A stretch of 64,000 bases of DNA from Mesobacillus jeotgali (GTDB lineage: Bacteria; Bacillota; Bacilli; Bacillales; Cytobacillaceae), in NCBI RefSeq assembly GCF_900166585.1, contig NZ_FVZC01000007.1, positions 248,001-312,000 of the forward strand, in the 5' to 3' direction. Under the pieces are notes generated by a model that made no database searches, had not been told where the DNA came from, and saw nothing but the letters and a program-made list of their open reading frames with translations. This document shows, one piece after another, positions 1 to 64,000 of the stretch. Numbering within the stretch: the first letter of the stretch is position 1; the number at the start of each line of letters is the position of its first letter. The position numbers were made by a program, and so were the translations under genes.

Positions 1-270
1 GTAAATATATATAACCCATCGGCTGCAGGACGTCCTTTTCCTCTAGTCGCATTGGAAGTGGATGACTTGGAAGAAGGCCTGACTCAAGAAGTTTTTGAGG
101 CTATAAATCAACAAGGAGAACAGCAGGTTGAAGTATTCATTCTTGATGATGCCATCCCGCTGGCCAGCTCCATTGTGGAAGACACCAGACCATTTTATTT
201 CCGTGAATCGTTGGAAGAATTCCGGACGATGTTTGAGAAGGAGGTTACCGAGTGTCCAAGATTAATATAA
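1..270 (+). CDS. C-terminal part of an unrecognised protein in a type VII effector cluster
   Basis: The reading frame is open from the first base of the window and stops at 268-270, so the gene starts upstream. The visible 89 residues are acidic and soluble, with no signal peptide or membrane segment. I do not recognise the family. Its last codons overlap the GTG start of the nuclease toxin at 252, and the toxin's ribosome binding site (about 238-244) lies inside this gene, so the two are probably translationally coupled. The position suggests an accessory or chaperone-like protein of a WXG/LXG effector operon; that is inference from context only. Confidence 0.6.
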   Translation, partial: VNIYNPSAAGRPFPLVALEVDDLEEGLTQEVFEAINQQGEQQVEVFILDDAIPLASSIVEDTRPFYFRESLEEFRTMFEKEVTECPRLI

Positions 271-1586
271 AAGTGAAGCAGGTGAAGGCTGCCAACAAGG
301 AGTTAGTCAATCTAGCCTCCCGGGTCGATGGGGTTGGAAACCGGATTTCGTCCGTCAGGCATCAGGTTGATGGCAGGATAGTCTCACGAAGGAACATAGG
401 TGGGAATTTAAATGAAGCAGCTGCAAAGGTAAGAGAGGCTGAAAAGAAACTGAAGAAAATCCATCAATTCGTTGATGGATCGATGAATTTGTATGTGAAA
501 GCCGATAAGAAAGCGGACCGATTCAAGGAGCCGGAAAAGAAGTCGGTCTGGGACAAAATGAAAGACATGTTTGGAACGGCTAACGATGTTGTATCAGGAT
601 TTCGCAAAGGGGTAGCTGAAGCTGTTTTTTCAACCGTTGAAGGAATATGGAACGCCATCACCCATCCAATCGAGACTGCCAAGGGAATCGTTTATGCTGT
701 AAGTCACCCCGTGGAAACCGCAAAAAGTATCTGGAAGTCGATATCAGACTCCTGGAAAAATGACGTCATAAACGGCGATGCCAAAAGCCGATCACAGTGG
801 TTTGGCCGCGCCATAGGAGAAGTCGCCCTTGCGATCATCGGCACCAAAGGCGTCGACAAGGCTGTGAAAATGGCTAAAGGTGCTAAGGTTGTGGAGGAAG
901 CTGGGGGAGTTCGGATTGTTAAGCCGGGGACTATTGAGAAGAAGGACAGCGGTGCAGCAGTTGAAAAACGTGTGACTCGTGGAAAAAAGGACAATGGAGT
1001 GGGTATTGGAAAACAAGAAGTACTCCATAAGATAGACGGAAAAGTGGGAATTGGGGATAATGGTAAGAGTACTATTATTAAGGATGTTAAAGAAGTCGAT
1101 TTTGGTAATCATATAATAAAGGGTAAAAATGGAAAGAAATACTTACTACCCAATACAAGGTATATTACAGATGTTAACTATAAATACACTACCGATGAGC
1201 TTGGTCGCATTATGTATGTAAATGCGCCGGAACTTATATTAAAAAAAGGGGAGCGAAATAAATATGCCCAGGCAACTGTTGGAGGAATTGATAGACTCCC
1301 AGATGATGATGGTGGGCATCTAATTGCTGCTCAATTTAATGGACCAGGAGACATTGATAACCTTGTCCCTCAAAATAGTCAGATTAATAGACGAGGCGGA
1401 AAGTGGTATGAAATGGAGATGGAATGGGCGAATGCATTAAAGGAAATTCCCCCAAAGAAAGTTTCCGTAGCGATAGAGCCCCATTATATAGATAATTCTC
1501 TCAGACCTGATAAATTTAAAGTAACTTATCAGATTGAGGGTGAGTTACCAGTAAGGAAAAGGATTAAGAACAAATCTGGAGGTTGA
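252..1586 (+). CDS. Type VII secretion polymorphic toxin with C-terminal DNA/RNA non-specific endonuclease domain
   Basis: This 444-residue protein starts at a GTG eight bases after GAAGGAGG. Residues 1-110 are a charged helical WXG/LXG-like region. Residues 130-215 contain two HPIETAK/HPVETAK repeats and an alanine-rich stretch typical of pre-toxin regions. Residues 235-262 are a linker that recurs in the orphan cassette at 12942. The C-terminal 120 residues carry the Endonuclea_NS_2-type signature: DGGH with catalytic H356, then N370, Q374 and N379 in the DNLVPQNSQIN stretch. Known relatives (Bacillus YeeF/YxiD types) degrade nucleic acids in competitors after type VII export. The next gene encodes its immunity protein, which supports the call. 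Confidence 0.85.
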   Translation: MSKINIKVKQVKAANKELVNLASRVDGVGNRISSVRHQVDGRIVSRRNIGGNLNEAAAKVREAEKKLKKIHQFVDGSMNLYVKADKKADRFKEPEKKSVWDKMKDMFGTANDVVSGFRKGVAEAVFSTVEGIWNAITHPIETAKGIVYAVSHPVETAKSIWKSISDSWKNDVINGDAKSRSQWFGRAIGEVALAIIGTKGVDKAVKMAKGAKVVEEAGGVRIVKPGTIEKKDSGAAVEKRVTRGKKDNGVGIGKQEVLHKIDGKVGIGDNGKSTIIKDVKEVDFGNHIIKGKNGKKYLLPNTRYITDVNYKYTTDELGRIMYVNAPELILKKGERNKYAQATVGGIDRLPDDDGGHLIAAQFNGPGDIDNLVPQNSQINRRGGKWYEMEMEWANALKEIPPKKVSVAIEPHYIDNSLRPDKFKVTYQIEGELPVRKRIKNKSGG

Positions 1587-1592
1587 CAATAG

Positions 1593-2084
1593 ATGGATTT
1601 TGAAACGAAATTAAACATGTTATATCAAAATTTAACACAAACAATCAGTGATTCAATCCCTACAGAATGGAAAGAATTCTATTTTCAAGGTGAGGTTCAA
1701 AATGGAGATGGGGGAGTGTTTTTTTTCTTCAATACTATAGATAATGATGAGTATAAGTATAGTTATTATATTCCTGAAATATATAATGTAAATAGAGACG
1801 CATATGAAGAGTATGAGGATGAAATATTTGATCTGACAGTTGAATTGCAAGAAACATTCATTGAAAATGACCAGGATCCATGGTTTTCTATAAATATAAT
1901 TGTGGACGCAGAAAGACAACTGAAAGTTTACTTTGATTATACAAACTGGTCAGCAACAGAGTTTGGACCTACAGCACGGATAAAATATTTTCAATATAAA
2001 TATATGAAAAAAGTTCCAGAGAATAAAAAAGACCGTGAGTTAGTTGAAAGAATGAAAGAGTATGAGGAAGCTAATAGATACTAG
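1593..2084 (+). CDS. YezG/DUF600-family immunity protein
   Basis: This 163-residue acidic soluble protein starts six bases after the toxin stop, behind a GGAGG site inside the toxin's 3' end. It has the family hallmarks: a negatively charged N-terminal half and the YFDYTNW...FGPTARIKYFQYKY region near residues 120-145. YezG-type proteins are the cognate antitoxins of YeeF-like nuclease effectors, so it most likely neutralises the endonuclease encoded just upstream. Strong family resemblance; the exact pairing is inferred from adjacency. Confidence 0.8.
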   Translation: MDFETKLNMLYQNLTQTISDSIPTEWKEFYFQGEVQNGDGGVFFFFNTIDNDEYKYSYYIPEIYNVNRDAYEEYEDEIFDLTVELQETFIENDQDPWFSINIIVDAERQLKVYFDYTNWSATEFGPTARIKYFQYKYMKKVPENKKDRELVERMKEYEEANRY

Positions 2085-2210
2085 TATATTTGTGGAAATC
2101 TTCAACATTTGAAAATATATTTGGGGTTACAACTTATTTTTCCAGATCCTAAGACAGGCGAGACGGTTCTAGTGATTCAATTTAGTGGGGATTACAATTA
2201 CACGAGATAA
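2085..2210 (+). pseudogene. Remnant C-terminus of an unidentified protein
   Basis: Directly after the immunity stop there is a 41-codon frame with no start codon or ribosome binding site. Its tail (FPDPKTGETVLVIQFSGDY) reads like the end of a globular protein. It is probably debris from an earlier toxin or immunity gene. I cannot name the family. Confidence 0.3.
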
Positions 2211-2278
2211 GCTATCATGCTTGTCTCTTTTTTAAATACAGTGAAAAGATGCTCCTTTTTATATCGGAGGTACCTAAA

Positions 2279-2718
2279 ATGTCAAATGAGATTTTAAATA
2301 TTGAGTATGTACTACAGAATGGCGGGGATTTTGAAGAAGAATTGGGATTTGGAGGACCATTCGATCAAGGAATTGTGGAATACACCGAAGCTGGTGAAGA
2401 AAAATTATTTACTGGCTTAGCTTACGAGTTATTTGAAAATGGAAATGTCGAGAGTTACTTCTTCGTCGAAAATGGAGTAAAACATGGTGCCAGTGTTACT
2501 TTCTACCCTAATGGAAATATAAAAAGAATAAATAATATGGACCAAGGCGCTGCACAAGGATACCAAGTTGAATATTTTGAGAATAAAAAAAATATGAGTC
2601 AGAATGTATTGCTGGGCGTGAGATGAAGTATATAAAGTATGATGAAAATGGAAATATAGTAGATCAAAAAAAAGAACCAAGTGAATCAGACTTGAAATAT
2701 TCAAAAAGATATGAGTAG
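2279..2718 (+). pseudogene. ywqK: YwqK-like antitoxin, frameshifted in an A8 tract
   Basis: Translation begins at ATG 2279 behind AGGAGG (the longer frame from 2249 lacks a site). The protein has MORN/YwqK-type repeats (GLAYELFENGNVESYFF, HGASVTFYPNGNIKRI). The frame ends early at 2626, while the expected C-terminus (YESECIAGREMKYIKYDENG) continues in another frame to TAG 2716-2718. Adding one A to the run of eight at 2585-2592 restores a continuous protein of about 146 residues. YwqK is the antitoxin encoded between ywqJ and ywqL in B. subtilis. The shift may be real decay, phase variation or a sequencing error. Confidence 0.75.
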
Positions 2719-2726
2719 GAAGCCAA

Positions 2727-3401
2727 ATGGATATCGGAAAATTAAATGCTATACAGAATGAGTTAAAGACTAACATTCATTTAACAAATGGATTTCACAT
2801 GAGCGAGCTATCTCTAGTAGCAGGGGTTGACCTTGCTTATTGGAGTGAGAATAAAGTCGATTACTGTGTGTGTTGTATTGTGGTTATAGATTACAACACC
2901 AAAGAAGTTATAGAGCAAGTTGAGTATGTAGGCGAAGTTGAATTTCCGTATATTACAGGGTATTTGGCTTTTCGTGAACTACCTTTTATTTTAAAGGCAG
3001 TTGAGCAATTGAAAAATATCCCAGACCTATATATGTTTGATGGTAATGGTTATTTGCATAGTCGTCACATGGGTATTGCATCTCATGCCTCGTTCCACTT
3101 AAGGAAGCCTACCATAGGGGTTGCAAAAACATATTTAAAGATAGAAAATGTTGATTTTACGATACCAGAAAATGTAGTAGGGGCGTATACAGATATTATT
3201 ATAAATAGAGAAGTTTATGGACGAGCATTGAGAACAAGAGTGAATGTTAAACCTATTTTCGTTTCATGTGGAAATTGGATTGACATAGAAACTGCTACTC
3301 AGATTACAATGCATTTTGTAGAGAAAGATAGCCGTCTGCCTATTACTATAAGATTTGCGGATTTAGCCACACATGAAGCGAGAAGAAAATATTACAAGTG
3401 A
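2727..3401 (+). CDS. nfi: Endonuclease V (deoxyinosine 3' endonuclease), YwqL-like
   Basis: This 224-residue protein has the endonuclease V layout: GVDLAYW with metal ligand D35, the FRELPF block with the conserved Glu (about 89), DGNGYLHSRHMGIASH with the second Asp (about 105), and the GVAKTYLK lysine. The enzyme cleaves DNA or RNA next to inosine. It starts nine bases after the ywqK remnant with AGGAAG as ribosome binding site. The order ywqK-ywqL is the one found in B. subtilis, so this is conserved synteny rather than a defence novelty. The length is normal for the family. Confidence 0.88.
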   Translation: MDIGKLNAIQNELKTNIHLTNGFHMSELSLVAGVDLAYWSENKVDYCVCCIVVIDYNTKEVIEQVEYVGEVEFPYITGYLAFRELPFILKAVEQLKNIPDLYMFDGNGYLHSRHMGIASHASFHLRKPTIGVAKTYLKIENVDFTIPENVVGAYTDIIINREVYGRALRTRVNVKPIFVSCGNWIDIETATQITMHFVEKDSRLPITIRFADLATHEARRKYYK

Positions 3402-3547
3402 TCCATAATATGAACCTTGATTGCCTAAAAAGTGGACAAATGGAAGGATCTTGAATATTAAAAAGCACCTTTGAAACAGCAGACCGCTTTCTCTTTGGTT
3501 TTAAAAGAGTTTTCCTTTAATGTCATTGGTTGGAAGCAGGTGTACTT

Positions 3548-4381
3548 ATGAATGAAACTGAAAACCTTATGAATAGTATATGGTTTGGAGAGAAATCAAG
3601 GCTATCCCAATCTGATATCAAAGATATAATTTTAAATGCTAAGACGGAAAGGGATGTTTTACTTAACTTAATTGAATTATATAAAATAGGGGACTTTGCT
3701 CAAAAACCATTATTAATTCAGTTGATGAATCAGACTAAGGATGAAGCTGTTTTGAATTTATGCATTAGAGTTTTTATGTCTATAGCCACACATGATGACT
3801 TTAGGGATTCAAATAACCTTCGATTCCTTAGTGAAGGTACTGAAGAAACAATTAACACTTTTGCATCTGCTGCTACAACTTCTCTTTCTTTGGAGATAAT
3901 TCCGTACTTATTGGCATTACTTGAAGAATGGGAAGATATTATTGAAACAGCTAGTATAATTAAAGATTCTATCGACTTTTTCCTTGATTTTGAACAGCAC
4001 ATCGGGGAAGAACCTACCGTAGAAGAGATTGGTGAATTCTATTTCGAGTTTAGTGATCATAATGATCCGAACCGTTATTATTTTCAACAAAATCTAGCGT
4101 TTCCTGGAGATTTAGCTAAAAAGTTAATTCAGAGAGTTATGATTGCAGCAAATAAGGGGGAATTGTTAAAGCTGGAATTGATTCCTTCATTATTATCTAT
4201 TTGGACGGGGAAAAAAGTGCCATTTGGGGGAAAGGGCGTCGATAAGCGGATCGATGTATTAGCGACAGCCATATTCCATTCCATGACGACCGAAGAGCTG
4301 CTTGATTTAGATCTGGCGTATGCTCCCCCTTATAACGGGGTGTGGGACCCTGTTCAGCAGGCGGCTAGGAGGGTGGAGTAG
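3548..4381 (+). CDS. Imm47-like immunity protein fused to the C-terminal fragment of a CoA-disulfide reductase
   Basis: The best start is ATG 3548 after GCAGGTG. Residues 1 to about 225 are an acidic all-helical protein resembling the Imm47 family of toxin immunity proteins. From about 4230 the sequence changes character: [14 protein letters not shown]...[23 protein letters not shown] is the recognisable C-terminal dimerisation segment of CoA-disulfide reductase/NADH oxidase-type flavoproteins, in frame to the stop. Codon use becomes more GC-rich there. I infer that recombination joined an orphan immunity gene to a truncated cdr gene. The tail cannot be catalytic because the FAD and NADH domains are missing. 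Confidence 0.65.
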
Positions 4382-4474
4382 GTGGGTGAATGGATACGAG
4401 GGTATGATTCTGGTAAGTTTCAGCTAGCCGCTGGTAATTTAGAATGCAATAAAACAAATATAGATACAAAGAGA

Positions 4475-4509
4475 ACGATAAGCAGTCACTTTCCTTATCG
4501 TATTTTTTT
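4475..4509 (+). terminator. Rho-independent terminator
   Basis: ACGATAAG (4475-4482) pairs with CTTATCGT (4494-4501) and is followed by a run of T. It closes the effector/immunity region. Confidence 0.8.
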
Positions 4510-4602
4510 GCTCTAATTTTATTGTGTCTTTTTTAAGAGGCGTTCTACTAGCCCTTTCAAGTATAATTAGAATAAACAAATATACAGAATGGAGGTCATC
4601 CG

Positions 4603-5148
4603 ATGAAGTTAAAACTATCTGATGTAAAAAAGAAATTAAAAGAATATGACCAAAAAGAACTGATTCAATTGATTTCGGAGTTATACAAAAACAGTAAGGA
4701 AGTACAAACGTATATGGACGTTCGACTCCGAGGGGACGATGCGGTTGATGATTTGTTTACTCAAACCAAGAAAAAGATAAAGGATGAGTTTTTCCCGGAT
4801 CGAGGGCATGGGAAACTCCGTTTGAGTCAAGCGAAAAAGTCAATATCCGAGTTTGAAAAAATGACTGGCGATAAATTTAAGAAAACAGAATTGATGCTTT
4901 ATTATGTTGAACAAGGTGTTGAGTTTACGAATTCATTCGGAGATATTGATGAAAGTTTTTACAATAGCATGGTCTCCATGTATGAAAAGGTCACAAGCGT
5001 ATGCGCCCGGGAGGAAGAATACTATCATGCTTTGGCCGATCGTCTGCTTCGAGTTGTTACTGATACTGAAGACATCGGTTGGGGCTTTCCCGATGCCTTA
5101 GCTTATTTATACTATGATATGGGATATATTGAAGAAGAGGATGAATAA
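4603..5148 (+). CDS. DUF6155-family protein
   Basis: A 181-residue soluble helical protein behind GGAGG. The pattern KLRLSQAKKSISEFEKM near residue 70 and the acidic tail fit the DUF6155 family, whose function is unknown. No signal peptide or membrane segment. It lies alone between a terminator and a separately spaced small gene, with its own TATA-rich upstream region. Confidence 0.65.
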   Translation: MKLKLSDVKKKLKEYDQKELIQLISELYKNSKEVQTYMDVRLRGDDAVDDLFTQTKKKIKDEFFPDRGHGKLRLSQAKKSISEFEKMTGDKFKKTELMLYYVEQGVEFTNSFGDIDESFYNSMVSMYEKVTSVCAREEEYYHALADRLLRVVTDTEDIGWGFPDALAYLYYDMGYIEEEDE

Positions 5149-5213
5149 ATCAAAGCGGGACTTAGAAACGGTATAATGTCTCAATAACTATATAATCACT
5201 AAGAGGTATCATA

Positions 5214-5612
5214 ATGGCAAAAAAGAATGGGAATTTAGGGCCAAGGCGAAAACGGATGAAACGAGAAGCCAGGCTTCAAAGTGCAAAATCGTGGTTAGTG
5301 AGTTACGAAGGGGAAAATGTCGTTAAATCTTACAGTAAGTGGTTCGCTGTTGATCCGGTTTGTGCGATAAAGGAACTGGAACTATTGGGACTTCGTTTTT
5401 CTGAAAAACAGAAAATGAACGTTTTATTTGGTCAAGAGAACAGGATTAGGCAAAAACAGCTTTTAAAAGTCAGGAGATTGCAAAAAGACCGAGAGCAGGA
5501 ATGGGAGGACCATGATGAAGGGTTCGTATTTATCGAGGACTTCACCGAGGGAGGCGCTCCGTTTGGGATTACATATGAGGAACTGGGAGAAATACGGAGC
5601 AAGGGGATGTAG
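5214..5612 (+). CDS. Conserved hypothetical basic protein
   Basis: A 132-residue protein with a strongly basic N-terminus (PRRKRMKREARLQSAK) and an acidic C-terminal third. It starts with ATG 5214 after AAGAGG. I do not recognise the family. It is 65 bases downstream of the DUF6155 gene in the same direction and could be co-transcribed. The basic N-terminus could bind nucleic acid, but nothing else supports that. Confidence 0.55.
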   Translation: MAKKNGNLGPRRKRMKREARLQSAKSWLVSYEGENVVKSYSKWFAVDPVCAIKELELLGLRFSEKQKMNVLFGQENRIRQKQLLKVRRLQKDREQEWEDHDEGFVFIEDFTEGGAPFGITYEELGEIRSKGM

Positions 5613-5732
5613 CTTTCGCTTCTTGGTGCTCGTTAGTTAAACAACTGAATTTTTTAAATCCTATAATTTCTAGGATTTAATTAAAGATCACACCCAAATC
5701 AACATAAAAGCAAGCAATGGGGAATAAGTGAA

Positions 5733-5774
5733 CTGCACCCCGATTGTTAGGTATGTCTGACAATTGGGGTGCAG
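5733..5774. repeat. 15-bp inverted repeat in a gene-free stretch
   Basis: CTGCACCCCGATTGT (5733-5747) pairs with ACAATTGGGGTGCAG (5760-5774), 14 of 15 positions plus one G-T. There is no T tail, so it is not a typical terminator. It could be a solo end of a lost mobile element. The rest of 5613-5954 shows nothing recognisable. Confidence 0.5.
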
Positions 5775-5954
5775 TCGACCGTTCATCTGCTTCCCTACGT
5801 CTCGCCTGACTTGGTTTTTGTTAATTGTGACTTGCTTCACAAATTTTAAAATTAAAAAGAACCCCTTTATATTGAATCAGCAGCTAAAGATAATCTAATA
5901 ATTTCTTCTCTATTTCCTCCTAAAGTATAAGAGCTTCCGATAAGTTCAGTGGGA

Positions 5955-7055
5955 TTATCGAAATTCTACATCATATATTTCGAGTTTGTACCAAGTAAAT
6001 ACCTCTTCACCTAATACCCATGATACATTGAGTTTAGTTGGAATTTTTACTCCGTTAACAACATTGTTCTCTTTCACTTCACCTATACATTCAATACGTT
6101 CAGCATTTTTATCGCTTTCTTTAAATCTTAAAGCACTGATTTTTAATAATTCTCCGTTTTCATTAAAATAATAAATTGCTGAACCCGTAGTCCCTTTATA
6201 ATTCATTGTTGCTTTTGCGGTGTTTCCATCAATACTTTCCCAATTAATATAATCATTTAATGCTGCTGAAGGGTACCAGGGTAATTCCATTAAATACCTC
6301 TGAAGTGTTGATTGATTTACTTTTTTGTTATTAGTAACATTCACCACCGGTATCAATGATCCTATTTTCATCAACATTCTACCTTCTCCGTTGATAAAAA
6401 AGTCCCTGCCTGCCACACTTACAAATGGAAACATATCCATTTTCACCTTCCAGAGAAATGCAGGGTCATCAGTTGTTATATACTGTTCAGCAACAGCATC
6501 GTACCATTTTTCTTGATCAGGTTTTAGTTTCATTTTTCCTTTCTGTTTAAAATAAACAGAATTAACTTTTTCTCTTCCTATCAAACCAATATTGTGTACC
6601 CATTTTTGGACTGGAAGGGGTAAGGGAGTTATCGTTTCTTCTGTAATTATTTGAATTTCTTTGGTAGAGAAATTCGAATTATTCATTTTTCTTAAGTCCA
6701 AATCCACTTGATAATTAAATCTCCAAACAGAGAACCCAATTATTATGGCAATGAAAATAATAATATTTGGTATAGTGCCAAATTTAGCATCTTGCCATGT
6801 CATTAGTATAAGGATTTGGGAAGTCATAACTGCAATTACTGCAGGGATAATCCACCACTCCATCTTAAGAAGGTAAGAAACTGCTACAAATACAAAAAGT
6901 AAAGTTGCAAATAGCCAAAATACACCAATAATCTTTGGAATACCTTGAGTGATCGCATTAATTTCCGCAAAACCAAATGATTTTAACCAGCCCATTATAT
7001 GTATAAGGCCATGAAATAACATTAAGATGAAAAATAGAATACTCATACTATTCAT
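5955..7055 (-). CDS. DUF6544-family membrane protein
   Basis: A 366-residue protein. Residues 1-115 contain four hydrophobic segments (starting SILFFILMLFHGLIHIMGW). From residue 135 follows a soluble domain with PLPLPVQKWVHNIG, KMKLKPDQEKWYDA and the NEDG-free C-terminal beta-rich part typical of DUF6544 proteins of unknown function. It is transcribed alone on the minus strand. Its start has GGGATGAA upstream. Confidence 0.65.
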   Translation of the reverse strand: MNSMSILFFILMLFHGLIHIMGWLKSFGFAEINAITQGIPKIIGVFWLFATLLFVFVAVSYLLKMEWWIIPAVIAVMTSQILILMTWQDAKFGTIPNIIIFIAIIIGFSVWRFNYQVDLDLRKMNNSNFSTKEIQIITEETITPLPLPVQKWVHNIGLIGREKVNSVYFKQKGKMKLKPDQEKWYDAVAEQYITTDDPAFLWKVKMDMFPFVSVAGRDFFINGEGRMLMKIGSLIPVVNVTNNKKVNQSTLQRYLMELPWYPSAALNDYINWESIDGNTAKATMNYKGTTGSAIYYFNENGELLKISALRFKESDKNAERIECIGEVKENNVVNGVKIPTKLNVSWVLGEEVFTWYKLEIYDVEFR

Positions 7056-7187
7056 CCCTTCTTACACCAATATCTTCAAAAACATAATACAATTATATAA
7101 AAGCAGAAAGGGAACGAAATTTTAACAATATTATGAATATTTTATTATCACTCATCTGCTATGGTGAGCATAGGGAAGAATCGCCGC

Positions 7188-7224
7188 GACAGTTCTCTTG
7201 TTCTTTTTGAACAGGAGAACTGTC
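7188..7224. repeat. 16-bp inverted repeat of the GACAGTTCTC family
   Basis: GACAGTTCTCTTGTTC (7188-7203) faces GAACAGGAGAACTGTC (7209-7224), 15 of 16 positions paired, followed by a T-rich stretch. It resembles the ends of the small palindromic elements scattered through the window and may also stop transcription. Confidence 0.55.
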
Positions 7225-7311
7225 TTTCTTTCGTCTGAATTAATAATTTATTAATAATTTCATAAGAGCATTTTAGAGTTTGGGTGGAAAAATAGGGAGT
7301 GAAGGGAGGCA

Positions 7312-8229
7312 ATGATAATGAAAAAACCGATTGTTGAGATAAAGAATGTAATCAAAGTCATTGGCAATAAGACGATTATTCAGGGGATCAGCATGGATAT
7401 ATATCCTGGTGAGGTATTTGGTTTTCTAGGTCCCAATGGGGCGGGGAAGACGACGACTATCAGGATGCTGGTTGGATTAATGGGCATCACGGAAGGTGAG
7501 GTACTGATCAATGGTTTCAGCATCGAGAAGAACTTTGAGAAGGCGATTTCGCATGTTGGCGGAATCATTGAAAACCCGGAGATGTACAAGTTCCTATCGG
7601 GTTACAACAATTTGCTTCAATATGCACGGATGCTGCGAGATCCTGTGAAAAAGGAAAGGATCGATGAAATTGTAAAGCTTGTGGGCCTTGAAAAACGGAT
7701 TCATGAGAAGGTCCGGGATTATTCGCTTGGAATGAGGCAGAGGCTTGGTCTTGCGCAAGCGCTGCTCCATTCTCCGGCTTTACTGATCCTGGATGAACCT
7801 ACAAATGGCCTTGACCCTGGAGGTATCCGTGAAATCCGGACATATATTCGCAAGATTGCCCATGAGGCAGGGATTGCCGTTTTTGTTTCAAGTCATATGC
7901 TTTCAGAGATGGAGCTGATGTGTGACCGGATTGGTATTATCCAGGATGGCAGGCTGGTCAGCGTTGAAACGATTGGTGATTTTGTAGGAGATAAAGTGAA
8001 TACAGCGTTAGAAATCGAACCGATGGAAAAAGCCAGGGAATTTGTAGGAAAAACGTTCCCTGAGATGAATCCAGAAGTAAAGGGAAAACACTTATTAGTT
8101 TCAGCCAGCCGTGATAAGCTTCCAGCCCTTGTTAAGGAATTGGCGGCACATGATTTCGAAATTTATGAAATTTCTTCTGGAAATAAGACGCTGGAGGAAA
8201 AATTTCTGGAAATAACGGAGGAGAAATAA
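7312..8229 (+). CDS. ABC transporter ATP-binding protein, BcrA-like
   Basis: A 305-residue ATPase with Walker A GPNGAGKT (about 42-49), Q-loop region, signature YSLGMRQRLGLAQALLH, Walker B LLILDEPTNGLDP and the H-loop SSHML. A C-terminal domain of about 85 residues follows, as in bacitracin/lantibiotic-resistance exporters (BcrA, NatA). It is followed without a gap by its permease and then by a two-component system, the usual layout of antimicrobial-peptide or cell-envelope stress detoxification modules. The substrate is not known. RBS GGGAGG; ATG 7312 or 7318. Confidence 0.85.
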   Translation: MIMKKPIVEIKNVIKVIGNKTIIQGISMDIYPGEVFGFLGPNGAGKTTTIRMLVGLMGITEGEVLINGFSIEKNFEKAISHVGGIIENPEMYKFLSGYNNLLQYARMLRDPVKKERIDEIVKLVGLEKRIHEKVRDYSLGMRQRLGLAQALLHSPALLILDEPTNGLDPGGIREIRTYIRKIAHEAGIAVFVSSHMLSEMELMCDRIGIIQDGRLVSVETIGDFVGDKVNTALEIEPMEKAREFVGKTFPEMNPEVKGKHLLVSASRDKLPALVKELAAHDFEIYEISSGNKTLEEKFLEITEEK

Positions 8230-9180
8230 ATGACCCATTTTTCAAGATTAATTCATAATGAGAATATAAAAATCTACAAACGTACCGGTACATGGGTGAT
8301 GATTGGAATCCTGGTACTCGTCGTAGCCCTGGTTGGGATTTTTACAAAGTTTGTATTAGACCCTGGCAGCAATGCGGACTGGAAGTCGCAGCTGAGCGCT
8401 GAAAATGCCCAAATGTCAGAGAATCTAGAATCTGCACCAATGCTTGAAGCGCAGAAGCGATTGTTGAAGGAAAGGATTGCCTTAAATCAGTATCGGATCG
8501 AACATGATTTGTCGCCAATTGAACAAGATTCACTTTGGGGTTACATGGTTGATGCCACGACATTTACTGGGCTTGCGGCTCTATTTACGATAGTCATTGC
8601 GGCCGGCATGGTAGCAAGTGAATTTTCCTGGGGAACGGTCAAGCTTCTGCTCATTCGCCCTGTAAGCAGGACGAAAATCCTCATGGCAAAATACACATCG
8701 ACCTTGTTATTCGCACTCTTGATGCTTGTTTTATTATTTAGTTCATCTTTCCTGTTCGGCATCCTATTTTTCGGTTTCAGCGGAACGGAGGCGCCTTATC
8801 TTGCTTATAGCAATGGAAGGGTCGTCGAGCAGAATATGGTCACACATATTATTGAACTCTTTGCATTCAGGAGCATTGATCTGGTCATGATGGTGACACT
8901 CGCTTTCATGATATCAACTGTATTTCGAAGCAGCTCGCTAGCCATCGGGATCTCCTTGTTCCTTATGTTCACAGGTCCGCAGTTAGTCCAGCTGTTAAGC
9001 CAGTATGACTGGGCAAAATACATCCTTTTTGCCAATACGGAACTTCAGCAATACACAACGGGAACACCGATTGTTGAAGGGATGACGATGACATTCTCAA
9101 TCGTCACGCTCCTGATCTACTTTTTGCTGTTTGCCTTCCTATCTCTGTTCATTTTCAACAAGCGTGACGTTGCAGCCTAA
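8230..9180 (+). CDS. ABC-2 type transporter permease
   Basis: A 316-residue integral membrane protein. One transmembrane segment near residues 16-38 is followed by an extracytoplasmic loop of about 70 residues, then five further segments between 110 and 312. It starts directly after the ATPase stop, with GGAGGAGAAATAA as ribosome binding site overlapping that stop. It is the membrane partner of the BcrA-like ATPase. The SWGTVKLLLIRPVSRTKIL block after the second segment is typical of ABC-2 permeases. Confidence 0.82.
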   Translation: MTHFSRLIHNENIKIYKRTGTWVMIGILVLVVALVGIFTKFVLDPGSNADWKSQLSAENAQMSENLESAPMLEAQKRLLKERIALNQYRIEHDLSPIEQDSLWGYMVDATTFTGLAALFTIVIAAGMVASEFSWGTVKLLLIRPVSRTKILMAKYTSTLLFALLMLVLLFSSSFLFGILFFGFSGTEAPYLAYSNGRVVEQNMVTHIIELFAFRSIDLVMMVTLAFMISTVFRSSSLAIGISLFLMFTGPQLVQLLSQYDWAKYILFANTELQQYTTGTPIVEGMTMTFSIVTLLIYFLLFAFLSLFIFNKRDVAA

Positions 9181-9200
9181 GGTTAACTATGGTATGAAAG

Positions 9201-9228
9201 AGGAAACCGGATTCAACGGTTTCCTTTA
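9201..9228 (+). terminator. Hairpin between ABC operon and two-component system
   Basis: GGAAACCG (9202-9209) pairs with CGGTTTCC, followed by TTTATTTTA. Confidence 0.65.
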
Positions 9229-9251
9229 TTTTATTAAATAGGATGGTACCA

Positions 9252-9959
9252 ATGATGGAAGAAGATTTGATCTTGATTGTTGAAGATGAACGTGAAATTG
9301 CTGAGCTTGTCCAGGATTATCTGGAAGCTGAGGGATACCGAAGCATTTTGGCTTTTGACGGGCTAGAAGGGCTGGATCATTTTATTGAACATCGGCCTAC
9401 GGTTGCTGTGCTTGATGTCATGCTTCCCAAAATGGATGGGATTGAATTGTGCCGGAGGATCAGGGGAGAGTCGAATATTCCGATTATTATTATGAGCGCA
9501 AAGAAAAGTGAGACAGATAAAATTATCGGCCTCTGGATTGGCGCGGATGATTATGTGACCAAACCGTTCAGCCCGGGTGAGTTGGTGGCCCGGATCAAAG
9601 CGCAGCTAAGAAGGTTTAAGCATCTCTCAGTTCAAAAGGAAGAAGAACATACCATCAAATTCCCTGGACTTGAGATCAACTTGAAAGAATACACGGTAGT
9701 GCGGGCGGAAGGAAGGCAGGTCGAGCTTTCGGCAAAAGAGTTCAAGCTGCTCGCGTTTTTGGCAGCAAACAGGGGCCAGGTCTTTTCTAAAGAACAGCTG
9801 CTTGAAAATGTTTGGGGTTATCAGCATATTGGCGATACGAATACGATCACCGTTTATGTGAGGAAGCTGAGGGAAAAGATCGAGCCAAATCCGTCAGAGC
9901 CAAGGTTTATTAAGACGGTTTGGGGAATTGGCTATAAATTTGACGGAGGCATTCAATGA
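9252..9959 (+). CDS. OmpR/PhoB-family response regulator
   Basis: A 235-residue regulator. The receiver domain has the acidic pair at EDE, phospho-acceptor Asp in AVLDVMLPKMDG and Lys in VTKPFSP. The winged-helix DNA-binding domain ends in NTITVYVRKLREKIEPNPSEPRFIKTVWGIGYKF. It overlaps the kinase start by four bases (ATGA). It probably controls the ABC exporter upstream. Start ATG 9252 or 9255 follows AGGATGG; an ATG at 9243 is also in frame. Confidence 0.88.
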   Translation: MMEEDLILIVEDEREIAELVQDYLEAEGYRSILAFDGLEGLDHFIEHRPTVAVLDVMLPKMDGIELCRRIRGESNIPIIIMSAKKSETDKIIGLWIGADDYVTKPFSPGELVARIKAQLRRFKHLSVQKEEEHTIKFPGLEINLKEYTVVRAEGRQVELSAKEFKLLAFLAANRGQVFSKEQLLENVWGYQHIGDTNTITVYVRKLREKIEPNPSEPRFIKTVWGIGYKFDGGIQ

Positions 9960-11358
9960 GAATGGGACTGAAACCGCGATTGATCCTCGCTTTTATCAGT
10001 ATCATTGTGCTGCCGATTATTGTATCGGTACTGTTTATGTTTTTGTTTGCGTCAGGGATGGAAGAGCAGGCAGGTAAAAGCGAAGATGAACTTGATATGC
10101 TGTTGTCAGAGGTCAAGAATACGATTGACCGGAACGCGGCAAACCTTTCAGAACCTGAACTTTTTTACGAAAGGGTAAGGCCGCTTCTGAAAAAATATGA
10201 TATTGAGTTGGCTGTTTATTCATCAGAGGGGGAAAGCCTATTCGATTCTGCTGAGCATCAGATGAGGATAGATTCTTCGTTTTTTTTGAGCAGGCTTGGG
10301 AAGCTGAAGGTGGATGTGTCGACAAAGGAACGTGGAGAATTGTCGGTGGAAATCCAGGCGAAATCTTTTTCCGTAGCACCCTTTACCCAGTTCAAGGAAG
10401 TGATCTTAGCATTGGTTGGCGGGATAGCCACCGGGCTTGCAGTGCTGGCGGCACTTATTTACTGTGGACGTGGCATTTTTCAAGGACGGTTCTCCTTCCT
10501 TTGAAAGACATATATAAGGCGACCGAGGAAGTGATTGAAGGCAATTTGGATTATACGATCACGTATGGGAAACAGGATGAGATCGGCCGGTTTATCCATG
10601 GATTTGACTTGATGCGGGATCACTTGAAAAAGTCGATTGAGCACCAGCAGCAATACGAACGGGCACGCAAGCAATTGATCGCAAGTATCTCCCATGACCT
10701 CAGGACGCCGCTTGCCTCGATTAAAGGTTATGTAGAAGGCCTTGAAGATGGAATTGCGAAGACGGAAGACATGCAGAAAAAATACCTGAGAGTGATCAGG
10801 TCAAAAACGGACCAGCTGGACAGGCTGATCGAGGACTTGTTTGAGTTCTCGAAATTCGAGCTGGAACAGCTTTCGATCGATAAGGCTCTTGTGAACAGCC
10901 AGGATTTCTTCATGGATGTTTATCAAAATGCCAAGCTGGACCATCAGAACGAAGGCATTGACCTTGACCTGGCTGGTCAGCCACCGTCGGTAAGCCTGAT
11001 GATTGATAGCGGCAGAATTAAGCAGGTGATGGCAAATTTGATTGACAATGCCGTGAAGTATGAAGGAAAGAAAATTGTCTTGAATGTAGAGAAAAAAGGC
11101 GGACAGCTTCTAGTAAGCATAAGGGATAATGGGCTGGGGATTAAGGAAGAAGACCGGCCCTTCATCTTCAATGCATTCTTCCGGGGCGAAAAATCACGGT
11201 CCAGAGAGTCTGGAGGAACCGGACTGGGCCTGGCTATTGTGAAATATATCATCGAAGCCCATGGAGGAGAGATTTCAGTCAAGAGCGAGCCGGAAAAAGG
11301 AAGCGAGTTTATTTTCACGCTGCCGTTGTATGTAAACCAGAGGGATGGTTTACATTAA
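9956..11358 (+). pseudogene. Sensor histidine kinase split by a one-base deletion
   Basis: The 5' frame (9956-10504) encodes an N-terminal membrane segment, an extracytoplasmic domain and the start of the second membrane segment, then runs out. The second frame (visible from about 10459) continues with LLWTWHFSRTVLLPLKDIY, a HAMP region, H-box ISHDLRTPLASIKGY and HATPase boxes (NLIDNAVKYE, DNGLGI, GTGLGLAIVKYI). Adding one T to the TTT at 10458-10460 joins both frames into a normal kinase of about 467 residues. The last codons and stop (11356-11358) lie inside sequence homologous to the transporter gene at 35.8 kb, so the 3' end was altered by recombination. Confidence 0.8.
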
Positions 11359-11848
11359 TTTGCATGTATGGCGGCGGAAGTGTGTATCTGGGAATTAACA
11401 GCATTCGGGAAAAAGAGCATCGGCAGTGGACAGAAGTTAATATCGGTTCCCTCGTTGGCTTGATCAGTGTCATCGGCTACAGCTGTTATCTTTATGCGTT
11501 ACATAGAGGGAACAGCCAGTATCATCTTTCCGATTATCAGCTTGAATTGCCTGGTCGTCATACTTGCTCGCATCTGGCTTTTTAAGGAGAAAATCAAAAT
11601 GTACCAGATTGTTGGATTTTTTTCAGCATTGCTTGGTATTATTTTTACGAAAGGCGGTTTTCGTAAAGATTGTTGTTAAAATCCGAAAGCCGATTTTAAA
11701 GTGATAAAGCCATTTTGTATAGGTCGGTACGAAGTTGGCAAGCTCTTTTCTCTAAATAAGCGTTCATTTTGTGCAGAAACTTAGGCAATCCCATCCTATT
11801 TTGTCGTCAATAGCAACAAAGTTTGAGAAAAGAGCCTTACGAAACTAT
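11351..11848 (+). pseudogene. Decayed 3' fragment of an EamA-type transporter gene
   Basis: From 11351 the DNA is a close copy of the last 100 codons of the intact transporter gene ending at 36096 (shared ATTTGCATGTATGGCGGCGG and YGGGSVYLGINSIREKEH...). A frameshift near 11510 splits the copy into two frames. A MITE separates the last Lys codon from the region that holds the paralogue's stop. Homology continues through the GGCAGCC terminator. It lacks the first 180 codons and a start, so it is non-functional. Confidence 0.85.
11653..11836. mobile_element. 184-bp MITE with 8-bp target duplication
   Basis: Compared with the intact paralogue at 36081-36095, the copy has exactly one extra block here. 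It is flanked by TTACGAAA at 11645-11652 and 11837-11844, while the paralogue has this octamer once. The ends are imperfect inverted repeats: GGCNNTTTTCNNAAANNTTGTTG at the left and the same pattern on the other strand at the right (18 of 26 positions). There is no coding capacity. Eight-base duplications and GGC ends are known for ISL3-type elements, so a derivative of such an IS is a reasonable inference. Confidence 0.75.
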
Positions 11849-11854
11849 GAGTTG

Positions 11855-11885
11855 AAAAGGCAGCCGACCACGGCTGCCTTTTTCT
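11855..11885 (+). terminator. Terminator copied with the transporter fragment
   Basis: AAGGCAGCCG pairs with CGGCTGCCTT, followed by TTTCTA. The same hairpin context follows the intact gene at 36.1 kb. Confidence 0.75.
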
Positions 11886-11937
11886 ATGGGGAAACAGGCG
11901 AGGTTATGATAAATTATTTGCACAAACCATGAGATGA

Positions 11938-12290
11938 AATGAATCCGGAAAAGATTATGGATTTTATGAAAAAATCGAAACAACAGCAATTTCGATTTTT
12001 TTTATTATTGTTTCAATGGTGAGTTAGAGGAAGCGGAGGATGGCGAGAGAGTTAAAATATCAAATGTATATATTTTATTCTCTTGTGAAATTGCGCTTGT
12101 GCAGGGGGAGCGTGAATCGTATAGGAAGTATAAAGAAAAAGTCAGGAAACCTTTTCAACGCAGACTATTGGAATTGTACGAGAAGGAAAAGGTAGTCGCT
12201 GAATTGGAGAAGGTGATTCCAAATTTGAGAGGAGCTAAACTGCTTAGCGTGATCCTGAATAATAGAATTTTGAAAAGGTATGATGGCTAA
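11938..12290 (+). pseudogene. Decayed copy of the membrane-anchored helical protein gene at 44168-44773
   Basis: Two stretches match the intact gene. At 11938-12030 NPEKIMDFMKKS and the FQWELEEAED-like part correspond to residues 50-85, with frameshifts. At 12099-12290 QGERESYRKYKEKVRKPFQRRLLELYEKE...IPNLRGAKLLSVI corresponds to residues 136-198. The membrane segments and central part are missing, so this is a pseudogene. It sits directly after the decayed transporter copy, meaning two unrelated genes left fragments side by side. Confidence 0.75.
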
Positions 12291-12300
12291 ATTATTCAGC

Positions 12301-12351
12301 AAAAGGGACAGTTTTTCACTTCTATGGAAGATAAGGACAGTCCCTTTTTTC
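12301..12351. terminator. Bidirectional hairpin between pseudogene and dsrE
   Basis: AAAGGGAC(AG) near 12302 pairs with (AG)GACAGTCCCTTTTTT at 12335-12350. It lies at the 3' ends of two convergent units. Confidence 0.6.
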
Positions 12352-12354
12352 GTT

Positions 12355-12693
12355 TTACGACAATGTCAACACTTCATACTGTGAGGCTAGGTGTATAAAA
12401 TCCGCCATTCCGCTGATTTTGCCGGCTGCGAGTTTGTCGTTGAGTTCATAATAGTCTACACATGTTTTACAGGCCAGTACTTCTAAGCCCTTTTCTTCCA
12501 GTTCTTTTAATTGGAGAGACACAAAAGAGTTTTCTGTTAGAGTGAACACGCCTTTGTTCATGCAGAATACCGCGACAGGCAGTTCTTCCTGTTGCTTCAG
12601 AATTGTGAAAAAGGTTTCTAATAATCCTTCACCTAATCCTGGCTCACCTTTTCCGAGCTGGTCGGATGACAGCAAGATCACTTTGTTTTTCAT
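12355..12693 (-). CDS. DsrE/YedF C-terminal-like protein
   Basis: A 112-residue soluble protein starting MKNKVILLSSDQLGKGEPGLGEGLL, the nucleotide-binding-like glycine loop of DsrE-fold proteins. The single Cys pair in LACKTCVDYY (about 79-82) matches the sulfur-carrying position of YedF-type proteins. Known relatives handle sulfur transfer or selenium metabolism; here the usual N-terminal TusA domain is absent. It stands alone on the minus strand. Confidence 0.75.
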   Translation of the reverse strand: MKNKVILLSSDQLGKGEPGLGEGLLETFFTILKQQEELPVAVFCMNKGVFTLTENSFVSLQLKELEEKGLEVLACKTCVDYYELNDKLAAGKISGMADFIHLASQYEVLTLS

Positions 12694-12865
12694 TTTTTAG
12701 GCCTCCAGTGAAATTGTAATGAAGAAAATGATGAATCCTGGTTGGCATATGATGCATCTAGGCATTGGGTAACCTTATCGTACCATTCATGCAGAAGAAT
12801 GGTCATCTATTGTTTTGGACAAAGAAGCAGTCCTCAAAAAAAGAAAAGGATCCTAAGTAGGTCAA

Positions 12866-12943
12866 ACAAAGAAACAGAGGATCGTTCTGCTGTTTTAGTA
12901 GCCTGGACTACATGAAACAGTAGAACCGTCCCTTTGTTTTACT
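12866..12943. repeat. Palindromic element of the GGGACGGTTCT family
   Basis: The left arm (AAACAGAGGATCGTTCTGCTG) and right arm (AAACAGTAGAACCGTCCC) are imperfect inverted repeats about 25 bases long. The right end abuts the truncated 5' end of the orphan toxin cassette. The rest of 12694-12865 contains no gene that I can see. Confidence 0.5.
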
Positions 12944-13472
12944 CGCAGCAGTTGAAAAACGTGTGACTCCTGGGACGAAAGACAATGGAGTAGGGGTTGA
13001 AAAACGAGAGGTTTCTCTAGGGGTAGACGGGAAAGGTGAATATAAAGATAGCGCCTTTCAGGATATGGGGATTTTTCAATCTGGTGGAAGAGAACTTTCT
13101 TTTGAAGAATATTTAAAACAACTGGATAGAGCCGATGAAATGTACGATTTTTTTAGGAAAAGCAACACTGATGTCGAGTCTATTGCAAAATTTACAGGAA
13201 TGTCTGAATATAGGATACAAAGGATTAAAGAACATTTATTTATTAAAGAACACATTAAGGAACATGGAGTTGGACGTTTTGATTCAGACTATGAAATTGC
13301 AAAGGCATGGGATAGGCTTCAACAAGGAACTTTCAACAAGAATGATATTGATTTATTAAACCATGAACTTTTTGAATCAAAGTTTGAAGGGATTTTCAAG
13401 ACAGATTATAGGACGGCTCATGACAAGACAGTTGAGTCTGGTCGTCCTTGGTATCCATTAGAGGAGGAGTAA
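12942..13472 (+). pseudogene. Orphan C-terminal toxin cassette without its secretion domain
   Basis: The frame is open from 12942 with no credible start. Its first 20 codons (AAVEKRVTPGTKDNGVGVEK) match the linker of the nuclease toxin at residues 235-254. A different, mostly helical tip follows (IAKFTGMSEYRIQRIKEHL, FDSDYEIAKAWDRLQQG, LLNHELFESKFEG, WYPLEEE). I have seen this pattern in polymorphic toxins and phage head-associated proteins, but I cannot name the activity. It is a silent alternative tip that could replace the active one by recombination through the shared linker. Its partner follows after three bases. Confidence 0.7.
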
Positions 13473-13475
13473 AAA

Positions 13476-13727
13476 TTGGCTTCATACGTTTTATTATTAA
13501 AAGAATACGAAGATAGTGAAAAGGTTGTATACAAATTTGGGCCCAATGAAAATATTATGGGGAAAATTGAATTAAATAAACTTACGAGGAAGTTTTCAGA
13601 ACTAGAGGTTATACCGGATCAGAATATTCCATCTAAGTTCTACTTTGATCGAGCTGCGCAACGACTTGCAGTTTGTTTGATGAGGGAAGGCGGAGTTTTT
13701 CCAGATAGAACAGCTTTTGAGTCATAA
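13476..13727 (+). CDS. Probable immunity protein of the orphan toxin cassette
   Basis: An 83-residue soluble protein with a TTG start, six bases after a strong GAGGAGGAG that lies in the cassette's 3' end. Recognisable features are VYKFGPNENIMGKIELNK and FDRAAQRLAVCLMREGGVFPDR. No named family is certain. The three-base gap to the toxin tip and the small size are typical for a cognate immunity gene. It can still be expressed only if a promoter lies upstream within the cassette; none is obvious. Confidence 0.6.
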   Translation: MASYVLLLKEYEDSEKVVYKFGPNENIMGKIELNKLTRKFSELEVIPDQNIPSKFYFDRAAQRLAVCLMREGGVFPDRTAFES

Positions 13728-13744
13728 GTAAATCGGACAAGGTG

Positions 13745-13776
13745 AAGCTAGAGTTTTATTTACTCTAGCTTTTTAT
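13745..13776 (+). terminator. Rho-independent terminator after the immunity gene
   Basis: AAGCTAGAGT (13745-13754) pairs with ACTCTAGCTT (13762-13771), then TTTTAT. Confidence 0.85.
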
Positions 13777-13918
13777 ATTGTAAAAGGTTAGAGGGAGGTT
13801 CTATAAAAAGAAGTATCTTATGAAAGAGCATTCCTGTTTGAAGGATTTTCGAGGACTTGAACAAAAAAGAGCCCTCTTAGTATGATACGGGGTGTCAAAT
13901 CGTACACCGAATTAACCC

Positions 13919-14436
13919 CTAACTTAGGTCCAGGAGGACTCCAAGATAGACACGGGGACGGTTCTCGTGTCTCGCAAAAAGAGAAAATATGTAAATATCA
14001 GAGGCGGTAGAACCGTCCCACTGTCTCCTGAAGGACTCCTTGAACTTTCGATCAATCAAGGAAGCTAGTGCTTTAATGTGCCCGTAGTTTTGGACAAATG
14101 GGTTCATCATTTTGAACTTCCCATTGACGGACCATATTTTTCTGTCTTTCCCGCCGTATATCATGCCTTGATAGTTTTTCGTTTCAATTACAAAAATGCC
14201 GTATGGTGTCAGCACAACATGGTCAATCTGTGAATATCCTGACTTTGCTTTTGGGTTCTTTATCAGAAGATAACTCAAGTAGCGGCTTCTTTTGGCAGCT
14301 GATCTAGCTGTATATCAATCTTGTATTCTCCAATTTCACCTTTTCTTACGGCAACCTGTTTTGGAGCGGCAGTCATCGCTTTTACAGGGGGTGTCTCTGT
14401 CTTTTGCTTCTTCAAGAAATTAAGAATTAATAACAT
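13919..14436 (-). pseudogene. NERD-domain protein gene broken by a frameshift and a small insertion
   Basis: The true start is ATG at 14436-14434 behind AAGGAGAT. The first frame (MLLILNFLKKQKTETPPVKA...QLPKEA) stops near 14280. The second frame continues with YLLIKNPKAKSGYSQIDHVVLTPYGIFVIETKNYQGMIYG, the core of the nuclease-related domain. One missing base near 14285 explains the break. At about 14032 the coding sequence runs into a palindromic element, and everything after it reads out to a stop at 13921, so the C-terminal half is lost. Function lost. Confidence 0.8.
13943..14031. mobile_element. 89-bp palindromic insertion with 8-bp flanking repeats
   Basis: AGACACGGGGACGGTTCT (13948-13965) and its inverted partner AGAACCGTCCCACTGTCT (14009-14026) form near-identical ends. 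AGGACTCC occurs immediately outside at 13935-13942 and 14032-14039, as expected of a target duplication. The insertion interrupts the NERD gene. It belongs to the same family as the elements at 16.6, 18.2 and 21.3 kb. Confidence 0.6.
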
Positions 14437-14574
14437 GATAATATCTCCTTGCTGTAAAGTATCCTCTCTTATACTTTCGTTCTAATACCTTCTTTATTTA
14501 ACTTTTAATTTGATATAATGGAAAAAATAACTAATTTCTATCTTGAGGGTTAGGATGATTGAAGGGTGATTTCA

Positions 14575-15192
14575 ATGGATCTGAAGCAAATACAAAAAAC
14601 AATTGACCGGGCTATCAAAAATATTTGGGTAGGAAAAATTTCAAAAGACCATAAGTCGTTTTATCTATTGAAAGAAGATACATTAAAAAATGCTCTCTAT
14701 TTCCATTTGCGATCTGAACTGGCTAGCTTATTAGAAAAGCACAATGTAAGGATTTATACGGAATATCATCATGGTGGATTTATTGCGGATCTGGCCATTG
14801 TGAAATTGAATGAAAAACCAGGAAACAATAATCATTTGAAAGAAGACATTGAAACTGTTCTAGCAATCATTGAGTTAAAGTATAAAGCCAACGGTCCAAT
14901 GAAGTTTTTCGAAGATGATGTGCAAAAAATAAAAAACTATATAGATGCCACACCATTAGCAACTACTCAATACTATTTAGCTTTTATCCATGAGGCGGAG
15001 TACGAATACATTGAAGATGACTCATGGCTGACTCTAGAGCAACAAGTATGGGCAATAGACCGATTGACAGAGTTATCTGGGCAGTATATTGACGGTGTAA
15101 TGACCTGGACGGTTGGATCCCATAAAAGTATGAATGAGAAGTATAGGTGGGAGTCGATTTCCCAAGGCGGAGCCCAGGGAAGCAGCAACTAG
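14575..15192 (+). CDS. Hypothetical protein, possible PD-(D/E)XK-type fold
   Basis: The best start is ATG 14575, eight bases after GAAGGG; a GTG at 14566 is in frame but has no site. The protein has 205 residues and is soluble. HGGFIADLAIVKL followed about 30 residues later by AIIELKYK has the D...ExK spacing of PD-(D/E)XK nucleases, with a preceding Glu in the EYHH helix. This is inference from motif only. Its neighbours give no pathway. Confidence 0.5.
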   Translation: MDLKQIQKTIDRAIKNIWVGKISKDHKSFYLLKEDTLKNALYFHLRSELASLLEKHNVRIYTEYHHGGFIADLAIVKLNEKPGNNNHLKEDIETVLAIIELKYKANGPMKFFEDDVQKIKNYIDATPLATTQYYLAFIHEAEYEYIEDDSWLTLEQQVWAIDRLTELSGQYIDGVMTWTVGSHKSMNEKYRWESISQGGAQGSSN

Positions 15193-15296
15193 CAAAGAAG
15201 AGAAATGGAAGAATGAAGGGGTTTTTGAGAGAACAAAAGGCTCATTTAGCTACAGCCTTTGGCTCTATTAATAGACTGTTTAAGTGGGGGATAAAT

Positions 15297-15551
15297 GTGC
15301 AAACCGTTAAGAAGTTTAAACCTGAGTATATTACTATTATTTTAATGGTGATAGTAAGTTTTGTTCTATTACTAACACTATTTACTGGACTAGCTTCACT
15401 AAAGGAATCGATTTCATATTCTTTAGTTATCATCTTACTTTGTTTTTTAACAATAGATATTAAAAAAAATTCATTTAAGGAACAATCATCAAATATAGCC
15501 TTTAGGTATGTCCTGATGATTTTCTTGTTTGCTTACTTAGCTCTATTTTAA
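15297..15551 (+). CDS. Small membrane protein of unknown function
   Basis: The likely start is GTG 15297 eight bases after GTGGGGG; the frame is open further upstream but that part does not read like protein. The 84-residue product has three hydrophobic segments (YITIILMVIVSFVLLLTLF, SYSLVIILLCFLTI, FRYVLMIFLFAYLALF). No family recognised. Confidence 0.45.
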   Translation: MQTVKKFKPEYITIILMVIVSFVLLLTLFTGLASLKESISYSLVIILLCFLTIDIKKNSFKEQSSNIAFRYVLMIFLFAYLALF

Positions 15552-15610
15552 GAATTCTTTTCAGGAAACGGGGGCTATCGTACGTTCCCAAAAGTGTGGG
15601 TTTGGTACAG

Positions 15611-15844
15611 ATGTTTTATTCTTCTAGAGAATCTCTAGACATTCTAAAGAAGAAGCTTGATGGGAACCTTTTTAGGAACTTTTTAGCAACTTCGGGACCT
15701 ATTGCAGTCAAGGCGTTGTTTAGCATGCAGGTCATTAATGACCCTAAGTATATCGGCCAGGAAGAGGGGGGCTGCTATTTTAAAATGCAAGAACAATTAA
15801 GAAAGAAATTGTATATAGGGAGAACTCTTTATGGATTTATTTAA
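15611..15844 (+). CDS. Short hypothetical protein, possibly a fragment
   Basis: A 77-codon frame from ATG 15611 (in-frame GTG at 15596) without a clear ribosome binding site. It contains MFYSSRESLDILKKKLDGN and YIGQEEGGCYFKMQEQLRKKL and overlaps the start of the next gene by 14 bases. Composition is protein-like, but I know no family; it could be the remnant of a longer gene. Confidence 0.3.
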   Translation: MFYSSRESLDILKKKLDGNLFRNFLATSGPIAVKALFSMQVINDPKYIGQEEGGCYFKMQEQLRKKLYIGRTLYGFI

Positions 15845-16583
15845 TGAAATCATACTTATAATTATTTTGACCATTCTATTTGCGACTTTGATCATAGGCC
15901 CAATTCTTGGGCTGTACCAATTATTTAGAGGGAAGTCCTTTATTCCTTCGTGGATTAAAGGAAGTATTAGGTCTGCAGTGATATTACTTATAATCGCAAT
16001 ACCGATGGTTATCCTTATATATTTTGATGGGACATATAGCCTTGCATACAATATTCTCACAGCTGCCTTCATGGCTGTTATTATTGGAGCCCTCGTGGCA
16101 CCAATCGCAGCTTTGGTTTTTAAATGGACTGGTAAAACCTTTAAGTCATCCTATAAATATTCAAATATTTTTTTTATCAGTTTAGCAATGTTTATTTTTA
16201 TTATAGTTGCAATAGTAACCTTTTATGAGGATAAAGCCTATGTTGATGAACTGGACAAGAAATATCAAGAAACCACATTTTTAACAGATGAACCAACTAT
16301 GGATAAAATTTTACATACACACTTTGTTTCAGGTATTAAACGTCAAATGAGCGTTAGTGTAGTGATCAATAATTATAATGAAAAATCTTTTAAAGGGACT
16401 TTACTGGTGACTGCAACAAAGAATGGGGAGATATTAGGCACTAAGAAATTACCTCTCGATATAATGGCTGGACAAAAAGGTTATTCAGACTATGTTTACC
16501 TGGATGATTTAAATGCTAGAGATGGTAGATATAGGACTGAGGGGGCGGAATTTACATTTGAAATGAAAGGTGAGTTTTATTAG
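15831..16583 (+). CDS. Membrane protein with C-terminal extracytoplasmic domain
   Basis: A 250-residue protein with four or five hydrophobic segments in residues 1-135 (for example IILIIILTILFATLIIGPILGLY) and a soluble beta-rich C-terminal domain of about 115 residues. ATG 15831 follows ATAGGGAG. No family recognised. It is not clearly linked in an operon with the following EEP hydrolase because a palindromic element lies between them. Confidence 0.55.
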   Translation: MDLFNEIILIIILTILFATLIIGPILGLYQLFRGKSFIPSWIKGSIRSAVILLIIAIPMVILIYFDGTYSLAYNILTAAFMAVIIGALVAPIAALVFKWTGKTFKSSYKYSNIFFISLAMFIFIIVAIVTFYEDKAYVDELDKKYQETTFLTDEPTMDKILHTHFVSGIKRQMSVSVVINNYNEKSFKGTLLVTATKNGEILGTKKLPLDIMAGQKGYSDYVYLDDLNARDGRYRTEGAEFTFEMKGEFY

Positions 16584-16635
16584 AGGCTTCTGGACAATGA
16601 TCAAGGTGTAGGTTCCACAAATGATTTTAAAAAAG

Positions 16636-16690
16636 AGACATAGGGACGGTTCTCTTGTCCTATTAGGGAGTCGGAATAATCTTTGCTCTC
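16636..16690. repeat. Left end of the GGGACGGTTCT element, truncated copy
   Basis: GAGACATAGGGACGGTTCTC and TGTCC.ATTAGGGAGTCGGAATAA match the left ends at 18160 and 21257, after which homology stops. It lies just downstream of a stop codon, as do the two full copies. Confidence 0.6.
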
Positions 16691-16708
16691 TTTTGAAGGA
16701 GTTGGAAT

Positions 16709-17431
16709 ATGAAGGTTATTACATGGAATGCTTCTATGCGATTCAGAGATAAAATTGATTATATACTCCCATTTAATGCAGATATTTTAGTCATTCCCGA
16801 ATGTGAAGCTCCAGAAAAATGGAGAGGGAAAAACCATCATAAGGATATTAATCAATTTCTCTGGTTTGGTGACAATTTGAATAAGGGCATTGGGATACTT
16901 AATTTAAATGATGCTTTTAATATAAAGTTGCATCCATCCTATAATAAAAATTTTCGCTATATTATTCCTTTAATAGTTACTGGAAGACAAAGTTTCCTGC
17001 TGTTTGCAGTTTGGTCGCAACTTACAAAGAGCAGGTTTAATAGCTATGTAGGGCAAATATTTCTGGCTTTAAAGTATTATGAAGCCTTACTTAAAGAGCC
17101 GTGTATTATTGCAGGTGATTGGAACAGTAATAAAATATTTGATCATATTAAACGTGTAGGAACCCACTCTGATGTAGTTGATTTTCTGGGGAAAATAAAT
17201 ATTAGAAGTACATATCATCATTTGTATAAAGAGGAACAAGGTCTTGAATTACAACCAACGCATTATTTTAGGAAGAGTAAATCCAGCCCATTTCACATTG
17301 ACTTTATTTTTGCGTCAGAAATACTTCTTAAGCAGATGACAAATTTTGAAATTGGAACATATGAAGAATGGATTAGTTTTAGTGATCATATGCCGATATT
17401 TATGGATCTTAATTCTGAATTGGGTGATTGA
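16709..17431 (+). CDS. Endonuclease/exonuclease/phosphatase (EEP) family protein
   Basis: A 240-residue soluble protein with the ordered EEP motifs: WNAS with N7, PECE with metal ligand E31, GDWNSN, HIDFIF and the terminal SDHMPI. These are the catalytic residues of the DNase I/exonuclease III fold, which hydrolyses phosphodiester or phosphomonoester bonds. The real substrate cannot be read from sequence. GGAGTTGGAAT precedes ATG 16709. The family assignment is firm, the role open. Confidence 0.82.
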   Translation: MKVITWNASMRFRDKIDYILPFNADILVIPECEAPEKWRGKNHHKDINQFLWFGDNLNKGIGILNLNDAFNIKLHPSYNKNFRYIIPLIVTGRQSFLLFAVWSQLTKSRFNSYVGQIFLALKYYEALLKEPCIIAGDWNSNKIFDHIKRVGTHSDVVDFLGKINIRSTYHHLYKEEQGLELQPTHYFRKSKSSPFHIDFIFASEILLKQMTNFEIGTYEEWISFSDHMPIFMDLNSELGD

Positions 17432-17504
17432 CCAAGTTTCTATTTTCTTTCAAGTTTTTATTCACGTGATGAACCTCTGGAACTAAGACAGAAAGGAGCT
17501 TGCG

Positions 17505-18149
17505 ATGAAGAAGGTAAAAGCCCGGTCAGGACATACAACTCAAGAAGAGATGCAAAAAAACTTCAGATTTGTAACTACTGCATTTTTCATAATCAGTCTG
17601 TTTATTTCAGTGATGAATATACAATCAATCTCGACGGTGCCAAGTTGGTTGAATATAAGTTTCATCATTCTACTAATCTGTTCGATTGTGCTCTTCGTCT
17701 ATGGATTATCACTTTCTAAAAAGGGCTTATCCTGGGTTAATGGAGGTCTCCAATTCTTCTTTTTCCTGCTTGTCATAAGCTTTCAGCTCCTCCTGACTTC
17801 AACCGGAATGTATAACTTGGGAGTCAGGGAGGGACAAATTATTGAGGAAGTAAATTACTCTCAGTTAACCCTAGTCGTATATTTTGGTAGTGCTGTCATT
17901 AATGTTGTTTTGTCTCTATTTATCTCTTCCCCAAAACTACGGAGAATGAATAGTTACAAGGGGTATGTGGCAGGAACCATTATAGCAGTGGTTATTATTG
18001 CATTAATATTTATAACACTCAATGTGATAAGATATAAAATCTTCACCCAGCCAGATACATTAAAGGAATCTTATCAGTTTTTTATAGGTGCTGTCCTGGT
18101 ACTTTTTCCGGCTACAGTATTGGGAATTAGTATAATCCGTGTAAAGTAG
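17505..18149 (+). CDS. Polytopic membrane protein of unknown function
   Basis: A 214-residue protein with six hydrophobic segments (around 27-45, 50-70, 78-100, 122-145, 155-178 and 192-212) and a short basic N-terminus. AAAGGAG lies seven bases before ATG 17505. No family recognised. A palindromic element starts 11 bases after the stop. Confidence 0.6.
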   Translation: MKKVKARSGHTTQEEMQKNFRFVTTAFFIISLFISVMNIQSISTVPSWLNISFIILLICSIVLFVYGLSLSKKGLSWVNGGLQFFFFLLVISFQLLLTSTGMYNLGVREGQIIEEVNYSQLTLVVYFGSAVINVVLSLFISSPKLRRMNSYKGYVAGTIIAVVIIALIFITLNVIRYKIFTQPDTLKESYQFFIGAVLVLFPATVLGISIIRVK

Positions 18150-18159
18150 CGGAAGGGAA

Positions 18160-18336
18160 GAGGAACAGTTATCTTGTCCTATTGGAAGTCGAAATAAAGC
18201 TTAAGGTAACATACATAACCTAAGGGAAGCTAAATAATGCTTCCCTTTAAATTTGATTAGTTACATGCAGGTGGAATTTTTATTGTAATATTTTTCGGGA
18301 CACAAGAACCGTCCCAGTGTCCCCGTCCCCGTGTCC
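18160..18336. repeat. Full copy of the ~180-bp inverted-repeat element (copy 1)
   Basis: It starts with GGAACAGTTATCTTGTCCTA, includes the internal hairpin AAGGGAAGC/GCTTCCCTT (18222-18230 and 18239-18247) and ends with CAAGAACCGTCCCAGTGTCC. Order and sequence match the copy at 21257-21437. The terminal repeats are inverted and related to the 89-bp insertion at 13943. Confidence 0.7.
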
Positions 18337-18338
18337 CG

Positions 18339-18567
18339 GTGAAATCGGAAGCTGGGGAATTTATTGATGCAGTGAGTCTAGGGAAATGGTCGTTTGATCG
18401 GCTTTCTGGGACGTTGGCTGAACTTCATGTGAATCCGATTGAACGTGGAGTTGAGGATGTTACTATTTTTAAAGCGGTATGGGGCGGCTTATTTTGATTT
18501 TGCTGTGGCGAAGGGTGTCTTCGAAAAGGCGAAAGAACTGAATCTAGGTGAGAAGATTTTTTTGTAG
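18339..18567 (+). pseudogene. C-terminal fragment of an ornithine cyclodeaminase-family gene
   Basis: The fragment begins right at the edge of the repeat element and reads VKSEAGEFIDAVSLGKWSFD...GTLAELHVNPIERGVEDVTIFK, then after a frameshift near 18480 AAYFDFAVAKGVFEKAKEL. This is the typical end of ornithine cyclodeaminase/mu-crystallin proteins. About three quarters of the gene is missing. Non-functional. Confidence 0.7.
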
Positions 18568-18610
18568 GATGGATAAGGCAAAACCCAGGTATAGGCGAAG
18601 GTTTTAAAAA

Positions 18611-18656
18611 AGGATAGATTGAGCAATTTTTTGCGGCTCATCTATCCTTTTTTTTT
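18611..18656 (+). terminator. Strong rho-independent terminator
   Basis: AGGATAGATTGAGC pairs with GCTCATCTATCCT (18636-18648), followed by eight T. Confidence 0.85.
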
Positions 18657-18888
18657 GTGCCAAAATAAGCCGTGATTTTCTCTTGAACTACAACTTTCTC
18701 CATTCAACTCAAACTCACACATTATTAAGAGGAAGTCATCCTACTAAGGTCCCTTGCAATTATTCCTAAATCTTGTTATTCTTAGGTAGAATTATTTTTG
18801 TTCGGTGTAAAGTTCGACTCTTCGTTCTAATGATCACTTTGGGCAAGGATAGTAATACAATGTGCTCTAGCACTAGGAGGCAACAAAC

Positions 18889-19089
18889 ATGGAACAAGGT
18901 ACAGTTAAATGGTTTAACGCAGAAAAAGGTTTCGGATTCATCGAGCGCGAAGGTGGAGAAGATGTATTCGTTCATTTCTCTGCAATCCAATCTGAAGGCT
19001 TCAAATCATTAGACGAAGGTCAAAAAGTTACTTTCGACGTTGAGCAAGGTGCACGTGGACCTCAAGCTGCTAACGTTCAAAAAGCTTAA
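18889..19089 (+). CDS. cspC: Cold-shock protein, CspC-like
   Basis: A 66-residue single OB-fold protein with both RNA-binding motifs: RNP1 KGFGFIE and RNP2 VFVHFSAI. It is nearly identical to B. subtilis CspC over its length ([20 protein letters not shown] start, [11 protein letters not shown] end). It binds single-stranded RNA/DNA and acts as an RNA chaperone. AGGAGG lies seven bases before ATG. More than 100 bases of untranslated leader precede it after the last terminator, in line with the long leaders of csp mRNAs. Confidence 0.95.
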
Positions 19090-19108
19090 TTTTGATATAG
19101 CATACCGA

Positions 19109-19137
19109 AACAGACTCCAAAAGGGTCTGTTTTTTTA
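19109..19137 (+). terminator. Terminator of the cold-shock gene
   Basis: ACAGACTCC pairs with GGGTCTGT and is followed by seven T. Confidence 0.8.
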
Positions 19138-19157
19138 TTTTCAAAAATAACAGCAAT

Positions 19158-19189
19158 AAAAAAACCCCTACTCAACGAACGAGTAGGGG
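19158..19189 (-). terminator. Minus-strand hairpin with U tail
   Basis: CCCCTACTC (19165-19173) pairs with GAGTAGGGG (19181-19189). On the minus strand it is followed by seven T. No minus-strand gene lies to its right, so it may protect cspC from antisense readthrough. Confidence 0.6.
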
Positions 19190-19328
19190 CATGGTACCGG
19201 TAAAGTAAAAAATTTAAAGCAAAAGGTTATTTACATTATAACACAACAATCTCATAATCAAATGATTAGCAGAAATTTAGCAAGTGCATGATAATGACAA
19301 CATAGAAGGCACACAAATGGAGGAATGG

Positions 19329-19652
19329 ATGATGAAATTTCCAAACGACGCGGATGGAGAAGCATTGCGCAGTTTATTTAATGAGGGTGTCAGTTTTAAA
19401 AAGCCGCAGCCAGTCGAATTTTTTATAGCTGTGCCGGATAAGGCAACTGGCGAGAAGCTTCTGCCAGTATTGAAGGAAGAAGGCTTTCATGGCTTACTCG
19501 ATCAGGATGATGAGACAGATGAGTGGGCTTGCAGCTGCTCGAAAAGGATGCTCCTTAACCATAGTGAATTAAAAAAAGTGCAGGAAAAGCTGGATAAAAT
19601 AAGCAAGCCTTACGGCGGCCATTCTGATGGCTGGGGCGTATTTATAGAATAA
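19329..19652 (+). CDS. RraB-like (regulator of RNase E activity B) family protein
   Basis: The start is ATG 19329 or 19332 after GGAGG (19319-19323); the frame is open to a GTG at 19284, without a site. The roughly 107-residue acidic protein contains KFPNDADGEALR, VEFFIAVPDKATGEKLLPVLKEEGF and a C-terminal GGHSDGWGVFIE, the pattern of RraB/DUF695-type proteins. In E. coli RraB inhibits RNase E. Bacilli lack RNase E, so the job here is unknown. Confidence 0.7.
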   Translation: MMKFPNDADGEALRSLFNEGVSFKKPQPVEFFIAVPDKATGEKLLPVLKEEGFHGLLDQDDETDEWACSCSKRMLLNHSELKKVQEKLDKISKPYGGHSDGWGVFIE

Positions 19653-19667
19653 AATGCAGGTGATGAC

Positions 19668-20375
19668 ATGCTTCATACTTTTTTAGGTGAAACAATCCGG
19701 TATGATGTGATTTTTAAAAATCGGAAAACAATCGGCATTTATATGGATTTGTACGGCCATTTCGAAGTCCACGCTCCTAAGGGGACCGCAGATGCAAGTG
19801 TGCTCCAAATCCTAGAAGGCCAATGGGACTTGATCCTGCAAAGGGCGAAGGAAATGAAAGAGCGGGCCTCAGCCGGTAGGGAAAAAGAGTACGGACCAGG
19901 CGGACAATTTCTATATTTGGGCAGGCTCTATCACATTCTGATTTCTCAGGATGCAGATATCGAAAAAGACAATGCCGTGTTCGAGGAAGACAAGCTCCAT
20001 GTATACGTGAATGAGCAAAATGAAGAGAGCATCAAACAGGCTTTGAAGCGATTTTATTATCAGCAGTGCAAGGCATTCGTCGAAAAACGGGTTAAATTTT
20101 ATCAAAGCAATTTCAAAATAAAGCCGCGCTCGATTCGAATCACGGACAGTAAGACGAACTGGGGAACGTGTGATTCCATGAGGAATTTGACATTCAATTG
20201 GAAGCTTTCCATGGCACCAATAGAAGTGATTGATTATGTTGTCGTCCATGAAATGTGCCATATGGTCCATATGAATCACGACCGTTCATTTTGGCGGCTT
20301 GTCGGAAAAATCATGCCTGAATATGAACGGTATGAGCGCTGGCTGGCTGTGTCGGGATGGAGGATGGAGGTTTAG
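19668..20375 (+). CDS. YgjP-like (DUF45) zinc metallopeptidase
   Basis: A 235-residue soluble protein with the gluzincin-type HEMCH in VVHEMCHMVHMNHDRSFWRLVGKIMPEYERY, the DUF45/YgjP signature, and the preceding SKTNWGTCDSMRNLTFNWKLSMAP block. Two His and a downstream His/Glu would bind zinc. It starts 15 bases after the RraB-like gene and is probably co-transcribed with it. The substrate is unknown; relatives occur near restriction systems but none is present here. Confidence 0.85.
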   Translation: MLHTFLGETIRYDVIFKNRKTIGIYMDLYGHFEVHAPKGTADASVLQILEGQWDLILQRAKEMKERASAGREKEYGPGGQFLYLGRLYHILISQDADIEKDNAVFEEDKLHVYVNEQNEESIKQALKRFYYQQCKAFVEKRVKFYQSNFKIKPRSIRITDSKTNWGTCDSMRNLTFNWKLSMAPIEVIDYVVVHEMCHMVHMNHDRSFWRLVGKIMPEYERYERWLAVSGWRMEV

Positions 20376-20778
20376 TGTAGCGGGGGTGACAGATCCTCTC
20401 AGCGGAGCAAAAAACTTCAAAAATATTATCCATATACTAAAAAGGGATAGATGAGCATTTTTTTCTTGAAATTGGATAGCGTATCGCTGCTTATGATTGG
20501 AGTCTAAGCCGATCCCACGATTTGCTTTGACCGACGGCTATCTGGCTTTGGCGCTGATCTGCGCCTTGTTTATCAGAAAAACACAGGGTACGTCCCCATT
20601 TCCGTTCAGCAGAACGCAGAGGATTCTTCGGTTCTATTCCACAAATGGGTGTGACGATCGGAACGGTGATGGGTACACAATGAGCATATCAACGTCCCTG
20701 TGCTCCTTCGTTTGTGAACATTTTATGAACATAATCCAAAAGATAGTAACAAAAATCACATTGCGTGATTTGATTCAC
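20376..20778. other. Gene-free stretch with no recognisable content
   Basis: A 100-codon frame from 20497 (starting GLU-SER-LYS-PRO) has no ribosome binding site and runs through a GGGTACGTCCCC repeat-like stretch, so I do not believe it. No other signal was seen apart from the promoter at its right end. Confidence 0.4.
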
Positions 20779-20806
20779 TTGGTTGGTAAATTCTCCTCGT
20801 TATAAT
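20779..20806 (+). promoter_or_regulatory. Sigma-A type promoter for the cupredoxin lipoprotein
   Basis: TTGGTT (20779-20784), 16-base spacer, TATAAT (20801-20806), 35 bases before the coding start. Confidence 0.5.
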
Positions 20807-20841
20807 AACCTTCGAGACCATTACATTAAGGGGGAGAGGCA

Positions 20842-21246
20842 ATGAAAAAGTTTGGATTAATGCTATTAACTGGAGCTTTAACAATAAGTTTAGCCGCTTG
20901 CGGGGGGACTGAGGAAAAAGCAAATACATCGGCCGGGAATGAAGAAAACGCCGCAGCATCAGCAAATCAGTCAGTAGAGGAGTTTACAATCACAGCTACT
21001 AATTGGGAATTCACTTCTGATAGGGAGTTAACGATTCAAAAAGGAAAGAAAGTGAAGCTGAACTTGGTTAATAAAGAAGGGTTGCATACCATCGGAAATG
21101 ATGAATTAGGTTTGGACCTTAAAGCTGATGCTCCTTCTGAATTCACAGCAGAGAAAACTGGCGAATACAAGTTAATTTGTTCCACAGTTTGCGGTGCTGC
21201 AGAAGATCATGAAGAGATGGTCATTAAACTAAACATTGTTGATTAG
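20842..21246 (+). CDS. Cupredoxin lipoprotein with a CuA-like site
   Basis: A 134-residue lipoprotein: signal peptide, lipobox LAAC with C20, then a Ser/Ala/Glu-rich linker to residue 45 and one cupredoxin domain. The possible copper ligands are H82, C113, C117, H123 and M126, the set used in the CuA centre of cytochrome oxidase subunit II, although the Cys-to-His spacing is two residues longer than usual. It should sit on the outer face of the membrane. A role in copper handling or electron transfer is inferred. It is monocistronic with GGGGGAGAGG as ribosome binding site. Confidence 0.8.
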   Translation: MKKFGLMLLTGALTISLAACGGTEEKANTSAGNEENAAASANQSVEEFTITATNWEFTSDRELTIQKGKKVKLNLVNKEGLHTIGNDELGLDLKADAPSEFTAEKTGEYKLICSTVCGAAEDHEEMVIKLNIVD

Positions 21247-21256
21247 TAAGATCCTT

Positions 21257-21437
21257 AGGGACGGTTCTCTTGTCCCATTCGGGAGTCGAAATAATAGCTG
21301 AATAGTGCTTAAATAGCATAAGGGAAGCTAAATAATGCTTCCCTTTAATTTTGGTTAGCGACATGCAGGTGATTTTTAAGGATTTAATAATCAAGAAACA
21401 GGGATTTTCGGGACATAAGAACCGTCCCCATGTCTCC
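21257..21437. repeat. Full copy of the ~180-bp inverted-repeat element (copy 2)
   Basis: It starts with AGGGACGGTTCTCTTGTCCC, has the internal hairpin AAGGGAAGC/GCTTCCCTT (21320-21328 and 21337-21345), the shared ACATGCAGGTG block, and ends with ATAAGAACCGTCCCCATGTC. It lies 10 bases after the cupredoxin stop. Same family as 18160-18336. Confidence 0.72.
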
Positions 21438-21978
21438 ACTGAAAAAGTGCCCTATTTTTTAAAAGGAAATCTCCATTTCTAGGCTGCTTCCAGAAAATGA
21501 AGATTTTCATTTGGTATTCCGAAATAAATGATAATAAAAGGCGTAGAAGCAGACTTATTAGAGGATAGTATATTCAAAATCCTCTTTAAGTTTACCGCCA
21601 AAGCGGTCATTTCTCTTATAACCCCATGCTTTTGAGACCGCACCCTCTGGCACGTTCTAACCCGTGGAAAGTTTTTCAAGTCCCCGTTCTCCCATTTCTG
21701 ACAAGATCAAAATGTTCTTCGAAAGATGGTTATGAAGGATCTCCTTTGCAGAGATTCTTTTTATTTTCACAGATTCAATGTTTAACGTGTCTGCTAGATA
21801 TAATGAGTGGTTTACTCGTGATTATTCAAGAAGCAGTACTAATGACTTAAGTGGGAAATATTCCTATAAAACTATAAAAGGCTAAGTCTTTTCGTAATAG
21901 GAAGTATGTAAAGTAGGAAAAAGAAATTGAAGGGACAAAAGAGCAATAAGCAAGTTCGGTTTATTTAATTATTTTACT
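21438..21978. other. Gene-poor stretch with a possible coding remnant
   Basis: A short plus-strand frame ending at TAA 21883-21885 (FNVSARYNEWFTRDYSRSST...KTIKG) reads like a protein C-terminus but has no start or ribosome binding site. I cannot assign it. The rest shows nothing. Confidence 0.3.
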
Positions 21979-21998
21979 TATGGTAGAAATGTACCATA
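21979..21998. promoter_or_regulatory. 20-bp perfect palindrome upstream of the six-Cys genes, possible operator
   Basis: TATGGTA (21979-21985) and TACCATA (21992-21998) flank a six-base centre. The half-sites TATG/CATA are those of the B. cereus PlcR box (TATGNANNNNTNCATA), with a centre four bases longer. It is 88 bases upstream of the first gene. Binding by a PlcR-like regulator is inferred. Confidence 0.45.
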
Positions 21999-22085
21999 TG
22001 CAGAAAGTGGAAAAGGGAGGGGGAAAAGTTTTAAAGGTTTACGCGATATTTAATCTTTTGTAAGGGGCAGGGAGGAAGCAGGTAA

Positions 22086-22826
22086 ATGAATGTAATGAAA
22101 AAAGTACTTTTACTCACGCTGACAACTATATTGTTATTCAGCATGAATGTGGAAGGCCTAACTGTAAAAGCAACAACTGATGTGCCTAGAGAAAGCGGGG
22201 AGCAGCTTATACAAGAACCTAGTTCGAAGCTACTAGAAAGCATAGAGAAAATTAGTGAAGTTACAAATGCTAAAGACAAATCCTTTTGGACAAGACGTGC
22301 TATGCAGGTCATCGGGACAAAAAAAGTAAGTGTCAAGGAAGAGCATCTTTCCTATGGAACTGCTAAAGTTTATAAACTCGACAATAGTCCTTATGTTGCT
22401 GTTGGAATACCGATTGTAAGTAGTAATCATCACGAGGTCAGCAATGTGTCCATTTATTTTAATGAAAAAACTAAAAAGCTGCAAACCTATACAGAAATGG
22501 AATTTAAGAGATCAGATCAAGATACTTTCCATATCCTGTTGAATGTTAACGGAAAAGAACAGATTAACGAGCTTACAGAGGATCCATTCATGACTGAAAA
22601 AGAAGTTCGGGAAAATTCAGCTGGACAAATAGGCGCTCTAGGTGTGGATTGGAATAAAGTCGGTGATTGTCTCGGTATTTCGGGAATGGCAGCAAGATGG
22701 TTATCGTACATTTGTGGAGCAACGTGTGTAATCACCTTGGGGACTGCATGTGTTGTCTGTGTCACGGCTGCGATTGGTGTAACAGGTGGTACCGCATTGG
22801 CTTGTCTAGGTCAATATTGGGATTAA
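22086..22826 (+). CDS. Secreted protein with C-terminal six-cysteine, halocin C8-like domain (copy A)
   Basis: A 246-residue preprotein: signal peptide about 1-30, a hydrophilic middle domain, then a hydrophobic Cys-rich C-terminal domain of about 60 residues starting DWNKVGDCLG. The Cys pattern is C-x14-C-x3-C-x7-C-x2-C-x14-C. It resembles the halocin C8-like bacteriocin domain, in which a C-terminal peptide is the antimicrobial and the N-terminal part can act as immunity protein. Activity here is inference. RBS GGGAGG; followed after 22 bases by a paralogue. Confidence 0.65.
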   Translation: MNVMKKVLLLTLTTILLFSMNVEGLTVKATTDVPRESGEQLIQEPSSKLLESIEKISEVTNAKDKSFWTRRAMQVIGTKKVSVKEEHLSYGTAKVYKLDNSPYVAVGIPIVSSNHHEVSNVSIYFNEKTKKLQTYTEMEFKRSDQDTFHILLNVNGKEQINELTEDPFMTEKEVRENSAGQIGALGVDWNKVGDCLGISGMAARWLSYICGATCVITLGTACVVCVTAAIGVTGGTALACLGQYWD

Positions 22827-22848
22827 TATCAGAAGGGGTTGGAAAATA

Positions 22849-23559
22849 GTGTGGCTTAAGAAAAGTTTTCTAGTTTCATTAGTGGTGTTACTATTTGTTT
22901 CTATGTCAACACCTCAAAGTCAAGTGAATGCTGAGGTAACATCAGATGATCCTCTTGCGCAATTGGAGGATTCTGTGAAATTTCAATTAGAAAAACTTGT
23001 TGAGGTTACGGATAAGAAGGAAAAGAGTAGATGGGTTAAAAGAGCAGAGAAACAAATTCAAAAAGGCCAAGTTAAGATCTATTCTACTGAATTAGATTTT
23101 GAGAATGCTAAAGTATTTACTTATAAGGAAAATGACTTTCATTCTGTAACGATTCCTGTATCTAGCGAAAAGCATCATGAAATAAGCAATGTAGCTCTCC
23201 ATTTCCTGAAGCCAGGAAAGGTTGAATCTTATTCAGAGATATTAATCCAGAAATCTGAGATTGATACTTTCCAAACAATTGCATATATTAATGGTGAGGT
23301 AACTTTCAACGAAGTGACTGATGAAATGTTTTATACAGCTGCAGAGTACTTTGACAGCCAGGATGGGGCTATTTCCACTATGGGCTTTAGTTTTAGTGGC
23401 TTCGTCAAATGTTTAGGTCTCCCTTCTATTGTCGGCTGGCAATTAGGTAATATTTGCGCGATCGCTTGTCTCACTGGAGTCCTCTGCCTGCCATGTCTCG
23501 CTGTAGCTCTTGGAATGAGTACTGGTGCTATTGCAACTTGTTTCTATCTTAACTGGTAA
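22849..23559 (+). CDS. Secreted protein with C-terminal six-cysteine, halocin C8-like domain (copy B)
   Basis: A 236-residue paralogue of copy A with a GTG start. Signal peptide with probable cleavage after VNA, the same middle domain (FHSVTIPVSSEKHHEISNVALHF matches copy A VGIPIVSSNHHEVSNVSIYF) and a C-terminal domain with C-x14-C-x3-C-x5-C-x2-C-x14-C. The middle domain and the Cys frame are conserved while the residues between cysteines differ strongly, suggesting different specificities. Same operon as copy A. Confidence 0.65.
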   Translation: MWLKKSFLVSLVVLLFVSMSTPQSQVNAEVTSDDPLAQLEDSVKFQLEKLVEVTDKKEKSRWVKRAEKQIQKGQVKIYSTELDFENAKVFTYKENDFHSVTIPVSSEKHHEISNVALHFLKPGKVESYSEILIQKSEIDTFQTIAYINGEVTFNEVTDEMFYTAAEYFDSQDGAISTMGFSFSGFVKCLGLPSIVGWQLGNICAIACLTGVLCLPCLAVALGMSTGAIATCFYLNW

Positions 23560-23588
23560 AATTAAAACAAGAAAGGAGAAATCACCAT

Positions 23589-23831
23589 ATGGAAACATTA
23601 TTAATCATCATTTATGCAATTTCTATTAGTCTTATATTATTTTTGTTAATTAGGAACAGGAACAAAAATAAAATCAGAATGAATATTGTTGTATTGGTTC
23701 TCCTTTCGAGTTCTACATTGGCAGTTGTGTCTGTTGTTGATTCGAAATACTCCGTAGTTTTATATTCCATGCACATCGCTCTGTTGGCTAGTGCACTAAT
23801 TATCGCTGTTAAGGCAAAAAGAACTTCATAA
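23589..23831 (+). CDS. Small membrane protein, candidate immunity or accessory protein
   Basis: An 80-residue protein with three hydrophobic segments (2-20, 31-48 and 55-74) and basic connecting loops. AAAGGAG lies ten bases before ATG. It is the third gene of the six-Cys operon, 29 bases after copy B, and the terminator follows directly. Small membrane proteins in such positions often give self-protection; that is inference, no family recognised. Confidence 0.5.
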   Translation: METLLIIIYAISISLILFLLIRNRNKNKIRMNIVVLVLLSSSTLAVVSVVDSKYSVVLYSMHIALLASALIIAVKAKRTS

Positions 23832-23833
23832 AA

Positions 23834-23868
23834 AATAAGGCTGAACCATCTTGGTTCAGCCTTATTTT
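23834..23868. terminator. Bidirectional terminator between the six-Cys operon and the papR-like gene
   Basis: AATAAGGCTGAACCA pairs with TGGTTCAGCCTTATT, flanked by A-rich and T-rich sequence. It serves two convergent units. Confidence 0.85.
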
Positions 23869-23879
23869 ATGTGTTTTTT

Positions 23880-23999
23880 TTAATGTTCAAAAGGCAAGTC
23901 ATACAATGGATCCAAGACGATGATATCAAAATTAATCCCGTTTAAAGTAATAAGGCCTATAAGAGTAAGTCCTACAATAATCTTTGATAAGTTTTTCAT
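23880..23999 (-). CDS. papR: PapR-like quorum-sensing signal peptide precursor
   Basis: A 39-residue peptide too short for routine calling. The start at 23999 is seven bases after AGGAGG; an upstream in-frame ATG at 24005 abuts that site. A hydrophobic secretion signal (LSKIIVGLTLIGLITL) is followed by a tail ending YDLPFEH. PapR of the B. cereus group is a 48-residue secreted precursor whose C-terminal heptapeptides are ADLPFEF, SDMPFEF, NDLPFEF or SDLPFEH. The match to the last form is six of seven residues. A PlcR-like remnant is encoded divergently 290 bases away. Confidence 0.75.
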   Translation of the reverse strand: MKNLSKIIVGLTLIGLITLNGINFDIIVLDPLYDLPFEH

Positions 24000-24005
24000 T
24001 TTCAT

Positions 24006-24292
24006 CCCTCCTAATTGAAATATAGCATAATATTAAGAAGCTAAGATGATGCAACATAGTAAGATGTAATCGATAAAATTCAATATTTTGTAAAAATACG
24101 ACGTTATATATAGTTCTTTATTCATTTAAGAATATTTTATTGTAGAAGATATTTTTTTCTAGATAATAGAAAAGACACCTTTCTTCTGGATGAAAGGTGT
24201 AATATGATTATTGGTAAAGTAATATATTTCCAAATATAAAAAAGAAGTAAAATGTTAAAGAAACTCCGAGGTGATGGGAAGGGGTCAAGATT
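24006..24292. promoter_or_regulatory. Divergent intergenic region between papR-like and plcR-like genes
   Basis: An AT-rich stretch with two inverted repeats: TATTTT-GTA-AAAATA (24084-24098) and the hairpin ACACCTTTC/GAAAGGTGT (24175-24183 and 24192-24200). It must carry the papR-like promoter. No canonical PlcR box was found. Confidence 0.35.
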
Positions 24293-24621
24293 ATGAGTGA
24301 ATTCAATTTCAAAAACCTTGGTGATACAATCCATACAATTAGAGTAAAGCTAAATGTAACCCAAAAAGAACTAGCAAAAGGAATTTGTAGTCAATCACAA
24401 ATCAGCAAAATAGAAAAAGGAGAAATAAGCCCTTATATAGCGCCAATGAATCTAATTACTTGCTAGGAGAATTGTTGTATCAGAAGGGGTTAATCCTTTT
24501 AGAGGAAAAAGCTATCCCTGAAGGCAAGGAACTAATGGATAAAGCGTGTATGCTTTTTACCATGAATGGTAAAGAGCATTATGTCAAAACAGCTCGCGAG
24601 AAAGTCCAACAATATACTTAG
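24293..24621 (+). pseudogene. PlcR-like (RRNPP) regulator with an internal deletion
   Basis: ATG 24293 follows AAGGGG. The N-terminal XRE helix-turn-helix is intact (FKNLGDTIHTIRVKLNVTQK, then ELAKGICSQSQISKIEKGE) and runs to a stop at 24464-24466. In another frame the sequence continues with ESNYLLGELLYQKGLILLEE...FTMNGKEHYVKTAREKVQQY to 24621, the end of a TPR peptide-receptor domain. About 180 residues of TPR repeats are missing between the two. A 57-residue DNA-binding stub could still be made, but peptide sensing is lost. Its neighbour papR gives the identification support. Confidence 0.75.
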
Positions 24622-24662
24622 TGCTCTATTGCGACAAGGTGACGGTTCCGACGTCTCGTCAA

Positions 24663-24790
24663 TTATTAAGATTTAACCACATACTCGCTTGCGCAGTCTG
24701 AAATGAGCTTTGTTTCACTTCTTTTTTATCTTGTACGACATGGATCAATGCAGAAACTTCTGCTTTAATTGCTCCTCGTGTTGATTTAAA
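24663..24790 (-). pseudogene. Unidentified minus-strand coding remnant
   Basis: The minus strand reads STRGAIKAEVSALIHVVQDK followed by KEVKQSSFQTAQASMWLNLNN and a stop. It has no start codon or ribosome binding site. It looks like the end of a degraded gene; family unknown. Confidence 0.3.
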
Positions 24791-24830
24791 CTAAGTTCAA
24801 TAACTAAGTTGATAGAAATGAAGTGATAAA

Positions 24831-25466
24831 ATGAAACTTAAAATACAAATTCCCTTTTTCATATTCGGACTTATCCTTTTTAGTTATGGTATAGCGGTGG
24901 CAATCAAGGTTAAGTACTTAGGGGTCCACCCGTGGGATGTTTTGAATATTGCCCTTTTTGATAAGTTTGGTTTAACAATCGGAACATGGAACGTGATTTT
25001 TGGGATCATGTTAGTTCTTGTAACGCTTTTGATTGATCGTTCTTATGTTAACATTGGTACCTTTATTAATGCACTGATGGTTGGCACGATGGTTGACTTT
25101 TTTCTCTGGCTGGATGTTTTGCCCAAGGCTTCCACGCTCATGTTTGATGTTTTGGTATTGCTGCTTGGTATTGTGATCATGGGTATTGGAGGAGGAATGT
25201 ATAATGCTGCTCGAATCGGATCAGGGCCAAGAGACGGATTTATGCTTGCGATTTCAGTCAAGCTCGGGTATTCAATCAGCAGAGTGCGAATGATTGTGGA
25301 GAGTATGGTGCTGGTGGTTGCCCTATTACTGGGCGGGCCGGTCTTTATTTTCACCTTTATTTATACATTTATCCAGAGTCCAATTTTCCAGGCTGCTTAC
25401 AAGGTGTGTACAACATGGATTGAAAAGTTATCTAGGTCAATAAACAAAAATGTGATTTCTATGTAA
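24831..25466 (+). CDS. yczE: YczE/YyaS/YitT-family membrane protein
   Basis: A 211-residue protein with five to six membrane segments. YLGVHPWDVLNIAL and GIGGGMYNAARIGSGPRDG are the conserved glycine-rich motifs of the YczE family. In B. subtilis yczE lies beside surfactin genes and affects non-ribosomal peptide production; no such genes are here. It is monocistronic, with a terminator at 25550. Confidence 0.82.
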   Translation: MKLKIQIPFFIFGLILFSYGIAVAIKVKYLGVHPWDVLNIALFDKFGLTIGTWNVIFGIMLVLVTLLIDRSYVNIGTFINALMVGTMVDFFLWLDVLPKASTLMFDVLVLLLGIVIMGIGGGMYNAARIGSGPRDGFMLAISVKLGYSISRVRMIVESMVLVVALLLGGPVFIFTFIYTFIQSPIFQAAYKVCTTWIEKLSRSINKNVISM

Positions 25467-25549
25467 TAAAACAGAGAGGCCGTTAAAATTATACTCCACA
25501 GCAGGAGAAGCAATAGGGAGCTTTAGCAATCACAATTACATATCAACAG

Positions 25550-25588
25550 AAAAGCAATGGAGAATAAGTTTTCCGTTGCTTTTTTTAT
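25550..25588 (+). terminator. Rho-independent terminator
   Basis: AAAAGCAATGGA pairs with TCCGTTGCTTTT, followed by a T run. It probably ends the yczE transcript. Confidence 0.8.
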
Positions 25589-25671
25589 TTATCTTTCAGA
25601 AAGTTTAGCGTGGTGCATTCATTTTCATATTAAACTAATTAAAAATAATTCTTAAAAATAACTCTAATAAG

Positions 25672-25699
25672 TGAAATAAATGTTGTACGGATTCGACTA
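25672..25699 (+). promoter_or_regulatory. Candidate ECF-sigma promoter (autoregulatory)
   Basis: TGAAAT (25672-25677), 16-base spacer, CGACTA (25694-25699). This fits the TGAAAC-N16-CGTCTA type used by Bacillus ECF sigma factors and stands 46 bases before the sigma gene. Confidence 0.5.
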
Positions 25700-25745
25700 A
25701 TTTATAAGCATAAAAAATTGATGGGAAAATGGAGTTGACCAGCTG

Positions 25746-26246
25746 ATGATTAGCAACAGAATTTCAGAGTGGTTTTACTTGTACAACAAAGATATATACC
25801 ATTTTTTAGTTTATTATATCGGGTCAAATGATGTGGAAGATCTTGTGCAGGAAGTTTTTATCCGGGCAATTAAGGGCTTTGATACGTATCAGGAAAAATC
25901 AAGTCCTAAGACCTGGCTTTTTTCGATTGCGCGCCATGTGGGGATAGATGAAATTAGAAAAAGGAAGCGTCTTAGTGTGAAGCAAATGATCAGGTTCTGG
26001 GATGACCAAACAGATAAGGCAACGCCTGAGGAAATCCTCCAGCTTAATGAAAATAACAGATTGCTTTATCAGGCAGTCCAATCGCTTAAAGCAAATTATC
26101 GGGACGTCATCATCCTTAGAGGGATTAAAGAACTTTCTGTATCTGAAACAGCATCCATTTTAAATTGGACTGAAAATAAGGTGCGTATTACCTACCATCG
26201 TGCGTTAAAGATCCTGCAAAAAAGCGAAGGAGGATTTTCACTATGA
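25746..26246 (+). CDS. ECF-type RNA polymerase sigma factor
   Basis: A 166-residue sigma factor with only regions 2 and 4. Region 2 shows DVEDLVQEVFIRAIKGFDTY and TWLFSIARHVGIDEIRKRKR; region 4 shows YRDVIILRGIKELSVSETASILNWTENKVRITYHRALKIL. It directs transcription of envelope-stress type regulons, probably including itself. It overlaps the next gene by four bases (ATGA), the usual coupling with an anti-sigma factor. Confidence 0.88.
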   Translation: MISNRISEWFYLYNKDIYHFLVYYIGSNDVEDLVQEVFIRAIKGFDTYQEKSSPKTWLFSIARHVGIDEIRKRKRLSVKQMIRFWDDQTDKATPEEILQLNENNRLLYQAVQSLKANYRDVIILRGIKELSVSETASILNWTENKVRITYHRALKILQKSEGGFSL

Positions 26247-27013
26247 AAGACCATGAGAAATTTTATGATTTAGAGAGAAAAATCAAATCATTACCAGAAC
26301 CTGATTATGATAAAAAGTTCAGTAAAGCTACACAAGATATGATCCATGAAAACCTGCTGCAATTTGCAAGGTCAAATGATAAGAAGAAAAAAAGGAGAGC
26401 TGCGATCATGAAAAGGTTTTTTGCTGGTTTAGCGAGTGTTGCTGCTATATTGTTATTCGCCATTCTTATTCTTCCGTTTAATGAGGAACGTCCATCAAGT
26501 CCTGAATCAAATGAACAAGGGCAACAAAGCGAGGAGCATCCTCCAATAGATGAAAACAAAGTGGACGATAATAAAAATCCTCTGGATCAGAACGAACCTG
26601 GTGATAAAGTAACAGATACTATTCTTTATGAAAATACCGAATATGGATTCAACTTTGAGCTTCCAAAAAGTTGGGAGGGTTACAAGATTGTCTCTGATTC
26701 CTGGGAAGGTATTTCTGCTGATCAACAAATAATTGAAAGCGGCCCAACCCTTTCAATTAGACATCCTAAACGGACGGAGGAAAAACCGAAACAAGATATT
26801 CCGATCATGATTTTTACACTTAATCAGTGGTCCTTACTTGAAAAGGGAGAATTTCATATTGGGGCAGCACCTGTTCGCCCATCCATCCTGGGACAAAATA
26901 ATAAGTATGTTTTTGTACTTCCAGCTAGATATAACTATGCATTTCCTGAGGGGTATGAAGAAGTAGAAAACATTTTAGAAAACAATCCACTTCAACCGCA
27001 AAATGCAGAATAA
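26243..27013 (+). CDS. Probable membrane-bound anti-sigma factor
   Basis: A 256-residue protein with a charged cytoplasmic N-terminus (1-55), one transmembrane segment (about 57-78), a Pro/Glu/Asn-rich linker (79-130) and an extracytoplasmic domain (131-256). The topology, four-base overlap and position after an ECF sigma gene identify it as the cognate anti-sigma factor. No HxxxCxxC zinc motif is present. The outer domain (YGFNFELPKSWEGYKI) resembles PsbP-like or DUF-type sensor folds and may perceive the signal. Confidence 0.75.
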   Translation: MKDHEKFYDLERKIKSLPEPDYDKKFSKATQDMIHENLLQFARSNDKKKKRRAAIMKRFFAGLASVAAILLFAILILPFNEERPSSPESNEQGQQSEEHPPIDENKVDDNKNPLDQNEPGDKVTDTILYENTEYGFNFELPKSWEGYKIVSDSWEGISADQQIIESGPTLSIRHPKRTEEKPKQDIPIMIFTLNQWSLLEKGEFHIGAAPVRPSILGQNNKYVFVLPARYNYAFPEGYEEVENILENNPLQPQNAE

Positions 27014-27565
27014 AAGACATTCAAAAATATAAATGATAACCAGAACAACTAAAATTGGGCGTAACAGAGGAAAAAGGCTAGGGATGGTCATATATTTCTT
27101 TTACGAAGAAACTTTTCAGAAAACAATAGGCATTTTGCTACTTCTGTAGGATTGTTTTGAATCCAGTATTTGGTATTATTTTAGGCGTATGAAAGGGAAT
27201 GTGAGGAGATTACTGGGAGCAGGAGCTGGAATGAAGGTATAGGTGTAGAACCTATGTGCAGGCGAAATGCTTTGGCGGCAAAATTGTAAGTGCTAAAGCC
27301 GAAATCCGATTTCTAGAAAAAACGTTTTGTTTTCATTTCACTATATAAAAGGTAGTAGTACAAACCTGCACTTTTGTCTGCAAATAGGTATGTTAAGAGT
27401 TGTTTAAGATTTTAAACTTCCTAGGATTCTTTTTCCGCCTTTATATAAAATGAAGATGGAAGATCAATTAGTAAAAAGAGATAGTAAAAGAGAAAAATAA
27501 GCGGCCAAATACCACATATAACCATTTTTGTGATAAAATAACAATATACTAAATAATGGAGGAAA
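27014..27565. other. Gene-free stretch, nothing recognised
   Basis: About 550 bases of AT-rich sequence without convincing coding frames, hairpins or repeats. The part near 27180-27290 is richer in G and may be old coding debris. Confidence 0.4.
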
Positions 27566-27742
27566 ATGATGATTAATGTCTTACGCGGTATAGGATTTAT
27601 TGCGGCTGTTGTTTATTTTATCTGCCAATTCACTGCCCTGGGCGACAACCAGGCTATTGAGAAAGGTGCATTAGTGGTCCTCATTGTAAGTGTGTTAATC
27701 AGCTTCGTCATTCCTGATAAGAAAAAAGAGGAGAAGGCTTAG
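27566..27742 (+). CDS. 58-residue two-pass membrane protein
   Basis: Starts at ATG 27566 or 27569 after TGGAGG. Two hydrophobic segments (8-25 and 34-50) are followed by a charged KKKEEKA tail. A perfect terminator follows 16 bases after the stop, which supports a real gene. Function unknown. Confidence 0.6.
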   Translation: MMINVLRGIGFIAAVVYFICQFTALGDNQAIEKGALVVLIVSVLISFVIPDKKKEEKA

Positions 27743-27757
27743 ATGAACCAACGAAAA

Positions 27758-27787
27758 AGAAGACACTAATGTTAGTGTCTTCTTCTC
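27758..27787 (+). terminator. Rho-independent terminator
   Basis: AAGAAGACACTAA pairs with TTAGTGTCTTCTT without a mismatch. Confidence 0.8.
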
Positions 27788-27872
27788 GTTTCTGTAACAG
27801 ACGTTTGCCGCGGCTGTTAAAAAAGGTGCTTCTACAATAAGAATACACAATATACTTGCATGAAAACAAGTG

Positions 27873-28814
27873 TTATGCGTGCATTTTTTCTGTCATTTGA
27901 GGGCTGACTTTCTTCTCAAGGAAGATTTCTTCCAGGGAAGGCTGGTCAGCGGTTACCCTGAACAGATCGATGCCCAGCTCGCTCAGACCACGGATGATGA
28001 TTGGGATAGAATCTTCCTTACCAATTTCGACGCTTGTTTCGCTAGCACCTATTTCAATATTATGGCTGAATTTGCTTAAAAATGCATAGGTTTTTTCCTT
28101 TTTAGGACTGGCAAGAGGAGAGTGCACCAGTTTAATGGTCATTGTTGCATTGTGCTTTTGCCTTAGTTCATCCATGGTGCCTTCATGCATGATTCTTCCT
28201 TTCTTCATGATGGCAATACGGGTACATATTTTTTCAACTTCATGTAAATTATGAGAGGTCATAAAGATGGTCATACCGCCCCGGTTCAGCTCCCTGATCA
28301 GTTCTTGAATCTGGATCGCAGATTCGGCATCTACTCCAGATGTGGGTTCGTCCAAAAATATGAGGTCAGGGTTATGGACTATGGCTTGGGCGATTCCAAG
28401 CTTTTTCTTCATTCCAAACGAAAATTTGCCGACCTTTTTATTGGCATGTTCTTTCATGCCGACCTTATCAAGGACTTCAAGGCAATGCTGCTTGCCTGCC
28501 TTCACACCGCACAATTTTGAGAAAAAGCGAAGATGCTGCATGGCGGTTAAGTGGTCATAGAAGGTGGAGTAATCCGGCAGGACACCGACCTTTCTCCTTA
28601 TTTCCGGAGTTAGGCTCTTTTCCGAAAACAGGGAGAACTCTCCGCTCGATGGCAGGATAATACCGGTAAGCATGTTGATGAACGTGGATTTTCCGGCTCC
28701 GTTTCTTCCCAGGAATCCATAGATTTCTCCTTGTTTTACTGTCAGGTCAATTCCATTTACGACCGTCTGTTTTCCAAACTCTTTATGGAGAGAGGTTGTT
28801 TTAATCACTTCCAT
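27873..28814 (-). CDS. ABC transporter ATP-binding protein (BcrA/NatA-like)
   Basis: A 313-residue ATPase with Walker A GRNGAGKS, signature FSFGMKKKLGIAQAIVH, Walker B LIFLDEPTSGVD and H-loop TSHNL, followed by a C-terminal domain of about 90 residues. Its start overlaps the permease stop at 28814. It lies divergently from the two-component system at 29593, the classical layout of a peptide-antibiotic exporter. Given the bacteriocin gene at 34.2 kb, self-protection is a plausible role. Confidence 0.85.
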   Translation of the reverse strand: MEVIKTTSLHKEFGKQTVVNGIDLTVKQGEIYGFLGRNGAGKSTFINMLTGIILPSSGEFSLFSEKSLTPEIRRKVGVLPDYSTFYDHLTAMQHLRFFSKLCGVKAGKQHCLEVLDKVGMKEHANKKVGKFSFGMKKKLGIAQAIVHNPDLIFLDEPTSGVDAESAIQIQELIRELNRGGMTIFMTSHNLHEVEKICTRIAIMKKGRIMHEGTMDELRQKHNATMTIKLVHSPLASPKKEKTYAFLSKFSHNIEIGASETSVEIGKEDSIPIIIRGLSELGIDLFRVTADQPSLEEIFLEKKVSPQMTEKMHA

Positions 28815-29500
28815 TACAGATCACTCCTTTTAAACAGGTATATGGAAAGCACTAATAATAGGACTGTCATGGCGAGTGGCACCGTGATATAGGGACCTCC
28901 CAGATAAATATAGTAATAGGGAGAAAGAAATTTAAACCAGGACACAAATGGGTTTGAAGTGGCAATGGCCCAAAAACTGACGGCCGGGAACAGCAATGCC
29001 AGGATGATTCCGAAGAACATCGTTACAGCTGGTCTTGGGAAAATGACGGAAACCAAAAGAATCAAGGAAATCGAAAAAGTGATGAAAATAAGGCTTTCTG
29101 CAAAGCTGAGCCAAAGAAATTCCTTTGAAAAGCTGCTGATCAGTAAAAATGAGATGAATAAGCATAGGATCCAAAAAAGACTGATACCCAAAAACTTTCC
29201 GATGATGATTTTCGATCTAGAAGTTTTGGTCACAAGAAAGCGCATCGTTCGGGAGCTTACCTCACGATTGATGGTGTCGTGTGAGAGCCCGGAGACAAAA
29301 AAGAGGCCGAAGAAGACGATCAGGATCATGAGTCCTGCTGCATAGCCATTTTTCCCAAGTTCCTCGGTTCCTAACTCCTGCATGAACTGGCCCATGACAT
29401 CCGCCAGCAAATAGGAGGAACCAAAAATGATGCCGATGATGGCCAATGTTTTAAAGCTTTTAAACAAACTCTTAAATTCATGAAAACAAATGGTATTCAT
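28814..29500 (-). CDS. ABC-2 type transporter permease
   Basis: A 228-residue membrane protein with six hydrophobic segments. NREVSSRTMRFLVTKTSRSKIIIGKFLG after the second segment is the typical cytoplasmic loop of ABC-2 permeases. It is first in a two-gene operon with the ATPase. It has 80 bases of divergent promoter region shared with the response regulator gene. Confidence 0.82.
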   Translation of the reverse strand: MNTICFHEFKSLFKSFKTLAIIGIIFGSSYLLADVMGQFMQELGTEELGKNGYAAGLMILIVFFGLFFVSGLSHDTINREVSSRTMRFLVTKTSRSKIIIGKFLGISLFWILCLFISFLLISSFSKEFLWLSFAESLIFITFSISLILLVSVIFPRPAVTMFFGIILALLFPAVSFWAIATSNPFVSWFKFLSPYYYIYLGGPYITVPLAMTVLLLVLSIYLFKRSDL

Positions 29501-29592
29501 GTTATCCGCTCCTTTCTGTCATTAAGTATAATGACTGCAGCTTAATTTCAGCTGAACACAATCTTAAATTCACCTTAATTTTGGGGGTAGAC

Positions 29593-30291
29593 ATGGAAAA
29601 GAAAAAACTGCTGCTGGTAGACGATGAAGAAGATTTATTGATCATGCTCAAGATGGTGATTGCAAAAGAAGGAGACTTTTCGATAGATACCGCCTCTACA
29701 GGCCAGGAAGCTCTTCATAAGGTTCAGCAGAACCAATATGACTTTATTGTGCTTGATATTATGCTCCCGGATATGGAGGGATACAGGGTCTGCACCGAAA
29801 TCAGACAAATAGCCGACATCCCAATCCTGTTCCTGTCAGCCAAGAACTCCGATCTCGATAAATTAATGGGATTTGCCCACGGTGCAGATGACTATCTAAC
29901 GAAACCTTTTAATCCGCTGGAAGTGGCCGCCAGGATCAAAGCCATCCTGCGCCGGACTTCTTTGCAAAAAGAGGACAGGACAGAGAAAGTATTGGATTTT
30001 GGATGGTTTTCTGTTCATTTATCCTCTGCGGAATTAAAGGTCGATGGAAAGGCTGTCCCGTGCACAGGCATCCTGTACCAGCTGCTGCTGCTGTTCTGCC
30101 GACATCCCAACCGTGTCTTTTCCAAAGAGGAGATTTACGAGCGAATCTGGAAGGAACCTCATTTTATCGATGACAATACAGTCATGGTGCATATCAGAAA
30201 GTTGAGGGAGAAGATTGAAAAAGATCCAAGCCAGCCGGAATATATCAGGACCGTCCATGGGCTAGGCTATAAATTTGTTGCGAGGGATTAA
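29593..30291 (+). CDS. OmpR-family response regulator
   Basis: Starts at ATG 29593 six bases after GGGGG. The 232-residue protein has acidic pocket DDEED, phospho-acceptor Asp in IVLDIMLPDMEGY, Lys in LTKPFNP, and a winged-helix domain ending MVHIRKLREKIEKDPSQPEYIRTVHGLGYKF. It is followed without a gap by its kinase. It probably controls the divergent ABC exporter and perhaps the bacteriocin operon downstream. Confidence 0.88.
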   Translation: MEKKKLLLVDDEEDLLIMLKMVIAKEGDFSIDTASTGQEALHKVQQNQYDFIVLDIMLPDMEGYRVCTEIRQIADIPILFLSAKNSDLDKLMGFAHGADDYLTKPFNPLEVAARIKAILRRTSLQKEDRTEKVLDFGWFSVHLSSAELKVDGKAVPCTGILYQLLLLFCRHPNRVFSKEEIYERIWKEPHFIDDNTVMVHIRKLREKIEKDPSQPEYIRTVHGLGYKFVARD

Positions 30292-31965
30292 ATGCGAGGA
30301 ATTAAAAGAGATTTAACGCTGTATTTTATCTTCCGTTTCCTGTTTTTGCTGATCATGGTCATGATGTTTCTTGGAGGAATGATCCTATACCTCTCCTATC
30401 AAATCCTGCAGAACGAAACAAAAGGGAATTTTCATAGGACGACACGAGAATATCTTGAAAGCTCCCTCCACAGGGAAAATGGGGAAATCCGGATTGAAAA
30501 TAAAATGAAACAGGCAGTGAAAACGCAGAATGGCTGGGTCCAGATCCTTAATGAAAGCGGGGAGGCAGTGGAAGGCTACCATGTGCCTGAAGGCGTTCCT
30601 GAAAGGTATGAATTAAACGATTTTCTCACACCTGCCCTCTCGTTACCCTATCAGGTGTCACGCTGGAACATTACAATCGACAAGGAGGAATATATTGTTC
30701 TTTATGGCCATTCCTCTAAAAGTTCGGAACTGTACGAACAAATTGCCGGCTATGCAGCTGCTGACACCATCCCTAAAGAAGTTAAGAGACTTGCAGACAA
30801 AGAGAAAGCAGCTATTTTTCTTCTGAATCATGAAGGAAGGATGATTGAACAATATGATGGGGGCCTGGAGCCAGAGATCAATTTTATCGATCTTCAGCAG
30901 TCATATGAATATAATCCGGAAGCAAAATATGAGATTGCCAGCGGAGCAGACCCTGAGACAGGGAATATCCTTACCGTCGTGACACTGAATCAAACCCAGA
31001 TGGACGGAAAGGAAAATGATAAAGCTCTGAAAGTGTTCATTGCTTTTCTGCTCCTTCTGTTACTGATCTTGCTCCTGGTTTCCGTGAACTATGGAATGAA
31101 GATTGGAAGGGGAGTCCTCTTTATCATGGACTGGATCAATCAGCTCGCCAAAGGGGAGTATCCTCAGGAGAAGCTGTCACCCAAAGGGCATACCGAGTCT
31201 GCGTTTTTCAATCGGATTTACCATTCATTGACGAACCTGACAAGAACTCTAGATGAGAATAAAAGAGAAATTGAAGGCAATGAAAGACTGAGGGAAGAAT
31301 GGATTGCCGGGCTGACGCATGATTTGAAGACACCAATAAGTTCGATTTATGGTTATTCCAAGCTTTTGCAGGCCGACCCGGAACGATGGTCGCTTGATGA
31401 GCTGAAAATCATGGGAAATACCATGACAGAGAAATCAGATTACATAATTGAACTGATTAACGACCTGACCTTAAGCAATCAGCTGGCAAACTCCTCTCTG
31501 AATTTAGAAAAAGAGAGAGTGGATGTGAGGGTAATTCTTCAACATTCCATTGCCTCGTTAAAGCTTGAGCTTGAGCGGAACAAGTCCGAAATACAGTTTG
31601 AATCTGATCCATCTGAGGTCATGTGGCCGGTCGACCCGACAGGTTTTAGAAGAATTTCCGATAACCTGCTGGCCAATGCGGTCAAGCACAATGCTGCCGG
31701 TACGAAGATTGCAGTGAAGCTGGATAGAAGGAACGGCGCACTGTATCTTTCGGTAAGAGACAACGGAAATGGAATGGATGAAATCACGCAAAGGAATCTT
31801 TTCAGAAGATATTACCGGGGAACGCACACAAAGGAAAGGGATTCCGGAACAGGATTGGGCATGGCGATTACCAGGCAGCTAATCCTTGCTCATGGAGGCT
31901 CGCTTGAATTGAAGAGTAAAATTGGGGAAGGGACAGAAATTTTGGTCTGGTTTCCCGGTGAATGA
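30292..31965 (+). CDS. Membrane sensor histidine kinase
   Basis: A 557-residue kinase: membrane segment about 12-35, extracytoplasmic sensor domain about 36-243 (large for this group), second segment about 244-265, HAMP-like linker, H-box LTHDLKTPISSIYGYSKLL with His about 343, N-box NLLANAVKHN, G-boxes DNGNGM and GTGLGMAITRQL. It starts directly after the response regulator stop. A large outer domain suits sensing of a peptide or envelope signal; the ligand is not known. Confidence 0.88.
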   Translation: MRGIKRDLTLYFIFRFLFLLIMVMMFLGGMILYLSYQILQNETKGNFHRTTREYLESSLHRENGEIRIENKMKQAVKTQNGWVQILNESGEAVEGYHVPEGVPERYELNDFLTPALSLPYQVSRWNITIDKEEYIVLYGHSSKSSELYEQIAGYAAADTIPKEVKRLADKEKAAIFLLNHEGRMIEQYDGGLEPEINFIDLQQSYEYNPEAKYEIASGADPETGNILTVVTLNQTQMDGKENDKALKVFIAFLLLLLLILLLVSVNYGMKIGRGVLFIMDWINQLAKGEYPQEKLSPKGHTESAFFNRIYHSLTNLTRTLDENKREIEGNERLREEWIAGLTHDLKTPISSIYGYSKLLQADPERWSLDELKIMGNTMTEKSDYIIELINDLTLSNQLANSSLNLEKERVDVRVILQHSIASLKLELERNKSEIQFESDPSEVMWPVDPTGFRRISDNLLANAVKHNAAGTKIAVKLDRRNGALYLSVRDNGNGMDEITQRNLFRRYYRGTHTKERDSGTGLGMAITRQLILAHGGSLELKSKIGEGTEILVWFPGE

Positions 31966-31969
31966 AGAA

Positions 31970-32007
31970 AAGAGATAATGCTCCTTTATGGCATTATCTC
32001 TTTTTTA
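31970..32007. terminator. Bidirectional terminator between kinase and bacteriocin operon
   Basis: AAAGAGATAATGC pairs with GCATTATCTCTTT, with T runs on both strands. The stop codon of the permease gene (31994-31996) lies inside the stem. Confidence 0.85.
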
Positions 32008-33388
32008 TGGCAATGCTTTGCTTCTTGGTCCTTATATGAGCGACTTGTTTTGTCATCTCAAATGCATCCAGGTACTTGGCGAGCAAGACAGCCAGAGCGC
32101 CGGCGGCAAGTATAGGCCACCAGGAATAGATGATTTGCTCGATTAAAATATTTAAAGGGACAACAAACAAGAAAAACAGAAAGGATGAGCGGTTTCGATG
32201 TTTGGCGGTAAGATTCCCTGTGATAATAAAAAGACTGTTTAACGCCAAAAAACATAGAAGAGCCACAAAACTGTACGAGATGTCGACCAGATTGAGCAGC
32301 CCCAGAGCGAAATATAACATCATCGCCAGGAACCAGGTGAACACCAGCAGGATACCTGCGGTGATATCGGATACCAGGCTGGCAGCTTTAGGAGTTACAG
32401 GAAATAAATAAGGGTTATTCAGTTTGGCCAGTTTTCCAGAAAACTTCAATTTTGAGTTCAGGATCAGCGTACAAATCAGGGCGATTGTCAGCGACAGTTC
32501 TTCGCCCGATCTCTTGGTGAAGGCATAGCCAAAAGCTGACGTTAAAATAATAAAACTTAACATATAGATGTAAGAAAGCAGAATGTCCTGATCCCTTAAT
32601 GCTTTAATAAAGCTGACCTTAAGAAGGGCCCTGAACCTTGCGGGAAGAGCAATGAATACGAAGCTGGCCAGTTTTAAGAATACAACGATTTTCTGCTGGC
32701 TGATGGGAACGAAATGATACTTTTTTTCCGAAAGAATGTGCGAGATCATTGTTTTATGGCTGGCCAGCCCCAGCGCCGAGATGATGGCCAGAAGCGAGCA
32801 GAAGGCCGATGAGTAGCTGAGGGGCAGCAGTTTTTGATCTGAAAAATACAGAATATAGAACTGTATGATTAATGCCAGGCACAGGAATGAGAGAGTGATC
32901 ACATACTTGATGATCCTCAGTTTTTTTAACCAGAAATAGAGATATTGCAGACATAACGCTGCAATGACGATTAAATGGAACATGATCATTGCCTTGGCGA
33001 TTGTCAAAAGGGACTGCTGATAAAGCAAGAGCAGCCCTATCAAAATGATTTGCTCGATTTGCACAGCCCTGCTTAGCCATGCTGACGTTATATACTGATA
33101 GAAAAAGATCGTGCTTGGAAGAATCGGAACGTATTTAAAAGAGTCGAGTAAAACAGGAGTGCCTTTTTTGCCTATTCCTCCGATGATGGAAGCGGATAAT
33201 AAGGAGATGGTAAAAAGTAAGGTGAAATACATATTCAGTGTCTGGCCAACGGTCCAATAATGGAACCCTGCGGACACACCGCCGTAAAAGAAAATCAGGA
33301 AGGCAAGCTCACTGAAGGTGAGAGAGTTTGTGGTTTCAAAAGCTTTATGATAGAGAGTCTTATAGGTTTTTAATTTCAAGTGAATCAC
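31994..33388 (-). CDS. Large ABC exporter permease of the bacteriocin operon
   Basis: A 464-residue protein with about ten to twelve hydrophobic segments and short loops. No peptidase domain or conserved ABC-2 loop is obvious, and I do not recognise the family. It overlaps the ATPase by four bases. Last gene of the operon regulator - peptide - ATPase - permease. It probably exports the peptide or gives immunity. Confidence 0.7.
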   Translation of the reverse strand: MIHLKLKTYKTLYHKAFETTNSLTFSELAFLIFFYGGVSAGFHYWTVGQTLNMYFTLLFTISLLSASIIGGIGKKGTPVLLDSFKYVPILPSTIFFYQYITSAWLSRAVQIEQIILIGLLLLYQQSLLTIAKAMIMFHLIVIAALCLQYLYFWLKKLRIIKYVITLSFLCLALIIQFYILYFSDQKLLPLSYSSAFCSLLAIISALGLASHKTMISHILSEKKYHFVPISQQKIVVFLKLASFVFIALPARFRALLKVSFIKALRDQDILLSYIYMLSFIILTSAFGYAFTKRSGEELSLTIALICTLILNSKLKFSGKLAKLNNPYLFPVTPKAASLVSDITAGILLVFTWFLAMMLYFALGLLNLVDISYSFVALLCFLALNSLFIITGNLTAKHRNRSSFLFFLFVVPLNILIEQIIYSWWPILAAGALAVLLAKYLDAFEMTKQVAHIRTKKQSIAIKKR

Positions 33389-34059
33389 CCTGCGGTTATA
33401 TTGAGTAGCTTCCTGTTCTTAATTTCGAAGGATTTAGTAGAGATAGCCTCTCCATATTCCTTTAAGTGAGTCGTAATCAGCGTTAGCTTTCCGCGATTTT
33501 TTCGTTCCTGGAAAAGGTGAAGGACATGTTCGACAGATTCCGAGTCCAATCCTTCAAAAATTTCATCGCAGACCAGGAAAATTGGATCGATGAGCAGGCT
33601 GCCGATCAACTGTATCTTTTTCTTGCTTCCAAAGGATAGCGAACTGATCAATTCATCCCACTTATCCCCTACATTCAGCTGGACGCTCAGCTGAAGTGCT
33701 TCCTCCAGTTTAGGAGCTTGATTTAGATTGTATACATCAATAAGGAATGAGAAGTACTCACTCGGGGTGAGCAGATCCATGAATTGCTGATGGTCAATGG
33801 AAACGATGCAGCTATGCTGCCTTAAGTGCTGATGGTCATCAATGGAACGGCCCAATAACGTAATACTGCCACTGTCGATTGGCAGAAAACCAAGGATGCT
33901 GTTCAGGAAGACAGATTTTCCGGACCCGTTTGGCCCATAAAGCAGGATCACTTCTCCACTATGCAATTCCATGTCGATTTTATCCAATATTACTTTATCT
34001 TCAAATGTCTTGGTCAGGTCTTTCACCTGAAGCACGGGTGACTGCGTTTCCACTTTCAT
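33385..34059 (-). CDS. ABC transporter ATPase of the bacteriocin operon
   Basis: A 224-residue single-domain ATPase: Walker A GPNGSGKS, Q-loop, a degenerate signature LSFGSKKKIQLIGSL, Walker B FLVCDEIFEGLD and H-loop TTHL. The LSFGS instead of LSGGQ signature and the short length fit the CcmA/BcrA-type exporters of bacteriocin immunity systems. It lies 95 bases after the peptide gene; the gap contains the palindrome TTGTAA-GAACCA-TTACAA, which could let most transcripts stop after the peptide. Confidence 0.8.
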   Translation of the reverse strand: MKVETQSPVLQVKDLTKTFEDKVILDKIDMELHSGEVILLYGPNGSGKSVFLNSILGFLPIDSGSITLLGRSIDDHQHLRQHSCIVSIDHQQFMDLLTPSEYFSFLIDVYNLNQAPKLEEALQLSVQLNVGDKWDELISSLSFGSKKKIQLIGSLLIDPIFLVCDEIFEGLDSESVEHVLHLFQERKNRGKLTLITTHLKEYGEAISTKSFEIKNRKLLNITAG

Positions 34060-34154
34060 TTCCCCTTTTTTAGATAAGGATAGGCGTGCCCAAACTTTAT
34101 GTAGTTTATTAGTTAGTAAGGTTAATAGATAATGGGCTTAGTTTGTAATGGTTC

Positions 34155-34364
34155 TTACAAGCCGATAATGGCTTTAAGGATTTCCCAAAGGATAGCAACC
34201 TTTGAGATATTTCTCCATAACCAACTTGCAACTGCAGAAGCACCTTTTTTAACAGCCGCGGCAAGTGCTGCATAATCAATAGCGCTTAATTTAGATTTTA
34301 CTGCAGAAGCGATTTTACTCCAATATTGAACGATATATTTAGCGATTGTACCAATTCCTGGCAT
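34155..34364 (-). CDS. Candidate cationic bacteriocin, leaderless or circular type
   Basis: The real start is ATG 34364, ten bases after AGGAGGAG (a longer frame to 34406 lacks a site). The 69-residue peptide has eight Lys, one Arg, one Asp and one Glu (net about +7), four Trp (15, 48, 50, 60), no Cys, and amphipathic Ala/Lys-rich helices (SAVKSKLSAIDYAALAAAVK). The IIGL end and Trp/Lys pattern recall leaderless bacteriocins such as aureocin A53; 69 residues also fits circular bacteriocins. There is no Sec signal or double-Gly leader. The neighbouring ABC pair supports an exported antimicrobial. Confidence 0.7.
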   Translation of the reverse strand: MPGIGTIAKYIVQYWSKIASAVKSKLSAIDYAALAAAVKKGASAVASWLWRNISKVAILWEILKAIIGL

Positions 34365-34427
34365 GTTTATTTCTCCTCCTGTTAAAGCCTGGCATCGCCT
34401 ATCCATTTACAAATATACTAAACGTTT

Positions 34428-34682
34428 CTATAAATTGGTATTTCGTGTTTCCGCAAAGTTCATCATTTTCGGACAAATAATACCCGTCTGGAATGCTCTT
34501 GTCACAATGCCCACGCGGGTTTTGACGTTCAGCTTCCTGAAAATGCAACTAATCTTGTACTCTACCATTCTTTGCGAATAATTAAGAATTGACGCAATTT
34601 CCTTGTTTGGCACTTCTTTAGCGATTAGTAGTATGATTTTTTTCTCGGTCTCTGAGACGACTTCTGGCTTTACTGATTTCAT
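34428..34682 (-). CDS. Stand-alone LuxR/GerE-type HTH regulator
   Basis: The start at 34682 is eight bases after GGAGG. The 84-residue protein is just one LuxR-type helix-turn-helix: PNKEIASILNYSQRMVEYKI followed by FRKLNVKTRVGIVTRAFQTG. It has no receiver or ligand domain. It is first in the operon, 63 bases before the peptide gene, and probably controls it. Similar small regulators occur in other Gram-positive bacteriocin loci. Confidence 0.75.
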   Translation of the reverse strand: MKSVKPEVVSETEKKIILLIAKEVPNKEIASILNYSQRMVEYKISCIFRKLNVKTRVGIVTRAFQTGIICPKMMNFAETRNTNL

Positions 34683-35259
34683 ATCTTTTTCCTCCATGTT
34701 TTTGAACGATTTGAATGATGTAAGGTGTTCATTTTTGTTTTTAGTCCGGCTTGAAGCGAAAAGTTTTCGGAATCCGTCAGGGCCATAAAAGAGCTAGGTG
34801 TCCAGATGAATTCAGGCTGATTCCTGAATTTTGGCAATCACTCTCCTCTATATCATTTTTTAAAATCACACTGGCAAAAAAGTCTGTATTGTCAGCATGA
34901 TTTTGTCATGTGAGTGGTGATCCTAGACCTTTTCAAGCAGGTATGTGGAGTTAGCCAAAGTGGAGGTCTTATGCTATTTGAACCTGAATGGAAGAAAAGG
35001 AGGACACCTCATGTGATGGAAAATTTATACAAAGAACATTATATAATAATCTAAAAGTGGATTGTGTAAATTTACACGTTTTTTACAAATTTGGTTATAA
35101 AGCACTATTTCGTTCAATCCTTCGATTCTCCCCTCGCTCGGCAAACATAAAGTTTTAGAGGTTTCCTTTTTTATTTAGAAACACGAAAAAATAGATTGCG
35201 AATACTCTGATAGAGTCTTAAAATGAGGGAGGGAAAATGTTAGAGAGAGAAGGATCAGC
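34683..35259. other. Intergenic region upstream of the bacteriocin operon
   Basis: About 575 bases between divergent genes. It must hold the minus-strand promoter of the bacteriocin operon and the plus-strand promoter of the EamA gene. AT-rich; no clear ORF, palindrome or repeat was seen. Confidence 0.4.
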
Positions 35260-36096
35260 ATGTGGATTGCCGCGGCATTGGTAACGACGTTAAGCTTTGG
35301 GATCAATAATACGATTTTTAAATGGAGTACAGCACGACATCTTTCAAAAGTACATATTCAATTTTTCTTTTACTTGGTAGCCTTTCTGGTCACCCTTGGT
35401 TATGGAGTGGCGTCTGGGGCGCTGGAGTTCAACTTGCTGGCAATGGTTCTTGGCGGCCTGATTGGAATATTGAATGCAAATGGGAATATCCAAATGTCGA
35501 GGGCGTTTGAGAAGGGGCCGGCAAGCCTGACATCGCCTCTGGTAGGCGCAAACGCGATATTTCCGATTCTCGGTGCAGCGGTTATTTTTCACGAACAGAT
35601 CAGCCTGCTTCAGTGGCTAGGCATTGTATTCATTCTGGGCTCGGCCTTGTTGATTCAATATTCGCCAGGCACGAACCGCGGGACTGAGTATGGGCCATGG
35701 CTATTTCGGGTGCTTTTGGCCATTCTTTCGTTCGGGATTCTTGGAATCTTGATGAAGACGACTTCTTATTTGCAAATCAGTTCGCTTAATACATTGATTT
35801 GCATGTATGGCGGCGGAAGTATTTATTTGGGAATCACCAGCATTCGGGAAAAAGAGCATTGGCAGCTGACAGAAGCCAATATCGGTTCTCTCGTTGGCTT
35901 GATCAGTGTCATCGGCTACAGCTGTTACTTTTATGCATTGCATGAGGGAACAGCGAGTATTATCTTCCCGATTGTCAGCCTGAATTGCCTGGTCGTCATA
36001 CTTGCTGGCATCTGGCTTTTTAAAGAGAAAATCAAAATGTACCAGCTTGTTGGAATTTTTTCAGCGTTGCTTGGTATTATTTTTACGAAAATATGA
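35260..36096 (+). CDS. EamA/DMT-superfamily transporter
   Basis: A 278-residue protein with nine to ten transmembrane segments in the two-EamA-repeat arrangement (GALLQ-like ends ASLTSPLVGANAIFPILGA and ASIIFPIVSLNCLVVILAG mark equivalent helices). It exports or imports a small metabolite; the substrate is unknown. It is preceded by GAGAGAAGG and is monocistronic. Its last third exists as a decayed copy at 11351. Confidence 0.82.
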   Translation: MWIAAALVTTLSFGINNTIFKWSTARHLSKVHIQFFFYLVAFLVTLGYGVASGALEFNLLAMVLGGLIGILNANGNIQMSRAFEKGPASLTSPLVGANAIFPILGAAVIFHEQISLLQWLGIVFILGSALLIQYSPGTNRGTEYGPWLFRVLLAILSFGILGILMKTTSYLQISSLNTLICMYGGGSIYLGITSIREKEHWQLTEANIGSLVGLISVIGYSCYFYALHEGTASIIFPIVSLNCLVVILAGIWLFKEKIKMYQLVGIFSALLGIIFTKI

Positions 36097-36102
36097 GTTG
36101 AA

Positions 36103-36131
36103 AAGGCAGCCGCTAGTTGGTTGCTTTTTTT
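36103..36131 (+). terminator. Terminator of the EamA gene
   Basis: AAGGCAGCC pairs with GGTTGCTTT, followed by T6. Confidence 0.75.
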
Positions 36132-36203
36132 CTATAGGGAAAAACAGATGAAGTTTACTGTCCGATTCAAGAGTGGAAATAGTGTTGCCTCCAGTATACG
36201 ACA

Positions 36204-36243
36204 TAAAAAAACCGCACTCTTCCCAATAAAGGGTTGAGTGCGG
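36204..36243 (-). terminator. Terminator of the minus-strand gene at 36289
   Basis: On the minus strand CCGCACTC pairs with GAGTGCGG and ends in seven T. Confidence 0.8.
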
Positions 36244-36288
36244 CAGGAAAATCTATCTAATTCCGTCATGGACTTACCTTTTACGGAA

Positions 36289-36615
36289 TTAGGAATTGCG
36301 TCCAAACATTACATAGTCAGTTGAGATTGGAAGGATATCGATAATACTATTTGTGTTCAAAAGATTATCGAGTTGGCTTCCTCTTACTGTTACGATTTGT
36401 GTTTTATTATAGATATCCCCATTGAAATTCGTAGACATCACGACACCATTTAGGAACACATTCTGTTGGTTTCCATAAGTGATGGTTCTCGTTTCTCCTG
36501 GACGAAGTGTAAAATAGAGTACTCCATCAAAGTTGGCCGGATCCGCCCCCTGACGAACAAGAAGACCAATCTGCAAAGTCGCTGCGCTGCGGTTATTAAA
36601 CGTTTTTTGTGCCAT
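36289..36615 (-). CDS. Small beta-rich protein of unknown function
   Basis: The best start is ATG 36615, nine bases after GGAGGTGA; an ATG at 36621 is too near. The 108-residue protein reads FNNRSAATLQIGLLVRQGADP, LYFTLRPGETRTITYGNQQN and VRGSQLDNLLNTNSIIDILP. Alternating hydrophobic residues and many Asn/Gly/Thr suggest a beta-sandwich surface or spore-coat type protein, but I cannot name a family. It is monocistronic. Confidence 0.55.
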   Translation of the reverse strand: MAQKTFNNRSAATLQIGLLVRQGADPANFDGVLYFTLRPGETRTITYGNQQNVFLNGVVMSTNFNGDIYNKTQIVTVRGSQLDNLLNTNSIIDILPISTDYVMFGRNS

Positions 36616-36691
36616 TTTCATTCACCTCCCATCCTTTGGTTTAATACATCCTATTCTATTAACCAAAAGAGGGGAGGGCTTGTATAATAGT

Positions 36692-36808
36692 TGAATTTAT
36701 CATTTTTTGATAAATGGGGACGTACCCTGAGCGAACTTAAATGAAAGCTAACAAAGTGAAACGGGGTGTCCCTAGCTTGCTGTCCTTAATTGGATAGCAA
36801 GCTTTTTT
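36692..36808 (+). ncRNA. Possible small RNA
   Basis: A promoter-like pair TTAACC (36659-36664) and TATAAT (36683-36688) with an 18-base spacer precedes a gene-free stretch. This holds the hairpin ATTTATCA-TTTTT-TGATAAAT (about 36695-36715) and ends in a terminator, AGCTTGCTGTCC paired with GGATAGCAAGCT plus T6 (36774-36808). No coding frame lies between. A short transcript is plausible but unproven. Confidence 0.3.
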
Positions 36809-37146
36809 ATAAACTTTGATCCGTGTTTGTTCAAGAAGATTTGTGGATATTGGTGGATTTTACAAGACTCGGGACGGTTCAAGTTTCTCATAAAACGTAA
36901 AATTTATTACGTGTTGGTATAAAGCGTTTACCTCAAGGAGTACACTTCCTTTTCGGAACTCCAAAATTGGAATCAACTGTAAAATATTCAAAAACGTGTT
37001 ATCCTAATTTTAACAATTACGCGCAGGAACGAGTTTGATTGGATTGTGATATGCAAGTGTTTAAGAATGTGCACGTGAACGGTGGCAAACATTGGGTAGG
37101 AATTAGTTTTGCAGGGAATTATTTTGTTCAGTCACGGAGGGAGAGC

Positions 37147-37455
37147 ATGGTTGCGAATATGGCTTATGGAGGACTTTTGGGCAGTTTCTTTATCCTGCTT
37201 GGTCTATTCATCTGGAGAAAAGGAAGCGTTTCTTTTTTAGCGGGTTATGCGAAAGATAAGGTGAACAATGAAAAATTAATGGCAAAGCGGATTGGACTGG
37301 TCATTGTTTTATTTGGTATTGAAACTATTTTGTTAATTGGCATCAGTCTTTTCATCATGCCGGTAGATGGCCTTATATATGGGGTTCTAGCCGGAATACA
37401 TGTTTTGGTGATTTTAATATTAATGGTTTTAACGCAATTGAGTGATCATGAGTAA
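37147..37455 (+). CDS. DUF3784-family small membrane protein
   Basis: ATG 37147 follows GGAGGGAG; the frame is open further upstream but without a site. The 102-residue protein has three hydrophobic segments and the DUF3784 pattern GGLLGSFFILLGLFIWRKG...FLAGYAKDKVNNEKL. Function unknown in the whole family. Confidence 0.68.
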   Translation: MVANMAYGGLLGSFFILLGLFIWRKGSVSFLAGYAKDKVNNEKLMAKRIGLVIVLFGIETILLIGISLFIMPVDGLIYGVLAGIHVLVILILMVLTQLSDHE

Positions 37456-37557
37456 TTTAATGCATTCCTTATAAGAAATATATTCGCTTAAGGAGGCGTT
37501 CTTCAGTGAGCATTAATCAGGACGCTAAACTATCCATGCATACTAGGAGCAGAAAGA

Positions 37558-38189
37558 ATGAAAAAACTTATATTAGTAGGAGTTTTATTAATAGGAGTTT
37601 CTATAGGATATCTGTACAGTGATAAAGATTTATCGAATATAGTAGTATCAGAAGGAAAACTTCAGGATTCATATGAATCATTGGATGAAATGGAAAAACA
37701 AACTCCTTTAATTTTAATTGGGAAAAAAATAAGTGGAGAATCAATTATCGATAGAGATGAGGAAGGATTTCCGAATTATTATTTTACCGTTTCAGATTTT
37801 AAGGTTCATGCAGTTATTAAAAATGATACAGGACGAAAAATAGAAAAGAACCAAGAAGTCTCTATATTAGAAACCAGTGCTTTCGACAAAAATCAGGGTC
37901 AGCTATTAAGTGTTAGTGGATATTTACCGATGGAAAATGATAAACAATACATGCTATTTCTTGAACCAAATGATTCGGAAAAAGGACCTGCTGCAGGGTC
38001 ATTCAACATTCAAGGTGTGGTTATGGGAAAGAAAAAGATAATAAGGATAGGAATAGACTTGAGGATAGAGAAACTAAACATTATGAAAAAGTTCATTTAA
38101 GAGCACATAAAAAAATGATTAGCGAATTAAATGAAAAGTATGGGACTATTTGGAAGATTAGTATTGTTTCAAGAGATACGTCCAGCTAA
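37558..38189 (+). pseudogene. Exported protein of unknown function, frameshifted near its C-terminus
   Basis: A signal-anchor (KKLILVGVLLIGVSIGYL) is followed by a hydrophilic domain. The first frame ends at 38100 with an unlikely basic tail. From about 38022 another frame gives a natural-looking C-terminus (YGKEKDNKDRNRLEDRETKH then EKVHLRAHKKMISELNEKYG) to a stop at 38187-38189. One missing base in GTGGTTATGGG would explain it. An intact product would have about 210 residues. No family recognised. Confidence 0.5.
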
Positions 38190-38319
38190 TAATAATTAGT
38201 AAAAAATTTAAATTTGTGGGCCAGCGGAAGCCTCCACGGTATGCATAGCCAATCTGGCTTTATAAATTAAATGGCACGGCTCAAGTGTTTAAAAGATTAT
38301 ATCAGATTGTCAGAAATAA

Positions 38320-38357
38320 GAATGTCTTCAAGTCTCTTTGAAGGCATTCTATTTTTT
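38320..38357 (+). terminator. Rho-independent terminator
   Basis: AGAATGTCTTCAA pairs with TTGAAGGCATTCT, one mismatch, followed by a T run. Confidence 0.75.
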
Positions 38358-38561
38358 GTGGAGATAACTGTCTGCAACTTGGATAAAATGGCTGAGATCA
38401 TTGTTATTTTAGCAAGCCTCTGAACTTGCACGTAATATTCCTGATGTTCCACACTCTTTTTAAAAATAACCCCCGTGAACAAAATGAACAAAATGTTAAC
38501 TAAGTTTTTAATGCTGTTTAAATGAATAATCTATCCTATTTTCAAAAACTTTGTAAAATTA

Positions 38562-38575
38562 AGAAAACGCTTACA
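38562..38575 (+). promoter_or_regulatory. Candidate CcpA cre site before tctC
   Basis: AGAAAACGCTTACA matches the cre consensus TGWAANCGNTNWCA at 13 of 14 positions. It lies 15 bases before the tctC start, a position that would give carbon catabolite repression. Confidence 0.6.
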
Positions 38576-38589
38576 AGGGGGAGTTACAA

Positions 38590-39615
38590 ATGTTTTCGAT
38601 GAAAAAGATTTCTGCAGTTTTATGTGCGGGTGCAATGGCGGTTAGCCTGGGTGCCTGCAGCAGTGATGCTCCTGCATCGTCTGCTAAAAAAGAAGGTTCA
38701 GGTTATCCTGCCAAAGCTATTACCGTGGTGGCGCCATCTGGAGCTGGCGGCGGATGGGATTTAACCGCACGTTCATTGACGAAGGTTCTGAGTGAAACAA
38801 AGATTGTTAAGCAGCCTATGACAGTTGAGAACAAGCCGGGTGGCGGCGGTGCTGTGTTTATGGCGGAATATGCTACGGCACAGGCAGAAAATAATGAAAT
38901 GCTTTTTGTTAATTCACCTCCAATTATCATCAACAATCTGAAAAAAGAAGGAAACAGTCCATATGGGGTTAAAAATACAACTCCTCTGGCTCAGTTGACA
39001 AAGGATTATGGTGCCATTGTTGTAAAAGAGGACTCTAAATTTAAAGACCTGAAATCTGTTCTGGAAGAAGTAAAGAAGGATCCTAGTAAACTTACATTTG
39101 CCGGCGGTTCTGCGCCTGGTTCCATGGACCATCTGATTTCGATCCTGCCAGCTTATGAATATGGCGTTGATCCAACAAAAGTGAAATATGTTTCTTATGA
39201 TGGCGGCGGAGAAGCGATTACTGCACTGCTTGGCGGGAACGCTGATGTCATTGGCACTGACGCTTCCAGTGTTAAGGAATTCTTGAAGGCTGGCAAGGTA
39301 AGAGTACTGGCGGTAACTTCTGCGGAACGTTTAGCAGGCGACTTCAAGGACGTTCCAACTGCAAAAGAACAGGGAGTAGATGCCGAATTTACGATTTGGC
39401 GCGGTGTGTTTGGACCTGAAAAAATGTCTGAAGATGCAAAAGCATATTGGGAAAAATCACTTGAAAAGCTCGCGAATTCCCCAGAGTGGAAGAAAGAAGT
39501 AGAGACACAGGGCTGGGATCTTGATTATAAGAATGGCGAAGATTTCAAAAAATTCCTTGAAGAGCAGGAAGGGCAGGTTCAGCAATTATTAGAAGCCCTG
39601 GGCATGGAGAAGTAA
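38590..39615 (+). CDS. tctC: Tripartite tricarboxylate transporter substrate-binding lipoprotein TctC
   Basis: A 341-residue lipoprotein with lipobox SLGAC (C23) and the TctC/BugT pattern: YPAKAITVVAPSGAGGGWDLTAR, ENKPGGGGAVF, SYDGGGEAITALLGGNADV and GVRVLAVT-like KVRVLAVTSAERL. It captures citrate or another carboxylate outside the membrane for TctAB. GGGGGAG precedes ATG. It is first in the tctCBA operon. Confidence 0.92.
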   Translation: MFSMKKISAVLCAGAMAVSLGACSSDAPASSAKKEGSGYPAKAITVVAPSGAGGGWDLTARSLTKVLSETKIVKQPMTVENKPGGGGAVFMAEYATAQAENNEMLFVNSPPIIINNLKKEGNSPYGVKNTTPLAQLTKDYGAIVVKEDSKFKDLKSVLEEVKKDPSKLTFAGGSAPGSMDHLISILPAYEYGVDPTKVKYVSYDGGGEAITALLGGNADVIGTDASSVKEFLKAGKVRVLAVTSAERLAGDFKDVPTAKEQGVDAEFTIWRGVFGPEKMSEDAKAYWEKSLEKLANSPEWKKEVETQGWDLDYKNGEDFKKFLEEQEGQVQQLLEALGMEK

Positions 39616-39619
39616 TTAA

Positions 39620-39646
39620 AGGGGGGAGGGTTTTTCTTCCTTCCCC
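39620..39646 (+). promoter_or_regulatory. Intercistronic hairpin between tctC and tctB
   Basis: GGGGGAGGG pairs with CCTTCCCC across TTTTTCTT. Such a hairpin could keep tctC transcripts more abundant than tctBA. Confidence 0.45.
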
Positions 39647-39667
39647 GATTCTTGAAAGGAGTAAGCG

Positions 39668-40123
39668 ATGAGTATTCAATTCGATCGGATTGCCTCGATA
39701 CTATTTTTAGCTACAGGAGTTCTTTTCATTGTTGGGAGCAGACAGCTTGCGACTTCTTCTTATGGCAGCTCCGTTGGTCCTGATATTTTTCCTTTATTAC
39801 TTGGTATCATTCTTGTTCTGTTAAGCATTCGTTTGTTTTATGAAACCATGGCTGCAAAAGCCCAGCATAGTTCAAAAGAAAAATTACTGTATAAACCTTT
39901 CCTCATCATTTTTTTCGCTACATTGGTTTATATTTTGACATTGGAAACAATCGGGTATGTCATCACAACGTTTTTATTTTTATTTGTTTGTTTTCAAACG
40001 ATGGAACGCTCTAAAGTGATTACTTCCCTTATCATATCTTCTTGTTTTTCCGGACTTGTTTATTTTATGTATGTAGAAGTATTAAAAGGGACGCTGCCAG
40101 GATGGCCAATTTGGCTTTCATAA
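39668..40123 (+). CDS. tctB: Tripartite tricarboxylate transporter small membrane subunit TctB
   Basis: A 151-residue protein with four hydrophobic segments and the TctB features GPDIFPLLLGIILVLLSIRL near residue 40 and LETIGYVITTFLF. It lies between tctC and tctA. AAAGGAG precedes ATG 39668. Confidence 0.88.
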   Translation: MSIQFDRIASILFLATGVLFIVGSRQLATSSYGSSVGPDIFPLLLGIILVLLSIRLFYETMAAKAQHSSKEKLLYKPFLIIFFATLVYILTLETIGYVITTFLFLFVCFQTMERSKVITSLIISSCFSGLVYFMYVEVLKGTLPGWPIWLS

Positions 40124-40160
40124 TTTTTGGTGTTGCTTTTTCGAAAGGTGGTTGTAGAAA

Positions 40161-41687
40161 ATGGGTACACTCGAGTATTTATTTCAAGGCTTTGAAACAG
40201 CCTTCATTTGGTATAACCTCATATTTGCCTTCGTTGGAGTCTTGATTGGGACCGCCGTTGGCGTGCTCCCGGGGATTGGGCCGATGAGCGGAGTGGCGCT
40301 GCTGATTCCTGTTACTGCATCCGTCACTGGCTGGCTGCCGCCGGAATCCGCGGCAACAAGTGCCATCATTTTACTTGCAGGAGTTTATTATGGAGCCATG
40401 TATGGTGGTTCCACCACCTCGATTCTATTGAACACCCCGGGAGAATCCTCTTCGGTGGTCACAACGCTTGACGGTTACCAGATGGCCAAGAAAGGGAGAG
40501 CAGGAAGCGCTTTATCGATTGCGGCTATCGGGTCATTTGTCGCCGGGATCGTTACGCTTTTCGCCCTTATAGCACTGGCAAAGCCTTTATCGTCCGTTGC
40601 GCTGAAATTTGGTCCGGCAGAATATTTTTCATTGATGCTTTTAGGACTTGGAGCTGTCAGCGGCCTGGCCGGGAAATCAGTGACAAAGGCCTTGATCATG
40701 ACCGTTACCGGATTATTGCTGGGGACGATTGGTATTGATAGTGTTTCGGGTATTGCGAGATTTACTTTTAATGTCCCGTGGCTTTATCAGGGGATTGAGT
40801 TCCTGACAATCGCCGTTGGATTGTTCGCGCTTGGAGAGGTTTTTAAGACAATCTTGGAAAAAGATGAAGAAGAGGGAGAAATCGCTAAGATTAATAATTT
40901 GCTGCCCTCAAAGGCTGAGTTGAAGGAATCAGCTGCACCGATTGCGCGCGGTTCTCTATTAGGCTTTTTTGTCGGGATCTTGCCAGGGGCAGGGGCAACT
41001 CTTGCATCCTTCTTTTCTTATATTTTAGAAAAAAAAATCTCGAAAAATCCTTCGAAATTCGGGACAGGCACCATTGCAGGGGTGGCAGCACCGGAATCTG
41101 CGAATAATGCCGCGTCCGGCGGTGCGCTGATTCCATTATTAACATTAGGTATTCCTGGATCAGGGACCACCGCTATTTTAATGGGAGCCTTGATGATGTA
41201 TAACGTCCAGCCAGGTCCGTTATTATTCGAAGACCACCCACAGGTAGCATGGGGATTGATCGCCAGTATGTTTATTGGCAATGTCATGCTGTTGATCTTG
41301 AATCTTCCGCTGGTAAAAGTGTTTGCCAAGATTATTCAAACACCTAAACAATTCTTGATTCCTATCATTATTGCCATCTCGATTTTTGGTGTCTATGCTG
41401 TCCAGGTTTCAACAAATGATCTTTTGCTGTTACTGGCATGTGGAATTTTCGGCTATTTCCTCAGCAAAAATGATTATCCAATCGCTCCGCTTGTTCTCGG
41501 GCTGGTGCTAGGGCCGATGGTTGAGAATAACCTGCGGCGAGCATTGACGATTTCCAATGGGGATTTTAGTATTTTTGTATCACGCCCTATTTCTCTGGCG
41601 TTTCTCCTCATCACCCTGCTATGGCTTGTGATTCCGCTCTTGATGAAGAGGCGGGGTAAAGAAGTCATTATCAATGTAGAAGGTTGA
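40161..41687 (+). CDS. tctA: Tripartite tricarboxylate transporter large membrane subunit TctA
   Basis: A 508-residue protein with about twelve transmembrane segments. The family motifs GVLPGIGPMSGVALLIP and YYGAMYGGSTTSILLNTPGE are present near the N-terminus and repeated as GILPGAGATLASFFSY and LTLGIPGSGTTAIL in the second half. It is the translocation subunit. The operon ends with the terminator at 41702. Confidence 0.93.
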   Translation: MGTLEYLFQGFETAFIWYNLIFAFVGVLIGTAVGVLPGIGPMSGVALLIPVTASVTGWLPPESAATSAIILLAGVYYGAMYGGSTTSILLNTPGESSSVVTTLDGYQMAKKGRAGSALSIAAIGSFVAGIVTLFALIALAKPLSSVALKFGPAEYFSLMLLGLGAVSGLAGKSVTKALIMTVTGLLLGTIGIDSVSGIARFTFNVPWLYQGIEFLTIAVGLFALGEVFKTILEKDEEEGEIAKINNLLPSKAELKESAAPIARGSLLGFFVGILPGAGATLASFFSYILEKKISKNPSKFGTGTIAGVAAPESANNAASGGALIPLLTLGIPGSGTTAILMGALMMYNVQPGPLLFEDHPQVAWGLIASMFIGNVMLLILNLPLVKVFAKIIQTPKQFLIPIIIAISIFGVYAVQVSTNDLLLLLACGIFGYFLSKNDYPIAPLVLGLVLGPMVENNLRRALTISNGDFSIFVSRPISLAFLLITLLWLVIPLLMKRRGKEVIINVEG

Positions 41688-41701
41688 ATAATTAAAATAG
41701 T

Positions 41702-41732
41702 AAAAAAACTCCTTCATGTAAGGAGTTTTTTT
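41702..41732 (+). terminator. Terminator after tctA
   Basis: AAAAAACTCCTT pairs with AAGGAGTTTTTT across CATGT. Confidence 0.85.
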
Positions 41733-41758
41733 ACTATAATGAAGATAGAGGTGTTGGT

Positions 41759-43345
41759 GTGAAGTTACATTCGAAATTAATGCTCTTAATTGTTATCCTT
41801 ATTGTCCTGCTTGGAGGAATTTTTGAAATCACCTTCAAAAATATTCTCGAGACGAACATGAAGAAGGAAATTGGCTCTAAAGCGCTGGCTGTGGCTGAAT
41901 CAATTGCCAATATGCCAGAAATTGAAGAAGCTTTTTACGAGGATGATCCAGCGTCCATTATACAGCCGATCGCTGAAAGAATCCGGAAACAGGTTGGAGC
42001 GGAATTCATTGTCGTCGGCAACAGAAATGAAGTGCGTTATTCTCACCCCAATCCTGTTCGATTAGGACAAAAAATGGTCGGGGGAGATAATGGCCGTGTT
42101 TTTAACGGAGAATCTGTTATTTCCGAATCTGTTGGGACATTGGGCCCTTCTCTAAGGGGAAAAGCGCCTATCTTCAGCGAGGGAGAAGTTGTTGGCGTGG
42201 TGTCTGTAGGATATCTTCAGACCGATATAGAAAAGGAAATCTCAGCTATACAGAAAAAAATGTTCACTGCTACGTTTCTTATTTTAATAGGAGGTTTAAT
42301 GGCGGCATTCCTGATCACGTTGAATATTAAAAAGGCGCTGTTTGGTCTTGAACCAAAAGAAATTGCCTGGATGTACCAGGAGAAACATGCCATATTAGAA
42401 TCCATACATGAAGGAATCATTGCCATTGATACCGATGGTCGCATCACGGTCGTGAATGAAAACGCTCACAAAATATTGAGGGTGCCGAATGAGGTTCTCC
42501 TTCGCGGAAAAAGAATCGATGAGGTGTTGGAGAATACCCATCTTCTTTCAGTCGTTGCTACGGGACAAGCTGAATACGACCAGGAGATTATGATATTAGG
42601 AGAAGTCTATTTAGCGAATAGAATCCCTATTTTTAATAAGAAGGGTGATGTCATCGGCGCAGTCGCAAGCTTCAGGAGCAAGTCGGAGCTGGCGAAATTG
42701 CTGCAGGAACTATCCCATGTAAAAGCCTATGCGGAAGGGTTGCGCGCCCAAACCCATGAATATTCCAATCGGCTTTACACTCTTCTTGGCCTGATTCAGC
42801 TTGGATCATACAAGGAAGCCATTGACTTCATTTCTAAGGAGGTCGATGTAGCCCAGGGATTCATCCAATTTTTAATGAAGGAAGTGCCAGATCCAATCAT
42901 TGCTGCCTTCGTCCTCGGAAAGTTCAGCCTGGCAAGCGAACTGAAGGTTGACTTTACAATCGACAGGGAGAGCAGCTTTAAAGATGTGCCAAATGAAATA
43001 GACAGAGATCACTTGGTGACCATTATCGGGAACCTGGTCAATAATGCCTTTGAAGCCGTCAGGGAGAACGGGAAAGCTGAAAAAAGAGTCATGCTGTTCC
43101 TGACCGATCTTGGCAAAGAGCTGATCATTGAAGTAGAAGATAACGGGCGAGGGATAGAAAGCGAAAACAACGAGCACATTTTTCAAGAAGGTTTTACAAC
43201 GAAGAATAGGAATAGCAATTCAGGTATTGGTTTAAGCCTTGTGCAAAATGCGATTAATCAATTAGGTGGATCCATCACCTTTTCATCTAATCCGGAGGAA
43301 GGCACAATTTTCACTGTGGCGATACCAAAAAGCAGGGGGAAATGA
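41759..43345 (+). CDS. CitA/DcuS-type sensor histidine kinase
   Basis: A 528-residue kinase with GTG start. Membrane segment about 8-28, extracytoplasmic PAS-like (sCache) sensor about 35-170, second segment about 172-190, cytoplasmic PAS about 210-310, H-box QTHEYSNRLYTLLGLIQLG with His about 333, N-box GNLVNNAFEAV, G-boxes DNGRGI and GIGLSLVQNA. This is the architecture of citrate and C4-dicarboxylate sensors. It lies 71 bases behind tctA and should control the tct operon. Confidence 0.88.
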   Translation: MKLHSKLMLLIVILIVLLGGIFEITFKNILETNMKKEIGSKALAVAESIANMPEIEEAFYEDDPASIIQPIAERIRKQVGAEFIVVGNRNEVRYSHPNPVRLGQKMVGGDNGRVFNGESVISESVGTLGPSLRGKAPIFSEGEVVGVVSVGYLQTDIEKEISAIQKKMFTATFLILIGGLMAAFLITLNIKKALFGLEPKEIAWMYQEKHAILESIHEGIIAIDTDGRITVVNENAHKILRVPNEVLLRGKRIDEVLENTHLLSVVATGQAEYDQEIMILGEVYLANRIPIFNKKGDVIGAVASFRSKSELAKLLQELSHVKAYAEGLRAQTHEYSNRLYTLLGLIQLGSYKEAIDFISKEVDVAQGFIQFLMKEVPDPIIAAFVLGKFSLASELKVDFTIDRESSFKDVPNEIDRDHLVTIIGNLVNNAFEAVRENGKAEKRVMLFLTDLGKELIIEVEDNGRGIESENNEHIFQEGFTTKNRNSNSGIGLSLVQNAINQLGGSITFSSNPEEGTIFTVAIPKSRGK

Positions 43346-43348
43346 ACA

Positions 43349-44053
43349 ATGGGGAAAAGGGACATTGAAGTTCTGATTGTCGAGGATGATTTAAGGATAG
43401 CCGAAATCCAAAAGCGGTTCATCGAACAAATCGAAGGATTTCAGGCTGTCGGAATTGCAGCCGGTTATGTAGACGCAATAACCTTAATCGATATTTTAAA
43501 GCCGGATTTGCTTTTGCTCGATGTTTATTTTCCGGATATGAACGGTCTCGAATTGTTAAAGGAACTCAAGCTGCAGTCAAAGCAAACTGATGTCATTATG
43601 ATCACGGCAACGAGGGAAATCGAAAAAGTACAAGAAGCGATTAGTATCGGAGTTTTCGATTATATTATCAAGCCTTTAGTGTTTGAACGATTCAAGCAAT
43701 CACTGCTGAGATATCAGGATTATCATGAAAAATTATCGCAATTAGGCAAAGCCAATCCTGTCGTGACACAGCAGCAGGTTGATAAACTCCTGCGAAAAGA
43801 AATGACTGAATTGGATAATGATAAATCTTACCTTCCAAAAGGGATTGACCCGCTGACGCTTGAAAAAGTAATGGAGGTCATTGGCAAGGGTGGAGCGGGA
43901 CTTACGGCGGAAAGTGTCGCAAAAGAAATTGGCGTCAGCCGGACAACCGCAAGACGGTACCTTGAACATCTTGTATCCATAGAAAAGATAGAAGCTGATC
44001 TGACCTATGGCACCGTTGGGCGGCCGGAACGGGTTTATATGAGTATAGGGTAA
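43349..44053 (+). CDS. CitB/DctR-type response regulator
   Basis: A 234-residue regulator with VEDD acidic pocket, phospho-acceptor Asp in LLLLDVYFPDMNGLELL, Lys in DYIIKPLVFERF, and a C-terminal helix-turn-helix (TAESVAKEIGVSRTTARRYLEHL) of the CitB/DcuR group. It starts three bases after the kinase stop. It probably activates tctCBA in response to carboxylate. Confidence 0.88.
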   Translation: MGKRDIEVLIVEDDLRIAEIQKRFIEQIEGFQAVGIAAGYVDAITLIDILKPDLLLLDVYFPDMNGLELLKELKLQSKQTDVIMITATREIEKVQEAISIGVFDYIIKPLVFERFKQSLLRYQDYHEKLSQLGKANPVVTQQQVDKLLRKEMTELDNDKSYLPKGIDPLTLEKVMEVIGKGGAGLTAESVAKEIGVSRTTARRYLEHLVSIEKIEADLTYGTVGRPERVYMSIG

Positions 44054-44167
44054 TGAAAACAAACGGGGACATGCGGATATACTGCATGTCCCAAACCATT
44101 TTATCCTTTTATTTGGTATAATAGTAAAAAATAACTAGATATATAGAAAAAGGGGTAACGAAAAAAC

Positions 44168-44773
44168 ATGGTATTGTTCTTTATCTTAATCTTTCTTGCT
44201 GATTTGTTATTAGGCTTCATGCAGGCGCCAGTATGGGCATTTATTTTGGTTAATCTCATTTTCCTCTTACTCTTTATGCTCAAAAGTTTTTATCCGGTTG
44301 TTTTTGAAAAGGATCCGGAAAAAATCATGAACTTTATGAAAAATTCCAAACATCCTCATTTCCAGTTCTTTTATTATTTTTTCAATGATCGGCTGGAAGA
44401 AGCAGAGAACAAGCTGAATCAAATCAAGTCTCCTTTTTACAGAAGACTTAATGAAGTGAATCTGCTTGTCAAAAGGAAGCAATTTAGTGAGGCAGAGGAG
44501 CTGGCGAGAGGATTAAAGGATAGCATGTATAAATGGTATTCCCTTGCTGGGATTGCGATGGAGCAGGGAGATCGTGAATCGTATCAAAAATATAAGGAAA
44601 AAGTCAGGAATCCTTTTTACCGAAGGCTATTGGAAATGGATGAAATGGTCCATGATGGGAAGAAGGAAGAGGTGCTCGCTGAACTGGATCATATGATTCC
44701 GAATTTGAGAGGGTCGAAGCTGCTCAGCGTTATTCAATATAAACAGGATATATCAAAAAGGCATGAGACTTAA
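44168..44773 (+). CDS. Membrane-anchored helical (TPR-like) protein
   Basis: A 201-residue protein: two N-terminal membrane segments (about 2-20 and 21-40) and a cytoplasmic helical domain (50-201) with repeats such as RLEEAENKLNQIKSPFYRR and KEEVLAELDHMIPNLRG. Extended -10 TGGTATAAT (44114-44122) lies 45 bases upstream. No named family recognised. A decayed copy is present at 11938. Confidence 0.6.
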   Translation: MVLFFILIFLADLLLGFMQAPVWAFILVNLIFLLLFMLKSFYPVVFEKDPEKIMNFMKNSKHPHFQFFYYFFNDRLEEAENKLNQIKSPFYRRLNEVNLLVKRKQFSEAEELARGLKDSMYKWYSLAGIAMEQGDRESYQKYKEKVRNPFYRRLLEMDEMVHDGKKEEVLAELDHMIPNLRGSKLLSVIQYKQDISKRHET

Positions 44774-44789
44774 TTCTTTATGTAATCGT

Positions 44790-44819
44790 GGGACAGTTCT
44801 ATAATGAACTGTCCTTTTT
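44790..44819 (+). terminator. Terminator of the membrane-anchored protein gene
   Basis: GGACAGTTC (44791-44799) pairs with GAACTGTCC (44806-44814), then TTTTT. Confidence 0.85.
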
Positions 44820-44937
44820 GATATTTTGCGAGATAACGAGAGCAGCCTGAAGGCATAGATTTGCGAAAAGCACATACAAAGAAAAGCTAAATCCATGATA
44901 TGACTTTCAAAATTTTGACAATAACACCTGTTAATAT

Positions 44938-45147
44938 TTATCCATAAAACCCCACTAAATTTAACAATGTAACTCCGCATATAGTTACAACCAGCCCTAC
45001 TGTCATAGTTAAAGTGTAGGTTCTTAGTCTTTTAGTATCTATCCAGACTGTCATACCAATAATGACTGTAAATAGGACACCAAAAAACAATGCAGCAAAA
45101 GGATTGGTAGGTGTAATCCAATCATACCAACTAAGAAAGTCCATCAT
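44938..45147 (-). CDS. Small two-pass membrane protein
   Basis: The likely start at 45147 follows GGAG by six bases. The 69-residue protein has two hydrophobic segments (NPFAALFFGVLFTVIIGMTVW and LTMTVGLVVTICGVTLLNLV) joined by a basic DTKRLRTY loop. No family recognised. Monocistronic. Confidence 0.5.
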   Translation of the reverse strand: MMDFLSWYDWITPTNPFAALFFGVLFTVIIGMTVWIDTKRLRTYTLTMTVGLVVTICGVTLLNLVGFYG

Positions 45148-45426
45148 TCTCATCTCCATTTCACTAAAATCATCACTTGAAAACCAAATGAATTAATTCG
45201 AATTAATGCCTCGCTAGTTGAAAAATGTTCATAATAATATATTCTACAAAAAGTAATATTTTTCCTTTATTAGCCAACAATTTTGAAACCATTTAGAAAT
45301 CCAATTTGTTAATTCTCATTTACTGTCTTTATACTGAATTTTTACAAAACTCAGGTTATACATTAATAATTTCCACTTAATCTATTACTAGATTCAAAAT
45401 AATACATAGATGAGGAGAGATAAGGT

Positions 45427-46860
45427 ATGACTGAACAAATGGCTACTAACGGTTTGAACCGAAGGGATTTCTTGAAAGCAGGAGGGATGAGTGCGCTTGC
45501 TCTTACTCTTGGTTCCACTGGAGTAATGGGACTGGGTTCAACAACATCTGCAGATTCTCCTGGAAATCCAACCAGCGGATTTGGCGGGTACGGAAATTTG
45601 GTTCCAGATCCTAATGGTATTCTCGATCTTCCAAAAGGCTTCCATTACAAAATCATCTCGAGAGAAGGCGACTTGATGACAGACGGAACCAAGATTCCTG
45701 GTGCTTTTGATGGAATGGCAGCTTTTGAAGGACCGAACAACACAACGATTCTTGTTCGAAATCATGAATTGTCATCCGGTCCGGCATTTGGAAGAAATCC
45801 TTATGATGCAAATGCTCAGGGTGGAACCACTGCTCTTGTTGTAGGGGCAAATCGTGAAGTGATCAAAGAATATGTGACATCTTCCGGAACCATCCGAAAT
45901 TGCGCAGGTGGAGCAACACCTTGGGGAACTTGGTTAACTTGCGAAGAAAACCGTTCCGAGGGACATGGATATGTATTCGAAGTGGATCCGACTCAGCCTG
46001 AGAATGATATGTCCAAAACGCCAATCAAGGAAATGGGCCGTTTTGCACACGAAGCATGTGCCATTGACCCGGCGACAGGATATGTCTACTTGACCGAAGA
46101 TGCAAGCCCAAGCTTCCTGTATCGTTTCATCCCAAATGACTTGAGCCAGAAGCCAGGTGCGCTTCAAAAGGGAGGCACGCTTTATGCAGCTGCGATTGAA
46201 GAGGTCACTGACCCATCTGCCAGCACATTCAAAACAGGACAAACTTTTAAAGTTGTTTGGAAAGAAGTAAATCCTCATTGGTGCCGTGAAGAAGCTGCTG
46301 CGCAAAACTGCATTGTGTTCTCAAGACTTGAGGGAGCCTTCTTCCAAGAGGGAGTCTTCTGGTTCGATGATACATCTGCCGGTGAAAAAAAGCTTGGCCG
46401 AGTTTATCGATATGTTCCACATACGAATACATTGGAGCTATTCTATGAGGGGAATGATGCAAAGCAAATGGAATACCCGGACAATATTTGCTGTACCCCT
46501 TGGGGCGACCTCTGGTATGCAGAAGATGGTTCTGGCCAGGACCGTATAATGGGAATTACCCCAGAAGGCAAGGTTTATCCTTTTGCCGCCAACCGTTTAA
46601 GCGATTCTGAATTGGCTGGCCCAACCTTCTCGCCAGATGGGAATACCCTATTCGTCAATATTCAAAGCCCTGGCAAAACATTTGCCATTTGGGGACCATT
46701 CCAGCGCCGTAATTCTGCTCGCGCAAGGGAAATGTCATTTGCTGCACCTGCTAATCTTGCTCCTCAGGTTTCTGAAAAAGTGGCCAGGGCGGCCAAGGCG
46801 CAAGGTATGTCGATCCTGGAAGCAGCAGCATTTGAGCGTCATGGAGTAAAAATGATTTAA
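45427..46860 (+). CDS. phoX: PhoX-family (DUF839) alkaline phosphatase with Tat signal
   Basis: A 477-residue protein. The twin-arginine motif NRRDFLKAGG (R12, R13) and the following hydrophobic ALALTLG stretch form a Tat signal. The body has the PhoX/DUF839 pattern: FDGMAAFEGPNNTTILVRNHE, GGATPWGTWLTCEEN, YVFEVDP, DNICCTPWGDLWYAEDG and GPTFSPDGNTLFVNIQSPG. These enzymes are calcium/iron phosphatases that free phosphate outside the cell. Two Tat genes follow directly, indicating a dedicated translocase. RBS GAGGAGAG. Confidence 0.9.
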   Translation: MTEQMATNGLNRRDFLKAGGMSALALTLGSTGVMGLGSTTSADSPGNPTSGFGGYGNLVPDPNGILDLPKGFHYKIISREGDLMTDGTKIPGAFDGMAAFEGPNNTTILVRNHELSSGPAFGRNPYDANAQGGTTALVVGANREVIKEYVTSSGTIRNCAGGATPWGTWLTCEENRSEGHGYVFEVDPTQPENDMSKTPIKEMGRFAHEACAIDPATGYVYLTEDASPSFLYRFIPNDLSQKPGALQKGGTLYAAAIEEVTDPSASTFKTGQTFKVVWKEVNPHWCREEAAAQNCIVFSRLEGAFFQEGVFWFDDTSAGEKKLGRVYRYVPHTNTLELFYEGNDAKQMEYPDNICCTPWGDLWYAEDGSGQDRIMGITPEGKVYPFAANRLSDSELAGPTFSPDGNTLFVNIQSPGKTFAIWGPFQRRNSARAREMSFAAPANLAPQVSEKVARAAKAQGMSILEAAAFERHGVKMI

Positions 46861-46871
46861 AACCTTTTGAT

Positions 46872-46917
46872 AAAAAAGATGTAGGCTAAACACTTAGTAT
46901 GGTTTACATCTTTTTTA
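46872..46917 (+). terminator. Intercistronic terminator-like hairpin phoX-tatA
   Basis: AAAAGATGTA and CTAAAC pair with GTTTACATCTTTT, followed by T. It may reduce tat transcription relative to phoX. Confidence 0.65.
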
Positions 46918-46965
46918 TCATTACAGCTATTCTTTGAAGAATGTTAAGGAATGGAGGTTATGTAA

Positions 46966-47160
46966 ATGTTACAGAACATTGGGATTCCGGGTTTAATTCT
47001 AGTGCTTGTCATTGCTTTAATTATTTTTGGTCCATCCAAGCTCCCTGAAATAGGCCGTGCGTTTGGGTCTACCTTAAAAGAGTTTAAAAAATCAACGCGT
47101 GAATTGGTTTCGGATGACGAGCCGAAAAAAGACGAAAACAAAAGTAGTGTAACTCAATAA
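46966..47160 (+). CDS. tatA: Twin-arginine translocase subunit TatA
   Basis: A 64-residue protein: N-terminal membrane helix ([20 protein letters not shown] with the FGPSKLPE hinge), an amphipathic helix ([16 protein letters not shown]) and a charged tail. This is the pore-forming TatA type used in minimal TatAC systems of Gram-positive bacteria. Good GGAGG before ATG 46966. Confidence 0.92.
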
Positions 47161-47168
47161 GAAATAGC

Positions 47169-47208
47169 AGAAGATGCGGGTACTGCCATACTTTCATCTT
47201 CTTTTTTT
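47169..47208 (+). terminator. Intercistronic hairpin tatA-tatC
   Basis: AGAAGATG pairs with CATCTTCT, followed by seven T. A weak stem with a long loop, so partial readthrough is likely. Confidence 0.55.
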
Positions 47209-47220
47209 AGAGGTGATTTC

Positions 47221-47946
47221 ATGGAAGAAAAACAGATGAATCTGGTGGACCACTTGAGTGAATTGCGAAAACGATTGATGATCATCGTTGGATGTTTTAT
47301 GTTCATTGTCATGTTGGCTTTGATTTATGTAAAGGATATTTATCTTTGGTTAGTCCAGGATTTATCCATAAAATTAGCCGTTCTCGGTCCAAGTGATATT
47401 TTGTGGGTTTATTTGATGCTTGCAGCGGTGATTGCCTTAGCAGGTACGATTCCCATTGCAGCCCATCAGATTTGGCTCTTTGTAAGACCTGCTTTATCGG
47501 AAAAAGAGAAAAAAATAACATTAGCCTACATACCAGCCCTATTCTTGCTTTTTATAGCGGGCATTTGCTTTGGATATTTTGTCATTTTTCCGCTGGTGTT
47601 TCAATTCCTGGTGTCGCTATCCCAGGATATATTCATGGAATTTTTCACAACAGAGAAATACTTTCGTTTTTTAATTCATATGATCCTGCCTTTTGGTTTC
47701 TTATTTGAACTACCCGTCATCATTATGTTTTTGACAAGTCTGGGTGTGTTAAATCCATACCGTCTGCAAAAAGCCAGAAAGTATTCTTATTTTATGTTGA
47801 TTGTAACAGCTGTTCTCATAACGCCCCCAGATCTTCTGTCAGATATATTAGTAATCATCCCGCTGCTATTTTTGTACGAATGCAGTGTTCTATTATCGAA
47901 GATGGTTTACCGTCGAAAACAGAGAACTGAGTTATCGGTGGCATAA
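47221..47946 (+). CDS. tatC: Twin-arginine translocase subunit TatC
   Basis: A 241-residue protein with six membrane segments. The N-terminal VDHLSELRKRL motif is the TatC signature that recognises the RR motif, followed by FVRPALSEKEKK and FELPVIIMFLTSLGV with the conserved Glu. It forms the receptor that, with TatA, exports folded PhoX. The order phosphatase-tatA-tatC mirrors phoD-tatAd-tatCd of B. subtilis. Confidence 0.93.
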   Translation: MEEKQMNLVDHLSELRKRLMIIVGCFMFIVMLALIYVKDIYLWLVQDLSIKLAVLGPSDILWVYLMLAAVIALAGTIPIAAHQIWLFVRPALSEKEKKITLAYIPALFLLFIAGICFGYFVIFPLVFQFLVSLSQDIFMEFFTTEKYFRFLIHMILPFGFLFELPVIIMFLTSLGVLNPYRLQKARKYSYFMLIVTAVLITPPDLLSDILVIIPLLFLYECSVLLSKMVYRRKQRTELSVA

Positions 47947-48112
47947 ACATTGCTATCTGACTGGAGAAGAGAACGGGACAGTCCCTTAAATGAGGCTGTC
48001 CCGCTTATAATCTAACTAAACTTTCCATGGCGATATCTCCAAATTTAAAACAAGAAAGTCAGAAAAAAAGATTTTGAGTTCTGATTTTCCACACTAAAGA
48101 AATTGAAGAAAA

Positions 48113-48877
48113 TTCTATGTGCCCTTTTGGTAGTTTTCCGCTTGATTTGGTCTTATAGAAAAGTTCTATGTGCCCTTTTAAGAGTTTTCCGCGTGATTTG
48201 GTCCTATAGAAAAGTTCTATGTGCCCTTTTAGGAGTTTTCTGCGTGATTTGGTCCTATAGAAAAGTTCTATATGCCCTTTTAAGAGTTTTCCGCGTGATT
48301 TGGTCTTATAGAAAAGTTCTATGTGCCCTTTTAAGAGTTTTCCGCGTGATTTGGTCCTATAGAAAAGTTCTATGTGCCCTTTTAGGAGTTTTCCGCTTGG
48401 TTTGGTCTTATAGAAAAGTTCTATGTGCCCTTTTGAGAGTTTTCCGCTTGGTTTGGTCTTATAGAAAAGTTCTATATGCCCTTTTAGGAGTTTTCCGCGT
48501 GATTTGGTCTTATAGAAAAGTTCTATGTGCCCTTTTGAGAGTTTTCCGCGTGATTTGGTCCTATAGAAAAGTTCTATATGCCCTTTTGAGAGTTTTCCGC
48601 GTGATTTGGTCTTATAGAAAAGTTCTATGTGCCCTTTTGAGAGTTTTCCGCGTGATTTGGTCCTATAGAAAGGTTCTATATGCCCTTTTAAGAGTTTTCC
48701 GCGTGATTTGGTCTTATAGAAAAGTTCTATGTGCCCTTTTAGGAGTTTTCTGCTTGATTTGGTCCTATAGAAAAGTTCTATGTGCCCTTTTAAGAGTTTT
48801 CCGCGTGATTTGGTCTTATAGAAAAGTTCTATGTGCCCTTATTAAGGTTTCCCGCTCACTTTGTGTTTATAGGCCTG
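48113..48877. repeat. Tandem array of fifteen 51-bp units
   Basis: Units start every 51 bases from 48113 to 48827, with no spacers. Fourteen are nearly identical and the last is degenerate. Variation is confined to a few positions (TGT/TAT, AGG/AAG/GAG, TCT/TCC, GTG/TTG). Each junction is a short palindrome, TATAGAA-AAG-TTCTATA. Since 51 is a multiple of three, one frame stays open as a 17-residue repeat (RKVLCALLRVFRVIWSY), but it has only a TTG start, no ribosome binding site, and runs on across unrelated flanking DNA, so I do not treat it as a gene. Confidence 0.88.
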
Positions 48878-48938
48878 TTACATGCAGTGACGGAGTAAAT
48901 GTTGAGGAACAATATGAAGTAATTCTCCCGCCATCTAA

Positions 48939-49150
48939 TCAATCTATCTTAATATGCTTCAATCCTTCTCTCCTGCTTAGGTTCGAAAGAGAATATGTGC
49001 TGGTTATCTCGATGACTTTTTCAGGGTCTTGTTTAGCGTATTCATTGGATAGCTTTATTGCTTCATCGTCATTTCTGTGCAGCAAAGCCGCTTTATATAA
49101 CGCTTCAACGTACTGTTCCAATTTTGCTCCGCCATTCCATATATTTTTAA
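48939..49150 (-). pseudogene. Minus-strand coding remnant
   Basis: The minus strand reads RYNNIKNIWNGGAKLEQYVEAL then YKAALLHRNDDEAIKLSNEYAKQ and ends at 48939. There is no start codon before an upstream stop. It looks like the C-terminal part of a helical-repeat protein cut at its 5' end; family unknown. Confidence 0.35.
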
Positions 49151-49322
49151 TATTATTGTATCGTTATTCCGAACGTGAAGCACCAACCTCCTTGTCGAAA
49201 CTACTCATTAATAGGACGAGGAAAACGGGTCTGTATGTCCCATTCCCAGGTTAATAGTATAATGGATTAACAAGGTCTGTTCTCTATTGGACTACTAGAT
49301 CCTTAAGGAGTTGGAGTGAACG

Positions 49323-50309
49323 ATGGATGTAAAAGTAATCAGGTGGGGAATATTAGGAACAGGTGGAATCGCTAGTGCTTTTGCCAGGGATTTAGCATTT
49401 GCTAAAAATACTGAAAAGACGGCTGTTGGTTCACGTACCATTGAGAGTGCTGAAAAGTTTGCTGAGGAGCATGGTGTTTCCCGTGCTTATGGAAGCTACG
49501 AAGAACTAGTGCAAGATCCGGCTGTCGATGCCATTTATATTGCGACGCCACACACTTTTCATAAGGACAATGTATTGGCGTGCCTTCGTGCTGGCAAGGC
49601 AGTGCTCTGCGAGAAGCCTTTTACGATAAATAGCGGGGAACTGGAAGAAATCATCCAGTTTGCCAGGGATCAAAAGCTTTTCTTGATGGAGGCAATGTGG
49701 ACCCGATTCCTGCCACCGATTGATAAAGTGAAAGAATGGATTGATAGAGGGGAAATTGGCGAGGTGCTGTTAGTAAAAGCGGATTTTGGTTTCCGTGCAC
49801 CGTGGGAACCTGAGCGCAGATTGCTTAATCCGGCACTTGGAGGAGGAGCCTTGCTGGATGTAGGAATTTATCCTGTTACCTTTGCATCGATGATTTTTGG
49901 AACAAACCCAGAGAAGATTATGAGTTCGGCTCATATCGGCGAAACAGGTGTTGATGAACAGTTTTCCATCATCATGTCCTATCCTTCTGGAAAAACCGCG
50001 ACCCTTAATGGTGCCTTTCGAGTTGATTTAACGAACGAAGCTTGCATTTATGGAAGTAAAGGATCTATTCGGATTCCTTCTTTCCACAGTGCAAAATCAG
50101 CCACCTTATATAAAAATGGTGAAGAAGCAGAGACATTTAAGGATGACAGACAATGTGCCGGTTACGCGTTTGAAATAGAAGAAGTAGGAAGATGCCTGAG
50201 TCAAGGGTTGATAGAAAGCCCTGTCGTTCCATTGGATGAATCTTTAAAAATCATGAAGCTGATGGATGAAATTCGCGGGCAGTGGGGATTGAAATACCCG
50301 TTTGAATAA
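49323..50309 (+). CDS. Gfo/Idh/MocA-family NAD(P)-dependent oxidoreductase
   Basis: A 328-residue enzyme with N-terminal Rossmann loop GILGTGGIASAFARDL, the conserved CEKPFTINSGEL catalytic Lys block near residue 97, and the C-terminal beta-domain with GGGALLDVGIYPV. It oxidises or reduces a sugar or cyclitol-like substrate; relatives of this type act on dihydrodiols or sugars, but the substrate cannot be told. AAGGAGTTGGAG precedes ATG. Monocistronic. Confidence 0.88.
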   Translation: MDVKVIRWGILGTGGIASAFARDLAFAKNTEKTAVGSRTIESAEKFAEEHGVSRAYGSYEELVQDPAVDAIYIATPHTFHKDNVLACLRAGKAVLCEKPFTINSGELEEIIQFARDQKLFLMEAMWTRFLPPIDKVKEWIDRGEIGEVLLVKADFGFRAPWEPERRLLNPALGGGALLDVGIYPVTFASMIFGTNPEKIMSSAHIGETGVDEQFSIIMSYPSGKTATLNGAFRVDLTNEACIYGSKGSIRIPSFHSAKSATLYKNGEEAETFKDDRQCAGYAFEIEEVGRCLSQGLIESPVVPLDESLKIMKLMDEIRGQWGLKYPFE

Positions 50310-50322
50310 TGAAGAGACATGG

Positions 50323-50353
50323 GGACGGTTCTGTGAAGGAACTGTCCTTTTTA
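50323..50353 (+). terminator. Terminator of the oxidoreductase gene
   Basis: GGACGGTTC (50323-50331) pairs with GAACTGTCC (50339-50347), then TTTTTAT. It has the same core sequence as the dispersed palindromes. Confidence 0.75.
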
Positions 50354-50461
50354 TATTTCTATAAAATGCTCTCTGTTCTTTAGAATGATAGAATTCTTGT
50401 CAATGAATTATAGATTCCTATAATATGGAAATAGACTGATTTTAAATGAAGAGGGATGTTT

Positions 50462-50992
50462 GTGGGAAAAATAAAGAGAAGGCAGAAGCCGACCTTTAAG
50501 AAACACGGAAGCGAATACTTAAAAATGGCCTTTGGCGATGAGTATTATTTTAACGAAAAGACAGTGAACTTTTCTTTTGCCTGGAAACACCCAATTTTGA
50601 CGTGTTTTATGGGAATCAAGTATATCTTTCCTAATTTTCATATGATGTCAACGGCTTCCTATATGAAGGCTTATGGATGGGGATTATACTGGTGGGTGCT
50701 GTATTTGCAAGTAGTGCTGCTGCTTATTTGTGGGGAAGTTATAAGGTATATTACTACAAAGAGCTTTTCTTTCATTGGGTGGGATGATGGTTTATTTTTT
50801 ATATTTGGAAGTCCCATTTTATTAATGTTTAGCATGTTCTCAACTTGCAGATTCGTCATTTTCATTCTGGAATCAATCGGCTTATTCAAAAAGGACAGCA
50901 AGTTTTTATACGGTTTGAGTGCCCTGCTCTTTTTCGGGTTCATTCTTTCGATTGTAGCGGGTCAGATGACGGGGGATTTTAAGTATAACTGA
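50462..50992 (+). CDS. Membrane protein of unknown function
   Basis: The probable start is GTG 50462, seven bases after GAGGG; ATG 50456 abuts that site. The 176-residue protein has a basic N-terminus and four hydrophobic segments (about 75-98, 108-128, 132-150 and 158-172). No family recognised. Confidence 0.5.
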   Translation: MGKIKRRQKPTFKKHGSEYLKMAFGDEYYFNEKTVNFSFAWKHPILTCFMGIKYIFPNFHMMSTASYMKAYGWGLYWWVLYLQVVLLLICGEVIRYITTKSFSFIGWDDGLFFIFGSPILLMFSMFSTCRFVIFILESIGLFKKDSKFLYGLSALLFFGFILSIVAGQMTGDFKYN

Positions 50993-51039
50993 CAGACTAG
51001 GGAACTATTTAAGCAATCTTCATTGATGAGGTGAGTCTA

Positions 51040-51510
51040 ATGATATTAGTTAGTTCGTGTTTAGCGGGGTTAGAGGTTAGATATAACGCTACTCATTCTT
51101 TAGATAATCAGATAAGTAAGCTGGTAGAACAGAAAAAGGCAATAGCTGTTTGCCCGGAATTACTTGGGGGTTTTTCTACGCCTCGGGAACCTGCTGAGAT
51201 TATTGGTGGGGACGGAGAGGATGTCCTGGATGGCAATGCCAGAGTCATTGAGAAATCCGGCAGGGATGTAACGGATTTATACTTAAGGGGAGCTTATCAT
51301 ACTCTGGGAAAGGCTCAAGAATACCAGGCTGCGGTAGTAGTGCTAAAAGAGTATAGTCCTTCGTGTGGAAGTTCAATGATTTATAATGGGGAATTTAAGG
51401 GGAAGAAAATCCTGGGAAATGGTGTCACTGCCGCTTTACTTAAAAGGAATGGAATACGGGTCATCTCAGAGGAAGGAGTAAGTGATTTACTCCGGGAAAA
51501 TCGTTATTGA
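51040..51510 (+). CDS. DUF523-family protein
   Basis: Starts at ATG 51040 after AGGTGAG. The 156-residue protein has MILVSSCLAGLEVRYN, CPELLGGFSTPREPAEI, VLKEYSPSCGSSMIY and KILGNGVTAALLKRNGI, the complete Cys-containing motif set of DUF523 (YbbK-like). The conserved cysteines suggest metal or Fe-S binding; the function is unknown. Confidence 0.87.
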   Translation: MILVSSCLAGLEVRYNATHSLDNQISKLVEQKKAIAVCPELLGGFSTPREPAEIIGGDGEDVLDGNARVIEKSGRDVTDLYLRGAYHTLGKAQEYQAAVVVLKEYSPSCGSSMIYNGEFKGKKILGNGVTAALLKRNGIRVISEEGVSDLLRENRY

Positions 51511-51615
51511 ATATCTGAGTAGCGGCGTAATCTGTGACTTCTTAGTAACATCTCCGTGTTTTTAAGGGTATGTCTGGAGATGCTAGTAATCAGATGAGGC
51601 AGGGAGGCGGTTGGA

Positions 51616-52041
51616 GTGAAGGTGTTGTCGGTGATTCAGCCCTGGGCGAGTCTGTTTGTCTTGCGCGAGGCTCAATATGAAACGAGGTCATGGAGTACGA
51701 AGTATCGCGGCCCTCTTGCGATTCATACCAGCAAAAAAGTCGATAAGGCGGTTTGCAGTCATGTTGCCATCAAGTCGCTGCTTTTAAAGCATGGGTATAA
51801 GACCGATGATCTTCCGACTGGCAAGATCATCGCTGTCTGCCAGCTTGAAAATTGTTTGAGAGTGGTGGAAAACAACGAGACATGGGCCGTACTGGAGGAT
51901 GGAAGAATCGTATCAGGCAATGACTTTTTCCTTGGTGATTATAAAGTCGGAGGATATGTCTGGGAAGTCAGGGATATGAAGATGCTGGACAGCTTCATTC
52001 CAGCTAAAGGAAGGCTTGGACTATGGGAGTATGATTTATAA
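51616..52041 (+). CDS. ASCH-domain protein
   Basis: A 141-residue protein with GTG start after GGGAGG. KVLSVIQPWASLFVLREAQYETRSW, YRGPLAIHTSKK and TGKIIAVCQLENC are the ASCH (PUA-like) core, expected to bind RNA or modified nucleotides. YTHS-like variants cleave N4-acetylcytidine, but no specific activity can be assigned here. Confidence 0.85.
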   Translation: MKVLSVIQPWASLFVLREAQYETRSWSTKYRGPLAIHTSKKVDKAVCSHVAIKSLLLKHGYKTDDLPTGKIIAVCQLENCLRVVENNETWAVLEDGRIVSGNDFFLGDYKVGGYVWEVRDMKMLDSFIPAKGRLGLWEYDL

Positions 52042-52076
52042 GAGTGCCTGTTCTTTGGGGAACAGGCACTCTTTTG
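52040..52076 (+). terminator. Terminator of the ASCH gene
   Basis: AGAGTGCCTGTTC pairs perfectly with GAACAGGCACTCT, then TTT. The stem begins at the stop codon. Confidence 0.9.
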
Positions 52077-52222
52077 TGAATTAGCCTTTGAGAAAACCAT
52101 TTATATAGCCTGCACTAAATTTTAAATATTGATAGAATTTTCATGTAATTATTTGTAATCTATAGGTAAGAAGGAGAATTGACCAGTAATTGGTCAAATC
52201 CGGTTTTTAGAAGCAGAAGGGG

Positions 52223-54043
52223 ATGGCAATATTGACAGATAAAGAGATTCTTTTTCGAAAAAAGGTTTCTGACTACTATATAATCCTGGTTGGTTTTTTT
52301 GGATGGGCCTTTATTTTGTATTCGATCCCTTTGGCGACTTTTCCGGAGAAGCCAATTGTGCTGCTCCTTCTAGTTGTATTAATGTTGCTTGCTGAGTATT
52401 TTCCCATCCCCTTATTTACTATAACGATGTTCAGCACGATGACATTTCCTATTTTGTTTATCATGAATCTATATTTCGGAATTTATACCGCCACCGCGGC
52501 CTTTGCATTTGTGCTGATTTTTGAATCCTTTCATCATAAAAGATCTCTTCGATCAACAGTATTTAACATTGCCCAATATACCTTGTCTCTTGTTGGGGCA
52601 GATTGGCTGATTAAGATATGGATCAGCCAGTACCCGTTAGAGGATCCGTTTGCGAGCCTTCTTAGTATCTTTGCTTTTACTTCGTTCTATTTTTTAATTA
52701 ATAATGTCCTTAATGATATTCTTTTTACTATACGGCCTTTCCCATTTACAAAAGAAGAGTGGAAGAGCAAAGCTTTACAAGAGTTGTTTATTGCTAAAAT
52801 GTCGATCGTCTTACTCGCCTTTCTTGAGATCTATACCAATTATCTTCCTGCGAACGTCATTGATTTTACTACTATTCTTTTTTTATCCCTCTGGATTGGG
52901 ATTACAACGACCAGTTCCATTTTGACAAAAGCAAGAATTAATAGAAAGAGATTGAATGCTCTCTCCATTCTCAGTACGGAATTGAACAGGATCAATACAA
53001 AGGATTTTGATGAAAAGAAAAGCCTGCTGCTCGAAACCTTCCATGCCCAAGCTTTTGTTTTACTGGTAAAAGAACATAATGCCTGGAGGCTCTTGCTTAA
53101 GGATGGACATGTGAAAAACGAGGTGACATTCAGTGATGAAATGTCACTTTATCTTGATGAAGTTTCGGACATGACTATGGTGACTGGGAAGGATATTGAA
53201 AAGCTGCCGCCTAATACTATTTTTAACAAGATGATTCTTTCGCAGATCTTTTCACCCCTTAGTGTCGACGATGAAACAGTTGGTATGTTAATAGTAGGCA
53301 GAGTAAGTGAAATTGGTTTTATTCATGATGAGATTCGTTCTTTGACCGTATTATCCAATGTTCTGGCAAGTACTTTGAAAACACGCTCACTCATCCTGGA
53401 AAATGAAAAACTGCTGATATTGGAAGAACGCAGCCGAATTGCGCGTGATATCCATGATGGCATCGGCCAGTCCCTGGCAGGAATCGTGTTCCAGATGGAA
53501 TCTGCGCTGCGAAAGAAGAGTGAAAGTAAAGGAAATCTTCCCAATAAACAAATTGAACAATGGATTCAAAAACTTAGAGACAGTTTAAAAGAGCTTCGAC
53601 AATCGATTTATTCATTAAGAACATGCCCTGTGGAAAAACATGGGATGAAACGGGCGATAGAAGAAAAGATCCGAAAAATGGAGTTGGAAGAAAAGGCCAT
53701 TATAAATTTCACTCAAAAAGGAGAGCCATACGCCCTGAGCTACCAAATAGAAAAAGTGATTTATGATATATTCCAGGAAAGCCTGCAAAACTCTGTTAAA
53801 CATGCAAAAGCGGATAAAATTGAGGTCATGCTGAAATATGGACCCGAGCAGACCTTGATAAAAATCAAGGATGATGGTATTGGATTTTCATTATATGACA
53901 AGTTGATTAAAGGCCAGACGGAACCTCATTTTGGGATCGTCACGATGAGCGAGCTGGCACATGATTTTGGAGCCAAATTTGAGATCGACAGTGCAGAAGG
54001 GAAAGGAACCGAGATTCGGCTAGGCATACCACATATTAATTAA
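52223..54043 (+). CDS. NarL-type membrane sensor histidine kinase
   Basis: A 606-residue kinase. Residues 1-230 hold seven to eight membrane segments, 240-390 a GAF-like domain, then a HisKA_3 dimerisation region with H-box RIARDIHDGIGQSLAGIVFQ (His about 411) and a compact HATPase (DIFQESLQNSVKHAKA, DDGIGF, HFGIVTMSELA). This is the DegS/NreB/LiaS class. ATG 52223 abuts GAAGGGG, so the TTG at 52235 may be the real start. The regulator follows. Confidence 0.85.
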   Translation: MAILTDKEILFRKKVSDYYIILVGFFGWAFILYSIPLATFPEKPIVLLLLVVLMLLAEYFPIPLFTITMFSTMTFPILFIMNLYFGIYTATAAFAFVLIFESFHHKRSLRSTVFNIAQYTLSLVGADWLIKIWISQYPLEDPFASLLSIFAFTSFYFLINNVLNDILFTIRPFPFTKEEWKSKALQELFIAKMSIVLLAFLEIYTNYLPANVIDFTTILFLSLWIGITTTSSILTKARINRKRLNALSILSTELNRINTKDFDEKKSLLLETFHAQAFVLLVKEHNAWRLLLKDGHVKNEVTFSDEMSLYLDEVSDMTMVTGKDIEKLPPNTIFNKMILSQIFSPLSVDDETVGMLIVGRVSEIGFIHDEIRSLTVLSNVLASTLKTRSLILENEKLLILEERSRIARDIHDGIGQSLAGIVFQMESALRKKSESKGNLPNKQIEQWIQKLRDSLKELRQSIYSLRTCPVEKHGMKRAIEEKIRKMELEEKAIINFTQKGEPYALSYQIEKVIYDIFQESLQNSVKHAKADKIEVMLKYGPEQTLIKIKDDGIGFSLYDKLIKGQTEPHFGIVTMSELAHDFGAKFEIDSAEGKGTEIRLGIPHIN

Positions 54044-54058
54044 AGGGGTGAGAGAAGT

Positions 54059-54703
54059 ATGATTAACGTTATGATAGTGGATGATCACACAGTTTTAAGG
54101 GATGGAATCCGCAGTATTTTGGATGTGGAAGAGGACCTGCTCCTCGTTGGAGAAGCGGATTCAGGGGATGCGTTATTAGAGAAACTGGATACCATCGTCC
54201 CCGATGTTATTGTTTTGGATATTAATTTGCAGAATAAAAATGGAATTGAATTCATTTCCCTTATCAAAGAAAAGCACCCTGCCTGTAAAATACTAATCTT
54301 AACGATGTTTGATCATGATGAATACTTCAAATCTGCCCTCAGGGAAGGCGCTGATGGATATTTGTTGAAGGATGCTTCCTCCATGGAGGTCATCGATGCC
54401 ATTCGTAAAATCCATAAAGGAAATTCCATTATACACCCTAAAATGGCTAGCAAACTGATATCCTATCACCGCATCCAAAGCGACTTTACCATCCAGGAAA
54501 ATGAATTGACCAACAGGGAGAAGGAAGTGCTCAATCAGTTAGTCAGAGGAAAGTCCAATAAGGAAATAGCCGCCCATCTATCCATCAGCGATAAAACGGT
54601 AAAAATACATGTGAACAAGATCTATAAGAAACTAAACGTGAACAGCCGCTCACAAGCCATTATATATGCTGTTCAAAACAAGCTGGTACCATATTTAAAT
54701 TAA
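54059..54703 (+). CDS. NarL/FixJ-type response regulator
   Basis: A 214-residue regulator with DDH pocket, phospho-acceptor Asp in VIVLDINLQNKNGIEF, Lys in GYLLKDASS, and a LuxR-type HTH (LTNREKEVLNQLVRGKSNKE then LSISDKTVKIHVNKIYKKLN). It is 15 bases behind the kinase. No obvious target operon adjoins, so it likely regulates distant genes. Confidence 0.9.
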   Translation: MINVMIVDDHTVLRDGIRSILDVEEDLLLVGEADSGDALLEKLDTIVPDVIVLDINLQNKNGIEFISLIKEKHPACKILILTMFDHDEYFKSALREGADGYLLKDASSMEVIDAIRKIHKGNSIIHPKMASKLISYHRIQSDFTIQENELTNREKEVLNQLVRGKSNKEIAAHLSISDKTVKIHVNKIYKKLNVNSRSQAIIYAVQNKLVPYLN

Positions 54704-54707
54704 CATC

Positions 54708-54733
54708 AAACTGCCTTTACGGCGGTTTTTTTT
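54708..54733 (+). terminator. Terminator of the two-component operon
   Basis: AAACTGCC pairs with GGCGGTTT, then T5 or more. Confidence 0.85.
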
Positions 54734-54901
54734 ATTCTATAACCTTGGTACTATACCAACTAAAATCAAGTGTCTAGAAAAATAGAACAAACACTCAATA
54801 TTCAAAATGGACTAATTCTACCATAATAGTAGAGTAGGATAAATGCCGTTTTGGTTAAGTTTTAGTAAAGATTTTTTGAAGATGAAGAGGTGTTCAGCGT
54901 C

Positions 54902-55081
54902 ATGACCAAGGAGGACTTGATTGAGGATACTCGAAGAAAAATGATTATTAGTATAAAGGAAAACGGATACTTGAACCAAAAAACCATTCAACTCAGCCAG
55001 GAATTGGATGTGTATATATTGGAGCAACAAAAGCTCAGGATGGAACTTCTAAAGACAAGAAGACGCGATTGCATTGGATGA
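54902..55081 (+). CDS. Spo0E-family aspartyl-phosphate phosphatase
   Basis: A 59-residue protein from ATG 54902 (GTG 54890 also in frame; GAGGTG lies just upstream). The LSQELDVYILEQQ motif is the SQELD signature of the Spo0E family, whose members dephosphorylate Spo0A-P and hold back sporulation. Length and two-helix form are typical. Confidence 0.8.
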   Translation: MTKEDLIEDTRRKMIISIKENGYLNQKTIQLSQELDVYILEQQKLRMELLKTRRRDCIG

Positions 55082-55158
55082 TCACTTTTTATGGAAAAGG
55101 GCTCTGTTAATTGCATCAGAGGGAAGAAAAAACGCTGATAAGGAGTTGGGACAATCAT

Positions 55159-55347
55159 ATGAAGCATGAGTGTCTGGGTGATATATTGAGAATGGAAAGG
55201 CATAAAAGAAATTTAACTCAAGAAAAAGTGTGTGAAGATCTCGGCCTGAGGTTAAATACGCTTGACCGAATTGAAAACAATAAAAGCGTCAAAGGAACGA
55301 CTATAAAAAAACTATTAAACTATTATCAAATGAGTAAAGAAGAATAA
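55159..55347 (+). CDS. XRE-family small HTH protein
   Basis: The likely start is ATG 55159, though AAGGAG is rather far upstream; the frame is open to a TTG at 55111. The 62-residue product is a single Cro/C1-type helix-turn-helix: LGDILRMERHKRNLTQEKVC then LGLRLNTLDRIENNKSVKG. It follows the Spo0E-family gene in the same direction. No target is apparent. Confidence 0.6.
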   Translation: MKHECLGDILRMERHKRNLTQEKVCEDLGLRLNTLDRIENNKSVKGTTIKKLLNYYQMSKEE

Positions 55348-55569
55348 AGAACTGCCACTCTTGAAAATATGGCAAACAGGCTTACAATTAGATAAGATCC
55401 ATTATTCATGAGGGGGAGACCCTCTATTTTTATTTCGGATTTTTTTAGCGATGAATCGTTATTTGCAGGGTTTCAATCCGTTACTATCTGCCTCGAAAAT
55501 AAAATCTCCATATACCTAAAAAACCTCAAAAATATTTTAGTTACACGAAATAAATCCATGGTATAATAT

Positions 55570-55758
55570 ATCGAATTATATTGGTTTTACCCCGTACTGA
55601 AGCGCTTAGCGCGAGGTTCATCAGGGGGAGTATCAACAATGTTCTGAAGCAAAATAGCCAGTGAATTTAAGAAGTCTCCTGTTGCCAACTAGCAGCAGGT
55701 TTTTCATATTACAATGAGTTTTAAAATAAGAAAGTTGGCAGCTTAGAGGAGGACTCCC
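55570..55758 (+). promoter_or_regulatory. Structured leader with possible attenuator upstream of a diguanylate cyclase
   Basis: An extended -10 TGGTATAAT (55559-55567) starts a leader of about 190 bases. ACCCC (about 55590) can pair with AGGGGG (about 55624) around the small hairpin GCGC-TTA-GCGC. Further down CCTGTTGC pairs with GCAGCAGG (about 55677-55701), followed by TTTTT, a terminator 55 bases before the coding start. This is riboswitch-like architecture. It does not match any class I know, including the c-di-GMP riboswitches. Confidence 0.45.
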
Positions 55759-56856
55759 ATGAGGGAAGATAAAGAATGGAACGATATAGCTGGATTAAAC
55801 AGGTTGATTTTAAAAGCTTCCTGGTGGATGGTTCTTGTCATTATCCTTCTGTCCGTAACAGGAATTTTAATTACATATCAATTTAATGGAAAAGGACTTA
55901 TTCAGATGGCGGTCTCATACGTCATTTTGCCGACGATTTATACAGTCGTGATCCTAACCCTGACACAAGTGTTATATTCCATGTTCAGACACTGGGGAGA
56001 TTATATACTCCTTATAGGGGTTTTTGCGATTCTTCATGTATATATCCTTAACTTCCCGTTTGCACAAGGCATTCATTATTTACTGATAATTAGCGTTCTT
56101 ATATCAGCATTGTACTTTCAAAAGGAGAAAGTATATTTTACTGGTATTTTAAGCTTGATTTCGATCTTCTCTCTTTATTTCTTTTATGAGCCGTTTGCAG
56201 ATGAAATTGCGAGACGGGACATTTACGCCTTCATAGGGATATTTATTGGTTTTGTTTTTATATCCGTAGGGATTATCTATCGAGGCCATTATCTGCTAAA
56301 GCATCTGGAAGAATCAATCAGGAATCAGGAAGAACTAATGGTTCGGAATATTATGATGGATAAAGCAAGCAAAATGGATGGGCTGACCGATTTATACAAT
56401 CATAAAACGTTTCATGAATACCTTGACCGATTGATCGAGCAAAGTGATAAAAGCCAATTATCTTTTCAACTAGCGATTATTGATATCGATAATTTCAAAA
56501 AAGTGAATGACCAATTCGGTCACTGGGTGGGTGATATTGTTCTGGCAAGAGTAGGTGAACAATTAAAACTGAATGTAACACCAGATGATTTCGTTTCAAG
56601 ATATGGCGGTGAAGAATTTGCCGTGATCTTGACAGAAAAAGGCAAAAAGGATTCCTTTCAATTAGTGGATGAAATCCGAGCAAATATAAGCGAAATGGTT
56701 CATCCTGAAATGGATAATAAGCCTGTCACGGTCAGTGTCGGAATGTGCTCTTACGAAGCAGGCCTCGATAAGGAAAACTTCTTCAAAGCCGCAGATGACA
56801 GCTTATATCAAGCAAAAAGGAACGGTAAGAATCAAACTGTAATGGCGCGAATTTAA
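55759..56856 (+). CDS. Membrane-bound diguanylate cyclase (GGDEF)
   Basis: A 365-residue protein. Residues 20-175 hold six membrane segments, then a short coil and a GGDEF domain at about 205-360 with the active-site RYGGEEF. DGLTDLYNHKTF and DNFKKVNDQFGHWVGD are the metal and substrate loops. An RxxD inhibitory site is not obvious (LNVTPDD precedes the GGEEF). It makes cyclic di-GMP. AGAGGAGG precedes ATG; the leader upstream may control it. Confidence 0.9.
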   Translation: MREDKEWNDIAGLNRLILKASWWMVLVIILLSVTGILITYQFNGKGLIQMAVSYVILPTIYTVVILTLTQVLYSMFRHWGDYILLIGVFAILHVYILNFPFAQGIHYLLIISVLISALYFQKEKVYFTGILSLISIFSLYFFYEPFADEIARRDIYAFIGIFIGFVFISVGIIYRGHYLLKHLEESIRNQEELMVRNIMMDKASKMDGLTDLYNHKTFHEYLDRLIEQSDKSQLSFQLAIIDIDNFKKVNDQFGHWVGDIVLARVGEQLKLNVTPDDFVSRYGGEEFAVILTEKGKKDSFQLVDEIRANISEMVHPEMDNKPVTVSVGMCSYEAGLDKENFFKAADDSLYQAKRNGKNQTVMARI

Positions 56857-56970
56857 AGGGGACAAGGGACGGTTCCTGTGTGAATGGACGCTGTGTCTCT
56901 GCATGATAAACAATCAGAGGTGCTGAAAAAGAAAAAAGGCAGCGAGTTTATTAGTGCAGATCATGCAGCG

Positions 56971-57375
56971 TCAATCATCCCGCGACATCGCATTATAGTG
57001 TTTAAGCTGTTTAAACCGCTTTTTCTTTTTTAAGTACTTTTCGTTCAATATTAGTACTTTTCCATCCTCTGCTGCTGAAAATTTGCGGTAGACGGTTTTG
57101 TATTTTTTAAAGGCTAAATGTCCGGCCATATAAACAGGCAAGATGATGGCCAATAGAATAAGTACGTCACGTATCAAATGGAATTTCTGTTCGAAAACAT
57201 AGATCATCATAACAGCCTGGGAGGCAAAAGCCACCATTAAGGTGATCAGCACATTGCATATATGAAAGGCAAAAAACTCTTTTCCTCGAAGAAATATCCG
57301 CTCGAGTTCATTTTTGAAAATGAGAGAAATGAATACCGTTATCACGATGAAAATAAAGTTGATGAAATACGCCAT
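56971..57375 (-). CDS. Small membrane protein of unknown function
   Basis: A 134-residue protein with three hydrophobic segments (3-22, 36-62 and 68-88) and a basic cytoplasmic tail. GGAGGC precedes the start at 57375. It is convergent with the diguanylate cyclase gene; no family recognised. Confidence 0.55.
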   Translation of the reverse strand: MAYFINFIFIVITVFISLIFKNELERIFLRGKEFFAFHICNVLITLMVAFASQAVMMIYVFEQKFHLIRDVLILLAIILPVYMAGHLAFKKYKTVYRKFSAAEDGKVLILNEKYLKKKKRFKQLKHYNAMSRDD

Positions 57376-57519
57376 TTTCAGTGGGCCTCCTTTGTGACTT
57401 CTTCCCTTTTGAGCATTGTATCATAATAAATGGGAATGAGAAGGGGAGTCGTAATGGGAGCCTCAGTGGAGCCACTGGACAGGTGTATGAAAAGTCAGAG
57501 GAAATTTTAGGAGGGGAAA

Positions 57520-58770
57520 ATAAAATATATATCGACCACATCAATAAAATAGCGCAAGATTCGTTCATACAGAATCACTGATTGTAAGAGAAGCAGCATA
57601 ATACGATAACTAGCGGTATCTCCAAAGGAAAATTACCTGTTTTAAAAAACCCCACTGCACCTTATTGGCGAAAAATAAAATATATCGATCACATTTTGAA
57701 ATATATCAGTCGATTTTGGATTTTATCGATCACTTTCAGAGATATATCGCCCACTTTTCGAATTATATCGACCACATCAAAAAAATAGCGCAAAATTCAT
57801 TAGTACAGGAATCACTGATTGCAAGAGAAGCAGCACAATACGATAACTAGCAGTATCTCCAAAGGAAAATTACCTGTTTTAGAAACCCCCACTGCACCTT
57901 ATTGGCGAAAAATAAAATATATCGACCACATTTTGAAATATATCAGTCGATTTTGGATTTTATCGATCATTCAGAGATATATCGCCCACTTTTCGAATTA
58001 TATCGACCACATCAATAAACTAGCAGCAAAATTTCATTAATACTCGATCACTGATCGCAAGAGAAGCAGCACAATACGATAACTAGCGGTATCTCCAAAG
58101 GAAAATTACCTGTTTTAAAAACCCCCACTGCACCTTATTGGCGAAAAATAAAATATATCGACCACATTTTGAAATATATCAGTCGATTTTGGATTTTATC
58201 GATCACATTCAGAGATATATCGCCCACTTTTCGAATTATATCGACCACATCAAAAAAATAGCGCAAAATTCATTAATACAGGAATCACTGATTGCAGGAG
58301 AAGCAGCACATTACGATAACTAGCAGTATCTCCAAAGAAAAATTACCTGTTTTAAAAACCCCACCGCTCTTTATTGGCGAAAAATAAAATATATCGACCA
58401 CATTATGAAATATATCAGTCGATTTTGGATTTTATCGACCACATTCAGAGTGATATCGACCACATCAATAAAATAGCAGCAGAATTCATTAATACTGGAT
58501 CACTTATGGCAATAGAAGCAGCACATTACGATAAGTAGCAGTAAAACTTAATACTAGAAAAGAAAAATTACCTGTTATAAAACTCCTACCGCACTTCATT
58601 GGCGAAAAATAAAATATATCGACCACATTATGAAATATATCAGTCGATTTTGGATTTTATCGACCACATTCAGAGATATATCGACCACTTTTCCAATTAT
58701 ATCGACCACATCAATAAAGTAGCGCAAAATTCATTAATACTGGGTCACTGAATGCAATAGAAAGGTTTCT
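57520..58770. repeat. Nested tandem repeat: five ~237-bp units built from 21-bp subunits
   Basis: The anchor TTGGCGAAAAATAAAATAT recurs with its TGGCG at 57666, 57903, 58139, 58375 and 58600 (spacing 237, 236, 236, 225). A partial unit lies before the first. Inside each unit the motif ATATATCGACCACATTTTGA repeats about five times at 21-base steps. Short frames through it translate as heptads (YIDHIKK, FIDHIQR, YIAHFSN), but starts, ribosome sites and stops vary between units, so I regard it as non-coding. Confidence 0.85.
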
Positions 58771-58797
58771 GGTAAGAGGCAGCTTTGCAAAAAACTC

Positions 58798-58826
58798 AAG
58801 GCCAGCCACAAAGTGGGGTGGCCTTT
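58798..58826 (-). terminator. Terminator of the VWA lipoprotein gene
   Basis: AAGGCCA and CCAC pair with GTGG and TGGCCTT; a T run follows on the minus strand. Confidence 0.75.
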
Positions 58827-58831
58827 TACCA

Positions 58832-60223
58832 TTAATCATTGCTGTATTTCTTTTTCATTTCTTCGCCTTTTTCCTTGATCTTTGTTTTAAGGTTTTCGCT
58901 GTTTGTGTTTAGGGTTTCTTTTAACTCGTTGTACTTGTTTTCCTGATACTCTTTGATGATATCGTGTCTTTGGTCAATCAGGCTGTCGACTTCCTGGCGG
59001 GTTTCGTTACTGATTTGCTCTTTATTCTGCAAGTAATACGAAGCCTCTTTAAGGCGTGATTTTTCATCATAGGTTTTATTTTGGAATTCAGAGTTTTTGT
59101 CCCAGAGGGCATTAGATTTCTTTGTCTGTTCATCCCAAACAAGGCTCCAGTTCTTGTTGCTCCAGTCCCACCATTCGTTCCAAAGACGGCGGCGTTCTTT
59201 TTCCCAGAGTTTATTGAAATCTGCTGCGGAGTTGACTGTTTCGTATTTCCCGCCGCCTGCCTGTGCAACGGACATCAGCTGGTTCTGACCGGCAGAATCG
59301 ACATTGAATCCGATAACATTCACTACTGCGGCAATATTGGAATCGTGAAGTTCCTTTGCGGCTTTTACAGGGTCACCATCACATGTTTCCACGCCATCAC
59401 TGACGATATAAATGATATTCTGCCCTTGATTTCCGGCTTTTTCAAAATCGTTTTTCGCCTCGGTGATCGCTTTGGCGATTGGCGTCCAGCCAGTTGGCTT
59501 GAAGGAGTCAAGAGAGCTGGAAAATGCAGCTTTATCATATGCCTTTAAATCATAGACTACTTCTGTGCTGTCACATGAAACCTTTTTGTCACTATCTGCA
59601 TTGCTTCCTTTGTGCCCGTAGACACGCAGGGAAACATTCGCGCCCTCAGGCATGGAGGAGAGGAATTCATTGATTGCTTCCTTGGCGAGCTCCATCTTGG
59701 TCTTGCCCCCGACCTTTTGGGCCATGCTTCCGCTTGCATCCAGCAGGATTGAGACATTGGCATTCATTCCAAGATCTCCATCTTCACTTATATTCATTCC
59801 GCCAGGCATCTGGCTGATTTCTGTTTCCATGTCCGGTACAAATGCTTCGAAGTACTCATAGTATTCTTCATAATTTTTGCCCTCACCCATCAGGCGAAGC
59901 AATTCAGCATATATTTGAAAACTGTCTTTTTCCAGGAAATTCTCATCGTTCAATTCTTTATGTACAATGGCTTCGTTGTATTTAGTCCCCGGATATTTTC
60001 CAGGTTTTTCTTTAAGGATTTCTTCGATGCTGACGGCAATACCCAGGTCATCTTCTTCCTCAGCTTCCTGGCTGCCTTTTTCCTTCTTTCCGTCTTTCTT
60101 CTTCTCTTCTTGTCCTGACTTTTTCTCCTCGCCTGAAGCCTTTTCGCTATCTCCGCAGGCTGCCAGAGCGAATACGAGCATTGCTGCTAATCCGGCAAAC
60201 ATGATAAGCTTTCTCCAACTCAT
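58832..60223 (-). CDS. VWA-domain lipoprotein
   Basis: A 463-residue lipoprotein: signal peptide with lipobox LAAC (C23), a Lys/Glu-rich linker (26-60), a helical region, a von Willebrand factor A domain (about 152-340) with MIDAS DASGS and the later Thr and Asp (GWTPIAKA, SDGVETCDGD), and a long charged helical C-terminus (345-463) likely forming coiled coil. It should sit on the outer face of the membrane and bind a partner through a metal ion. It resembles B. subtilis YwmC/YwmD only in the VWA part. Monocistronic. Confidence 0.85.
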   Translation of the reverse strand: MSWRKLIMFAGLAAMLVFALAACGDSEKASGEEKKSGQEEKKKDGKKEKGSQEAEEEDDLGIAVSIEEILKEKPGKYPGTKYNEAIVHKELNDENFLEKDSFQIYAELLRLMGEGKNYEEYYEYFEAFVPDMETEISQMPGGMNISEDGDLGMNANVSILLDASGSMAQKVGGKTKMELAKEAINEFLSSMPEGANVSLRVYGHKGSNADSDKKVSCDSTEVVYDLKAYDKAAFSSSLDSFKPTGWTPIAKAITEAKNDFEKAGNQGQNIIYIVSDGVETCDGDPVKAAKELHDSNIAAVVNVIGFNVDSAGQNQLMSVAQAGGGKYETVNSAADFNKLWEKERRRLWNEWWDWSNKNWSLVWDEQTKKSNALWDKNSEFQNKTYDEKSRLKEASYYLQNKEQISNETRQEVDSLIDQRHDIIKEYQENKYNELKETLNTNSENLKTKIKEKGEEMKKKYSND

Positions 60224-60480
60224 GGGTCTCCATCCTCCCTTAATTTTTATCTGCTAAATTTCCAAATACTCACAAATGTTATCAAAATGACAACCTACTT
60301 TACAACTAAAATACTGAAATATTTTCCAATTTAAGAACTAATACCCAGGTAAAATCAACCATAAACACTTAATATGGTAAAAAACTCCTATTTTAGAAAG
60401 CGGGAGTATCCCTGGTAAAATAAACTATAGGGTTGCAAAATTTCACACTAATTGGCAGTGTAACTTATAAATATAGCCAA

Positions 60481-60528
60481 CAAAGGGACAGTCCGGCCGC
60501 TTTTGTGCACGGCAGGACTGTCCCTTTG
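60481..60528. repeat. 14-bp perfect inverted repeat
   Basis: CAAAGGGACAGTCC (60481-60494) faces GGACTGTCCCTTTG (60515-60528). It has the GGGACAGTCC core of the dispersed palindromes. The remainder of 60224-60572 shows nothing else recognisable. Confidence 0.65.
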
Positions 60529-60572
60529 ATAAGTACCTATTTAATTAAGAAGGCTTAGGGAATGCTCCCTTG

Positions 60573-60716
60573 TCACTTTCGAGACGCTAACACGTCACTT
60601 ATTAACATGATCTCTTCCCAAATGAATTCTTTATAGGTGGGATTTGAACAGCGAGTGAAATCAATAAGAAGCCGATTCTTTTCTCTTTCTAAAAGGAATA
60701 GTTCCTGAGTCTCCAT
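60573..60716 (-). CDS. 47-residue hypothetical protein
   Basis: A short frame missed by length cut-offs. ATG at 60716 is eight bases after GGTGGG. The peptide (METQELFLLEREKNRLLIDF, NPTYKEFIWEEIMLISDVLA) looks like a two-helix protein similar in size to Spo0E-like or Sda-like regulators, but no motif is decisive. It lies 26 bases behind the DUF2187 gene in the same direction. Confidence 0.45.
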   Translation of the reverse strand: METQELFLLEREKNRLLIDFTRCSNPTYKEFIWEEIMLISDVLASRK

Positions 60717-60742
60717 TTAGTTTCCCACCTTAACTTTAAAAA

Positions 60743-60961
60743 TCAAGCAGTTTCAACGGGATTTATTATCGTATAGTTCGAATGTTTTACCACTGTCCTG
60801 GTTGTATCATAGTCTAATCTTTTAGTGGCTTCCCTTGAAATTGCGATAATGACACTGTTGTCCCTTACCAGTTCAACCACACCCTCAAAAGTCTTCATTT
60901 TTCGGATAAATGAAATTCGATCACCAATTTTAGCTCTTTTAGCGATTTTGTTAGACATCAT
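60743..60961 (-). CDS. DUF2187 (YkvS-like) protein
   Basis: A 72-residue protein with KIGDRISFIRKMKTFEGVVEL and DNSVIIAIS, the SH3-like fold of DUF2187 found in spore-forming bacilli. GGGAGG precedes its start (ATG 60961 or 60958). Function unknown. Probable first gene of a two-gene unit with the 47-residue protein. Confidence 0.82.
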   Translation of the reverse strand: MMSNKIAKRAKIGDRISFIRKMKTFEGVVELVRDNSVIIAISREATKRLDYDTTRTVVKHSNYTIINPVETA

Positions 60962-61218
60962 TTTTCCTCCCAGATGTAATTAATCAAATTAGAAGAAAAT
61001 ATTATTGAGATATAATTACCCTAAACAAAAAGCAAATAAACGGTACGGAGATATTTACCTGTGAAAGTTTTACACATGTTAGTATAATCATATGGTTTAT
61101 TAAGTATGTACTCATTAAAAAAGCATATTGTGAAACGATATACTCTAACCTTTACCCCTGGGGTTTTCATAATACAGCTGCCTTGAATAAGAAACGTATG
61201 TAAACAGGAGAGGAGTGA

Positions 61219-61749
61219 GTGGAATTGAACCTCCACACATTGATTTGGCTTTTTCCTATCATATTTGTTTTACATGATTTTGAAGAGATTATCATGCTTG
61301 AAAAGTGGATGGCAAAAAATCGGGGCATCATCAAAAAAGTGCTTCCAGAAAGATTGGCCAATAATGTAGTAAAGCAATTCTCCATGACTACTGCCCAGAT
61401 GTCTGTTGCTGTTCTGATTGTCTTCCTGTTCGTTTGCAGCTCAACATTCATGGCGAGTCAATATGCAAATGGGGGATTGCTCTCAAACATTCATTATTTT
61501 ACAGTCGTAGTTCTGATATTCCTTCTCCATGTCTTTACTCACGTAGGACAGTCAATTTTATTCAGATCCATAACCCCAGGAGTCATCACCTCTATTTTTC
61601 TCGTTCTCCCGTATAGCCTTGCCATGTTAAACGCTTTATTCGAACATAGAGTCATTGACTGGGATACTATTTATTTTTATTTGCCTTTTGTCATATTGGC
61701 ACTTCCTATTGTATTAGCAGCTCATTGGATTGGAAAAAGAGTGGTATGA
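61219..61749 (+). CDS. HXXEE-domain membrane protein
   Basis: A 176-residue membrane protein with five hydrophobic segments. FVLHDFEEIIMLEKW near residue 18 is the HxxEE motif, and HVFTHVGQSILFR holds the second conserved His pair. The His/Glu arrangement suggests a metal site in the membrane; function unknown. Start GTG 61219 or TTG 61225 follows GGAGAGGAG. Confidence 0.78.
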   Translation: MELNLHTLIWLFPIIFVLHDFEEIIMLEKWMAKNRGIIKKVLPERLANNVVKQFSMTTAQMSVAVLIVFLFVCSSTFMASQYANGGLLSNIHYFTVVVLIFLLHVFTHVGQSILFRSITPGVITSIFLVLPYSLAMLNALFEHRVIDWDTIYFYLPFVILALPIVLAAHWIGKRVV

Positions 61750-61979
61750 TGCCTGGTTTTTTTAGAGGGAGTGTTCCGATTTTGTCAAAATAGCAGCAGC
61801 CTTGAAGACAGTGCCAAATTCCTAAAAAACCTTTTATACGAAGAACTGCGGGGACAGCCAGTAGTTTTTAATATTCTCCACTTCTGCATGAATAGAGTTG
61901 GTTTCCTGTAAGGTAAGGAATGCCGCTCTTTTTTTATAATCAGTTCTTTTTCCTTATTGATAAAAGAAAGAATATATTT

Positions 61980-61998
61980 GATAATGATAATCGTTATC
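61980..61998. promoter_or_regulatory. Fur box before the doxX gene
   Basis: GATAATGATAATCGTTATC matches the 19-bp Fur consensus (GATAATGATAATCATTATC) at 18 positions and lies 28 bases before the coding start. The upstream stretch 61750-61979 contains no other feature that I can see. Confidence 0.88.
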
Positions 61999-62026
61999 AT
62001 TTATATGTTTTAAAGGAGGTTTCATT

Positions 62027-62539
62027 TTGTTTATTCACTTTTTAAAGGAGAACCGTTACGTCACACTGTTGCTCACAGCAATTAGGCTGTATCTTGGCTG
62101 GGAGTGGTTTATTGCTGGATGGGGCAAAATCTCCAGTGGGAAGTTTGACGCCAGTGGTTTTCTCCATGGTGCATTAAAAAATACTTCAGGTGACCATCCT
62201 GCTGTACAACCCTGGTGGGGAAGTTTTATAAGAGAGGTTGCATTACCATATGTTGACCTATTTAATGTTCTTATTCCCTGGGGTGAATTATTAGTAGGGC
62301 TCGGATTGATTTTGGGAATCTTTACTTCCTTTGCTATGTTAATGGGCCTTACCATGAATTTTGCCTATATGTTTTCGGGCACTGCAAGTACAAACCCGCA
62401 AATGGTTTTACTAGGTCTAGTCATTCTGCTGGCGGGGGGGAATGCTTGGAAATTTGGATTGGACAGGTGGGTAAATCCCGTAATAAGAAAAGTATTAGCT
62501 AAAAAGGCTGGTAAAGAAACAAATCCGCAAACAGCGTAA
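62027..62539 (+). CDS. DoxX-family membrane protein, Fur-regulated
   Basis: A 170-residue protein with TTG start after a perfect AAAGGAGG. Four hydrophobic segments and the DoxX pattern: RLYLGWEWFIAGWGKISSGKF, IPWGELLVGLGLILGIFT, MNFAYMFSGTASTNPQM and GGNAWKFGLDRW. DoxX relatives are quinone-linked or sulfur-metabolism membrane subunits. The adjacent Fur box says it is made when iron is scarce, which is not the usual context for the family. Confidence 0.85.
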   Translation: MFIHFLKENRYVTLLLTAIRLYLGWEWFIAGWGKISSGKFDASGFLHGALKNTSGDHPAVQPWWGSFIREVALPYVDLFNVLIPWGELLVGLGLILGIFTSFAMLMGLTMNFAYMFSGTASTNPQMVLLGLVILLAGGNAWKFGLDRWVNPVIRKVLAKKAGKETNPQTA

Positions 62540-62596
62540 TATTCAATATTTGGAAGTGAGAAATGGTTCCTTGTAAATTTACCATCTTGAATAATT

Positions 62597-62631
62597 GAGA
62601 GACAGCGGGCCCGTCCATCTGTCTCTTTTTA
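62597..62631 (+). terminator. Terminator of the doxX gene
   Basis: GAGAGACAG pairs with CTGTCTCTT across CGGGCCCGTCCAT, followed by T. Confidence 0.75.
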
Positions 62632-62693
62632 CATACTTTCCCTGAACCAGAGCAACATAAAAGGAAAATGGATCGAACTCAGGGGGATTCACA

Positions 62694-63899
62694 ATGAATT
62701 GGGATGATGTGATTTTAGCGCGGGAAAAAATGAAAGGAATTGTTCATGCCACACCTCTTGATTATTCTAAAACCTTTAGCACACTCTCAAATAATGAAGT
62801 ATATTTGAAGCTTGAAAACCTGCAAAAGACAGGCAGCTTCAAGGTTAGAGGTTCTTATAATAAATTGATATCTTTGCCAGCTGAAGAGCTGCAAAAGGGA
62901 GTTGTGGCAGCTTCTGCCGGAAATCATGCTCAGGGTGTGGCCTATTCCAGCCAGATGCTAGGCATTCCCTGTACGATTGTCATGCCAAAAGGGGCGCCTC
63001 TCAGCAAGGTGCTGGCAACTCGGCAATACGGAGCTGAAGTCATACTGGAAGGTACGGTTTTTGACGAGGCTCTGGCCTATGCATTTGAGCTGAAAGACAA
63101 GCTAGGCGCCACATTTATCCATGCGTTTGATGATGAGTCAGTCATTGCGGGTCAAGGGACAGTTGGATTGGAAATTCTTGATCAGCTGCCGGATGTGGAG
63201 GCGATTATCTGCCCTGTTGGCGGTGGAGGGCTTATTGCAGGTGTCGCTCTGGCCGTCAAAGAAAAGAGGCCTGACATTAAAGTATATGGTGTCCAGACGC
63301 TTGCATGTCCAAGCATGAAACATTCATTAACCGAGAACCGTCCGGTTGCTGTTAAGGCATCTCCAACGATGGCAGATGGAATTGCTGTTCAGAAGCCTGG
63401 GCAGAAAACTTTTGAAATCATACGAAAATATGTCGATGATATTTTTTGTGTGGATGAAATGGAAATTGCCCGAACGATGCTTCTTGTCCTCGAGAGAAAT
63501 AAGCTGCTGGTAGAGGGATCGGGTGCAAGCCCGCTGGCAGCTTTGCTTTATGACAAAGTGAATCTCAAAGGCAAGAAGATTGCCGTTGTTTTAAGCGGCG
63601 GAAATGTCGATGTCAATTTCATTTCGCGAATCATTGAACGTGGGCTTGTTGAATCGGGAAGGTTTGCGCATTTTACAATGACGTTAAAAGATAAACCAGG
63701 TGAGCTTCAGCGAGTGTTAAGCTCTGTAACCGAACTCAACGCCAACATCCAATTTGTCAACCTTCATCGCATCGGAAAGCATATATATCCTGGATACGCT
63801 CAGTTGGAATTATCGGTAGAGACGAAGGATCATGAACATATTGAACAGCTTTATAATAAATTAAGTGCTCAGGGTTTTCAGCTGAAAATGGATCAGTAA
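62694..63899 (+). CDS. ilvA: Threonine ammonia-lyase (threonine dehydratase) with ACT domain
   Basis: A 401-residue PLP enzyme. The Schiff-base Lys is K50 in KTGSFKVRGSYNK; SAGNHAQGVA, the glycine-rich phosphate loop PVGGGGLIAG (about 174-183) and VVLSGGNVD are the fold-type II hallmarks. Residues 325-401 form one ACT domain. It deaminates threonine to 2-oxobutyrate. The single ACT and 400-residue length match the medium-length group that includes catabolic TdcB-like forms as well as some IlvA, so the biosynthetic role is not certain. AGGGGG precedes ATG 62694. Confidence 0.9.
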   Translation: MNWDDVILAREKMKGIVHATPLDYSKTFSTLSNNEVYLKLENLQKTGSFKVRGSYNKLISLPAEELQKGVVAASAGNHAQGVAYSSQMLGIPCTIVMPKGAPLSKVLATRQYGAEVILEGTVFDEALAYAFELKDKLGATFIHAFDDESVIAGQGTVGLEILDQLPDVEAIICPVGGGGLIAGVALAVKEKRPDIKVYGVQTLACPSMKHSLTENRPVAVKASPTMADGIAVQKPGQKTFEIIRKYVDDIFCVDEMEIARTMLLVLERNKLLVEGSGASPLAALLYDKVNLKGKKIAVVLSGGNVDVNFISRIIERGLVESGRFAHFTMTLKDKPGELQRVLSSVTELNANIQFVNLHRIGKHIYPGYAQLELSVETKDHEHIEQLYNKLSAQGFQLKMDQ

Positions 63900-64000
63900 A
63901 CAGACACTAATAGCAGGGCGGGAGACAGCGGAAATCCTGCCTCTGTCTCTCCATCTTTAGCTTAAATAAATATTGAGAATTTAAGAAGTACTTAAATGAG

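Follow-up and report, generated by a model that had tools for sequence, protein, structure and literature searches.

The locus described here is, with a probability of about 70%, a toyoncin-like leaderless bacteriocin locus that carries its own candidate trans-encoded antisense RNA, which would silence the peptide mRNA. It lies in a window of 64,000 nucleotides from Mesobacillus jeotgali (the window is the whole stretch of DNA that was analyzed, and all positions refer to it). Gene order, homology, the complementarity between RNA and message, the conservation of this complementarity and its predicted strength were computed from the DNA.

The peptide and its operon

As the initial annotation had described, the minus strand carries genes for an HTH protein, a peptide, an ABC ATPase and a large permease, which we recovered as open reading frames and with the Pfam models GerE and ABC_tran. 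The first gene encodes a stand-alone GerE/LuxR-type HTH regulator (34428..34697, minus strand; 89 aa; GerE E 1.9e-10; alternative ATG at 34682), and a response regulator encoded near the homologous locus of G249 has an HTH that is 41% identical to it over 61 aa. The bacteriocin gene (34155..34364, minus strand) encodes 69 aa, and its ATG is preceded by AGGAGG. This assignment draws on the open reading frame, the ribosome-binding site, the homologues, the similarity to toyoncin and an AlphaFold2 model. The residue count (8 K, 1 R, 1 D, 1 E, 4 W, 0 Cys) agrees with the Cys-free peptide with four Trp noted earlier, and the 8 K and 1 R against 1 D and 1 E account for its net charge of +7.

The ABC ATPase (33385..34059, minus strand; ABC_tran E 1.4e-19) shares 40-44% identity with the ATPases found downstream of the peptide in three related loci (L045, L046 and L047). 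Its signature, LSFGSKKK, had been called degenerate, which did not hold. It is a variant, but all four aligned sequences (the window and three relatives) keep it as LSFG[ST][KR]KK, and on inspection by eye the Walker motifs also appear intact; the ATPase is therefore not decayed. Its permease partner (31994..33388, minus strand; 464 aa) has no match in Pfam or the PDB and its AlphaFold2 model is too poor for use (pLDDT 40). By profile comparison it matches the permeases of L045-L047 (96% probability, E 2e-9).

Sequence comparison gives good support for the 69-aa peptide being a distant, divergent member of the toyoncin-like leaderless bacteriocin family. It shares 31% identity with toyoncin, and a pairwise comparison without a profile gave z 6.7, a score that 0/500 shuffles reached. 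A Geobacillus-type peptide (G283) is the intermediate that links the two, with z 10.1 against the window peptide and z 23.3 against toyoncin (0/500 shuffles each), and with it toyoncin is alignable over the full length. A profile search with the peptide found Geobacillus and Bacillus homologues, among them a one-residue variant of toyoncin (P0010) at E 5.5e-24, the profile being built from seven sequences that already contained toyoncin and three Geobacillus-type peptides. Not all of these peptides resemble toyoncin equally well. Those of G249 and G550 have no direct similarity to it (272/500 and 115/500 shuffles reach their scores), and P0002, which together with P0001 is nearest to the window peptide, reaches a z of only 3.4 against toyoncin (3/500 shuffles).

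Toyoncin itself, from Bacillus toyonensis XIN-YC13, is a leaderless, linear and formylated peptide of 70 aa without Cys, according to the accessible part of its description (PMC8174769). The earlier view that the window peptide lacks a leader is borne out by this homology to a purified leaderless bacteriocin and by the alignments, which begin at Met1 without any N-terminal extension (P0017 is shorter, 48 aa). The proposal of a new class II bacteriocin is well supported as far as the bacteriocin type is concerned, given the toyoncin similarity and the gene order in relatives (below); the peptide is a divergent toyoncin-like member and not a new class.

AlphaFold2 predicts a five-helix bundle for the peptide (pLDDT 90.5), for which Foldseek and VIA returned no informative fold relative. 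No Pfam or NCBIfam model matched the peptide, and searches of plasmids and phages gave no match. The family and order searches gave 10 weak peptide matches outside the own genome, and L036, L037 and L039 among them were retained. Inspection of L011, L038 and L042 showed that none is a peptide gene of this kind, and L040, L041, L043 and L044, with open frames of 244-711 aa, were left out of the counts.

Gene order in relatives and the adjoining exporter module

Each of the four loci that were read and have a full-length peptide (the window, L045, L046 and L047) shows the order peptide-ATPase-permease. G588 has only a 42-aa peptide fragment, and the open reading frames listed for the first 8 kb of this contig include no ATPase/permease pair. 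For both other close peptides, the longest contig (535440; 6011) has the same size as that of a close permease. When genome contigs were searched, the peptide as query gave no match and the permease matched only M. subterraneus DSM 13966.

The second BcrA-like exporter reported near the operon is present on the minus strand as a BcrB-like ABC-2 permease (29500..28814; ABC2_membrane_2 E 3e-11) and a BcrA-like ABC ATPase (28814..27873; ABC_tran E 8.8e-29), the latter with 58% identity over 271 aa to its L045 homologue. The two-component system had been placed on the same side as the operon; it actually lies on the plus strand (29581..31965), where it converges with the peptide operon and diverges from bcrBA. 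It consists of an OmpR-type response regulator (29581..30291; Response_reg and Trans_reg_C) and a sensor histidine kinase (30292..31965; HisKA and HATPase_c). A divergent two-component system with an ATPase/permease pair is typical of peptide-antibiotic detoxification.

The two-component system and BcrAB could be an unrelated resistance module that merely adjoins the bacteriocin operon, a reading compatible with the others that we consider rather unlikely. It would account for G004, where the two-component/BcrAB module stands without the peptide, and for M. subterraneus, where the module outlives it. However, all four loci have a BcrAB-like pair next to the peptide operon, and L045, from another family, also has a similar two-component system (the L046-L047 pairs and the L045 system were judged mainly from ORF translations). 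The idea of one block for production, immunity and sensing is therefore only partly right, since the two-component/BcrAB module occurs without the peptide in G004. The initial annotation had also asked whether the peptide is disrupted in close relatives while ABC genes persist: in M. subterraneus the peptide is gone and BcrAB and the two-component system are kept, but the peptide's ATPase and the N-terminus of its permease are missing there as well, which makes this check ambiguous.

A candidate antisense RNA

A feature absent from the initial annotation is an inverted match between 27805-27836 and the peptide gene at 34233-34264, 32 nt at 97% that include 29 perfect nt. At distances above 150 nt, no other exact inverted match in the window is as long as this 29-nt one (the next is 19 nt), and none such arose in 100 shuffles. 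In the whole genome, allowing up to 3 mismatches, only these two sites carry the 29-nt sequence. We assign the first site to a candidate trans-encoded antisense RNA of about 82 nt (27752..27833, minus strand), just behind bcrA and 6.4 kb from the peptide gene. Its ends are predicted, the 5' end being set at the first complementary base, and its first 29 nt are a perfect complement (29/29) of peptide codons 34-43. The target in the peptide mRNA (34233..34264, minus strand) spans codons 34-44 and is perfect over 34236-34264. The predicted cofolding gain of RNA and target is 43.4 kcal/mol, against a mean of 5.4 (sd 2.7, best 16.8) for 115 other segments. The candidate RNA is also predicted to fold stably (z -4.5), with 1/200 shuffles as good.

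A candidate promoter (27840..27869, minus strand) was identified by eye, with TTGTTT (27869-27864), an 18-nt spacer and TATTCT (27845-27840). It is weak; the promoter scan lists another pair here (ATAACA/TATATT), and promoter-like sites are no commoner in the region than in shuffles (17 vs 16.5). M. subterraneus keeps the -10 box and has TTGATT as -35 box. A terminator-like hairpin of 12 pairs followed by a T-rich stretch (27757..27784, minus strand) would end the RNA and is common to a convergent 58-aa ORF; the scan listed it on the plus strand only, and the minus-strand T-run was seen by eye. Rfam gave no match above the gathering score in 27400-35300, and none for the candidate RNA. Elsewhere in that interval, a sub-threshold match to IMES-1 was seen at 31226 (E 0.49).

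Between the window and M. subterraneus the RNA block is identical at 87/88 positions, the highest score among 5755 windows of 88 nt, compared to 88.9% overall and 81% in the 32 nt upstream of the block. This lead is narrow, since 86/88 is attained by other windows of that length. Among 193 family genomes, just 2 match the RNA region over its full length, both with this block; 10 others have short partial matches only (E 6e-7 to 0.006), and the exact 29-nt pattern is absent from viral contigs. M. subterraneus retains the candidate RNA although the peptide target is absent, so that, unless the peptide was lost recently, it cannot be what keeps the RNA conserved there at present. Around the L045-L047 peptides, exact matching and duplex energies over 19-kb stretches revealed no antisense copy that stands out. 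Inverted pieces of about 100 bp in L047 were rejected as an antisense RNA; they are situated upstream of the peptide gene, and by eye they have a coding fragment in common.

The 29-nt copy at a leaderless bacteriocin locus might instead be an inert leftover of recombination with no regulatory role, which we find improbable. The match does stop at 32 nt, G018 keeps the copy without a target and none was seen near the Geobacillus-type peptides. But the copy lies between a promoter-like sequence and a strong hairpin and begins where transcription is predicted to start. It is also better conserved than any other stretch of the shared block, whereas an inert fragment would be expected to drift by about 11% between the two species.

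A small helical peptide with an antisense RNA also fits the type I toxin-antitoxin layout, so the peptide could be mainly a toxin rather than a secreted weapon, with the RNA as antitoxin and the ABC genes as passengers or detoxifiers. RNase III silences such toxins in B. subtilis, as stated in the accessible text of PMC3531473. This reading appears very unlikely, considering that its relative toyoncin was purified from culture supernatant (PMC8174769, accessible part), that ATPase and permease follow the peptide in 4/4 loci, and that no antisense RNA was seen near the relatives in L045-L047. The circular type, suggested earlier and in keeping with the size of about 70 aa and the predicted helical bundle, is scarcely credible, as toyoncin is linear and formylated (PMC8174769) and the sole match to PF01944 (SpoIIM/DUF95) at E <= 0.001 in the genome lies on contig 9, away from the locus.

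Proposed mechanism and known systems

For the bacteriocin locus with a dedicated antisense RNA, we infer transcription of the RNA, RNase III cleavage, the export and immunity roles and the antibacterial activity as follows. The peptide would be made without a leader, fold into its five-helix bundle and attack membranes of related Gram-positive bacteria. Its export and/or the protection of the producer would fall to the adjacent ATPase and permease, while the two-component system with BcrAB would sense and remove it. Leaky synthesis would be dangerous because a leaderless bacteriocin is active once translated. The RNA from behind bcrA would pair through its 29 nt with the peptide message, and RNase III would probably cleave the duplex, so that the peptide message would be lost while the ATPase-permease part is possibly spared. 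Silencing would then resemble that of type I toxin-antitoxin pairs.

At slightly less than even odds, the cluster goes further and is a toxin-antitoxin hybrid, in which an antisense RNA encoded in trans, within the 3' region of the immunity exporter gene, silences a leaderless weapon. Such a placement would mean that making immunity also makes the silencer, and loss of the peptide would leave an orphan RNA antitoxin, as in M. subterraneus. To our knowledge, little is understood of how producers of leaderless bacteriocins escape self-poisoning before they have become immune. If real, a dedicated antisense RNA would be a simple answer, and would connect bacteriocins with type I toxin-antitoxin systems. 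Our literature search found no paper pairing 'leaderless bacteriocin' with 'small RNA', and of the papers that contain both 'leaderless bacteriocin' and 'antisense RNA', the one examined has the latter term only within a reference title.

The closest known system is toyoncin, whose gene is followed by genes for an ABC ATP-binding protein and a putative membrane protein and preceded by an HTH regulator (PMC8174769, accessible part). The window shares this arrangement around a leaderless Cys-free peptide. Compared by description, the other regulators of the toyoncin locus are MarR-type, and the same part of the report describes neither an OmpR two-component system nor an antisense RNA. It gives 26-53 aa as the usual size of leaderless peptides. 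As far as their available descriptions go, aureocin A53, lacticin Q and geobacillin 6 are likewise leaderless and helical, with ABC-transporter genes for export and immunity, but are shorter than the window peptide (48 aa for geobacillin 6), and the geobacillin 6 locus has PH-domain (YdbS/YdbT-like) proteins, unlike the locus described here (PMC11580447, PMC10311245). With BcrAB-type exporters and their OmpR two-component systems the window shares the divergent arrangement; unlike typical modules of this kind, the one here adjoins a bacteriocin gene, and the 3' region of its bcrA holds a candidate antisense RNA. In the Bacillus txpA/RatA type I system, a small-peptide mRNA is likewise paired by an antisense RNA, and RatA overlaps the txpA 3' end by a predicted ~120 nt (PMC3531473, accessible text). 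In the window, by contrast, the candidate RNA is encoded kilobases away from its target, the message of a bacteriocin-type peptide, and the 29-nt pairing falls within the coding region.

The peptide operon and its toyoncin-like relatives

What is new about this locus is the candidate antisense RNA; the peptide family is already known. The genome holding the window comprises 4.6 Mb in 9 contigs, and we infer that its source is a Mesobacillus-type Bacillaceae. The gene for the 69-aa peptide (34364..34155) is on the minus strand, as are those for a GerE-type HTH protein (34697..34428) ahead of it and for an ABC ATPase (34059..33385) and a 464-aa permease (33388..31994) behind it. The plus strand encodes an OmpR regulator and a histidine kinase (29581..31965), and the minus strand a BcrB/BcrA-like pair (29500..27873).

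The peptide contains 8 Lys, 1 Arg, 1 Asp, 1 Glu, 4 Trp and no Cys, and has no family match in Pfam, NCBIfam or PHROG. A single-sequence search of 5.8 billion proteins, which requires shared 5-residue words and so misses distant relatives, returned two close relatives, at 97% and 90% identity. The longest contigs of these two (535,440 and 6,011 bases) have the same lengths as those of close permease relatives, which points to co-location. With a profile of the three peptides, we obtained weak matches in 9 other genomes among the 397 searched in the order. Three were real on inspection, namely 67-70-aa peptides in the Geobacillus-type relatives G283, G249 and G550, in all of which an ATPase and then a permease come after the peptide.

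Toyoncin is a purified 70-aa leaderless bacteriocin (PMC8174769). The G283 peptide clearly resembles it (shuffle z 23.3), and the window peptide resembles both the G283 peptide (z 10.1) and toyoncin (z 6.7), with 0/500 shuffles reaching the score in each comparison. The window peptide also matches those of G249 and G550 (z 8.5 and 7.5). These two show no direct resemblance to toyoncin, the score being reached by 272/500 and 115/500 shuffles, respectively, and P0002, one of the two nearest relatives of the window peptide, gives a z of only 3.4; the family link therefore runs via the window and G283 peptides. A seven-sequence profile, itself including toyoncin and the three Geobacillus-type peptides, found 11 proteins within an E cutoff of 0.1, every one at 2.7e-11 or below. 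AlphaFold2 (12 sequences) modeled the peptide with a pLDDT of 90.5 and predicted helices at residues 4-13, 15-25, 28-40, 42-51 and 53-67; solved bacteriocins were absent from the structural matches listed for this model. The window peptide adds a new, divergent member to a known family.

The window ATPase shares 40-44% identity with its counterparts in the three relatives, and all four carry the motif LSFG[ST][KR]KK. The permeases are related by profile comparison (96% probability, E 2e-9), while pairwise BLAST is weak; the frame in the G283 locus (L045) is only 375 aa long. All four loci have a BcrAB-like pair close to the peptide operon, downstream in the window and in the G249 and G550 loci (L046 and L047, where the assignment comes from ORF translations and one Pfam hit) and upstream, behind transposase-like ORFs, in L045. 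The BcrA proteins of L045 and the window share 58% identity over 271 aa. The genome with L045 belongs to another family; according to ORF translations, this locus likewise has a divergent OmpR-type two-component system. Genome G004 (L052:5852-10026) lacks the peptide yet encodes a two-component system and a BcrBA exporter resembling those of the window (56% identity for BcrA), so the module is separable.

Other features were noted beside these loci. Next to the G249 operon (L046:9594-13210) lies a possible ComQXPA-type quorum-sensing set, made up of genes for a ComQ-like polyprenyl synthase, a sensor kinase and a response regulator of the GerE type. The 54-aa frame immediately upstream ends in ...NLWV, has no Pfam match and could be a pheromone precursor. 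About 5 kb from the G550 operon (L047:13692-15466), an ABC ATPase and a membrane-type ORF accompany a SpoIIM/DUF95 protein in the arrangement of a circular-bacteriocin cluster. Inverted pieces of ~100 bp (L047:3594-3695 and 9010-9110), which by eye have a coding fragment in common, lie on either side of the whole G550 bacteriocin block and hint at how it was inserted.

A candidate antisense RNA behind bcrA

A repeat search revealed a 32-nt inverted match (97%; 29 nt perfect) between 27805-27836 and 34233-34264. For sites more than 150 nt from each other, the 29-nt match is the longest exact inverted match in the 64 kb (runner-up 19 nt); allowing up to 3 mismatches, the pattern occurs genome-wide at these two sites only, and its reversed control at none. 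On the minus strand just past the bcrA stop, TTGTTT, 18 nt, TATTCT and six bases precede AGAAGCACCTTTTTTAACAGCCGCGGCAA, the exact reverse complement of codons 34-43 of the peptide mRNA. A small hairpin and then a 12-pair terminator-like hairpin follow, and the RNA would have predicted ends at 27833-27752. The promoter is a weak point, since it was read by eye, the automatic scan picks a different pair there, and promoter-like sites are in no excess over shuffles (17 versus 16.5). Terminator-like sites are in little excess (10 versus 7.1, sd 2.9).

The 88-nt RNA region folds better than shuffles (z -4.5; 1/200 as good). Cofolding it with the mRNA of the peptide yields a gain of 43.4 kcal/mol, compared to a mean of 5.4 (sd 2.7, best 16.8) for 115 other segments. 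When 1,020 segments of 250 nt were scanned for duplexes with the first 45 nt, a value of -64.3 kcal/mol was obtained for the peptide gene. Once two segments consisting of the RNA's own complement were excluded, the runner-up had -37.4.

A membrane-type 58-aa ORF (27566-27742) is convergent with the RNA and shares its hairpin; it has no Pfam family and is 93% conserved in Mesobacillus subterraneus, a member of the same genus. Read-through from it would yield an RNA complementary to the candidate.

Conservation of the candidate RNA and loss of the peptide

The block 27372-33213 is common to the window genome and M. subterraneus (88.9% identity). When 5,755 sliding windows of 88 nt were compared, the highest scores (87/88 identical) came from those that cover the RNA, although the margin is small as some coding windows reach 86/88. 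The 32 nt directly upstream are 81% identical and the neighboring genes 87.5-92.7%. Across 193 family genomes, the region matched at E ≤ 0.01 in 12, over its whole length in the window genome and M. subterraneus only; the other ten gave short pieces, and the few touching the antisense part (22-38 nt, E 0.002-0.006) are probably due to chance. Such an RNA is not seen as a family-wide feature: in the 19 kb surrounding each of the three Geobacillus-type peptides, no antisense copy stood out.

The peptide was not found anywhere in the whole M. subterraneus genome. The HTH and ATPase genes were sought in the 19 kb surrounding the shared block; neither these nor the peptide nor the first ~57 permease codons had a match there. 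What remains of the permease shares 86% identity with that of the window, and its frame is open, which suggests a recent loss. The candidate RNA is now an orphan there. A ~70-bp dispersed intergenic repeat (window 12872-12940) is present in M. subterraneus in several copies of either orientation, some of them within a few kb of the break point.

Proposed control of the peptide

Leaderless bacteriocins require no leader removal. Whether transcribed from a promoter of its own or produced as the 3′ end of the bcrBA mRNA, the candidate RNA would pair within the peptide coding sequence and bring in RNase III. If the message were cut at that point, its ATPase-permease portion could still be used, and immunity would then come ahead of the weapon. 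Judging by titles and abstract openings, none of the papers listed in the literature searches deals with such an antisense RNA for a leaderless bacteriocin. In B. subtilis, RNase III guards the cell against small prophage toxins whose mRNAs are paired with antisense RNAs (PMC3531473), and by analogy the same logic would fit the peptide and the candidate RNA here.
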